DNA from: Armatimonadota bacterium
GTDB lineage: Bacteria > Armatimonadota > Armatimonadia > Armatimonadales > Capsulimonadaceae
DNA: 38,040 nucleotides
Direction of reading: 5' to 3'
Assembly (NCBI GenBank): GCA_019239955.1
Contig: JAFAZD010000166.1
Coordinates: 1 to 38,040, forward strand
Shown: in pieces, positions 1 to 38,040 of the stretch
How positions within the stretch are numbered: the stretch's first letter is position 1
How the letters are laid out: every line of letters begins with the position of its first letter
Made by a program: the position numbers and the translations under genes
The notes under the pieces: model-generated
The model's input: the letters and a program-made list of their open reading frames with translations, nothing else
Told to the model about the DNA's origin: nothing
Databases searched by the model: none

Positions 1-3
1 AAA

Positions 4-53
4 AGAGAACCCGCTCCCGATGGTCACCTGTGATCTTAGGGAGCAGGTTCTCT
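4..53 (-). terminator. Rho-independent terminator of the larE-larB operon
   Basis: Positions 4-18 and 39-53 form a 15-bp stem with one mismatch around a 20-nt loop that can itself pair. Read on the minus strand the hairpin is followed by the T run given by the A run at 1-4. It lies 27 bases beyond the stop codon of the last gene of the minus-strand operon, which is where a terminator is expected. The T run is cut by the window edge. Confidence 0.75.
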
Positions 54-79
54 CTGTGTTTGGCTGTTGATCCGGTTCT

Positions 80-874
80 TTATCGAATGTATTCCCCGTA
101 GGTTTGGACGACATAGAACTGCACTTTCGGCCGCAACCGCCGCAGCCGGGCGAGCTGATCCGCTGACAGCACGGAGTTCCGCAGGTTGAATCCTCGGACG
201 CTCGTGAAGGCTTGAGACTGAAACAACTGCTCGTAATGATTGAATGGGGTGCAGTGCTGCTGATAATCGTCCATGTACCGCTGGCTGAAGTCTCCGAAGT
301 CCAGCATTCGAAGTCCCGGAAAGCAGTCCGAATGGCCCAGGTTCAGTATGAAGTTTTGGTGGTCATACCCGCTTTCCACCCGCAAAAACGAGAGCGGGCG
401 CGTCCCCCTCTGGAAGAAGCCGGCGTCGGGAGCAGAGGGAACCGTGAGGGACTCAATCGCAGGCATCTTAACGAGTAGATGGGAAATCTGACCCGCCTCC
501 TCATAGTCTGCCCCAATAATGCTCTGATTGTGATGTTCCGGGGACATAGACTCAACGAAGAACGCTTTCAGGTGCGGGAATTCAGTGCCCGCCTCCACCA
601 TCGCCGTTAGATCCCAGTTACGGGTGCCGTTCGCGCCTTCATCGGGACCCCGGAGCGTGATCGAACAGAGTTGAGCGGCGACATCGGCGGCACAGAGAAC
701 GTGGAGGCATTCGGTGTAGGCGGCTTCCCCCGGCACACCATAGAACTCGATGTGAAATAGCCCATGGCTTTGGAGGAAGTACAGCTTCTCCGTGTGCTCC
801 GGCGAGGCATCCGGGGCATTAGTATCGCAGATGCTTTGCTGAAGTTCCTGGAGTTGTTCCAGAACGGATGTCAT
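80..874 (-). CDS. Leucine-rich-repeat-like cytoplasmic protein of unknown function
   Basis: A 264-residue protein without signal peptide or membrane segment. Irregular leucine-rich stretches with the L..L..F and FPxL pattern (FPHLKAFFVES, FPGLRMLDFGDF, F.SVRGFNLRNSVLSADQLARLRRLRP) suggest a short leucine-rich-repeat solenoid of the kind seen in bacterial LRR proteins of unknown role. The C-terminal segment, with a final 'go down to where the last L is' helix followed by a strand (VQFYVVQ), is also typical of the end of such repeats. It starts only 5 bases after the larB stop, so it is the last gene of the larE-larB transcript, but nothing in the sequence links it to nickel-pincer chemistry. 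No strong ribosome binding site is visible. I do not recognise a specific family; the LRR assignment is by pattern only. Confidence 0.6.
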   Translation of the reverse strand: MTSVLEQLQELQQSICDTNAPDASPEHTEKLYFLQSHGLFHIEFYGVPGEAAYTECLHVLCAADVAAQLCSITLRGPDEGANGTRNWDLTAMVEAGTEFPHLKAFFVESMSPEHHNQSIIGADYEEAGQISHLLVKMPAIESLTVPSAPDAGFFQRGTRPLSFLRVESGYDHQNFILNLGHSDCFPGLRMLDFGDFSQRYMDDYQQHCTPFNHYEQLFQSQAFTSVRGFNLRNSVLSADQLARLRRLRPKVQFYVVQTYGEYIR

Positions 875-879
875 GTCCG

Positions 880-1650
880 TTAGCCTGAGTCGCTGTTGAT
901 GCGGTGGGCGTAGGTGGCCGCGCCGAAGCCGTTGTCAATGTTGACGACGGCGACGCCGCCGGCGCAGGCGTTGAGCATGGAGAGCAGGGCCGCGATGCCG
1001 CCGAAGGACGCGCCGTAGCCGACGCTGGTGGGGACGGCGACGACTGGGCGCCCGACCAACCCCGCGACCACGCTCGCCAGCGCGCCCTCCATGCCGGCGC
1101 AGACGATCAGGACGTGGGCGTTTTGAAGGAGGTGCAATTTGTCCAGCAGGCGGTGCAGGCCGGCGACGCCGACATCGTAGAGGCGCTCGGCGCGGCTGCC
1201 CTGCCACTCCAGGGTCAGCGCGGCCTCCTCGCCGACGGGCGTGTCCGCCGTGCCCGCCGTCAGCACGGCCACATAGCGGTCGGGATGGGCCGGTTCGGGC
1301 GGCGCGCCGACGGTGATGAGGCGGGGCAGGTCGTGGTAAACGGCCTGGGGCAAGAGGTCGCGCACGGCGGCGTACTGTTCGGGCGCGGCGCGGGTCGCCA
1401 GCACGCGCGGCGCGTGGTCAGCGAGGCGCTGCATGATCCGGGCGACCTGGGATGGGGACTTGCCGGGGCAGTAGACGACCTCCGGCTGGCCCGTCCGCAC
1501 GGCCCGGTGCGTGTCCAGGCGGGCGAACTCGGCGACGCTGTCCGAGACACTGTCGTAGGGAAGCGTCCGCAGGGCGCTCAGGGCGGCGTCAATGCTGACT
1601 TCGCCGCGCTGGACGTCGCGCAGCAGGGCGGCCAGGCGCTCAGTGTCCAT
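880..1650 (-). CDS. larB: Nickel pincer cofactor biosynthesis protein LarB (P2CMN-forming carboxylase/hydrolase)
   Basis: LarB carboxylates nicotinic acid adenine dinucleotide and hydrolyses it to pyridinium-3,5-biscarboxylic acid mononucleotide, the first step to the nickel-pincer nucleotide of lactate racemase. The 256-residue length is normal. The C-terminal half is PurE-like: TAGTADTPVGEEA (131-143), YDVGVAGLHRLL (158-169), CAGMEGALASVVAGLVG (184-200) and VPTSVGYGASFGGIAALLSM (206-225) are family signatures. The ATG start at 1650 has a GGAGAG ribosome binding site. It lies downstream of larE on the same strand, separated by 207 bases that hold a palindromic element. LarC, the nickel-inserting protein, and LarA are not in the window. 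Confidence 0.93.
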   Translation of the reverse strand: MDTERLAALLRDVQRGEVSIDAALSALRTLPYDSVSDSVAEFARLDTHRAVRTGQPEVVYCPGKSPSQVARIMQRLADHAPRVLATRAAPEQYAAVRDLLPQAVYHDLPRLITVGAPPEPAHPDRYVAVLTAGTADTPVGEEAALTLEWQGSRAERLYDVGVAGLHRLLDKLHLLQNAHVLIVCAGMEGALASVVAGLVGRPVVAVPTSVGYGASFGGIAALLSMLNACAGGVAVVNIDNGFGAATYAHRINSDSG

Positions 1651-1672
1651 GCTGATCTCTCCGTAGAGGGGT

Positions 1673-1803
1673 CAGCGAATGAATTCGCCGCTTCCGGCGA
1701 GGACGCCGAGTGTCCGCCTGCGCGGACACGCCCTCATGCCCGAATTCATGTCCGCGCAGGCGGACATTCAGCCGAAGGCTCCCAGCGGCGAATTCATTCG
1801 CTG
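1673..1803. repeat. 131-bp palindromic element with perfect 20-bp terminal inverted repeats (copy 1)
   Basis: The ends 1673-1692 (cagcgaatgaattcgccgct) and 1784-1803 are exact reverse complements. Inside, 1711-1728 (tgtccgcctgcgcggaca) is a near-palindrome and is itself the exact reverse complement of 1749-1766, so the whole element can fold into a long cruciform or hairpin. A related 119-bp copy lies at 15514-15632. No transposase is encoded, and no clear target-site duplication is visible. It resembles a REP/BIME or MITE-like element between larE and larB. Confidence 0.85.
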
Positions 1804-1826
1804 TCAACTTCGGGGCGATTTCAATC

Positions 1827-1864
1827 GCTGACCTCATTCTGACCTCATTCGCTGACCTCATTCT
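1827..1864. repeat. Short tandem direct repeat (ctgacctcatt unit)
   Basis: Three imperfect copies of ctgacctcatt follow one another just downstream of the larE stop and beside the palindromic element. On the minus strand the repeats read aatgaggtcag, sharing the gcgaatga core with the terminal repeat of the neighbouring element, so they may be decayed element ends. Confidence 0.55.
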
Positions 1865-2733
1865 GTCCGCCCCAACCCCGCGTTCAGGCTGCCGCTCTTG
1901 TAGCCGGTCAGTTCCACGGCGACATACGTGTAGCCCAATTCTTTCAGCCGGTCGCTGATCTGCCGACGCAAGTCGGGGTTCAACAGACGGTCCATCTCCG
2001 CCGGGTCTACTTCCAGGCGGGCGATGGTGTCGTGGTGGCGGACGCGCACCTGGCGGAAGCCCAGGTCGTGCCGCAGAAAATCCTCGGCGGCGTCCAATCG
2101 GGCCAGCAGCTCGGCGGTGATGCGGGTGCCGTAGGGGAAGCGCGACGAGAGACAGGCCAGCGCGGGCTTGTCCCAGGTCGGCAGGCCGAGCGCCTTGGAG
2201 AGATGCCGTATCTCGGCTTTGGTCAGGCCCGCCTCCAGCAGCGGCGCGCGCGCCCCCCACTCCTGCGCGGCCTGCTGGCCCGGGCGGTAGTCGCCGAGGT
2301 CGTCATGGTTCGCGCCGTAGGCGATCCAGCGGATGCCGCGCTCCTGGGCGACCCGCGACAGGTGCGTGAACAGCTCGGCCTTGCAGTAGTAGCAGCGGTT
2401 GGTCGGGTTGGCGGCGTAGCGCTCGTCGTCCAATTCGCGGGCGTCCACGGTGAGCACCGGGACGCCGAGAGATCGGGCCAGCGCGAGGGCGTCCTCCATC
2501 TCGCGCTTCGGGTAAGACTCGGAGAGGGCAATGACGGCGACGGCGTTCTCCCCGAGCTCGTCATGGGCCACCTTCGTCAGCAGCGCGCTGTCCGCGCCGC
2601 CGGAGAAGCCGACCACGACCGCCCCCATCTCGCGCAGCAGGCGGCGCAGGGTGTCGTATTTTTGCTCCAGCGACACGGCGGGCGCGGAGAGGTCATTGTT
2701 GACGGGGAGAAAACGAGTTAGTGTCTGCATCAT
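1858..2733 (-). CDS. larE: Nickel pincer cofactor sulfur transferase LarE
   Basis: LarE is a PP-loop (N-type ATP pyrophosphatase) enzyme that adenylates the pyridinium dicarboxylate made by LarB and transfers sulfur to form the dithiolated pincer ligand. The PP-loop SGGADSA is at 44-50 of 291 residues. Cysteines occur as CYYC (114, 117) and in ALACLSSRFPYGTRI (194). C194 corresponds to the sacrificial cysteine of the Lactiplantibacillus enzyme; the extra CxxC plus C194 is the three-cysteine arrangement associated with an iron-sulfur-cluster-dependent, catalytic LarE as described for Thermotoga. So this copy may not sacrifice its own sulfur (inference). Start: ATG at 2733 or the adjacent ATG at 2730. 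A promoter-like motif lies just upstream at 2740-2760. First gene of the larE-larB unit. Confidence 0.93.
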   Translation of the reverse strand: MMQTLTRFLPVNNDLSAPAVSLEQKYDTLRRLLREMGAVVVGFSGGADSALLTKVAHDELGENAVAVIALSESYPKREMEDALALARSLGVPVLTVDARELDDERYAANPTNRCYYCKAELFTHLSRVAQERGIRWIAYGANHDDLGDYRPGQQAAQEWGARAPLLEAGLTKAEIRHLSKALGLPTWDKPALACLSSRFPYGTRITAELLARLDAAEDFLRHDLGFRQVRVRHHDTIARLEVDPAEMDRLLNPDLRRQISDRLKELGYTYVAVELTGYKSGSLNAGLGRTE

Positions 2734-2739
2734 CTCGGA

Positions 2740-2760
2740 TATACCCTGTCTCGGCGAAAA
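2740..2760 (-). promoter_or_regulatory. Promoter-proximal motif upstream of larE, shared with the lipoprotein gene
   Basis: The 21 bases here match 14514-14534 at 18 positions. Read on the minus strand both carry TTTTCGCCGA, an AC-containing spacer and GGTATA, the last part looking like a -10 element about 10 bases upstream of the coding start in each case. A good -35 hexamer is not seen, so an alternative sigma factor or an activator site is possible. Confidence 0.45.
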
Positions 2761-2776
2761 TTAAAGGAGTTTTCTC

Positions 2777-3541
2777 ATGCCTTCTCTTGACGGAAAGGTG
2801 GCGGTGGTGACGGGGGCCAGCCGCGGCATTGGCCGCGCCATCGCCCTGCGGCTCGCCGCCGAGGGCGCCCGCGTCGTCCTCAGCGCCCGCGATCAAGACG
2901 CACTTCACGCCGCCGTCGGCGAGATCGCGCAGGCGGGCGGGGCGGCGGACGCCATTGCCCTGGACCTGCGCGAATCGGAGGCTGCCGGGGAGCTGGCCCA
3001 GTTCGCCCAGGAGCGGTTCGGGGCCATTGACATCGTCGTCAACAACGCCGGGGCGACAAAGCGTGGGGAGTTTTTAGCCCTGCCCGACGAGGACTGGGCG
3101 GACGGGTTCGCGCTCAAGTTCTTCGGCGCCGTTCGCCTCACCCGCGCCGCCTGGCCCGCCCTGACGGACTCGCACGGATCCGTGCTGAACATCGCGGGGG
3201 TCGGGGGCCGGACACCGGGGGCAGAGTTCAGCATCGGCGGCTCCGTCAATGCGGCGCTGCTGGCCCTGACCAAATCGCTTGCCGACGTGGGCATCCGAGA
3301 CGGCGTACAGGTCAATGCCATCAACCCCGGCCCGGTCCGCACGGATCGTCTGACCCGGCGGCTGGCCGCCCTGGGGACGGACGTGGCGGCGGAAGCGCAA
3401 TTCGTGCGGGTGGCCCAGATCACGCGCATCGGCGAGCCGGCGGACATCGCTGGCCTAGCGGCCTTCATCGTCGGCCCTGCCGGACGGTGGCTTCAGGGGG
3501 CGCTGATTGATATGGACGGCGGCCAGACCAAGACGCTCTAA
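2777..3541 (+). CDS. SDR-family protein lacking the canonical catalytic tetrad
   Basis: A 254-residue Rossmann-fold short-chain dehydrogenase/reductase, like FabG-type 3-oxoacyl reductases. The cofactor motif TGASRGIG (12-19), NNAG (89-92) and the C-terminal INPGPVRTD (182-190) and MDGGQT are intact. The active site is not: where classical SDRs have Ser and YxxxK there is NIAG (138-141) and GGSVNAALLALTKSLA (154-169), so the Tyr aligns with Gly and the Lys with Asn, and the helix-4 Asn is also missing. A subgroup of FabG-like SDRs carries a similar GGxxNAAL segment, so this may be a natural variant with a different chemistry or a binding role. The ATG at 2777 has a strong AAAGGAG site eight bases upstream. 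It diverges from larE with a 43-base gap. Confidence 0.85.
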   Translation: MPSLDGKVAVVTGASRGIGRAIALRLAAEGARVVLSARDQDALHAAVGEIAQAGGAADAIALDLRESEAAGELAQFAQERFGAIDIVVNNAGATKRGEFLALPDEDWADGFALKFFGAVRLTRAAWPALTDSHGSVLNIAGVGGRTPGAEFSIGGSVNAALLALTKSLADVGIRDGVQVNAINPGPVRTDRLTRRLAALGTDVAAEAQFVRVAQITRIGEPADIAGLAAFIVGPAGRWLQGALIDMDGGQTKTL

Positions 3542-3542
3542 A

Positions 3543-3791
3543 TCAGGCCCCGGCCATTCCCGGCGTAGTGCCCGTGGATAACACCGGCCACGCGAACGCC
3601 TCCGCCTTGACGGCCTGGTAGTTGGCGTCCAGGGCAGGTTCGAGCAGGCGCAGGGCGGCCAGGCGGCGAACAGTCTGCGTCACCTCCCGCGCCTCGGCGG
3701 GCGTCAGGTCCCGCCCCAGCACCCCAAACTCGCGGTACGAGAGCCACTTCTTCACCACCTGGTAGCCGCCGATGGCGTAGTCCCGGACGTG
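3543..3791 (-). pseudogene. Remnant of the C-terminal end of a type IIG/ISP-like restriction enzyme
   Basis: Positions 3588-3789 duplicate 5967-6168, the 3' end of the intact restriction enzyme gene, over 202 bases without gaps and with 17 mismatches by eye. The open frame encodes [18 protein letters not shown] and onwards, then a different tail ending in a stop at 3543. There is no start codon in frame that would give a sensible protein, and the similarity stops exactly where the ptuB stop codon begins, so this is a gene fragment. Eight of the 17 differences are silent, which suggests it derives from a sister allele that was under selection rather than from a recent local copy. It forms one of two direct repeats flanking the Septu-like genes. 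Confidence 0.85.
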
Positions 3792-3792
3792 C

Positions 3793-4602
3793 CTACCATC
3801 CTAATGCTTCAGGGGCCGCTTCAAACAAGTCCCTAAGTCGCGGCAATCTGGATTGCTGCCGTTTCATCTCCTGCCAGACTGTGGCATGAGACAGCCGTTG
3901 AATGGAATTGATCAAATTCTGTAGATTCTCCAGCGGCAGACCGTTCCGCTTCTCGTGAATGTACACTTTCAATCTGGCGACATAACCAGTAAACGCCTCC
4001 CGGCGGGCCTCGCGCAAGAATTCTCTGTCGTTGAGACGAAGAAGCTGGATTGTGTGCTCCGCCCGCAGGTATTCGCGGGAACCGGGAGCCGCAAGCGGGA
4101 CAAAGTAAAAACTGCCGCGCAGGTCCAGTATCATGAAGTCCAGCGGGTTTTCCGTCCTCGGATTGATTAGCAGGGGATCACCGGCTTCGGGAGGCACGAC
4201 GGGGTCATTGCGCCGGCGCGTCACCTCCATGGCCTGACCTGTCACCTGGGAAAAGATGACGCACCTGCTCTGCTTGGGGCTATTACATCCGCTACAGGCG
4301 TACAGATAGTTTTCCCAGACGAAGACCAGTTCCGGGTATAGGTCCTTTGGCTTGATGTGTTCGACATCCGTGCCGGCGGAGTCTTCGCAGTAGCAGCACC
4401 GCTGGGCGCCGGAACACATCGCGCTCAACGCCCGGCGCACCTGGCGGAATGTGGGGTTTGTCGGGAAGTTCTTCAGTTGGAACAGCCGCTTTCCCTCCTC
4501 CACCCGCGCGGCGTAATCCGGGATGGCGTCAATCTGGCGCTGGAATCCTGCGAGGCCCTCCTGGGCGGATGGTGGCAGTGACACGTGGGGGAGACGGATC
4601 AT
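3793..4602 (-). CDS. ptuB: HNH endonuclease of a Septu-like defence system (PtuB-like)
   Basis: A 269-residue HNH nuclease of the type paired with AAA ATPases in the Septu anti-phage system and in some retrons. The zinc and catalytic core is seen as CCYCED (69-73, with C69 and C72), DVEHIKPK (79-86, with H82 as the HNH histidine), ENYLYACSGCN (97-107, with C103 and C106) and K110. Its start overlaps the end of the ATPase gene by four bases (ATGA), so the two are translationally coupled and probably act together. The stop codon abuts the duplicated restriction-enzyme remnant. No reverse transcriptase or msr-like region is near, so it is not part of a retron here. The PtuB name rests on motifs and the partner gene, not on a search. 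Confidence 0.85.
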   Translation of the reverse strand: MIRLPHVSLPPSAQEGLAGFQRQIDAIPDYAARVEEGKRLFQLKNFPTNPTFRQVRRALSAMCSGAQRCCYCEDSAGTDVEHIKPKDLYPELVFVWENYLYACSGCNSPKQSRCVIFSQVTGQAMEVTRRRNDPVVPPEAGDPLLINPRTENPLDFMILDLRGSFYFVPLAAPGSREYLRAEHTIQLLRLNDREFLREARREAFTGYVARLKVYIHEKRNGLPLENLQNLINSIQRLSHATVWQEMKRQQSRLPRLRDLFEAAPEALGW

Positions 4603-5882
4603 CGGCGGCCGTTTGTCGCGGCGAGTTCATTCGCCGACGTCGGCAGCGTCGCCCGGAGTTCCTCCTGCTCGCGCTTCTCCCCCTCCGAAAGATCGCGCTC
4701 CAGCTCGATGACGTTCAATTCGGCCAGGCGCTTCAACAGCCTTTTCGACTCGTCGGAGCGGGAGACGTTCCTGCCGAACATCTCCGTCCCATAGGCATCC
4801 AGGATGTTGCCGTAAAGCAGACGCTCTAACTCCACGCCGGTCACCATGCCGCCCGGTTCATGGCTGCCGGGGCGCGGCAGTTTCCAAACGGTCCCCACGG
4901 CTGCGGCCTGGCAGACGAGCGGGCTATGCGTCGTGACGATGAACTGAATTCGAGGAAAGTGCTCTCGGAACCACCGGCCGACCCGCTGCTGCCAGGAAGG
5001 ATGCAGATGGGCGTCTATCTCATCAATCAGCACGATCCCCGGCGCCTCGATCTGAGAATTGTCCAACGAGAAGACTCGGTCTCGCCCGTACACGTTCGCC
5101 ATCTGCCGGATCAGTTCCAGCGTCATGCTCAGAATGGAGCGATACCCGTCACTTAATTCTTCCACGGCGATCAGGCAGCCGTTGCCGTCCACAAAGCGGA
5201 CATCCGTTGACGTGACGTCTTTCAGCCGCGCCCCGTGCGGCAGAAAATCCTCTTGGTTGATGAACGCCTGTACCCGCTCCAAGAACTCGCCTTCGGGATT
5301 TTTCTCTAGCCGCTTGAACTGCAAGTCCTGGAGCCAGCGCAGCGTCTCCGTCAGCGCAACGCTCTCCCCGAATGCGGACAGGTGCGCCGCCAATTTCGGG
5401 TTGGAGAAGAAAATCTTTTCCTGATCCTTGTCGCCACCCGTGAAGCGTCGGAACGGGCCGTAGGCAGCACTGAACCAGCCGGACTTGCCTCCCCATACGT
5501 GCCTGTGCGATTTGTGTGCAGGAGATGGCTTCAGCTTAACCCCGTCCTGTTGTCGAATAAAGCTCAACTCCGCACCAAGGTAATAATACTGAGGCCGATT
5601 ACCCTGACCTGAGAATCGGTCATAGTGAGCGTCGTCTTCGATGGTGATGCGGATGCCGCCTGAACTCGTCCCCTCTCGCAGCCAATCATTCCAGTCCTGA
5701 CGTAAAGCCAGCGCCTCGGACGGGCCAACCAGAGCCAGGGCCACGGCCCTGATGAATGTTGACTTCCCGGAGCCATTGTCGCCGATGATGACGTGCCAGC
5801 CTGGCGCTTGCTCCGGATGAATTTGCCAATCAATCTTGGAGATCGAGCGGATATCCTGAATGTCTATTTTGATTAAATACAT
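4599..5882 (-). CDS. ptuA: AAA/ABC-type ATPase of a Septu-like defence system (PtuA-like)
   Basis: A 427-residue SMC/RecF-like ATPase: Walker A GDNGSGKST (34-42), a degenerate ABC signature LSDGYRS (243-249), Walker B IVLIDEID (283-290) and the H-switch TTHSP (317-321). There is no long coiled coil. A charged C-terminal segment (about 376-415) follows. Paired with an HNH nuclease it fits PtuA of the Septu system, in which the ATPase controls the nuclease during phage infection. It begins 54 bases after the restriction enzyme stop and overlaps ptuB by four bases, suggesting a common transcript. The last dozen codons (4617-4636) resemble the terminal repeat of the palindromic element found elsewhere in the window, so the C-terminus may have been altered by such an element. 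Confidence 0.87.
   Translation of the reverse strand: MYLIKIDIQDIRSISKIDWQIHPEQAPGWHVIIGDNGSGKSTFIRAVALALVGPSEALALRQDWNDWLREGTSSGGIRITIEDDAHYDRFSGQGNRPQYYYLGAELSFIRQQDGVKLKPSPAHKSHRHVWGGKSGWFSAAYGPFRRFTGGDKDQEKIFFSNPKLAAHLSAFGESVALTETLRWLQDLQFKRLEKNPEGEFLERVQAFINQEDFLPHGARLKDVTSTDVRFVDGNGCLIAVEELSDGYRSILSMTLELIRQMANVYGRDRVFSLDNSQIEAPGIVLIDEIDAHLHPSWQQRVGRWFREHFPRIQFIVTTHSPLVCQAAAVGTVWKLPRPGSHEPGGMVTGVELERLLYGNILDAYGTEMFGRNVSRSDESKRLLKRLAELNVIELERDLSEGEKREQEELRATLPTSANELAATNGRR
4617..4636. repeat. Single half-site of the palindromic element inside the ptuA 3' end
   Basis: On the minus strand this reads cggcgaatgaactcgccgcg, matching the 20-bp terminal repeat of the 131-bp element at 17 of 20 positions. 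No second arm or element body is seen nearby, so it is either a decayed solo end or chance similarity. It encodes the SANELAAT stretch at the PtuA C-terminus, much as the full element encodes SANEFAAS in one frame. Confidence 0.45.
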
Positions 5883-5936
5883 GGCGGCACCTGCCTGTCA
5901 CAGCATCAGTTCTATCAATTATGGCACAAGTTGCCC

Positions 5937-8900
5937 TCAATCAGCCAGGGACAGTCCCCCTGCTTCCCACGCGAACGCGGCCTCCTTGACGGCCTGATAG
6001 TTGGCGTCCAGGGCCGACTCCAGCAGGCGCAAGGCGGCCAGGCGGCGAACCGTCTGCGTCACCTCCCGCGCCTCGGCGGGCGTCAGGTCCCGGCCCAGCA
6101 CCCCAAACTCCCGGTATGAGAGCCACTTCTTGAGCACCTGGTAGCCGCCGATGGTGTAGTCCCAGACGCGGGCGGGGATGTTGCGCCAGTAGGCCGTGCC
6201 ATTGAGATACACGTCCCGGGTGGTCTCGCCCAGCAGGGCCGGCGCGTCGGCGTCCAGGGCCGCGCGTTCCTCCGGCGCGTAGTCGCGCGTGACGCTTTTT
6301 CCCTTGCCGGGCATGGTGACGCCCTCCTTGCCGCCGTGCCCCCACCCCGCCGTCACGCGCAGGTCGCCCGCCGCCGGGTCGAGCGCCCCGCCGCCGACGC
6401 GGGCGATGTTGCCCAGCATCCTCAGTTCGGGCCGGAGTGCGCCCTGCGTGACACCGGGGACGGGGGTTTCGGTGTCCAGCAGGGCGGCGACCTGGCGGCC
6501 CAGGGCGGCGGACGCTTGCAGTCGCTCGGCGTCAGCGGGCAGGGGAATGCGGGGCCAGTCCGCGCGGATGCCGTCGGCGTTCTCCGTCAGGTAGGCGGGG
6601 CTGTAGCCGATGGCGAGGGCGTGCATCCAGAGCAGCGCGGCGGTGTCCGCGTCGGCGTCTGGGTCGAGCAGGCCGAGGGCGGCGAGGTACTCGCAGGCGC
6701 TCTTGGAAAGGTTCGCCGTCGGTGCGTCCGCGTCACCGAGCAGTGACGTCCGCAGTTGCAGGGGAAAGTAATAGGCATGGCCGCGCAGGAAGTCGTTGTC
6801 GCCGAGCAACCGCGTGTACATGAGCGGAACGCCTTCAGGACGGGCGACACCCGCCGGACGGCTCATCAGAAAGGCATTGCCCGGCCAGCACTGCGCCCAG
6901 AGGGTTGGACGGGGTTCGTTCCAGAGGGGGCGGACGGTGCTGTAGTAGCACCAGCGCGTGTCAAACGGGCGCAAGGCGTAACGGCGCAGGCGGCCTTCCT
7001 GATACTTCTCCGCGCCGATGACTTTCGTGCGGGCCGCTTTCGCCTCAAAACGGGCGGCGTCTTCGGTCAGGCTCGTGCCCATCGCCCTCAGCGCATCCCA
7101 ACTGACGGCGGGGTTGTAGTACGCCTGCATCCGCTGTTCCAGTGCGTCACGGTCAATGTCCATCAGCGCCCCACCCCGCTTCTCCATCAGGCCGTTGCTG
7201 GGCGCGACGGCGCACAAATCCGTCAGGCGCGGCCACGCCTCGTAATGCGCGCCGACATCGGACGGGCGGAAGGAGAAGCGGTTGGCTTGGGTGGGGGCGG
7301 CGGGCAGGTAGTGCGCGTCCAACTCCGGGGCGTGCAGGCTCGCCAGCAGGTCGGCGCGCTTGGTGACGCCCCAGAACTGGCGGAAATGGACGCTCGGCTC
7401 CGAGACGCGCTGCGGGCGGCGCACCAGCAGGCCGATGGCCGTGCCCACGCGGATGCCCTCGCGGTTGTATTCGGTGGAAAAGACGCTGGGGTCCGGCTTG
7501 CCCTCCGGCGTCGTCTTGCCCGTCTCCCGGCTGTCCCCGTTCAGGCTGTCGAACCAGAGCGCGTCGAACTCACCCAGGAACCGCCGCCGCATCGTCACGA
7601 ACGACGGGTCGCTCAGGTAAGAGAAGTTTGAGATGTAGCAGACGACGCCCCGGCCCGCGCCCTCCGTGATGCACCGCTCGGCCAGGCGGAAGAAGCGCAC
7701 GTACAGGTCGTCCAGATTAAATTTCTTGATGCCCCACTCGGAAATCAGCCCCGCCTTGTACGGCTCGACCAGGCCCTGCTCCTCGGCGGGGCTGGTCCCG
7801 GCGAAGGCGTTGTACGGCGGGTTGCCTAAAATCACCAGAATCTTGCGGCTGTGCTTGACCTCCTCGGCGGCGTCGTACTCCTTTTTCAGATCGGGGAAGG
7901 CCAGGGCGAGCTGCTCCAACTGCTGCTTGACCTTTTCCGTCGGCGGCTCCCAGCCGGTGAGGGCGTTGGTGAGGAAGACGCCCGCGCGCTCCGCCGGCTG
8001 CCCGCCCTGCGCGGGGGCGAGCGGCGCGCCCGCGTTTTGCAGCAGCAGCCCCAGTTGCAGGTGCGCGACCACATAGGGCGCGGGCAAAATCTCGAAGCCG
8101 AAGACGCGCTCCCGCGCCGCTGTCTTCAAATCGCTGCCGCCGAGGGCGTCCCCGCCCTGCGCGTCCAGCGTCTTCTGGATCGTGTTCAGGACCTCCACCA
8201 GATAGGCCCCGGTGCCGCAGCAGGGGTCGAGCACGTAGACATTCGGGTCTGCCAGGCCGTCGGCGAGGCCCAGTTCCTCGCGCAAGGCCGTGTCCACGCG
8301 CGCGACCATGTAGCGGACGATCTCCGGCGGCGTGTACCAGACACCCAGGTCCTTGCGCAGCTCCGGGTCAAAGGCTTGCAGGAACGGCTCATAGAAATAC
8401 TGGACGGCGTGGCCCTGGTCGAAGCCCGCGAAGAACGCCGCGCGGTCCACCCGGTTGAGCGCCGCGCCGGTCCAGTCCAGCACCTCCACCAGCCCCAGCG
8501 CGCCCAGCTTGGACGGCTTGGAGACCTCCTCAAAGAGCGTCTGGATCATCGGCACGTGCAGGTAGTAGGCCGCCGTGCGCCAGTCGAAGGAAGAACCCCC
8601 CCCCGCTCGCTGAGGCTCGCCACCTCCCCCTGCCAGGGGGAGGGAAGGTGGCGGGGTCTGCTCGCGGCTCCAGAGGACCCAGGCGGAGAAGAGGCCGTAG
8701 AACAGCGTCTGCACCAGCGTCGAGCGGAAGAAGTGCTCGCCCTTCTCGCCCTGGAACGTCAGCCCCAGCGCCTCCTCCAAGGCAGTCCGCACCGGCGACA
8801 GCGCGGGCAGGCCGGCGTTCTCAACGCGGCTCCGGGCGTCGCGCGCGTAGGACGCCAGGAACCAGGCCACGTCCTGCGGCGTCGCCAGCGGCGCGGCGTG

Positions 8901-9431
8901 CAGCAGGACGCGCTTCAAGTATTCGGCGAACCGCTCCGCCAGCCCCTCCGGCGTCGCCTGGGGCTGGGCCGCCAGCGTCCAGAACGCGGCCTCGGTGGAG
9001 GCGAGCGAGAACCCTTCCAGAATCGCCTTCCGCCCCCCGGCGTCTCTGCCGACCAACGCGAAGTCGCGCAGGTTGGTCACGAGCACCTGCCCGTACTTGT
9101 CCCAATACTTCTGCACCTGCGCGCCCGCCGCGATCTTGGCGACCTCGTCGCCCGTCCCCTTGACCTCCATCACCCCGCGCGCCGGCAGCAGCGCCGGCAG
9201 CAGGCCAGCGTCCTGCGCCTTCGCAAACTGATCGGGCGTGAACAGGCCGCCATCCGGCAGCCCCGCCCCCTGGTTCTTCAGGTTGATGATGCAGCGCACC
9301 GGCGGCTTGAGCGTCTTCCCCAGCGCGTTGAAGACGTTGCTGACCGCCGGGTAATACGAAGTCTCCTTGACGCCCGCCCCGGTGGCGCGGACGGCGTGGA
9401 GCTCCGAAAGGTAGATTTGCAGCAGGTTCAT
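5937..9431 (-). CDS. Single-chain restriction-modification enzyme, type IIG/ISP-like (nuclease + N6-adenine methyltransferase)
   Basis: A 1164-residue protein joining a putative PD-(D/E)xK nuclease (LPDGG with D60, then GVMEVKG with E89 and K91) to an N6-adenine methyltransferase. Methylase motifs are [14 protein letters not shown] (363-376), AdoMet motif [11 protein letters not shown] (401-410) and catalytic NPPY (537-540). The C-terminal half is long and resembles target-recognition regions of type ISP enzymes, but the SF2 helicase domain of true ISP enzymes is absent, so a type IIG-like layout is more likely. A GC-rich low-complexity stretch at about residues 259-281 is made by an in-frame palindromic repeat. 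ATG at 9431; no obvious ribosome binding site. It heads the transcript that continues into ptuA and ptuB, and its 3' end is duplicated beyond ptuB. Because one chain has both activities, no separate specificity subunit is needed. Confidence 0.88.
5967..6168 (-). repeat. Direct repeat copy A (3' end of the restriction enzyme gene)
   Basis: This 202-base stretch of the intact gene matches 3588-3789 in the same orientation with 17 mismatches and no gaps. The pair brackets ptuA and ptuB, about 2.1 kb. The repeats encode the last part of the target-recognition region; downstream of them the two C-terminal tails differ. Confidence 0.9.
8599..8656. repeat. In-frame GC-rich palindromic repeat in the restriction enzyme gene
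   Basis: An 8-bp perfect stem (8624-8631 with 8635-8642, loop gcc) is extended by ccacc/ggtgg and ccccgc/gcgggg arms. In the minus-strand reading frame it adds the low-complexity residues [20 protein letters not shown] between the nuclease and methylase parts. The composition is unlike the rest of the protein and like intergenic repeats elsewhere in the window. Confidence 0.65.
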
Positions 9432-9563
9432 GGGGTGTGACGGCTCAGGGGTGGGAAGATGCCTCTCTATTCGGCAGGCGGGCCGCCGTTTCCTCTGCGG
9501 GTGCGGGGACCCACCCCCTGCTTCGCGGGGATCGCCCGCAACGGGAGGGTTCGGAGGGGCTGG

Positions 9564-10004
9564 TCAAGAGGCGATGGCGGCGCTCAGGACAGTCACAGGC
9601 AGGCCGGGAATGCGGAGAAACGCGGGGTCATTGGTCAGAAACAACGCGCACCCGACCGCAAGACCGGAGGCGGCGTGGAGCGCATCGGGCGTTTTCAGCC
9701 CCTGGGCGCGCAGGCGCGCGGCCTGCTCCCAGATCGGCAGGGTGGCGGGTATCAGGCGGACCTCTCTGGCGGTCAGGAAAGCCCGGAACAGGGCTTCCAG
9801 AGCGGCATTGTTGTCGCGCAGGGGCTTCGTGAGCGTCTCCAGCCAGGTCAATTCGCTGGTGACGATCTCGACCTGCCCCGCCACAGCCGCCGTCCAGAGC
9901 GGGGCCATGAATGACTCGTAGGGAGCGATCTTCTCCACCGCGTAGATGACCACGTTCGCGTCCACATAGACGCAGCCGGAAGATGGTAGCGTCAGCGATC
10001 CCAT
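9564..10004 (-). CDS. PIN-domain toxin (VapC-like ribonuclease)
   Basis: A 146-residue PIN-domain protein. The acidic residues expected to bind magnesium are D15 in YVDANVVIYAVE, E51 or E56 in the SELTWLET segment, D107 in KTPDALHAA and the TND at 124-126. Such proteins act as RNases in type II toxin-antitoxin systems. The ATG at 10004 has a GAGGAG site nine bases upstream. It overlaps the upstream small gene by 13 bases, the usual antitoxin-toxin arrangement. It lies between the polyamine operon and the restriction enzyme. Confidence 0.87.
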   Translation of the reverse strand: MGSLTLPSSGCVYVDANVVIYAVEKIAPYESFMAPLWTAAVAGQVEIVTSELTWLETLTKPLRDNNAALEALFRAFLTAREVRLIPATLPIWEQAARLRAQGLKTPDALHAASGLAVGCALFLTNDPAFLRIPGLPVTVLSAAIAS

Positions 10005-10228
10005 GCGTCGCGCTCCTCGCGCAGATAGGTATCCACCTCCGCAGCCGTGTGGAAGGCCAGTTGTCCCGGCGCTTCCGCGAGCACATCTCGAACGGAACGC
10101 CGTGCCGCACCCGCCGGGTAGAACAGGATGACGATGTCCACCGCCTCCCCGGCCGGCAGCTGGGCGTCTGTGATCTCAACCCGGCCGCCGGGTTGCACTG
10201 TCGCCGTGGTTTTCAAAGCCGATTGCAT
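9992..10228 (-). CDS. Antitoxin partner of the PIN-domain toxin
   Basis: A 78-residue protein. The start at 10228 is chosen because AGGAG lies at the right distance upstream; an upstream ATG at 10291 would add 21 residues with no such site. The N-terminal half (TTATVQPGGRVEITDAQLPAGEAVDIVILF) looks like the beta-strand DNA-binding part seen in small VapB/AbrB-like antitoxins. The C-terminal helix (AAEVDTYLREERDAW) would wrap the toxin. Overlap with the toxin gene supports coupled expression and, by analogy, autorepression. Confidence 0.75.
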   Translation of the reverse strand: MQSALKTTATVQPGGRVEITDAQLPAGEAVDIVILFYPAGAARRSVRDVLAEAPGQLAFHTAAEVDTYLREERDAWDR

Positions 10229-10291
10229 GACTTTCTCCTCAAAGGCGTACCCCTCGTCCTGTATCATACCACAGGCACCGGAGGAAGGCAC

Positions 10292-11188
10292 TCACACTTG
10301 GCGGCTCAGGATGAGGCTCAGGGTCTTGTAGACCAGTTTGGCGGCGAGAAATTCGGGGGCGTGGAGGCCGGGGAGGGGGGAGAGTTCCACGCAGTCGAAG
10401 GCGATGACCTCGGCCTCGGCACAGACGATACGCAGGATGTCCAGCGTGTCGTACCAGCCCAGGCCGCCGGGTTCGGGCGTCCCCGTCGCGGGCATGATGG
10501 CTGGGTCCAGCACGTCCAGGTCAATCGTCAGGAAGACGCGCTGGCCCCGCACCCGCTCAGCCAGTACCTGCAAGTAAGAACGGTCGCGGTGCATGTCCTC
10601 GGCGAAGAAGGCGGTGACGCGCGCCGGGTTCTCGCGCAGGAACGTGGCCTCGGCGGCGTCCAGAGACCGGATGCCCAATTGAATGACCGGGCCGATCTCG
10701 GCGATGCGGCGGGCGGCGCAGGCGTGGCTGTAGGGCGTCCCGTCGTACTCGTCGCGAAGGTCGGCATGGGCGTCCAGTTGGACGGTGAGGAAGTCACCGA
10801 ACACGTCATGCAGGCCCCGCGCGACGCCGACGCTGACCGAGTGTTCGCCGCCCAGGACGCAGAGCAGCTTTCCGGTGCGCGCCAAGCCCGAGACGGCCTC
10901 GGCAATCCCCATGATCGTCGCCTCCGGGGAGCGCAGGTCGGGGGCGAGGGCGGGCAGGGTGTAGACGCCCCAGCGCAGGGCCGGCTCGTCGTCCAGTTCG
11001 CGGTCGTACAGTTCCACCTGCGTCGAGGCGTCAATGACGGCCTGCGGCCCGGCCTTCGCGCCGCCTTTATAACTGGTGGTGGCGTCGTAAGGCACGGGCA
11101 GGATAAGGGCGCGGCTCGCCGCGAAATCGCTGTGCTCCGGCGGCAGGCCGAGGAAATTGCGCGGGGGATGTTGCGGGTATTCGGTCAT
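10292..11188 (-). CDS. speB: Agmatinase-family ureohydrolase SpeB
   Basis: A 298-residue ureohydrolase that would convert agmatine to putrescine and urea. The manganese-binding signature is complete: GGEHS, then DAHADLRDEY, then LTIDLDVLDPAIMPATGTPE. A start at 11188 (MTEYPQHPP) is preferred. A longer frame opens at 11374, but its first 62 codons run through GC-rich repeat sequence (PSPSRGRG and similar) and are not conserved-looking. It is the last gene of the polyamine operon, 195 bases after the deoxyhypusine-synthase-like gene; that gap is mainly repeat. Agmatinase rather than arginase is inferred from the SpeD homologue nearby. Confidence 0.9.
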   Translation of the reverse strand: MTEYPQHPPRNFLGLPPEHSDFAASRALILPVPYDATTSYKGGAKAGPQAVIDASTQVELYDRELDDEPALRWGVYTLPALAPDLRSPEATIMGIAEAVSGLARTGKLLCVLGGEHSVSVGVARGLHDVFGDFLTVQLDAHADLRDEYDGTPYSHACAARRIAEIGPVIQLGIRSLDAAEATFLRENPARVTAFFAEDMHRDRSYLQVLAERVRGQRVFLTIDLDVLDPAIMPATGTPEPGGLGWYDTLDILRIVCAEAEVIAFDCVELSPLPGLHAPEFLAAKLVYKTLSLILSRQV

Positions 11189-11208
11189 CTTCCGTCTTAG
11201 GGTCCGCT

Positions 11209-11356
11209 CGTCAGCACCCTCTCCCTCGCCCCTCTCCCCGGTCGCAAGCGACCGACCATCTCCCTCGGAGGGGCGAGGGTAAGAGAGCAAGGCCCTGCGG
11301 GGCAATAACCCTCTCCCCCGCGAGGGAGAGGGTGGCGAGGCTTGCCGAGCCGGGAG
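11209..11356. repeat. Block of GC-rich palindromic repeats between the DHS-like gene and speB
   Basis: Two hairpin units lie side by side. The first has a perfect 12-bp stem at 11223-11234 and 11268-11279, with an inner ggtcgc/gcgacc stem at 11240-11253. The second has a perfect 9-bp stem at 11309-11317 and 11324-11332. Both contain the ccctctccc/gggagaggg motif. They open a spurious reading frame into speB. Confidence 0.75.
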
Positions 11357-11383
11357 AGGGGGACGGAACGACATGCTGCGCCC

Positions 11384-12493
11384 CTACACCTTGTTCCCCC
11401 ACTCCTCATCCCCCGGACGCTGGCCCTCCAGGTAGGCGCGGGTCAAGTTCTCCATCAATTCCTCGCGGCGGTCGTAGAGACGGCGGGGCGGGCGCGGGGC
11501 GGCGTTCTGGAGCGCATAGGCCGTGAGCAGCGGCAGGGCGATGGTGCTATCGGCGTAACAGACTACCGTGTCCGGCAACTGGTCGGGGTCAATCTTGCCC
11601 CAGGTGACGGCCTCGGAGGGGGTCGCGCCCGAGAGGCCGCCGGTGTCCGGGCGGGCGTCCGTGACCTGGACGAAGAAGTCGTGCCCTGCCTCGGCGATGC
11701 CCATGATCTCCTGCAATTGCGGCTCGGTCTGCAAAATAAAGTTCTTGGGGCTGCCGCCGCCGAAGATCACCACGGCGCTCTTGCCCCCGGCCTTCTTGGC
11801 CTCGTAGACGATGGCCGCCGTCTCATTGACATCCCGCTCCGGGTCAATTTGGAGTTGGTTGCCGCGCAGGCGCTGGGCGGCGATGTTCATGCCGATGCTG
11901 CTGTCGCCGGGGCTGGACGTGTAGACGGGAACACCGGCCTCGTAGGCCGCGCCCAGCACCGAGGGGTGCGTGATGCCCAGCGCCCGCTCGCGCGCGCGCA
12001 GGTAGCGGCCCAGGTGGTGGTGCATCTCCGCCGTGCCCATGCGCCGCTGGAACTCCGGCGCGCGGATGGTCTCGGCCAGGAAGTCGTCGGTGCGGTAGAG
12101 CACGTCCGCGTCAAAGAGGATGTCATAGATGCGAATGAGTTTCTGGTCGCGCAGGGCGACGTCGTCCACGAAGGGCGTGGAGCCGACGAGTTCAAAGCCC
12201 AGGGCGCGGTGCATGTCGTGATACAGATTCGCGCCGGTACTGACGATCCAATCTATAAAGCCCGCCTGGATGAGCGGGACGACGGCGGCGACGCCCAGGC
12301 CAGTCGGCGTGAGCGCGCCGGAGAGGGTGACGCCGATGGTGACGTCCGGCTGCGCAATGCGGCGGGCGAACAGCTGGCACGCCTCCCGCAGCCGCCCGCC
12401 GTTGTAGGCGAGCAGGTAGTCGTCCACGAACTGCGTCAGCCCCACGTCGGACGTCAGGGGACTAGGCGCGAGCGGCTTGCCGTAAGTGGCCAT
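11384..12493 (-). CDS. Deoxyhypusine-synthase-family protein, probable homospermidine synthase
   Basis: A 369-residue DHS-family protein from the ATG at 12493. The motifs of eukaryotic deoxyhypusine synthase are present: STGAN (86-90), [11 protein letters not shown] (195-205), GGGSPKN with the imine-forming lysine K250, and [14 protein letters not shown] (288-301). Bacteria lack eIF5A, and many bacterial DHS-like proteins transfer an aminobutyl group to putrescine or spermidine instead, giving homospermidine. With agmatinase 195 bases downstream and a SpeD homologue 65 bases upstream, a polyamine role is very likely. The product (sym-homospermidine from two putrescines) is inferred, not seen. 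Confidence 0.88.
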
Positions 12494-12520
12494 AAGGTTC
12501 AGGTCTCCGAGACGGCGCGG

Positions 12521-12544
12521 AGGGGCATGGCATGCCATGCCCCT
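12521..12544. repeat. Perfect 24-bp palindrome between speD and the DHS-like gene
   Basis: All 24 bases are self-complementary around the centre (catggcatgccatg core flanked by gggg/cccc). It lies within the 65-base gap upstream of the DHS-like start. There is no T run on the minus strand, so it is not a simple terminator; a protein-binding site or a small repeat are both possible. Confidence 0.7.
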
Positions 12545-12558
12545 CCCATGCCGAACGG

Positions 12559-12975
12559 TCAGCGCCGGGCCAGCCAGCCGGACATCTCGCGCCGCACGTC
12601 GGCGTCCCAGTGGTGGCCCCGGTCCAGGACGTGCTCCTCGACCACGCAGAAGTCGCCCAGGAAGTCGCCCAGAGTCTCGCGCACGGTCGCCACGCTGAAG
12701 TCCTTGCAGGAGAACACGTCCAGGAACGCCTCGCCCAGTTCGGGATACGTATGGATCGCCGCGTGGGATTCGTAAAGAATCACGACCCCCGACCAGCCGC
12801 GCCGCTCCGGGTCGCCGGTCTCCTCACCAGTCAGCGGACCGGCCAAAACGCGCATGCCGATCCGATCCACCAGCGTGGTCAGTAAGTCTGCCACGGAATG
12901 TGCCCCATTCAGAGCGGACCGGCGCTCAATGCCGGCGATCCGCAGCGTGAGGTGCAGTCCATACGTATCTGTCAT
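12559..12975 (-). CDS. speD: SpeD-family pyruvoyl decarboxylase, possibly an arginine (or ornithine) decarboxylase
   Basis: A 138-residue proenzyme of the bacterial AdoMet decarboxylase family from the ATG at 12975. The self-processing site ESH gives a pyruvoyl from S70, with H75 and C90 as the processing histidine and proton-donor cysteine. The region around the active site differs from usual AdoMet decarboxylases: HTYPELGEA instead of HTWPEYGYA, and FSCKD instead of FTCGD. No spermidine synthase is in the operon; instead agmatinase and a DHS-like protein follow. Some SpeD homologues without a spermidine synthase are known to decarboxylate arginine or ornithine, so an arginine decarboxylase feeding SpeB is the best guess. 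AdoMet decarboxylase remains possible if speE lies elsewhere. AAGGAG lies about 20 bases upstream, AAAGAG next to the start. Confidence 0.85.
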
Positions 12976-13021
12976 CTCTTTGTTGGTTACGCTCCTTGCA
13001 ATAGAACTTGAATTCGTGTCG

Positions 13022-14275
13022 TCAGGTGAATCCGCCGACGGGGACGAACCGGCAGCGGTCATCGGTGATCAGGCCCCCGGCGCGCAGGCCGACGGCGCTC
13101 GGCTCGCCGCCAATCACGAAGCACGTGGTCAGCAGCGAAAGTCTTTGCATCCCCTGGGCCGTCATGAGTTCGGCCTCCGGCATCGGTACGTACTGTTGGT
13201 AAACCATTGGTTGGTCCGTGAACGATTGCGCCTCGCTCGCGTGGACCTGTTCCCTCCCGACAATGGCGACGGTGTCGCCCTCGCGCCCGAAAACGGGCTT
13301 GATGACGTGCGGCCCGTCAAAGACGGGGTCCAGATACGTCGGCAGCAGGTGCCTTCGGATCAGCGCCCGCTCCGCCGCGTCAAAATACCCGCCCCCCTCG
13401 GCCAGCCCCCAGAGGACGGCCTGCACCGCCTTGCTCTGCAGCAGGAACGCCGATGGCGGGTTGATCAGGGCCAATTGATTTTGTTCCACGAGACGGAACA
13501 GCATCTCCCCGATGGGCGTTCCCGTGGCCGGGTCTTTGTCGTCCGCGAAGAACTCCAGCGGATACAGCCGGAACAGGACATGGATGCGGCGGCCCGCGCC
13601 GTCGTACAGGCCGCCGCCGTCAATCTGCAATGACTCGATGGCGACGTAGCGCCGCCGCACCCGTTCCGGCAGGCGCGCCAGGCGCATCAGATAGCGCGTC
13701 GTCTCCCGGTCCTCGTGATGTTCGCCGAATGAGGCCCAGGCGACATACGCCGGCCCACCCTCGCGCCCCACCTGCCGGAGCGCCGCCCTGCACGCCCGCG
13801 TCAGCGCCGCCGCCAGGCGCGCCTCCTGGCCCGCGTTGGGGTCCGGCGCGTCGAACGCCGCGCAGGCCGCCCCGTTCAGATGAAAGCACTCCACCAGAAA
13901 GGTCGGCGTGTCGGCGTTCAGTTCCAGCATCTTGTAGCCGTCCGGCGTGGGGGCCAGGTCGAAACGGCCGATCACGGTCTCCGCCATGTCCGGGACGCTC
14001 ACGCGGGCCACGGCCAGCGCGGCCGGCGGCAGCCCCATCGAGAGCAGGGCCTCGTCCGGCAGCGCCCGCAGCAGCGGCGCGACCCGCGCGTACAGGTGCC
14101 ACAGGGCCGCCGCCGCCGCCCGTATCTCCCGCTGCTCGGACGCGGCCAACGGATGGACGCCGTACAGCGCGTACTCCTCGCCCGCCGGCGTGTCCGGCCA
14201 GAATCGCGGGAAGCGCGCGTAGAACTCGCGGCGCGCCCGGCGATAGGCCGCCAGGTCAGCTCCCCGCGCTGCCAT
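13022..14275 (-). CDS. Glutathionylspermidine-synthase-like ATP-grasp enzyme
   Basis: A 417-residue protein, from the ATG at 14275, of the glutathionylspermidine synthase C-terminal/YgiC-YjfC family, which forms amide bonds between a carboxylate and an amine with ATP. Family signatures are KMLELNADTPTFLVE, the acid-rich region after WASFGEHHEDRETTRYL, and VIKPVFGREGDTVAIV in the ATP-binding half. The amidase domain of the E. coli bifunctional enzyme is absent, as in YgiC. A longer frame opens at 14347 but would begin inside the upstream lipoprotein gene with Ala/Gly-rich residues. The two genes overlap by 20 bases with this start. In the polyamine operon it may couple a polyamine to a peptide, but the substrate cannot be read from sequence. 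Confidence 0.85.
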   Translation of the reverse strand: MAARGADLAAYRRARREFYARFPRFWPDTPAGEEYALYGVHPLAASEQREIRAAAAALWHLYARVAPLLRALPDEALLSMGLPPAALAVARVSVPDMAETVIGRFDLAPTPDGYKMLELNADTPTFLVECFHLNGAACAAFDAPDPNAGQEARLAAALTRACRAALRQVGREGGPAYVAWASFGEHHEDRETTRYLMRLARLPERVRRRYVAIESLQIDGGGLYDGAGRRIHVLFRLYPLEFFADDKDPATGTPIGEMLFRLVEQNQLALINPPSAFLLQSKAVQAVLWGLAEGGGYFDAAERALIRRHLLPTYLDPVFDGPHVIKPVFGREGDTVAIVGREQVHASEAQSFTDQPMVYQQYVPMPEAELMTAQGMQRLSLLTTCFVIGGEPSAVGLRAGGLITDDRCRFVPVGGFT

Positions 14276-14501
14276 GCGCCCCGCCGAAGCCGCCCGACCG
14301 ACCGCCCCCGCCCCAGAAGGAGTGGCCGCCGCCATAATAGTGTCCACCGCCCCCGCCGCTGACGTAGCCGCCCCCGCCGCTGCTGGTGCAGTTCGGGTCG
14401 GTGCGCGGGTCGCAGTTGTTCTGGCGGTTGGAGCACCCCGCCGCCAGCAGCAGTGCCGACGCCGCCGTCACGCTCGCCATGAGTTTTCGCGTCCGGTTCA
14501 T
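14256..14501 (-). CDS. Small glycine-rich lipoprotein
   Basis: An 81-residue protein from the ATG at 14501 with a lipoprotein signal (MNRTRK, then a hydrophobic stretch, lipobox LAAGC). The mature part has two cysteines (NNCDPRTDPNC) and then a glycine/histidine/tyrosine-rich tail (GGGGGHYYGGGHSFWGGGG). I do not recognise a specific family. In enterobacteria ygiC is preceded by a lipoprotein gene, ygiB, so the arrangement here is similar in layout though not in sequence. It overlaps the ATP-grasp gene by 20 bases. A -10-like TATAGT lies 11 bases upstream. Confidence 0.75.
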   Translation of the reverse strand: MNRTRKLMASVTAASALLLAAGCSNRQNNCDPRTDPNCTSSGGGGYVSGGGGGHYYGGGHSFWGGGGRSGGFGGAHGSAGS

Positions 14502-14513
14502 AAAGCAGTCTAC

Positions 14514-14534
14514 TATACCACGTTTCGGCGAAAA
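14514..14534 (-). promoter_or_regulatory. Promoter-proximal motif upstream of the polyamine operon, shared with larE
   Basis: Minus strand: TTTTCGCCGAAAC, then GTGG and TATAGT ending about a dozen bases before the lipoprotein start. It matches 2740-2760 at 18 of 21 positions. It probably contains the -10 of the promoter driving the lipoprotein-to-speB operon. Confidence 0.5.
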
Positions 14535-14535
14535 A

Positions 14536-15372
14536 TCACTTTGTCTGGGCCGCGGTCCAGGCGTCAATCATCTGACGCGAGAGGCTGACGGGGGGCGGCA
14601 GGTCCGGCAGGGTCTCCGCCGTGAACCAGCGGGCGTCGTCCAGTTCCTCCGCGTCCACGCGCGGCTCCCCGGCGGCGTGGCGGGCCGTGAAGCCGATCAT
14701 GAGCTGGTGCGGGTACGGCCAGGGCTGGCTGCCGGCGTAGACCAGGTCGGCGACCTCCAGGCCCGCCTCCTCCTGCACCTCGCGCCGCACGCACTCCTCC
14801 AGCGACTCGCCCGGCTCGACGAATCCCGCCAGGATGCTGTAGCGCGGCCCCCACCCCGGCTTGTGGCCGAGCAGGATGCGCGCGCCGCCGTCATGCACCA
14901 GGATCAGCACGGCGGGGGTGACGTGCGGGTAGGCGACGTGGCCGCAGCGCGGGCAGCGCCGGCCCCAGTCGCCGGGCCGCATCTCGGCCTCGTGGCCGCA
15001 GACGGGGCAGAACCCGCTGGTGCGCCGCCAGTAGAGCATCTGGGATGCATAGCCCGCCAGCGCGAATTCCGCCTCGCCGATCTGCCCGAACAGGGCGCGC
15101 AGCGGGACGAGGCGGCAGCCCTCCGGCAGCGCCTCCTGGGGGCCGAGGTCATCGGCCAGGCAGGGCCTGCCGCCGAGCGTACCCAGGTACAACGGCGTCC
15201 GATTCACGCCGTCGCCGCGCGGGTCGCCCTCGCTCTCAATCAGCGCCCCCCCGCGCACCAGCACTTCGCCGTCCCGCAGCAGCAGCCAGAGCGCCGGGCC
15301 GGTGGGCGGATCCATCGGTGGGTAGGCGCGCACGAAGGCCGCCTGGGGCGGCGCGGGGGAAGGAGTGTCCAT
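14536..15372 (-). CDS. nudC: NAD(+) diphosphatase / NAD-cap hydrolase NudC
   Basis: A 278-residue Nudix hydrolase of the NudC type, which splits NADH to NMNH and AMP and can remove NAD caps from RNA. The zinc ribbon is FCPVCG and RRCPRCG (C122, C125, C140, C143). The Nudix box runs from G183 (GFVEPGESLEEC, then REVQEEAGL), followed by the NudC-specific SQPWPYP (215-221). The start at 15372 is favoured over 15390: the promoter at 15411-15439 puts transcription near 15404 and GGAGG lies just before 15372, although unusually close. Transcribed alone from its own promoter. Confidence 0.93.
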   Translation of the reverse strand: MDTPSPAPPQAAFVRAYPPMDPPTGPALWLLLRDGEVLVRGGALIESEGDPRGDGVNRTPLYLGTLGGRPCLADDLGPQEALPEGCRLVPLRALFGQIGEAEFALAGYASQMLYWRRTSGFCPVCGHEAEMRPGDWGRRCPRCGHVAYPHVTPAVLILVHDGGARILLGHKPGWGPRYSILAGFVEPGESLEECVRREVQEEAGLEVADLVYAGSQPWPYPHQLMIGFTARHAAGEPRVDAEELDDARWFTAETLPDLPPPVSLSRQMIDAWTAAQTK

Positions 15373-15410
15373 GCCTCCATTGTACACCACAGCGGCGCGA
15401 TTTCACCGTC

Positions 15411-15439
15411 ATTATACCCTGTTGTTTTGTTGTTGTCAA
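15411..15439 (-). promoter_or_regulatory. Consensus sigma-70 promoter for nudC
   Basis: On the minus strand the hexamers are exactly TTGACA (15439-15434) and TATAAT (15416-15411) with a 17-base spacer. The spacer is A-rich. The -35 lies in a small palindrome, gttgtcaac. Transcription should begin near 15404, about 32 bases before the chosen start. Confidence 0.85.
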
Positions 15440-15513
15440 CACTGTTGTTGATAATAGCATCATTGTCGGTCATCAGCCGATGTTACGCACGGGGCCGGCA
15501 TGAGGCATGAAGT

Positions 15514-15632
15514 CAGCGAGTGAATTCGCCGCTTCCGGCCTTTGGCCGAGTCTCCGCCTTCGCGGAGACGAGTCCTTGTCCGCACAGGCGGACAGTCGGC
15601 GTCCTCGCCCCCAGCGGCGAATTCGTGCGCTG
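15514..15632. repeat. 119-bp palindromic element (copy 2)
   Basis: Ends 15514-15533 and 15613-15632 are inverted repeats with three mismatches, and the left end matches copy 1 (1673-1692) at 19 of 20 positions. Internal hairpins are at 15551-15568 and 15577-15594, the latter with the same tgtccgc/gcggaca arms as copy 1. The interior is shorter than in copy 1, and comparison of the translated strands suggests that the copy is inserted in the opposite sense. Confidence 0.83.
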
Positions 15633-15677
15633 GCTCTTCACCTTCCGCCGCCCGACAATGGGCGCACGCTTCCCTGC

Positions 15678-15706
15678 TTGACATCCCAACGAAGATGTCC
15701 TATACT
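15678..15706 (+). promoter_or_regulatory. Sigma-70 promoter for folK
   Basis: TTGACA at 15678-15683 and TATACT at 15701-15706 with a 17-base spacer. The expected start site near 15713 leaves a leader of 60 to 90 bases before folK. Confidence 0.8.
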
Positions 15707-15804
15707 TCTATATGATTATTCTTGATTATTCAGTGCGACGGGCAGTACGTCTCAGGGGCTGAACGTGAAAAATGTCACAGCGCCAACGTGACCAAGCGGG
15801 CATA

Positions 15805-16305
15805 ATGCCCGAGGAGCCTGTGACGGCGTATGTGGGGCTGGGGGCGAATTTAGGCGACCGGGAGGCCGCCATTGAGGCCGCCCTGCGCGCGCTGCACTGG
15901 CCGCCGGATGTCATGGTCGTGCGCCGCTCCTCGCTCTACGAGACCGCCCCGGTGGGAGTCACGGACCAGCCCGATTTCCTGAACGCGGTCGCCGAGCTTC
16001 GGACGACGCTGTCGCCCCGGGAACTCCTGGCACGGATTTTGCAGTTGGAGCGGCAACTGGGCCGGGTGCGAACCCAACGCTGGGGGCCGCGCGTTATTGA
16101 CATAGACATCCTGCTGTACGGCGATGAGGCCCTGGCGGAGCCGGGGCTGACCGTCCCGCACCCGCGCATGGCGGAGCGCGCCTTCGTGCTCCGTCCGCTG
16201 GCGGAGATCGCGCCGGAGGCGAAACTTCCCGACGGCGAGACCGTACAAAAAAAGTGGCAATTCCTGGCGGAACGCGGGAACAATACCAGCGTGAAACCCG
16301 TTTAA
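15805..16305 (+). CDS. folK: 6-hydroxymethyl-7,8-dihydropterin pyrophosphokinase (HPPK)
   Basis: HPPK transfers pyrophosphate from ATP to hydroxymethyl-dihydropterin in folate synthesis. From the ATG at 15805 it has 166 residues, a normal length. Signatures are AYVGLGANLGDRE, then SSLYETAPVGVTDQPDFLNAV, and the signature RWGPRVIDIDILLYGDE, followed by VPHPRMAERAFVLRPLAEIAP. An alternative ATG at 15772 would add 11 hydrophilic residues; neither has a strong ribosome binding site, and 15805 is chosen because homologues begin near the AYVGLG strand. No other folate gene is adjacent. Confidence 0.92.
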   Translation: MPEEPVTAYVGLGANLGDREAAIEAALRALHWPPDVMVVRRSSLYETAPVGVTDQPDFLNAVAELRTTLSPRELLARILQLERQLGRVRTQRWGPRVIDIDILLYGDEALAEPGLTVPHPRMAERAFVLRPLAEIAPEAKLPDGETVQKKWQFLAERGNNTSVKPV

Positions 16306-16399
16306 GTAGCCTGTCGAGGCGTGTCGCGCCTGCGCGTGCCTTGCCGACAGCCGCAGAGCCGCCGGATGCCTATCGGAAGTTCAGCGGCTTCTTTGAGCG

Positions 16400-17665
16400 A
16401 TGATTTATTCATATGAAGCAAAGGACGGCGGCGGGCGCACTGTCACCGGCTCCCTGGACGCACAGGACGAGGGCACGGCGGCCCGTCAGGTGCGCGACAT
16501 GGGCTACTTCCTGATGCGGCTGGCCCCATCGGCAGTCCCGCAGGGGGCGAACGGGGCCGTCTGGCCGCCCCCGCCCTCCGCGCCCACTCGGGAGCCGTCC
16601 GCACCGGCCTGGACGCCGTCCGCCCCGGCGATGCCATGGTGGCGATGGCTGCTGGCGCGGCTGGTCTACCCGGTCTGGTCCGGCGTCGGACTGCGCGACC
16701 TGGCCCTGTTCTACCGGCAGTTCGCCACCATGATCCATGCCGGCGTGCCGATCTACCAGTGCCTGACGACGCTGACCGTGCAGACGGCGAACCCGACGCT
16801 GCGCCGCTGCATCGGGGCGATCGGCCGGCGCGTGCAGGCGGGCGGGGCCATCAGCGCGGCCATGGGCGAGTACCCGTGGCTCTTCCTGGACTTCCACCGG
16901 GCCATGGTCGCCGCCGGGGAGATGACGGGGCGGCTGGACCTGATGTTCGCGCGCCTCGCGGACGCCCTGGAGCAGGAGTACCTGCTGCGCGGCATCATCA
17001 AGCGCGAGACGTTCTACCCGTGCCTGGTGCTGCTGGCCTCGTTCCTGCTCCAGCCGCAGGCGATGGTCGTCCTGGTCGCGCAGGGGAGCGGGCGCGGCTA
17101 CCTGCGCCTGGTCGCGCCGTCGCTGCTGGGGTCCCTGGGCGCGCTGCTGCTGGTCTACGTGCTGGTCCGGCTGCTGTCGCAGTTCAAGGCCGTGTTTGAC
17201 GCCGTGGCGTCCCACCTGCCAGCGGTCGGCGGGGCGGTGCGGCTGATCGCGCTGGCGCGCTTCGCGCGCGCGCTGTCTCTGCTGTACGCGGCGGGCCTGG
17301 CGATCCCGAACGCGCTGCGGACGGCGGCAGCGGCCTGCGGCAACGCCTACCTCGCCCGGAAGATGGTGCGGGCGATCCCGGCGCTGGAGACCGGCCAGGG
17401 CATCGCCCAATCCCTGGAGCGCACGGGCGCGTTCCCGCCGATGGTCGTGACCATGCTGGGCGTCGGCGAGCAGAGCGGGGACCTGGACCAGACCATGACC
17501 AAAGTGGCGGAGTATTTTGAGCAGGAGGCGGCGGTGCGCCTGCACCAACTCTGCGTCTCGCTCGGCGTCATCGTGACGATCCTCGTCGGCGTCCGCGTCG
17601 GCCTGGGCGTCATCCACTATTACACCGGATACTTCAACAATCTGCTGAACACCGACACAAACTAA
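16400..17665 (+). CDS. Type II secretion system F / PilC-family inner-membrane protein
   Basis: A 421-residue protein of the GspF/PilC family, the membrane platform that couples the assembly ATPase to pilin extrusion. It starts with the MIYSYEAKDGGGRTVTGSLDA segment typical of the family, then a Pro/Ala-rich linker (about 48-80), and two T2SSF domains. The first includes LALFYRQFATMIHAGVPI and the second RFARALSLLYAAGLAIPNAL, each followed by the GExxGxLD type motif (AGEMTGRLD, GVGEQSGDLD). Predicted membrane segments lie around 204-260 and 380-405. No GspE/PilB or pilin gene is near, so it is an isolated copy and its system cannot be told. Confidence 0.88.
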   Translation: MIYSYEAKDGGGRTVTGSLDAQDEGTAARQVRDMGYFLMRLAPSAVPQGANGAVWPPPPSAPTREPSAPAWTPSAPAMPWWRWLLARLVYPVWSGVGLRDLALFYRQFATMIHAGVPIYQCLTTLTVQTANPTLRRCIGAIGRRVQAGGAISAAMGEYPWLFLDFHRAMVAAGEMTGRLDLMFARLADALEQEYLLRGIIKRETFYPCLVLLASFLLQPQAMVVLVAQGSGRGYLRLVAPSLLGSLGALLLVYVLVRLLSQFKAVFDAVASHLPAVGGAVRLIALARFARALSLLYAAGLAIPNALRTAAAACGNAYLARKMVRAIPALETGQGIAQSLERTGAFPPMVVTMLGVGEQSGDLDQTMTKVAEYFEQEAAVRLHQLCVSLGVIVTILVGVRVGLGVIHYYTGYFNNLLNTDTN

Positions 17666-17778
17666 AGGGCCGGCCTTATTTATCCATCTTCCGGACCCCG
17701 AAGAGGAGGAGATCAACCACAGATCACGAACTGCATTCGCATGTTTTCATTGTTCGTTTGTAAGGGAAAACGTCAGAC

Positions 17779-18519
17779 ATGACATCGCAGAGAACTCACT
17801 ACGAAGTCCTGGGCGTATCGGCGACGGCGACCACGGATCAGATCAAAAAGAAATACCGGGAAATGGCCCGCAAGTTCCACCCGGACGTCGTCAAGGACAA
17901 GGCGATGGGCCAGAAGATCTTCACCCAGGTCAACCAGGCGTACCGCATCCTGGCGGACCCGGAGCGCCGCGCCCAGTACGACGCCTCGCTGCGGGCCGAC
18001 AGGGGGCAGGCGGCCGAGGGCCCGATCGCCGCCAGCACGGCGGGCGGGGCCCGCCCCAACGGCGCAGGGGCGACGGGCGGCGCGCCCCCGCAGTCCGGGC
18101 CGCTGACCCCGCAGCAGACCCAGGCCGTCAGCCGATCCCTCAGCGACGCCGACTTCGCCATGATGAATGCCAACGCGCCGCAGGCCCAGGCCCACTGCGA
18201 GGCGGCCCTCAAGATCGACTCGCGCAACGCGCGGGCGTGGGCCCTGCTGGGCGATGCGCTGTCCACTCAGGGCAAGCGCGAGGAGGCCATCCGCGCCTAC
18301 CGCCAGTCGCTGCAGGTCACGCCCAGCCCGATGGTGCAGGCCAAGCTGAAACGCCTGGAGGGCGGCGACCCGCCCGGCGGCGCCGGCACGCGCACCAATC
18401 CGCCCGGCGGAACCCGCCCTCCGACGATCCCGCCCGGCGGTGCGGCGAAGCCGTCCGGCGGCGGCGCCGACAAGTCCTCCGGCGGCCTCCTGGGACGGCT
18501 GCTGGGCAAGAAGAAATAA
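17779..18519 (+). CDS. DnaJ-domain protein with TPR-like repeat
   Basis: A 246-residue co-chaperone-like protein. The N-terminal J domain has KFHPDVVKDKAMGQKIFTQV and NQAYRILADPERRAQYDA, with the HPD motif that stimulates DnaK. Residues about 125-195 form TPR-like helices (AQAHCEAALKIDSRNARAWA, ALLGDALSTQGKREEAIRAY). The C-terminus is a low-complexity tail with PPGG repeats ending in GRLLGKKK. There is no zinc-finger or substrate-binding domain, so it is a J-protein of special function rather than DnaJ. It is followed by a strong hairpin. Confidence 0.87.
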   Translation: MTSQRTHYEVLGVSATATTDQIKKKYREMARKFHPDVVKDKAMGQKIFTQVNQAYRILADPERRAQYDASLRADRGQAAEGPIAASTAGGARPNGAGATGGAPPQSGPLTPQQTQAVSRSLSDADFAMMNANAPQAQAHCEAALKIDSRNARAWALLGDALSTQGKREEAIRAYRQSLQVTPSPMVQAKLKRLEGGDPPGGAGTRTNPPGGTRPPTIPPGGAAKPSGGGADKSSGGLLGRLLGKKK

Positions 18520-18532
18520 TTACCCCAAAGGG

Positions 18533-18564
18533 GAGGGGGCGGCCGCTGGTGCGGCCGCCCCCTC
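18533..18564. terminator. Hairpin terminator between convergent genes
   Basis: A perfect 14-bp GC-rich stem (18533-18546 with 18551-18564) around a tggt loop lies just after the DnaJ-like stop, facing the end of the GGDEF gene. On the plus strand only a short CTCTT follows, so termination may be weak; the position between convergent genes supports a terminator role. Confidence 0.7.
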
Positions 18565-18590
18565 TTGACGTCCCGGATGGTCACGGATGG

Positions 18591-20168
<1,578 letters not shown>

Positions 20169-20202
20169 GACGGCCTCAGAATCGGAGGAAAACACGGCCT
20201 CA

Positions 20203-21018
20203 TTATCGGAAGCCGGGCGGGCTTTCAAGAGAGTGGCCGAGAAGCGCCCAGAGCGCCGCCACGCCGACGGCCAGCACGGTGCAGGCGGCGTTCACGAGGT
20301 CGTTGCCGACCCACGCCCAGCCGCGCGCCGGCGGTATTCGGCCCGCCGGCCCCCGATAATGGGGGGGCTTCTCCGTCCAGTGGTCCGGGTCGGCCGGGTC
20401 GCGCCACTGCGCCTGGAGGGTCGCGCCGAGCAGGCTGTCAAAGAGCGCCCCGACCAGACCCGCCAGCGTCACGACCGCCATGGCCCCCGCGCCCTGCGGC
20501 GCGGCGAAGCATCCCAGCAGCAGCGCCCCGGCACAGGCCGCCGCCGTCCCCGCCCCGCTGACCGCGCCGGACGTGCCCGGCGGCACGCGCCGCCCCGTCT
20601 TCAGGTCGCGCGGCGTCCCGCCGCAGGCCGCCCCGATCTCCGTCGCCCAGGTGTCGGCGTTCGCCGCCGCCAGCGCCGCCAGGAACAGCAGGTGCGCCCC
20701 GGCGGGCGGGCCGTGCAGGGCCAGCAGGGCGCAGAGGGCCGCCGCCCCGCCGTTGGCCCAGACCTGCCCGGCGTCGCGCCGCCCGCCCTTCTCAAAACCC
20801 ATCTTTTCTTTGGTACGACGACGCCACCGGCTGAGGGCGCTGGATGTGACGAAGAACGTCACCAGCGCCGCCCCCCACGTCCACCCGCCGACGCCGAATA
20901 CGACCGTGCCGACCGCCCAGGCGGACAGCGCGCCGCCGACCGTCAGCGCGCGGGCGCGGCAGGCGGCGAGGGCGATGAGAGCGGCGAGGATCGCGCCGAC
21001 AGGAAACTGTAGGAACAT
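20203..21018 (-). CDS. DUF92 family integral membrane protein (phytyl-phosphate-kinase-like)
   Basis: A 271-residue polytopic membrane protein with the DUF92/TMEM19 signatures FGVGGWTWG, KGGRRDAGQVWANGG, ANADTWATEIG, PPGTSGAVSGAGT and LFDSLLGATLQ. Plant VTE6 of this family is a phytyl-phosphate kinase, but bacterial members are mostly uncharacterised, so an isoprenoid-phosphate role is inference. It is 16 bases downstream of a phytoene-dehydrogenase-like gene on the same strand and is likely co-transcribed with it and with the GGDEF gene. Confidence 0.88.
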   Translation of the reverse strand: MFLQFPVGAILAALIALAACRARALTVGGALSAWAVGTVVFGVGGWTWGAALVTFFVTSSALSRWRRRTKEKMGFEKGGRRDAGQVWANGGAAALCALLALHGPPAGAHLLFLAALAAANADTWATEIGAACGGTPRDLKTGRRVPPGTSGAVSGAGTAAACAGALLLGCFAAPQGAGAMAVVTLAGLVGALFDSLLGATLQAQWRDPADPDHWTEKPPHYRGPAGRIPPARGWAWVGNDLVNAACTVLAVGVAALWALLGHSLESPPGFR

Positions 21019-21034
21019 GGGTAGAGACCGGGGC

Positions 21035-22591
21035 CTATCGCCGCCGCAGCGCCCTGCCGACCACCCGCGCTGCGCTGACCCCCGACGCCCCGAACACGCC
21101 CCCGCCCGGATGCGTGCTCGCCCCCGTCAGGAACAGCCCGTCAATCGGCGTCCGGTACTGTGCCAGCTCCGGCAGCGGGCGGAACGCGAACATCTGGTCC
21201 AGCGACATCTCCAGGTGCATCACGTTCCCCCGCCGCAGCCCCAGCGTCCGCTCCAGGTCCAGCGGCGTCTGGATGAACCGTTTCTCAATCGCCCCCCGCA
21301 TATTGGGCGCATACGAGAAGAGCGTCTCGCAGATGGCGTCGGCGGCCTCGTCCCGCGCCGCGTCCTCATCCCAGGTTCGCCCGTCACGCCGCTCATACGG
21401 GAAATATTGGGACCACAGCTGCACCACCTGCTTGCCGGGCGGGGCCAGCGTGTCGTCCAGGGCCGAGAACGTCATTGCCAGCACGGCGGGCCGCCGCGAC
21501 GGACGCCCGCCGACGTAATCCGCATACGCCTCTCCCAAAAACTCCGGGGTGGGACAGAGCAACTGCATCCCCCGATGTATCTCCATCGGCCACCCCCCGC
21601 CGTAATCGGGCAGTTCCGACGCCGCGCAGCGCACCGTCATCCCGAACCCGTTTCCGACATTCACTGACCGCAGCCGGCTCGCCAAGTCCTCCGACACCTC
21701 CGACTCCGCCAGCAGGTCCTGAAACGTCGTCAGCACATGGCATGCCGCCACGACCGCCCGCGCCCGGTATGACTGCCCTCCTGCCGCCACCCCGACCGCC
21801 TTCCCGCCCTCCACCAGTATCCGCTCCACCCGCGCCCCGGTCAGCACCGTCCCGCCCAGCGCCTCCAGCGCCCGCCGCAGGGCGACCGTCAGCATCCCCG
21901 ACCCGCCCCGCGCCCGCCTCGCCCCGCTCTCATGGACGGCGGCGTACCAGCCCGCGAACGGCCCCGTCCCCGGCTCCGTCGGCGGCGGCCCGGACTGCGC
22001 CGCCAGCCACCCCAGCGCCGCCCGCATTGGCACGCTCTCAAACGTCTCGTGGATCAGCCGCCCGTACCCGGACAGGATCATCCGCAGCGCGTCGGTCGAG
22101 TTGCGCCCCGGCGAAGGGGCCAGGATGACGTGCCGCCCGAAGCTCGCCATCGTCGGCGGCTCCTGAAACGCCCGAAAGACTCCCCTGACCACCGGCCCCC
22201 AGCGCGTCACGAACTCCCGGTACGCCGCCGCGTCCCGCGCCGACACCCGCGCGATGCTCTCCACCGTCCGCTCCAAGTCCCGATAGAAGCAGAGGGCCTC
22301 CCCGCCCGGCAACGGCAGCGCCGCCCACGGGTCCATCTCGATGTATTCCAGCCCGTACTTTTCTAATTCCAGCTCGGCCACGATGGGCGTCCGGTGGATC
22401 ATCAGGTGTACCGACGAGCCGATGTCTATCTGGTAGCCAGGCCAGACCTCCTCCGTGCAGACCGCCCCGCCGACCACCGCCCGCCGCTCCAGCACCAGGA
22501 CTTTGTGGCCCGCCTTCGCCAGATAGCACGCGCACACCAGCCCATTATGCCCCGCCCCGATGACGATGGCGTCATACCGTGTCTCCATCAT
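21035..22591 (-). CDS. Phytoene-dehydrogenase-like FAD-dependent oxidoreductase
   Basis: A 518-residue flavoprotein of the CrtI/PYROXD2-like amine-oxidase superfamily. It starts with the dinucleotide-binding motif VIGAGHNGLVCACYLAKAG and ends with the FAD-binding LFLTGASTHPGGGVFGASG. The GHNGL form and ASTHPGGG are typical of the PYROXD2-like branch rather than classic carotenoid desaturases. ATG at 22591 or the adjacent 22588; a TTG at 22600 also exists and no ribosome binding site is clear. With the DUF92 gene next to it, a role in isoprenoid or carotenoid modification is possible, but no phytoene synthase or other crt gene is here. Confidence 0.9.
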   Translation of the reverse strand: MMETRYDAIVIGAGHNGLVCACYLAKAGHKVLVLERRAVVGGAVCTEEVWPGYQIDIGSSVHLMIHRTPIVAELELEKYGLEYIEMDPWAALPLPGGEALCFYRDLERTVESIARVSARDAAAYREFVTRWGPVVRGVFRAFQEPPTMASFGRHVILAPSPGRNSTDALRMILSGYGRLIHETFESVPMRAALGWLAAQSGPPPTEPGTGPFAGWYAAVHESGARRARGGSGMLTVALRRALEALGGTVLTGARVERILVEGGKAVGVAAGGQSYRARAVVAACHVLTTFQDLLAESEVSEDLASRLRSVNVGNGFGMTVRCAASELPDYGGGWPMEIHRGMQLLCPTPEFLGEAYADYVGGRPSRRPAVLAMTFSALDDTLAPPGKQVVQLWSQYFPYERRDGRTWDEDAARDEAADAICETLFSYAPNMRGAIEKRFIQTPLDLERTLGLRRGNVMHLEMSLDQMFAFRPLPELAQYRTPIDGLFLTGASTHPGGGVFGASGVSAARVVGRALRRR

Positions 22592-22722
22592 GGTAAACAA
22601 GTCCGCAAATTTATTCGCCGGGCACCCACTGACCGGGCCACTCCCATCAGAGAAAAAGACTGATCCTGTTTCTACCCCGCGTCCCGAAAGGACTCCCTGC
22701 CCCCGGCGGCGAACTGCCCTTC

Positions 22723-24957
22723 ATGCGACGCCTGCTGCCCGTCCCCGCGTGCCTCTGCCTGCTCGCCGCCTGCGCCAGCGCCGATGTGCCCCGCGCGGTG
22801 GTGGAGCGCGGCAAGCAGGCCACAGTCCTGGTGGAGACCCCCGACGGCTCCGGCACAGCCTTCTGCATCAGCCCCGCCGGCGACTTCGTCACCAACCACC
22901 ACGTCGTCGCCGGCGCGGCGTTTGTCAAGATCGTCCTCCACTCCGGCGAGAAGGGCCAGAAGGTGCTGGAGGCGACGGTCGAGCGCGATGACGAGAAGGA
23001 CGACCTGGCCTTGCTCAAGGTGACGACGGATGAGGCGCTGACCGCGCTGCCGCTGGGGACGGACGCCAGCCTGTTCGAGACTCAGTCCGTCACCGCCTTC
23101 GGCTACCCCTTCGGCAAGGAGTTATCCGAAAACCCCGCCGACTACCCCGCTGTCACCGTCAGCCCCGGCCACGTCACAGCCCTGCGCCGCGATGGCGGCG
23201 CGCTCAAGGACATTCAGCTCGACGCCTCCCTCAACCCCGGCAACTCCGGCGGCCCCGTCGTGGACGACCAGGGCCGCGTGATCGGGATCGTCGAGGCCGG
23301 CATCCCCGGCGCGTCCCTCAACTTCGCCGTCCCCGCCGACGCCCTGCTCGCCTCGCCGCAGATCGCCCTGGCCCCGACCCGCATCCCCGCCGCCCGGCTG
23401 CACGCGCCCGTGGAGTTCCGCATTGCCCTGCGGTTCTGGAACGGCCCCCCCGTCACCGACCTGGACGTCACCCTTGCGCTGAACGGCGGGCGCGCCCTCC
23501 CCGCCCGGCCAGCGCCCGGCGGCTCCTACGTCGTCTCCGCCGTGCCCGCGCCAGGCTCGGACAGCCTCGCGTCCGTGCCCTACGAGGTCGTCGTTAAAGA
23601 GACCGGCCGCGTCATCGGGCGGCAAGGCGGGGCGCTGCTCGTGGAGGAGGCGCCTGGCCCGCCTACCGCGCTAGCTCCCGCCGCGCCCAGGGTCACGCTG
23701 CCGGCCATCGTGCCGCCCGCGCCCACGCCGCCGCCCATCCGCGACACGCGCCTAGCCACGCCGCAGGTCACCCTCGCCCTGCCCGGCGCGCTGGACGATG
23801 TGGCGGTCGGCGGGGGCGGGCGCTACCTGATCCTGTCGCTGAAGGGCCTGCACAAGCTGGCCGTGTTCGACGTCAGCGCCGCCGCCATCGTCCGCTACCT
23901 GCCCGTCGACTCCGACGACTACCGCTTCACCGCCGGGGCGGACGCGCTGATCGTCGTCCTGGAAGACCGCAAGGTCATCGAGCGCTGGAGTCTGGCGACG
24001 TTCGCGCGCCGGCTGACCGTGCCGGAGCCCAACTGGCAGGCGGTGCGGTGGGCGCGCATGGGGTCGGCCTCCGCCGGGCCCGTCGTGGTGGAGACCGGCG
24101 ACGGCGCGATTCACTGGCTGGACGCGGCGACGCTGGCCGAGTTCACGGTGGACACCCACAGCGCGCCCTACGGCTGGGGCGGCAGCGACCAGTTCCCGTT
24201 CGATTACCGCCTCTCTCCCGACGGCACGGTGCTGGTGGGGTGGGTCACGGGCCTCTCCCCGCGCACGATCATCACCGCCCTGTTTCACGGCGACCATGCC
24301 GACCTCCACGCCGCGTCCGTGGAGGGCTACAACGGCTACTACTACACGCCGGGCGCGGACGACGGCCTGATCTACACCTCCGCCGGCCTCGCCACGCTGA
24401 CAATGGATCCGGTGGATCCCGCCACGTTCCACGCCTCCCACTGCCTGCCCGCGCAGGGCGGCAGCCTGTTCCTGGCGGCCCAGGGCGCGTCGGTCAGCAT
24501 CTACACCACCACCGACAAGCGGTTGCTGCTGACCCTGCCCAAGATGGACGAGCTGGGCGGCGACCTGTGGGACCTGGAAAAACAGGTCTTCTACGTCCCC
24601 GCCGCCAACCTGCTCGTCACCGTCCCCACCGCCCGCGACCGGATGATCCTGCGCCGCCTGAACCTGACGGCAGAGTTGCAGAAGACCGGCGTGGACTACC
24701 TGTTCGTCCGCTCCGTCCCCCCCCGCAGGTTCCACAAAGGCCAGAAATACGTGTACCAGATGGAGGTCGCCTCGAAGCGGGGCAACTTGAAGTACTTTCT
24801 GGACAGCGGCCCGCCGGGCATGACGCTCTCCCCGACGGGCCGGCTGGTCTGGGCCGTGCCGGCGAACTACGGCGGGAGCGAGGAAAACGTGATCGTCCGC
24901 GTGCGGGACGCCACGAGCCAGGAGATTTACCACACGTTCCGCATCGCGCCCGGTTAG
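22723..24957 (+). CDS. Lipoprotein trypsin-like serine protease with beta-propeller-like and cadherin-like C-terminal parts
   Basis: A 744-residue exported protein. The signal ends in lipobox LAAC (C17). The HtrA-type protease domain (about 26-215) has the complete triad: H60 in TNHHVV, D94 in KDDLALLKV and S175 in GNSGGPVV. There is no PDZ domain. After a Pro-rich linker (about 305-340), residues about 345-660 have repeated short beta segments such as LDDVAVGGGGRYLILSLKG and FDYRLSPDGTVLVGW, consistent with a WD40/YVTN-like propeller. The last part (SGPPGMTLSPTGRLVWAVP, NVIVRVRD) looks like an Ig/cadherin-like domain. Role: probably envelope protein quality control or binding of a large surface partner. 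Its stop overlaps the convergent efflux gene by four bases. Confidence 0.87.
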   Translation: MRRLLPVPACLCLLAACASADVPRAVVERGKQATVLVETPDGSGTAFCISPAGDFVTNHHVVAGAAFVKIVLHSGEKGQKVLEATVERDDEKDDLALLKVTTDEALTALPLGTDASLFETQSVTAFGYPFGKELSENPADYPAVTVSPGHVTALRRDGGALKDIQLDASLNPGNSGGPVVDDQGRVIGIVEAGIPGASLNFAVPADALLASPQIALAPTRIPAARLHAPVEFRIALRFWNGPPVTDLDVTLALNGGRALPARPAPGGSYVVSAVPAPGSDSLASVPYEVVVKETGRVIGRQGGALLVEEAPGPPTALAPAAPRVTLPAIVPPAPTPPPIRDTRLATPQVTLALPGALDDVAVGGGGRYLILSLKGLHKLAVFDVSAAAIVRYLPVDSDDYRFTAGADALIVVLEDRKVIERWSLATFARRLTVPEPNWQAVRWARMGSASAGPVVVETGDGAIHWLDAATLAEFTVDTHSAPYGWGGSDQFPFDYRLSPDGTVLVGWVTGLSPRTIITALFHGDHADLHAASVEGYNGYYYTPGADDGLIYTSAGLATLTMDPVDPATFHASHCLPAQGGSLFLAAQGASVSIYTTTDKRLLLTLPKMDELGGDLWDLEKQVFYVPAANLLVTVPTARDRMILRRLNLTAELQKTGVDYLFVRSVPPRRFHKGQKYVYQMEVASKRGNLKYFLDSGPPGMTLSPTGRLVWAVPANYGGSEENVIVRVRDATSQEIYHTFRIAPG

Positions 24958-26642
24958 TGCCCCGCACCGGCCCCTGGGCCGCCGACCTTGCCGACACGCA
25001 GCAGGAGGATGGCGGGCGCGGCGCACACGAAGGCGATGCCCAGCAGCAGGAAGCCGTCGTTGAAGGCCATCACCGAGGCCTGCGCCTGCACGGTATGGTC
25101 AATGAGCCCCAGCGCGCCTGCCTGAGCGTCCGCCAGGCTTTTCCCGTGGGCCATCAGGTTGCTGGCCGCCGCCTGTTGCCGGGCCAGCAGCAGCGGATTG
25201 CCCGACGTGAGGTTGGCAACCAGATTATAGCGGTGGTAGCGGCTCATGTCCACGATGTACGTGTTCAGCACGGCGATGCCGAATGAGCCGCCGAGCTGGC
25301 GTGCCAGGTTGATGAACGAGGAGCCTTGCGCGATCTCCGGCCCGTGCAAGGCGGCGAAGATGACGTTGTTGATCGGCGTGAACAAGAAACCCAGCCCGAA
25401 GCCGCGGATGATCAACGCCAGGCGCGTGTCCGGCTCGCCGCTGGCGATGCTCAGGTGGCCCAGGTCCCACATGGACCAGATGAACAACACGACCCCGAAC
25501 ACGATGAGCGCGCGCGGGTCCGCCAGGCGCCGCTTGCCCATGAGCAGCCGCCCGCAGATCATCGCGCCCACGGCGGTAGCCAGGCCGCCCGGCAGCAGCA
25601 CCAGCCCGGTCGCCGTCGGCGAGAAGCCCAGCACGTTCTGCGTGAACAGCGGGAAGATGAAGATCGCCCCGTAGAGGCCGAAGCCCAGCGCCAGAAACAG
25701 CATCAGACCCGCCGTGAAACTTCTGTTCTTCAGCACCCGGAAGTCTATGACCGGATGCTTGTTGCGCGGGGACAGTTCCCAGGCGACCAAGGCGATCAGG
25801 GACACGGCGGCGATCACCGACAGCCGCTGGATCGCCACGCTGTCGAACCAGTCGTCGCGCTCGCCCTCCTCCAGCACGTACTGCAAGGACCCCAGGCCCG
25901 CCGTCAGCAGCAGAATGCCGATGTAGTCAATCGCCCCGGTGCGGTTCTGCGCCTGGGTGTCGTGCAAGAAGAAGTAGACCAGCGCGACCGAGACCATGCC
26001 GATGGGCACGTTGATGAAGAAGCACCAGGGCCAGGTGTAGTTGTCGGTGATCCAGCCCCCCAGGGTCGGCCCGACGGTGGGGGCGACGACGATGCCCAGC
26101 ACGAAGATGGTCTGCACCATGCTCTGCTCTTCCTTGGGGAAGACCTGGCGCAGCGTCGCCTGCGCCGTGGACAGCAGCGCCGCCCCGCCCGCCCCCTGCA
26201 CGATGCGCCAGACGACCAACTGGATCAGCGACCGCGACGTGCCGCAGAAGAACGAGGCGATGATGAAGAGCAGAATCGAGAACGACAGATAGTTCTTGCG
26301 CCCGAACCGATTTGACAGCCACGCCGTCATCGGCAGCACGACCACGTTGGAGAGGATGTAGCCAGTGGAGACCCAGGCGATCTCGTCGGTGGTCGCGTTG
26401 AGGTTGCCGGCCATCTGCGGCAGGGCGACGTTGATGATGGTGGTGTCCAGCACCTCCATGACGGCCGCCGTGATCAGGCCGATCAGGATGATCCAGCGGA
26501 AGTGCAGGTTCGACTCGTCGGCCGTTCCGCCACCCCCGTCACCGCCCCGGCCGTGTTCGCCCTTGGGCGCGGGCGGCCAGACACGCGGCTGCCCGTGCTC
26601 CGGGTCGCGCCCGCCGCGATGCAGATTCGCCGGTGTCGCCAT
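24954..26642 (-). CDS. EmrB/QacA-family (DHA2) multidrug efflux MFS transporter
   Basis: A 562-residue 14-helix proton-driven exporter. After a hydrophilic N-terminus of about 48 residues comes the family start FRWIILIGLITAAVMEVLDT, TTIINVALPQM and the MFS loop motif SNRFGRKNYL. The antiporter motif region follows in GIVVAPTVGPTLGGWITDNY. It works with the HlyD-type and TolC genes upstream as a tripartite pump. About 60 bases separate it from the fusion protein gene, with a GC-rich hairpin between. The operon is headed by a tetR gene. Confidence 0.93.
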   Translation of the reverse strand: MATPANLHRGGRDPEHGQPRVWPPAPKGEHGRGGDGGGGTADESNLHFRWIILIGLITAAVMEVLDTTIINVALPQMAGNLNATTDEIAWVSTGYILSNVVVLPMTAWLSNRFGRKNYLSFSILLFIIASFFCGTSRSLIQLVVWRIVQGAGGAALLSTAQATLRQVFPKEEQSMVQTIFVLGIVVAPTVGPTLGGWITDNYTWPWCFFINVPIGMVSVALVYFFLHDTQAQNRTGAIDYIGILLLTAGLGSLQYVLEEGERDDWFDSVAIQRLSVIAAVSLIALVAWELSPRNKHPVIDFRVLKNRSFTAGLMLFLALGFGLYGAIFIFPLFTQNVLGFSPTATGLVLLPGGLATAVGAMICGRLLMGKRRLADPRALIVFGVVLFIWSMWDLGHLSIASGEPDTRLALIIRGFGLGFLFTPINNVIFAALHGPEIAQGSSFINLARQLGGSFGIAVLNTYIVDMSRYHRYNLVANLTSGNPLLLARQQAAASNLMAHGKSLADAQAGALGLIDHTVQAQASVMAFNDGFLLLGIAFVCAAPAILLLRVGKVGGPGAGAGH

Positions 26643-26670
26643 GCGTTGCTCTCGTTTCTAAAAGGCGGTG

Positions 26671-26693
26671 GGGGCGACCCGCCGGGCCGCCCC
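26671..26693. repeat. Small GC-rich hairpin repeat between emrB and emrA homologues
   Basis: ggggcg at 26671-26676 pairs with cgcccc at 26688-26693, with further cccg/cggg pairing inside. The sequence gtaggggcggcccggcgggt (minus strand) looks like a dispersed GC-rich repeat rather than a functional site. It could also weaken read-through to emrB. Confidence 0.45.
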
Positions 26694-26703
26694 TACAAAG
26701 GGG

Positions 26704-29070
26704 TTACATCCCGCCGCCTGCGCCCCCACCGGACGCCCCTGTGCCCCCGCCGGAGCTACCCGCGCCGGTCCCGCCGCTGACGCCCGCCGCGCCCCCTGGC
26801 CCGCCCGCCGCCGCGCCGGTCCCGCCGCCGCTCGTCGTGCCACCGACGCTGGACGCGCCGGTTGCATTACCGCCGCTCATGCCGCCGGCTCCCATGCCTC
26901 CGGGCGCGCCCGCGTTGCCGCCGGGTCCCGGGGCGCCTGCGCCCATACCGGCCGTGCCTGCCGTGCCATCAGGACCGACGGGCGAGTTGGATATCCCGCT
27001 CGGACCGTTGGACGGGCCGCCGGGGGAATTGGACGGGCCGCCACTGACGCCGCCGTTCATTCCCTGCGGGCCGTTCATGCTCTGCGGGCTGCTTATGCCG
27101 CCGGAACTGATCGCGCCCGTCCCGTTATTCGCGCCCTCTCCGCCGGAGGTGTTGTTCTCCTGCCCACCAATGGCGTTGCCGCCGGACGGCGGGGCCATGA
27201 CGCCCCCGCCGGTGGCCGCACCCGGCGCGCCAGCAGAACTGCCGCCGGCAGAGCCGCTGCCGGAAGCGTTGCCGCCGGCGGACTGACCGCCGTTGCCGCC
27301 CCCGCCGGTGCCGCCCCCGCCGGTGTTGATGCCGTGGTCGCGGGCCACCTTGCCGGAGTCGTCGCCGGTGTCAATGGTCGCCGTCACAGACATGCCCTGA
27401 CGCAGTTTCTGGATGTCGGCGGCGCGGCCGTATTGCTTGTCCTCGTCGTCCCTGGCCGCGTACACTGCGATGCGGACCGGGATGCGCTGGACGACCTTGG
27501 TGAAGTTGCCCGTCGCGTTGTCCGGCGGCAGCAGGGCCGTCGCCGCGCCCGTCGCCTGGTTGATGGCCTGCACATAGCCGTGGAAGACCCGACCGGGGAA
27601 GGTATCCACCTCCACCTCGGCGTCCTGGCCGGGCTTGACATCGGTGAGCTGGGTCTCCTTGAAGTTGGCCTCCACCCAGACGTAGTTGCTCTGCGAGATC
27701 GTCACCACCGTCTGGCCGGGCGAGAGTGCGGAGCCGGGGTTGACCGCCTTCTTGACCACCTCGCCATCGGTCGGCGCGTACAAGAAGGTGTCGCTATAGG
27801 ACACCTGCGCGTTCTGCAGGGCGGCCAGCGCCTGGGCGGCCTGGGCCTGGTAGGTGGCGATCTGCTTGCGGCGCAGGGATATCTGGCTGTTGCCCGCCTC
27901 GGCCGTGGCGAGGTCCGCCTGCGCCTGCCCGCCCTGTTGCAGACTGTTCAGGACGTTGCTGCGCTGAATCGGGACGTTGATGAAGTTGGCACGGGCCAGA
28001 TTCTCCCCGGCGCGGGCGACGCTCACCTGCTGGAGCACGGCGTCTGCCTGCTCACGGGCCGCCTGCAGCTGGGCCCGCGCCTGGGCGACGTTGGCCTGCG
28101 CCTGCTGCACCTGGCTCTGCGCCTCCTGCGCCTGCTGCCGCGCGGCGGCGAGCTGCGCCTGCGTACTATCCCGGGTGGCGAGGACGGCGTCGTACTGCGA
28201 CGGCGTCACCGCCTCCTGCTGAAGCAGGCCGGCGTAGCGGGCCTCGTCCTTGGCCGCCTTGACGGCATTGGCCTGGACGGCGGCGACCTGAGACGCGGCG
28301 GCCTCGGCGGCGCGCCGGTACGTCTGCACCGCCTGCTGCTGGGTCCGCACCCCCTCCTGCGCGGTCCCGACCTGGGCTAGCGCCTGCGCGTACTGGGCCT
28401 GGGCCTGCCGCACCTGGCTGGCCGCCTGCCGCACCGTGTTCTGCGCCGTGGCCTGGCTCAAGGCGACCTGCCGCTGCGCCCCGGCGACCTTGGCCTGCTG
28501 GGCCGCCACCCCGGCCCGCGCCCGCTGGATGGCGGCCTGCGTGGCCAGCTTCTCGTAGGCGAGGGTGATGCGCGCCTGCGGCAGCTGGCTCTGGGCGGCC
28601 TGGTACGCCGCCTTCGCCTGGCGCAGACTGGCGAGCGGCCCGCTGTCGTCCAGCCGCCCGATGAGCTGGCCCTTCCGCACGAAGTTGCCCTCCTCCACCG
28701 TCAGCGTCTCCAGCGTGCCGGCGATGATGGGGCTGACGTTGACCAGGTTGCCGGTGATGTAGGCGTCGTCCGTGGAAACGTGCGTCTGGCCGTAGCTGTA
28801 GGCGCGCAGGCCCCAGATCAGGGCGAACACGGCCGCCACGGCGGCGATGACGCCGAGGATCAGCTTGCGCTGCGGGCTGGCCTGCTTCTTCCCGCCGTCG
28901 TCGTGGGCGGGGTCGCCTTCCTTCCTGGGCGGCTTGTACTTGCTGGCGTCGTGGCCGTCGTGTTTGGTGCCCTCGTGCTGGCCGGGGACGAACTTGGCCT
29001 GCCCATTGCCCTTCTTGTCCGCCTCCGGGGCCGGCCCCGGCGATTGCGATGTCGTCTGATCGTCTGCCAT
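26704..29070 (-). CDS. HlyD/EmrA-family membrane fusion protein with a 209-residue glycine-rich tail
   Basis: A 788-residue periplasmic adaptor from the ATG at 29070, about twice the usual length of EmrA. A hydrophilic N-terminus and one membrane anchor (KLILGVIAAVAAVFALIWGL) precede the barrel-sandwich half (STDDAYITGNLVNVSPIIAG), a very long alpha-helical hairpin rich in Gln/Ala (about residues 130-430) and the second half with DTFLYAPTDGEVVKKAVNPG and SNYVWVEANFKETQLTDVKP. The C-terminal 209 residues (encoded by 26707-27333) are Gly/Ser/Asn/Ala low complexity with NGPQGMNGG-type motifs. That tail is not part of the family and its function is unknown. The gene overlaps the TolC homologue's end region closely. 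Confidence 0.9.
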   Translation of the reverse strand: MADDQTTSQSPGPAPEADKKGNGQAKFVPGQHEGTKHDGHDASKYKPPRKEGDPAHDDGGKKQASPQRKLILGVIAAVAAVFALIWGLRAYSYGQTHVSTDDAYITGNLVNVSPIIAGTLETLTVEEGNFVRKGQLIGRLDDSGPLASLRQAKAAYQAAQSQLPQARITLAYEKLATQAAIQRARAGVAAQQAKVAGAQRQVALSQATAQNTVRQAASQVRQAQAQYAQALAQVGTAQEGVRTQQQAVQTYRRAAEAAASQVAAVQANAVKAAKDEARYAGLLQQEAVTPSQYDAVLATRDSTQAQLAAARQQAQEAQSQVQQAQANVAQARAQLQAAREQADAVLQQVSVARAGENLARANFINVPIQRSNVLNSLQQGGQAQADLATAEAGNSQISLRRKQIATYQAQAAQALAALQNAQVSYSDTFLYAPTDGEVVKKAVNPGSALSPGQTVVTISQSNYVWVEANFKETQLTDVKPGQDAEVEVDTFPGRVFHGYVQAINQATGAATALLPPDNATGNFTKVVQRIPVRIAVYAARDDEDKQYGRAADIQKLRQGMSVTATIDTGDDSGKVARDHGINTGGGGTGGGGNGGQSAGGNASGSGSAGGSSAGAPGAATGGGVMAPPSGGNAIGGQENNTSGGEGANNGTGAISSGGISSPQSMNGPQGMNGGVSGGPSNSPGGPSNGPSGISNSPVGPDGTAGTAGMGAGAPGPGGNAGAPGGMGAGGMSGGNATGASSVGGTTSGGGTGAAAGGPGGAAGVSGGTGAGSSGGGTGASGGGAGGGM

Positions 29071-29114
29071 GTGCTCTCTGCTTTCTGTCTCCCCCAGGAT
29101 TGGGGCGGGAGCCA

Positions 29115-30845
29115 TCACTGCGTCTGCGGCCTGCCGATGGCGTTCTGGAACTGGGCGCGGGCCACCAGATAGTCATAAACGGCGTTGACCTGGCTGTTCT
29201 CCGCCTGCACCAGGGCCGCCTGCGCGTCCGTCACTTCCAGGAACAGGCCGACCCCGCCCCGGTAGCGGATTTCGGCCAGTTGCCGGGCGGCGACGGCCTG
29301 CTCCAAGGCCGTGTTGGCCGCGTCAATCTGGTTGGCCGCCGTCACCAGGTTCAAATACGCCTGCCGCACGTCCAGCGCCACGTCCGAGCGCTGGGACTCC
29401 AGCGTCGTCTGCGCGTTCTCCCGGCGCAGCCGCGCCTCCTGCACCCGGTCGCGCGTCGCCCCGGCGTCGTAGAGCGGGATGGTCAGGGTCCCCGTCACCT
29501 CCGCCGTCCGCTGGCGCGGGTTCTGGAACGACGTGGTCGGGAAATAGTCGCCGGCGGCGTCCACCGTCAGCGTCGGCTCCAGGCCCGCCCGCGCCAGCGT
29601 GATGCCGGTCTCGGCGACCCGCACGTTCACCTGGTCGGCGAGTATCTCCGGGCGGCTGGCAAACGCCGTGTCTAGACTGCGGTTCAGGTCAATGCCGCCG
29701 ACCTCGCCGGGCGCGACCGTGTATGGGGTGAACGTGGCCTCCGGGCTGGGCGCGCCGACCGCGCCGGTGTTGGTGACGGGCTGGCCGACGGTGACGCCTG
29801 GCACGTCCTCCACAACGATCGGCGTCGCCAGGGGACGCCCGACCAGGTCGTTGAAGCTGCTCTGGGCGACGCCGGCATTGTTCTGGGCCTGAATGAGTTG
29901 CTGCTGGGCCTGGGCGACCTGCGTGTTGGCCCGCAGCAGGTCAATCCGCTGGCCGGTGCCCGCCCGGTACAGGCTCAGCGCGTCCTTCTGCTGCTGCTGC
30001 GCGTTCTGCAGGCTTGCCCGGGCGACCTGGACCTGATGCTGGGCGCGCAGCAGGTTGAAATAAATGGTCCTGCCGCGCAGGATGCGGGCATTGCTGACTT
30101 GCTGTAAAAGGAACTGGTCCGCCAGGCTCTGCAGCCGGTACTGATCGCTGGCGGCCCGGATCTGCCCGGCGATGTCCAACTGATCCACCAGATTCAGCTG
30201 CAGCAGCTCCGTGTGGCTCGGCAGGACTTCAATGGGCGGGCTTCCCCCGATACTGATCCTGGTCGCTTGGTCGTAGCGGGTCGCCTGCCCCCGCGCGTTG
30301 ACATTCGGCCTGCCCTGGGCGGCGGCCTCATCGGCGCGTCGCCGGTCAATCTCAATGTTCCGGGTGGCCGTCTGCACGTCGGCGCTGCTCTTGAGGGCGT
30401 CGGCGACGGTCTGCGCGACGTTGTAGCGCACCGGGGCCGGGTTGCCCGTCTGCGGCACGCTGCCGCCCGGCGCGGCCCCATTACTGAGCGCGCCGCCCGT
30501 CCCCGTGCCTGTTGTGCCGTTGACGCCGCTCGTCCCAGTTGTGCCGCCGGCCCCGTTCGTACCGTTGGCCCCAGTCGCGCCGGGAGCCGCCGCGCCATTG
30601 TTGCCGGTCGTCCCGGCCGCCGTGCCGCCCGTCGCGCCGCTGGCCGCCGTGCCGGTGGTCCCGGTGGCGGTCCCGTTGCCGGTGGTCCCGGCGTTGCCCG
30701 GCGCGCCCGTGCCCCCATTGGCCGCACCGGCCGCGCCGCCGGCCCCGGCCGCACCGGCCTGCGCGTGGAGGGCGGCCGGGGCAATGCTCAACAGCAGCGC
30801 GGCCACGAGGGCGGCTCCGGTCTTCTTCGTGTTCGCGTATGTCAT
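29115..30845 (-). CDS. TolC-family outer-membrane efflux protein with a glycine-rich N-terminal extension
   Basis: A 576-residue exported protein from the ATG at 30845 (AGGA upstream). The signal peptide ends near LHAQA (30). Residues 31-136 are Gly/Thr/Asn/Ala low complexity, unusual for the family. The rest is a TolC/OEP channel made of two repeats: long helices such as LLRAQHQVQVARASLQNAQQ and LDVRQAYLNLVTAANQIDAA and beta segments facing the outer membrane. It is the second gene of the tetR efflux operon, followed by the HlyD-like adaptor 44 bases on. An alternative ATG at 30875 adds 10 residues. Confidence 0.9.
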   Translation of the reverse strand: MTYANTKKTGAALVAALLLSIAPAALHAQAGAAGAGGAAGAANGGTGAPGNAGTTGNGTATGTTGTAASGATGGTAAGTTGNNGAAAPGATGANGTNGAGGTTGTSGVNGTTGTGTGGALSNGAAPGGSVPQTGNPAPVRYNVAQTVADALKSSADVQTATRNIEIDRRRADEAAAQGRPNVNARGQATRYDQATRISIGGSPPIEVLPSHTELLQLNLVDQLDIAGQIRAASDQYRLQSLADQFLLQQVSNARILRGRTIYFNLLRAQHQVQVARASLQNAQQQQKDALSLYRAGTGQRIDLLRANTQVAQAQQQLIQAQNNAGVAQSSFNDLVGRPLATPIVVEDVPGVTVGQPVTNTGAVGAPSPEATFTPYTVAPGEVGGIDLNRSLDTAFASRPEILADQVNVRVAETGITLARAGLEPTLTVDAAGDYFPTTSFQNPRQRTAEVTGTLTIPLYDAGATRDRVQEARLRRENAQTTLESQRSDVALDVRQAYLNLVTAANQIDAANTALEQAVAARQLAEIRYRGGVGLFLEVTDAQAALVQAENSQVNAVYDYLVARAQFQNAIGRPQTQ

Positions 30846-30904
30846 CCCTATTCCTGTCGTTGCTTTTGGCAGCATATGACCAAAGCGATGTTGAGTTCAA
30901 ACCA

Positions 30905-31498
30905 TCAGTCACAGCGCCGCAGGCCGCGGACCGCCAAATCCACCATGCGTCCGATCTCCGCCTGCATCTCTTCAAGGTCCGTCACAAAGGGGAAAGGCGG
31001 CAGCAGGCCGTGCGTCATGGATTTGAGCGTTCGGGCCGCCTGCATCGTGTCCGAAACGGCGAAAATGCCGCGCTGGTTTCCTTCCTCCAGCACTTCAGCG
31101 ATCAACGCGATCTCGTGTTCCAGGTAGGGGCGCATTCGTGCCTGGATGTGTGGGCGAACCGCGATCACCATTTCCTGCGCCTCCGGCGACGCAATACAGC
31201 GGCGGTGCGCCGTCAAGATGGGCGAGGCCAGCATGTCCTTGAGTTTTTGCACCGTCTCTCGGCGGGAATCGCGAGCGATCTCCTGAACAGTCGTCAGGTT
31301 CGCTTCCTTGAACTGGGCGATGATGGCGAGGCCGATGTCTTCCTTGCTGTCAAAGTGGAGGTAGACCGTGCCCTTGCCCACCCCGGCATCGCCGGCGATC
31401 TCGTCAATCGTGGTCTTCCTGAAGCCGTAGCGCCACAGCCGCTCTTCCGCCGCCTCCAATATCCTTTGACGAATATCGCCCGCCGCCGTGCGTGCCAT
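30905..31498 (-). CDS. TetR-family transcriptional regulator of the efflux operon
   Basis: A 197-residue regulator from the ATG at 31498 (GAGGG upstream). The N-terminal helix-turn-helix is typical: RILEAAEERLWRYGFRKTTI, DEIAGDAGVGKGTVYLHFDSKEDI. The C-terminal ligand-binding part is variable. It lies first in the efflux operon, 59 bases before the TolC homologue, so it probably represses its own promoter and releases it on drug binding. A candidate operator overlaps the promoter at 31517-31571. Confidence 0.92.
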   Translation of the reverse strand: MARTAAGDIRQRILEAAEERLWRYGFRKTTIDEIAGDAGVGKGTVYLHFDSKEDIGLAIIAQFKEANLTTVQEIARDSRRETVQKLKDMLASPILTAHRRCIASPEAQEMVIAVRPHIQARMRPYLEHEIALIAEVLEEGNQRGIFAVSDTMQAARTLKSMTHGLLPPFPFVTDLEEMQAEIGRMVDLAVRGLRRCD

Positions 31499-31516
31499 CC
31501 TCAATCCCTCACAATA

Positions 31517-31571
31517 ATGACCAATCCGGTTTTACGGTCATATTATACTCTCTTCTCTTCCCAATTGTAAA
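31517..31571 (-). promoter_or_regulatory. Promoter and candidate TetR operator for the efflux operon
   Basis: On the minus strand TTTACA (31571-31566) and TATAAT (31547-31542) are 18 bases apart. Immediately after the -10 lies the inverted repeat atgacc (31517-31522) and ggtcat (31536-31541). Its place over the start site suits repression by the TetR protein encoded next. Confidence 0.65.
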
Positions 31572-31600
31572 CCCCTTGGCCCATTTTTTAAGCCCATATT

Positions 31601-31609
31601 TGCTATAAT
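31601..31609 (+). promoter_or_regulatory. Extended -10 promoter of the PhzF-like gene
   Basis: TGCTATAAT gives an extended -10 (TGn before TATAAT at 31604-31609), about 32 bases before the start codon. A good -35 is not seen, as is usual for extended -10 promoters. It diverges from the tetR promoter. Confidence 0.6.
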
Positions 31610-31640
31610 TTCCGGGGATGCCAATCTGGGGGAGGATGTG

Positions 31641-32537
31641 ATGTCCGCCTATGAATATGCCGTGCTTGACTCCTTTACACGCCGGCGTTTCGCGGGAAAT
31701 CCGGCGGGGGTCGTGCTGCACGATGGGACGCTGACCGGAGCGCAGATGCAGTTAATCGCGGGGGAACTGGGCCTGGAGACGGCGTTTCTGATGCCGCTGG
31801 CGGGGACCGAGGCCGATAACGCCGATTATCGGGCGGCCTATTACACCGGCACACGGCGCATCCCGCTGTGCGGCCACGACACGGTCGCCGCCGCGGTCCT
31901 GCTGGCGCACACGACGCGACTGTCCGTGCCGGGAACCGTTCGCTTCGCCACCGATGTCGGCGACCTGTCCGTGGAGATGACGGAGGAGGGGACGGCCATA
32001 ATGGAGCAGGCGCGGCCCCAGCACGGCGCCAGCGCGTCCGCCGACGATGTCGCGGACGCACTGGGCCTGACGCGGGAGGAGATCGTCGGCCCGCCGCAGG
32101 TCGTCTCCACCGGTACGCCGTTCCTGTTCGCCCCGATCCGAACGCGGGCCGCTCTGGACGCCCTGCGCCCGGATGGTGCGCGTCTAGCGGCCTTTCTGGA
32201 CGTGCTGCCGGGCCGGGTGAACGGGGCTTACGTCTGGACGCAGGAGACGACCGACCCGGCGGCGCTGGTCCATGCCCGTTGCTTCGCCCCCGGCGTGGGA
32301 CTGCCGGAGGACCCGGTGACGGGCAGCGCCAGCGGCGCGCTGGGCGCATACCTGCTGCGACACGGTCTGGCCCGCCCCGACGCTGACGGCATGCTTTCGT
32401 TTATGACCGAGCAGGGCCACGCGATGGGTCGTCCCGGCCATGCCCAGGTCCGCCTGGAAGTGACCGGAGAGGACGTGACACGCGTTCAGGTCGGCGGCCA
32501 CGCCGTCCTGGTCGCCCAGGGGCGATTTTGGGTGTAA
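31641..32537 (+). CDS. PhzF-family phenazine biosynthesis-like isomerase/epimerase
   Basis: A 298-residue protein from the ATG at 31641 with a strong GGGGGAGG site; a GTG just before it at 31638 is in frame. PhzF signatures: DSFTRRRFAGNPAGVV at the start with the catalytic Glu region ETAFL, the middle RRIPLCGHDTVAAA and the C-terminal FAPGVGLPEDPVTGSASGALGAYLL. The two halves form the two-domain diaminopimelate-epimerase-like fold. No other phenazine gene is near, so it is probably one of the common PhzF-like proteins of unknown substrate. Confidence 0.92.
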   Translation: MSAYEYAVLDSFTRRRFAGNPAGVVLHDGTLTGAQMQLIAGELGLETAFLMPLAGTEADNADYRAAYYTGTRRIPLCGHDTVAAAVLLAHTTRLSVPGTVRFATDVGDLSVEMTEEGTAIMEQARPQHGASASADDVADALGLTREEIVGPPQVVSTGTPFLFAPIRTRAALDALRPDGARLAAFLDVLPGRVNGAYVWTQETTDPAALVHARCFAPGVGLPEDPVTGSASGALGAYLLRHGLARPDADGMLSFMTEQGHAMGRPGHAQVRLEVTGEDVTRVQVGGHAVLVAQGRFWV

Positions 32538-32741
32538 GGACGGGCATGCGATAAAGGCCGGCCACGCGGTAGGTGAGGGCAGAATTTGCCTCCCCTCGCT
32601 CCGCCTTGTCATGCGCTCCTCTACCCGATCTGTATCAGGACAGTATCTACCCCTGCCGCCACACGGCGATCCCTTCCCGAGCAGGGAGGGAACAGGAACA
32701 GGGAGGAGACAGGCCGCTCGCGGCCAGAGGTAGGTCTTCCT

Positions 32742-33854
32742 ATGTGGCTCGCCCTCCTAGCCTTCTTCTACTCGCTGCCGCCGGTCGCCGCCCTGCTGAC
32801 CGGCCTGCGGCTGCTGGCGCGCGGCGACCGGCGCGGCCTGCTCGCCGTGCTCCTGCCCCTCACGGGCCGCCATTGGCTGCGCCTGCTCCGGATCGCCGCG
32901 CCCGATGACCCCCGGCCCCTGATCCCTGACCGTCGCGGCATCGCCCTCGGCCCCGGCGGCGTCCGGTTGGAGTGGGAGCAGTTCGGTCCGGACGACGCCC
33001 CCGCGCTCCTGCTCTCCCACGGCTGGTCGCTCACCCACGACACCTGGTACTACCAGAAGATCGCCCTGTCGGATGAGTACCGCGTCATCGTCTGGGACAT
33101 GCGCGGCACGGGCCGCTCATCCGCCCCCGCCAATCGGGACTACTCCTGGGAGGCCCTGGTCGCCGACCTCGCCGCCGTATTCGACGCGACCGACGCCGGA
33201 CGCCACCCCGCCGGCTGCGTGCTCGCCGGCCACTCGCTCGGCGCGATGCTGCTGCCCCTCTTCGCCCGGCAGTACCCTGACCGAATGAGGCGGGTGCGCG
33301 GCCTCGCCCTGCTCGCCGGCACCGACCGCCCTTTGCTGGAGTCCATGCGCGGGCGCGAATGGCTCGTCCCCCTGCGCCGCCTTCTCTGGCAGCCGCTGGC
33401 CCGCCTGATGGCCGCCTGCCCCCTGCCGTTCGGGCTTTACGACTGGCTGACCTGGCAGACCGGGGCCGTCCATTTCGCCCTGATGTTTGGCCGGCACAAC
33501 GACCGGGGCACACGCGGGCAGAACGACCTGGTCGCCCGCCGCTGCGCCGAGTTCTCCATGCGCGCCGCCGCCCTCGGCGGCCTGTCCTGCCTGGACTACC
33601 ACGTCCGCGCCGCCCTATCGGAGATCGCCGTCCCCGTCCTCCTGCTCACCGGCGACCGTGACCCCAACATGCCCCCGGAGACCCAGCGCGCCATGGCCGC
33701 CCTCCTCCCGGACGCCGAGTTGGTCCTGCTCCCCGGCTGCGGCCACCTGAACCTGCTGGAATGCCACGCCGAGGTCAACGCCCGCCTGCACGCCTTCGCC
33801 CGCCGCTGCCTTGCCCCCTCGCCCCCAATTCTGGGGGAACCGGAGGGGACATGA
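32742..33854 (+). CDS. Alpha/beta hydrolase
   Basis: A 370-residue alpha/beta hydrolase from the ATG at 32742; a longer frame from 32586 would add 52 residues with no hydrolase features. An N-terminal hydrophobic segment (MWLALLAFFYSLPPVAALLT) may anchor it in the membrane. The core has SHGWSLTHDTWYYQ (oxyanion region), VWDMRGTGRS, nucleophile S165 in AGHSLG, TGDRDPNMPP with the acid and GCGHLNLLE with the catalytic His. The C-terminal SPPILGEPEGT comes from a palindromic repeat (33821-33840). The 204-base gap before it holds no gene. It overlaps the end of the convergent DUF2784 gene by 80 bases. Confidence 0.88.
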   Translation: MWLALLAFFYSLPPVAALLTGLRLLARGDRRGLLAVLLPLTGRHWLRLLRIAAPDDPRPLIPDRRGIALGPGGVRLEWEQFGPDDAPALLLSHGWSLTHDTWYYQKIALSDEYRVIVWDMRGTGRSSAPANRDYSWEALVADLAAVFDATDAGRHPAGCVLAGHSLGAMLLPLFARQYPDRMRRVRGLALLAGTDRPLLESMRGREWLVPLRRLLWQPLARLMAACPLPFGLYDWLTWQTGAVHFALMFGRHNDRGTRGQNDLVARRCAEFSMRAAALGGLSCLDYHVRAALSEIAVPVLLLTGDRDPNMPPETQRAMAALLPDAELVLLPGCGHLNLLECHAEVNARLHAFARRCLAPSPPILGEPEGT

Positions 33855-34257
33855 TGCGGGACTCTCTGACGCACTCAGCATTGGGGGCCGGGGGGTGGCT
33901 TCTCCGATCCGCCCAGCGCCACAGGGGTGCGGCCAGCAGCGCCCCGCCCATCAGCACGGGGCCGATCCACGCCAGCGCCCAGATGGGCAGCCAGGGCAGG
34001 TAGTGTCCGAGGAATGAGTTGCAGTAGGCCGAACCCGGCTGATACGCATTCCGCAGACCCTGCTCCCAGCGCGTCAGCGGGCAGTCGCCCGTCAGCACGT
34101 TCGCCGCAATGACGACGGCGAGCAGCCCGTAGTAAGCCCGCTCCCACACCCGATGCCGCCGCAGCAGTCCCGCCATCGCCAGCAGCGCGCCCGCCAACAC
34201 CGCCAGCACCAGCAGGCCGTGAACAACGGCCACCGCATCCGCCAGCCACCCCAGCAT
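33775..34257 (-). CDS. DUF2784 small membrane protein with a repeat-derived C-terminus
   Basis: A 160-residue membrane protein with several helices (VHGLLVLAVLAGALLAMAGL, ALAWIGPVLMGGALLAAPL) and the DUF2784 signature VLTGDCPLTRWE. Function of the family is unknown. Residues after about 118 (RSHPPAPNAECVRES and on) extend beyond the usual end, run antisense to the hydrolase 3' end and include residues from the palindromic repeat (PPELGARG), so the natural stop was probably lost by repeat insertion. Convergent overlap of 80 bases with the hydrolase. Confidence 0.75.
   Translation of the reverse strand: MLGWLADAVAVVHGLLVLAVLAGALLAMAGLLRRHRVWERAYYGLLAVVIAANVLTGDCPLTRWEQGLRNAYQPGSAYCNSFLGHYLPWLPIWALAWIGPVLMGGALLAAPLWRWADRRSHPPAPNAECVRESRIMSPPVPPELGARGQGSGGRRRAGGR
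33821..33840. repeat. cccccaattctgggg palindromic repeat, solo copy
   Basis: gcccccaattctgggggaac matches the left arm of the mutS2 repeat (34638-34657) at 19 of 20 positions. It lies in the shared 3' ends of the hydrolase and the DUF2784 gene and adds residues to both proteins. Confidence 0.75.
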
Positions 34258-34330
34258 CGGCCTGACCCTCCAATGACAGTGTATCCTGGCGACGTGCGGT
34301 TGACCTGGGACTTTCGGCCCATTTTGCGGC

Positions 34331-36781
34331 CTACGTCTCCTTGAGCGTCACCACGGTCGCGCCCGCACCGCCCTCTTCGGGGTCGGCGGTGGCGTAGGCG
34401 GAGACCAGCGGGTGGCCGTCCAAGTACTCCTGCACGGCGCGGCGCAAGGCCCCCGTGCCCTTGCCATGCACCAGGCGGGCGCGGGTCAGCCCGGCGGCGT
34501 AGGCGTCGTCCAGATACTTCTCCACGTTCTGCACCGCCTCGTCCGCGCGCTGGCCGAGCAGGGTGAGCTGTGGCGTGATGTTCATCGCCTTGCGGATGGA
34601 GACGCCGGGCTGACTGTCCCCCTCGGATCGCCCCCCGGCCCCCAATTCTGGGGGAGCAGGAAAGCCCGCCGCCTTGTCCTCTCTGGCTCCCCCAGAATTG
34701 GGGGCGGGGGGGGCTTTCCCTTCCTCCCCCAGCAGCCGCAGGCTGGACGGGGGGACGCTGACGCGCATCGCGCCCACCTGAACGGGCAGGGGCGAGTCGT
34801 CACGGGCATCTTCCAAGAGTTCGCCGACCGTGCCCAGCGACGTGATGCGGACGCGGTCGCCCCGGCGCAGGGGACGGTCGGGGACGCTCTCAATGAGCCG
34901 CTGGGCCTGCTCGTCCTCGTTGCGGCGGCGGACGGCGCTCTGCAAGTCCCGCCCGATATCCTTGATCGCCTGGCGGGCGCGCTCGGTGTGCTTGCCCTCG
35001 TGGCTGGCGCGGCGGACTTCGGCGAGGACGTTGTCGAACTTGTCCTGGGCGCGCTTGATCAGCGCCCGCGCCTCCGCCTCCGCCGCCTGCCGGGCCTCCC
35101 GGCGCAGGGTCTCCAGGGCGGTCAGCTCGTCATTGTAGCGGCGGCGCAGCATCTGGGCCTCAACGCGGGCGCGCTCGGCCTCGCGCGCGTCCATGACGGC
35201 CTTGCGGCGGTTCTCCTCCAGTTCGCGCAGCAGGTCGGCGGTCTCATCCGAGCCGGTCAGGGCGCGGCGGGCGTCGCCGATGACCGAGTCCGGGATGCCG
35301 AGCCGCCCGGCGATGGCGAAGGCGTTGGAGGAGCCGGGGATGCCCTGCAGGAGCCGGTACGTCGGGGCCAGCGTCGCCTCGTCAAACTCCACGCTGGCGT
35401 TCTGCACGCCCTCGGTCGTGAAGGCGTAGGTCTTCAGCTCCCCGTAGTGGGTCGTGGCAATGACGCGGGCATCGCGGGCGCGCAGGTGGTCCAGGATGGC
35501 GCGGGCCAGCGCAGCCCCCTCGCCGGGGTCGGTCCCCGCGCCGACCTCGTCCAGCAGCACCAGCGCGTTATGGTTGAGATTTTGCAGGATGCGGACGATG
35601 TTGCTGATGTGGCCGGAGAAGGTCGAGAGCGACTGCTGCAGGCTCTGCTCGTCGCCGATGTCCGCGAAGACCTGGTCGAAGACGTTCATCTCCGCGCGCG
35701 AGGCCGGGACGTGCAGGCCGCACTGGGCCATCAGGGTCAAGAGGCCCGTCGTCTTCAGGCTGACCGTCTTGCCGCCCGTGTTCGGCCCCGTGATCAGCAG
35801 CACCTTGTTCTGCGGCGTGCCCAGTTCCACGTCAATCGCCACGACCAGATTGGGATCAATCAGCGGGTGGCGGGCCGAGAGCAGGCGGGTCAGGCCATTG
35901 CGGTTCAACTCCGGCTCGACGGCCCGGTGCTGCTGGGCCAGCTTGGCGCGGGCGGCGATGAAGTCAATCTCGCCCAGCGTCTCGGTCGCCACCAGCAGGG
36001 GGACGCCGACGCGGCGGACGCTTTCCGTCAGGCGCGCCAGAATTCGGGCGACCTCCTGCTCCTCCTTGATCGCCAGTTCTTTCATCTCATTGCCCAGGTC
36101 CACCACGGACTGCGGCTCCATGAACAGGGTCGCGCCCGACGCGCTGGTGTCGTGGACGATGCCGCCGAACGCGCCCCGGTGCTCGGCCTTGACGGGGACG
36201 CAGTAACGGTCGCCGCGCTGCACGATCACCGGGTCCTGCAGGAGCGTCCGCAGGGAGCCGCCGACGATGGCGTTGAGCTTGTCCAGCATCCGCTGGCTCG
36301 TCACCTTGCGCTGCGAACGAATGCGCGCCAGTTCCGGCGAGGCCGAGTCCAAGACCTGAGCGTTCGGGCCGATGCTGATCCCGATCTCGGCCTCCAGCGA
36401 GGGGAACTGGCCCAGGCCGCCGGCCTTGTCGGCCATCAGCGGATACTCCGGGGCGAGCTTCTGCAGAAACGCTTTCAGCGCACGCGACGCCTGCGCGACG
36501 CCGAGCACGTCCAGCAGCCCGTGCGGGTCCAGCGTCTGCCCGATCTCCGCCTGGCGCAAGAGCGGGCGGACATCCGTTACCCCACCCAGCGGCAGGTTGC
36601 CTTTGACATCCATCAGGGCGCGGCACTCGGTCGTCTCGTCCAGCCGCGCCTGAGCGTCGGGCAGGTAGTCTGACGGCGTCATCGCCGCCGCCCGCTCCCG
36701 CCCCAGCGAGCAGGCCGTCAGGGCCGCCAATTGTTGTCGGATCGCGTCAAACTCCAGGACGCGCAAGGCATGAGTGTCCAT
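34331..36781 (-). CDS. mutS2: MutS2-family ATPase/endonuclease
   Basis: An 816-residue MutS2 from the ATG at 36781; a longer frame to 36859 adds residues without similarity. MutS2 lacks the mismatch-recognition domain, has a MutS ATPase core and a C-terminal Smr nuclease domain, and acts in recombination control and rescue of collided ribosomes. Seen: LEFDAIRQQLAALTACSLGR at the start, Walker A ITGPNTGGKT (about 328-337), Walker B LVLLDEVGAGTDPGEG (about 403-418), a KOW-like RPLRRGDRVRITSLGTVG and the Smr motif LVHGKGTGALRRAVQ near the end. A palindromic repeat is inserted in frame around residues 692-715, before the Smr domain. Confidence 0.95.
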   Translation of the reverse strand: MDTHALRVLEFDAIRQQLAALTACSLGRERAAAMTPSDYLPDAQARLDETTECRALMDVKGNLPLGGVTDVRPLLRQAEIGQTLDPHGLLDVLGVAQASRALKAFLQKLAPEYPLMADKAGGLGQFPSLEAEIGISIGPNAQVLDSASPELARIRSQRKVTSQRMLDKLNAIVGGSLRTLLQDPVIVQRGDRYCVPVKAEHRGAFGGIVHDTSASGATLFMEPQSVVDLGNEMKELAIKEEQEVARILARLTESVRRVGVPLLVATETLGEIDFIAARAKLAQQHRAVEPELNRNGLTRLLSARHPLIDPNLVVAIDVELGTPQNKVLLITGPNTGGKTVSLKTTGLLTLMAQCGLHVPASRAEMNVFDQVFADIGDEQSLQQSLSTFSGHISNIVRILQNLNHNALVLLDEVGAGTDPGEGAALARAILDHLRARDARVIATTHYGELKTYAFTTEGVQNASVEFDEATLAPTYRLLQGIPGSSNAFAIAGRLGIPDSVIGDARRALTGSDETADLLRELEENRRKAVMDAREAERARVEAQMLRRRYNDELTALETLRREARQAAEAEARALIKRAQDKFDNVLAEVRRASHEGKHTERARQAIKDIGRDLQSAVRRRNEDEQAQRLIESVPDRPLRRGDRVRITSLGTVGELLEDARDDSPLPVQVGAMRVSVPPSSLRLLGEEGKAPPAPNSGGAREDKAAGFPAPPELGAGGRSEGDSQPGVSIRKAMNITPQLTLLGQRADEAVQNVEKYLDDAYAAGLTRARLVHGKGTGALRRAVQEYLDGHPLVSAYATADPEEGGAGATVVTLKET
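34638..34705. repeat. In-frame palindromic repeat in the mutS2 linker
   Basis: 34638-34657 (gcccccaattctgggggagc) and 34686-34705 are exact 20-bp inverted repeats; each arm also has an inner cccccaattctggggg near-palindrome. In the mutS2 frame it encodes APPAPNSGGAREDKAAGFPA and on, low-complexity residues between the KOW-like part and Smr. A copy of one arm occurs at 33821-33840. Confidence 0.85.
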
Positions 36782-36898
36782 CGTTGGTTCCAGTGTACCC
36801 GTAGGGAACATTCCCGGCGTGATTTCAGTTATACTTACGAAAAGCCTCCAACAGAACACTGTCCGGAGGCGCTGAGTTTCCCAGGAGCGACAGACACC

Positions 36899-37651
36899 AT
36901 GGGCATTCGCCTGAATGTATTTGCCCGTCGCGCCGGCCTGCTGCTGGCGCTGACGGCGACATTGGCGGCGGGGGCGCAGGCCGCGCCGCCCGACATCCGC
37001 CAGTTCACCTCGGACAGGATCAGAACCCTCCGCCTGGACTCGCAGATCGCCTACGAGAACCGCGACCAGTTGGAAGAGATCGGCGGCGACTTCGCCAACT
37101 TCTATCGCCTGCAGCGCGGCGCCAAGTCGCTGTCACTGATCTACATGCAGCCGGGTAACCTGCGATTCGATGCCAACGTGCTGAACGCGCACATCACCTA
37201 CGCCATCAGCGGCAACACGCGCGTCACCAACATCCCGTTCCTGCACATCCATAAGGTCGAGAGCATCGCCGGCTCGCCGGGCAAGCGGACCACCCTGCTG
37301 GACAGCGGCGTGGTCCCGCCGGAGCAACTGACCGACTACAACGCGACCTATCTACGCCAGGAGAAGGGCCTGCTCTGCTTCCAATTGCTGTCCCGGATGC
37401 ACAGCGAGCCGTTCAAAGACTTGGTCTGGATTGACCCGAAGACGCACATCACCGCCCAGCGATACCACTACGACCGAAACGGCAAACTGGTGGCCTGGTA
37501 TCTCTACAAGAACCCGGTCCTGGTCGCCCCCGGCGTTTACTTCCCGACGCGCGTGGAGGTATACTCCCCGAAAATGAAACTGGCCGGCGTGACGGTGTAC
37601 AAGAACATCCGGGTGAACCCGCCCGTCAGCCCGGCGACGTTTGACGTGTGA
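36899..37651 (+). CDS. LolA-like outer-membrane lipoprotein-sorting family protein
   Basis: A 250-residue exported protein from the ATG at 36899 with AGGAG about 11 bases upstream; a longer frame from 36731 overlaps mutS2 and is not used. Signal peptide MGIRLNVFARRAGLLLALTA, TLAAGAQA. The beta-rich mature part with LVWIDPKTHITAQRYHYDR and GVYFPTRVEVYSPK matches the LolA/LppX-like fold, which binds lipids or lipoproteins in the periplasm. The stop codon overlaps the next gene's GTG start by four bases. The substrate is not known. Confidence 0.78.
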   Translation: MGIRLNVFARRAGLLLALTATLAAGAQAAPPDIRQFTSDRIRTLRLDSQIAYENRDQLEEIGGDFANFYRLQRGAKSLSLIYMQPGNLRFDANVLNAHITYAISGNTRVTNIPFLHIHKVESIAGSPGKRTTLLDSGVVPPEQLTDYNATYLRQEKGLLCFQLLSRMHSEPFKDLVWIDPKTHITAQRYHYDRNGKLVAWYLYKNPVLVAPGVYFPTRVEVYSPKMKLAGVTVYKNIRVNPPVSPATFDV

Positions 37652-38040
37652 ACCCTCTTTTCCGCCTCGCCGGCCGCATCCGGCCCTCCGCCCGCACCCT
37701 GATGGGCGAACCGCCCCCTGGCCCCGACAGCCAGGGGGCGGCCCGCCCTTCAGCAGCGACCCAGGCCGTCGCCGTCTTCCTGCTGCTGCTGACGGCGTCC
37801 CGGTTCTGGTACGCCGGGACGCATGAGCTGGTGCAGGACGAGGCCTACTACTGGCAGTGGGCGCGGCATCTGGACTGGGGCTACTACGACAACACCCCCC
37901 TGGTCGCCCTCGTCATCCGCGCCTGCATCACCCTCCTCGGCTCCAACCCGGTCGGCGTGCGCGCCGGGGCCATCCTCAGCGCCCTGGTCGCCGCCGCCTT
38001 CATCTACCTGCTGGCGCGGCGGCTCCTCGGCGTCCCGGTT
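37648..38040 (+). CDS. GT39/ArnT-like membrane glycosyltransferase, N-terminal part (cut by window edge)
   Basis: 131 codons open from a GTG at 37648 (overlapping the LolA-like stop, GTGA) to the window end. The first membrane helix (AVAVFLLLLTASRFWYAG) is followed by the catalytic DEAYYWQWARHLDWGYYDN of the PMT_2/ArnT-type glycosyltransferases, which use polyprenyl-phosphate sugars, and by TPLVALVIRACITLLGSNPV. The Asp-Glu pair is the expected base. A palindromic repeat encodes part of the N-terminus (37711-37741). An ATG at 37702 is an alternative start. Confidence 0.83.
   Translation, partial: MNPLFRLAGRIRPSARTLMGEPPPGPDSQGAARPSAATQAVAVFLLLLTASRFWYAGTHELVQDEAYYWQWARHLDWGYYDNTPLVALVIRACITLLGSNPVGVRAGAILSALVAAAFIYLLARRLLGVPV
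37711..37741. repeat. Perfect 12-bp hairpin inside the glycosyltransferase N-terminus
   Basis: ccgccccctggc (37711-37722) and gccagggggcgg (37730-37741) pair perfectly around a 7-base loop. It encodes PPPGPDSQGAA, and its core resembles the ccccctgccaggggg repeat in the restriction enzyme gene. Confidence 0.7.

Follow-up and report, generated by a model that had tools for sequence, protein, structure and literature searches.

Analysis of a 38,040-nucleotide stretch of Armatimonadota DNA (the window) revealed a Septu gene pair, ptuA and ptuB, enclosed by two direct repeats of the 3′ end of a restriction-modification (RM) gene, with the RM gene itself on one side and a remnant of an RM tail on the other. 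The locus probably records one recombination event, as its scar, rather than offering defence genes a general docking site, and the remnant is, with moderate support from the pattern of sequence divergence, the tail of a sister allele that would have diverged for a long time under selection before it was truncated. The features of the locus are as follows.

5937..9431, minus strand: intact RM gene, encoding a single-chain protein of 1164 aa (open reading frame; Pfam, PADLOC).
5967..6168, minus strand: proximal repeat copy, inside the intact RM gene and encoding its residues 1088-1156 (repeat search, alignment).
5883..5966, minus strand: the nine codons that close the intact RM gene, its stop, and a 54-bp spacer.
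4599..5882, minus strand: ptuA, Septu ATPase, 427 aa (PADLOC PDLC00269, 1.8e-161; alignment).
3793..4602, minus strand: ptuB, HNH-type nuclease of Septu, 269 aa (PADLOC PDLC00340, 2.6e-107; C termini of relatives).
3588..3789, minus strand: distal repeat copy, a remnant RM 3′ end in open frame without a start of its own.
3543..3587, minus strand: stretch in which the remnant frame runs on to a stop of its own (..FAW-PVLSTGTTPGMAGA, then stop).
2777..3541, plus strand: short-chain dehydrogenase (SDR) gene, convergent, the right-hand neighbour of the remnant (Pfam adh_short_C2, 1e-46).

A repeat search placed the two copies at exactly the coordinates of the original prediction, ungapped over 202 nt and identical at 185/202 positions (92%; 17 differences), with ptuA and ptuB between them. 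That both encode the same C-terminal segment of the RM protein was likewise confirmed, the second tail copy matching residues 1088-1156 in a tblastn search of the genome with an E value of 6e-33, far beyond chance. The remnant, predicted to lie directly at the end of ptuB, starts 3 bp past the ptuB stop; it contains no stop or indel throughout the repeat and runs for 14 more codons to a stop of its own at 3543-3545, only 1 bp away from the stop of the convergent SDR gene. The ptuA, ptuB, and RM genes all look intact. A search of the genome for other pieces of the RM gene returned only the distal tail and, on contig C197, a paralogue at 32% identity; nothing from the 5′ part of a second copy turned up. 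At 80-874 the window also holds a 264-aa open reading frame with no Pfam match and a GC content of 0.565, below most of the window.

The RM protein combines an N6-adenine methyltransferase domain, its motifs retained (N6_Mtase, 3e-9), with a Type_ISP_C specificity domain (2.1e-34) in Pfam, matches the PADLOC model REase_MTase_IIG (1.6e-75), and carries a PDG..EVK motif, read by eye, that is typical of PD-(D/E)XK nucleases. Its methyltransferase core matches those of the Type IIG/IIL-like enzyme of PDB 7lo5 and of the Type ISP enzymes LlaGI and LlaBIII, and the Type ISP enzymes share with it both the methyltransferase and the Type_ISP_C domain. A true Type ISP enzyme has a helicase, however, and no helicase domain was found by Pfam in the 1164 residues of the window protein; nor was an SF2 helicase-like ATPase found between nuclease and methyltransferase, LlaGI and LlaBIII matching residues 341-696 only. 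It is therefore not a true Type ISP enzyme, although its nearest plasmid homologues, at no more than 54% amino acid identity, are annotated as "type ISP restriction/modification enzyme." Within the gene, at window positions ~8590-8660 (residues ~258-281), a low-complexity stretch with poor conservation holds the in-frame palindrome CCTCCCCCTGCCAGGGGGAGG, which has the look of a palindromic element that entered a coding sequence; ten palindromes of this type occur in the genome at one mismatch or fewer.

Both Septu proteins match their PADLOC models over essentially their full length, and the genes are adjacent with a 4-bp overlap. The Walker A (GDNGSGKST) and Walker B (VLIDEIDAH) motifs of PtuA and the HNH-type motif of PtuB (CYCEDS..DVEHI..P.DLYP...N.L.AC..CN) are conserved in alignment. 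No reverse transcriptase domain, which would mean retron I-A, was found among the neighbouring proteins scanned, the direct neighbours of ptuAB being the RM and SDR genes. The spacer region at 5883-5966 contains TTGTGCCATAAT, an extended -10-like motif, and shows no sequence resemblance to the remnant side. Upstream of ptuA, an extended -10 motif resembling TTGTGNYATAAT is present in the window and at loci L210 and L211, and at L109 in the form CTGTGACATAAT; since the motif is common to the window and some relatives, the cassette probably brings its own predicted promoter.

Twelve other ptuAB loci, 11 from Armatimonadota and one from a plasmid, were compared with the window. No member of the window RM gene family was found beside any of them, and none has long flanking repeats. 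By comparison with the PADLOC PtuA1/PtuB systems the genes are ordinary, and only the flanking RM-tail repeats are peculiar to the window locus. Neighbours identified at these other loci include genes for an oligopeptide transporter, superoxide dismutase, and DXP synthase. The plasmid pair, from Methylobacterium, lies near a gene annotated as a DNA methyltransferase, with a recombinase gene between them; among plasmids, the ten best matches to the RM gene do not include this one. Searches with the window ptuA gave no match in phages and only distant ATPases in viral contigs. Two ptuA copies in genome G007 (C7:7277-8545 and C1:434725-435630) both have an internal TAG in the search translation and are possible pseudogenes; the C1 open reading frame has a GC content of 0.36 against 0.60 in its surroundings. 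The comparison does not demonstrate the predicted arrival of RM and Septu as one module: no RM gene of the family was found beside ptuAB at the 12 other loci, and ptuAB has a GC content of 0.58-0.59 (GC3 about 0.71-0.73), whereas the RM gene, at 0.69 (GC3 0.90), resembles the surrounding genes. Because of this difference, joint arrival would need a recent joining of ptuAB to a host-like RM gene in the donor.

The divergence of the two tails bears directly on the origin of the remnant. The earlier count of eight silent changes among 17 differences was correct in its total and was refined in its parts: 14 codons differ, 8 of them synonymously, and the Nei-Gojobori method assigns 10.5 of the 17 changes to synonymous and 6.5 to nonsynonymous sites (dN 0.045, dS 0.23, dN/dS 0.20). 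In simulations, neutral decay of the remnant alone gave as few nonsynonymous changes at p 0.001-0.01 and is rejected as the source of the differences. Duplication followed by equal-time divergence with a neutral remnant (p 0.02-0.10) is weakly rejected, in a test that rests on 17 differences. A stop was present in about half of the neutral simulations, and the remnant has none. Amino acid changes fall on both branches of the tree (lengths 0.046 and 0.064), where the remnant has lost a near-invariant Trp (46/48 relatives) and the intact copy a common Pro (35/48 relatives). The constrained divergence, the changes on both branches, and the open frame favour a sister allele. Against this, and against allele replacement generally, each tail has the other as its closest known relative (91% amino acid identity versus no more than 72% for the next), so that the remnant pairs with the local intact gene as duplication also predicts; this closeness is uninformative by itself because the closest known RM protein is only ~65% identical overall. 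No close RM allele was found in the phylum (291 genomes) or in the contig collection, and a search for an empty site by SDR synteny revealed no shared neighbours in relatives, whose SDR orthologues are 65-70% identical at the amino acid level. The predicted sister-allele origin has moderate support from the substitution pattern, with duplication a less probable source.

The junctions provide a second line of evidence. The end of ptuB is native, with PEALGW before the stop as compared with PEALTW, PEALSW, and PEAMVW in relatives, and the remnant, which begins at about codon 1087 of the RM gene, is joined to ptuB without homology beyond a few bases. Recombination within a conserved 3′ end, as originally proposed, is consequently only part of the explanation: good conservation of that end is confined to residues 1081-1120, and the junction between ptuB and the remnant, being non-homologous, could not arise by homologous recombination alone. 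At the opposite end the tail copies agree up to Trp1156 (position 5967 in one copy and 3588 in the other) and have no similarity thereafter, the intact RM protein ending in EAGGLSLAD and the remnant in PVLSTGTTPGMAGA. W-P is the common ending in the RM family and the remnant has this form, which suggests that its C terminus is probably the native end of the other allele. The family C terminus is hypervariable beyond the Trp, so that alleles can differ there naturally, and the break at Trp1156 was rejected as proof of an insertion at that point.

The best account, with about even odds of being right, is that an incoming RM-ptuAB allele was integrated by homologous recombination on one side and by an illegitimate join in the resident tail on the other. 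The site would first have held an older RM gene alone, convergent on the SDR gene, while in a related lineage ptuAB would already have settled after the RM stop codon. DNA from that lineage would then have entered and recombined by homology with the resident RM gene on its upstream side, and its other end, just past the ptuB stop, would have been joined without homology into codon ~1087, replacing all but the last ~250 bp of the resident gene. An equivalent route would pass through a brief tandem RM-ptuAB-RM arrangement from which the second RM body was deleted. One-sided homologous and illegitimate integration has been described in competent bacteria and in Escherichia coli conjugation (PMC3240628). 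Such homology-facilitated illegitimate recombination leaves one homologous and one non-homologous junction; the latter is seen at the ptuB end of the window locus, and the homologous crossover would be locatable only with the parental alleles.

The main rival is a long target duplication, in which the single resident RM gene received the ptuAB cassette (3790-5966) in its 3′ end, ~200 bp of target being duplicated in the process and the copies having since diverged by 8%; the proximal copy would be closed by an insert-derived nine-codon end and the distal copy would keep the native end. The topology fits exactly, with both junctions coinciding with the repeat ends and long direct target repeats (202 bp, 92%) flanking the insert, and ptuAB is a compact, lower-GC unit with a promoter-like motif common to some relatives, found by itself at other sites in the phylum. 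RM gene insertions accompanied by target duplications on the order of 100 bp are described in PMC3874152 and PMC1643837, and the insertion of Nobusato et al. (2000), as cited there, likewise involves long target repeats at an RM gene; in the window, however, the insert is Septu, the RM gene is the target, and the repeats are 8% diverged in a constrained pattern. Duplication predicts mostly nonsynonymous divergence on the remnant branch, whereas dN/dS is 0.20 and both branches have changed. It also requires a dead fragment of ~250 bp to survive to a dS of 0.23 without a stop or indel, and it finds no parallel in flanking repeats at the other ptuAB loci examined. This explanation is considered unlikely.

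Tandem RM paralogues flanking ptuAB (RM-ptuAB-RM2), with most of RM2 later deleted, would yield the same anatomy and the same constrained divergence with no need for transfer of a Septu-bearing allele. It is nonetheless quite improbable, as no relative locus examined has two RM copies and the two family members of genome G047 are on separate contigs. A 2.38-kb circle of RM tail and ptuAB, released from a repeat-flanked locus of another strain and integrated by one homologous crossover into the resident tail, is very improbable. A Campbell-type crossover would give exactly such direct repeats, allelic divergence, and two native-like ends, but an earlier repeat-flanked locus is required, and the 46 RM relatives and 12 further ptuAB loci examined include no second locus of this kind. 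This explanation implies a reversible cassette for which the RM tail is the attachment homology. That the tail is indeed a recombination handle by which a 2.4-kb Septu circle (tail, promoter, and ptuAB) moves in and out of RM genes is the least probable proposal of all; if true, the circle would restore the RM reading frame each time and move without a recombinase of its own. Fusion of two strains' versions of the locus in assembly is scarcely probable either: the source is a metagenome-assembled genome (MAG) of 409 contigs with 5.55% contamination and near-identical tails are classic strain-variant material, but ptuB meets the remnant without overlap and outside the shared sequence, where assemblers normally do not join, and the window is free of N.

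The window also contains members of a high-copy palindromic (REP/MITE-like) family. An inverted-repeat element at 1673-1803 has arms at 1673-1692 and 1784-1803 with the sequence GCGAATGAATTCGC, which occurs in the genome in 57 forward and 51 reverse copies as compared with none for the reversed control; the copies often face each other in pairs at a spacing of ~75-130 bp. Further arm-like matches with one to three mismatches lie at 4619-4636 (inside the 3′ end of ptuA), 15516-15630, and 22603-22620, and 12 arm-like matches were observed in the window where 0.56 were expected.

The suggestion that the RM 3′ end is a repeated landing site for defence cargo was not supported by a survey of 46 distinct RM relatives with at least 1 kb of downstream sequence (39, and 7 more once two duplicate entries of contigs already counted were removed). 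Each downstream region was searched with the relative's own tail by blastn and tblastn, short low-scoring or opposite-strand matches being discarded. A duplicated tail was found in 0/46, none had other cargo between tails, and no repeat-flanked ptuAB was found at the 12 other loci examined. What follows the RM family varies, with defence or TA genes frequent: in chromosomes and MAGs, AbiTii, Fic, RhuM-Fic, the PADLOC candidate PDC-M36A, an OLD-like TOPRIM protein, and a Schlafen/AlbA protein; on plasmids, an Abi-family protein, an AAA ATPase, and TcmP-type genes. Other relatives are followed by housekeeping genes (DHFR, isocitrate dehydrogenase, DsbD). The RM gene often has downstream of it, within ~300 bp and in the same orientation, a different gene of defence or toxin-like type (Abi, AAA ATPase, DUF5131/TcmP, AbiTii, Fic); such loci include L135, L136, and L137, from Sphingomonas and Rhizobium plasmids, and L052, L090, and L094. 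This variable cargo is the usual turnover of a defence island next to a mobile RM gene, and the window locus reveals no new landing-site mechanism.

The locus today would comprise two ordinary defences side by side, where the RM enzyme cuts unmodified DNA and PtuAB acts as the ATPase-nuclease pair of Septu, next to a remnant that is probably inert. The direct repeats could still allow loss or amplification of the 2.38-kb ptuAB unit by recombination. Septu is seen here to move as a bare two-gene unit in Armatimonadota, and the repeats provide a readable scar of the coupling of an RM gene with a defence cassette, with no recombinase in evidence.
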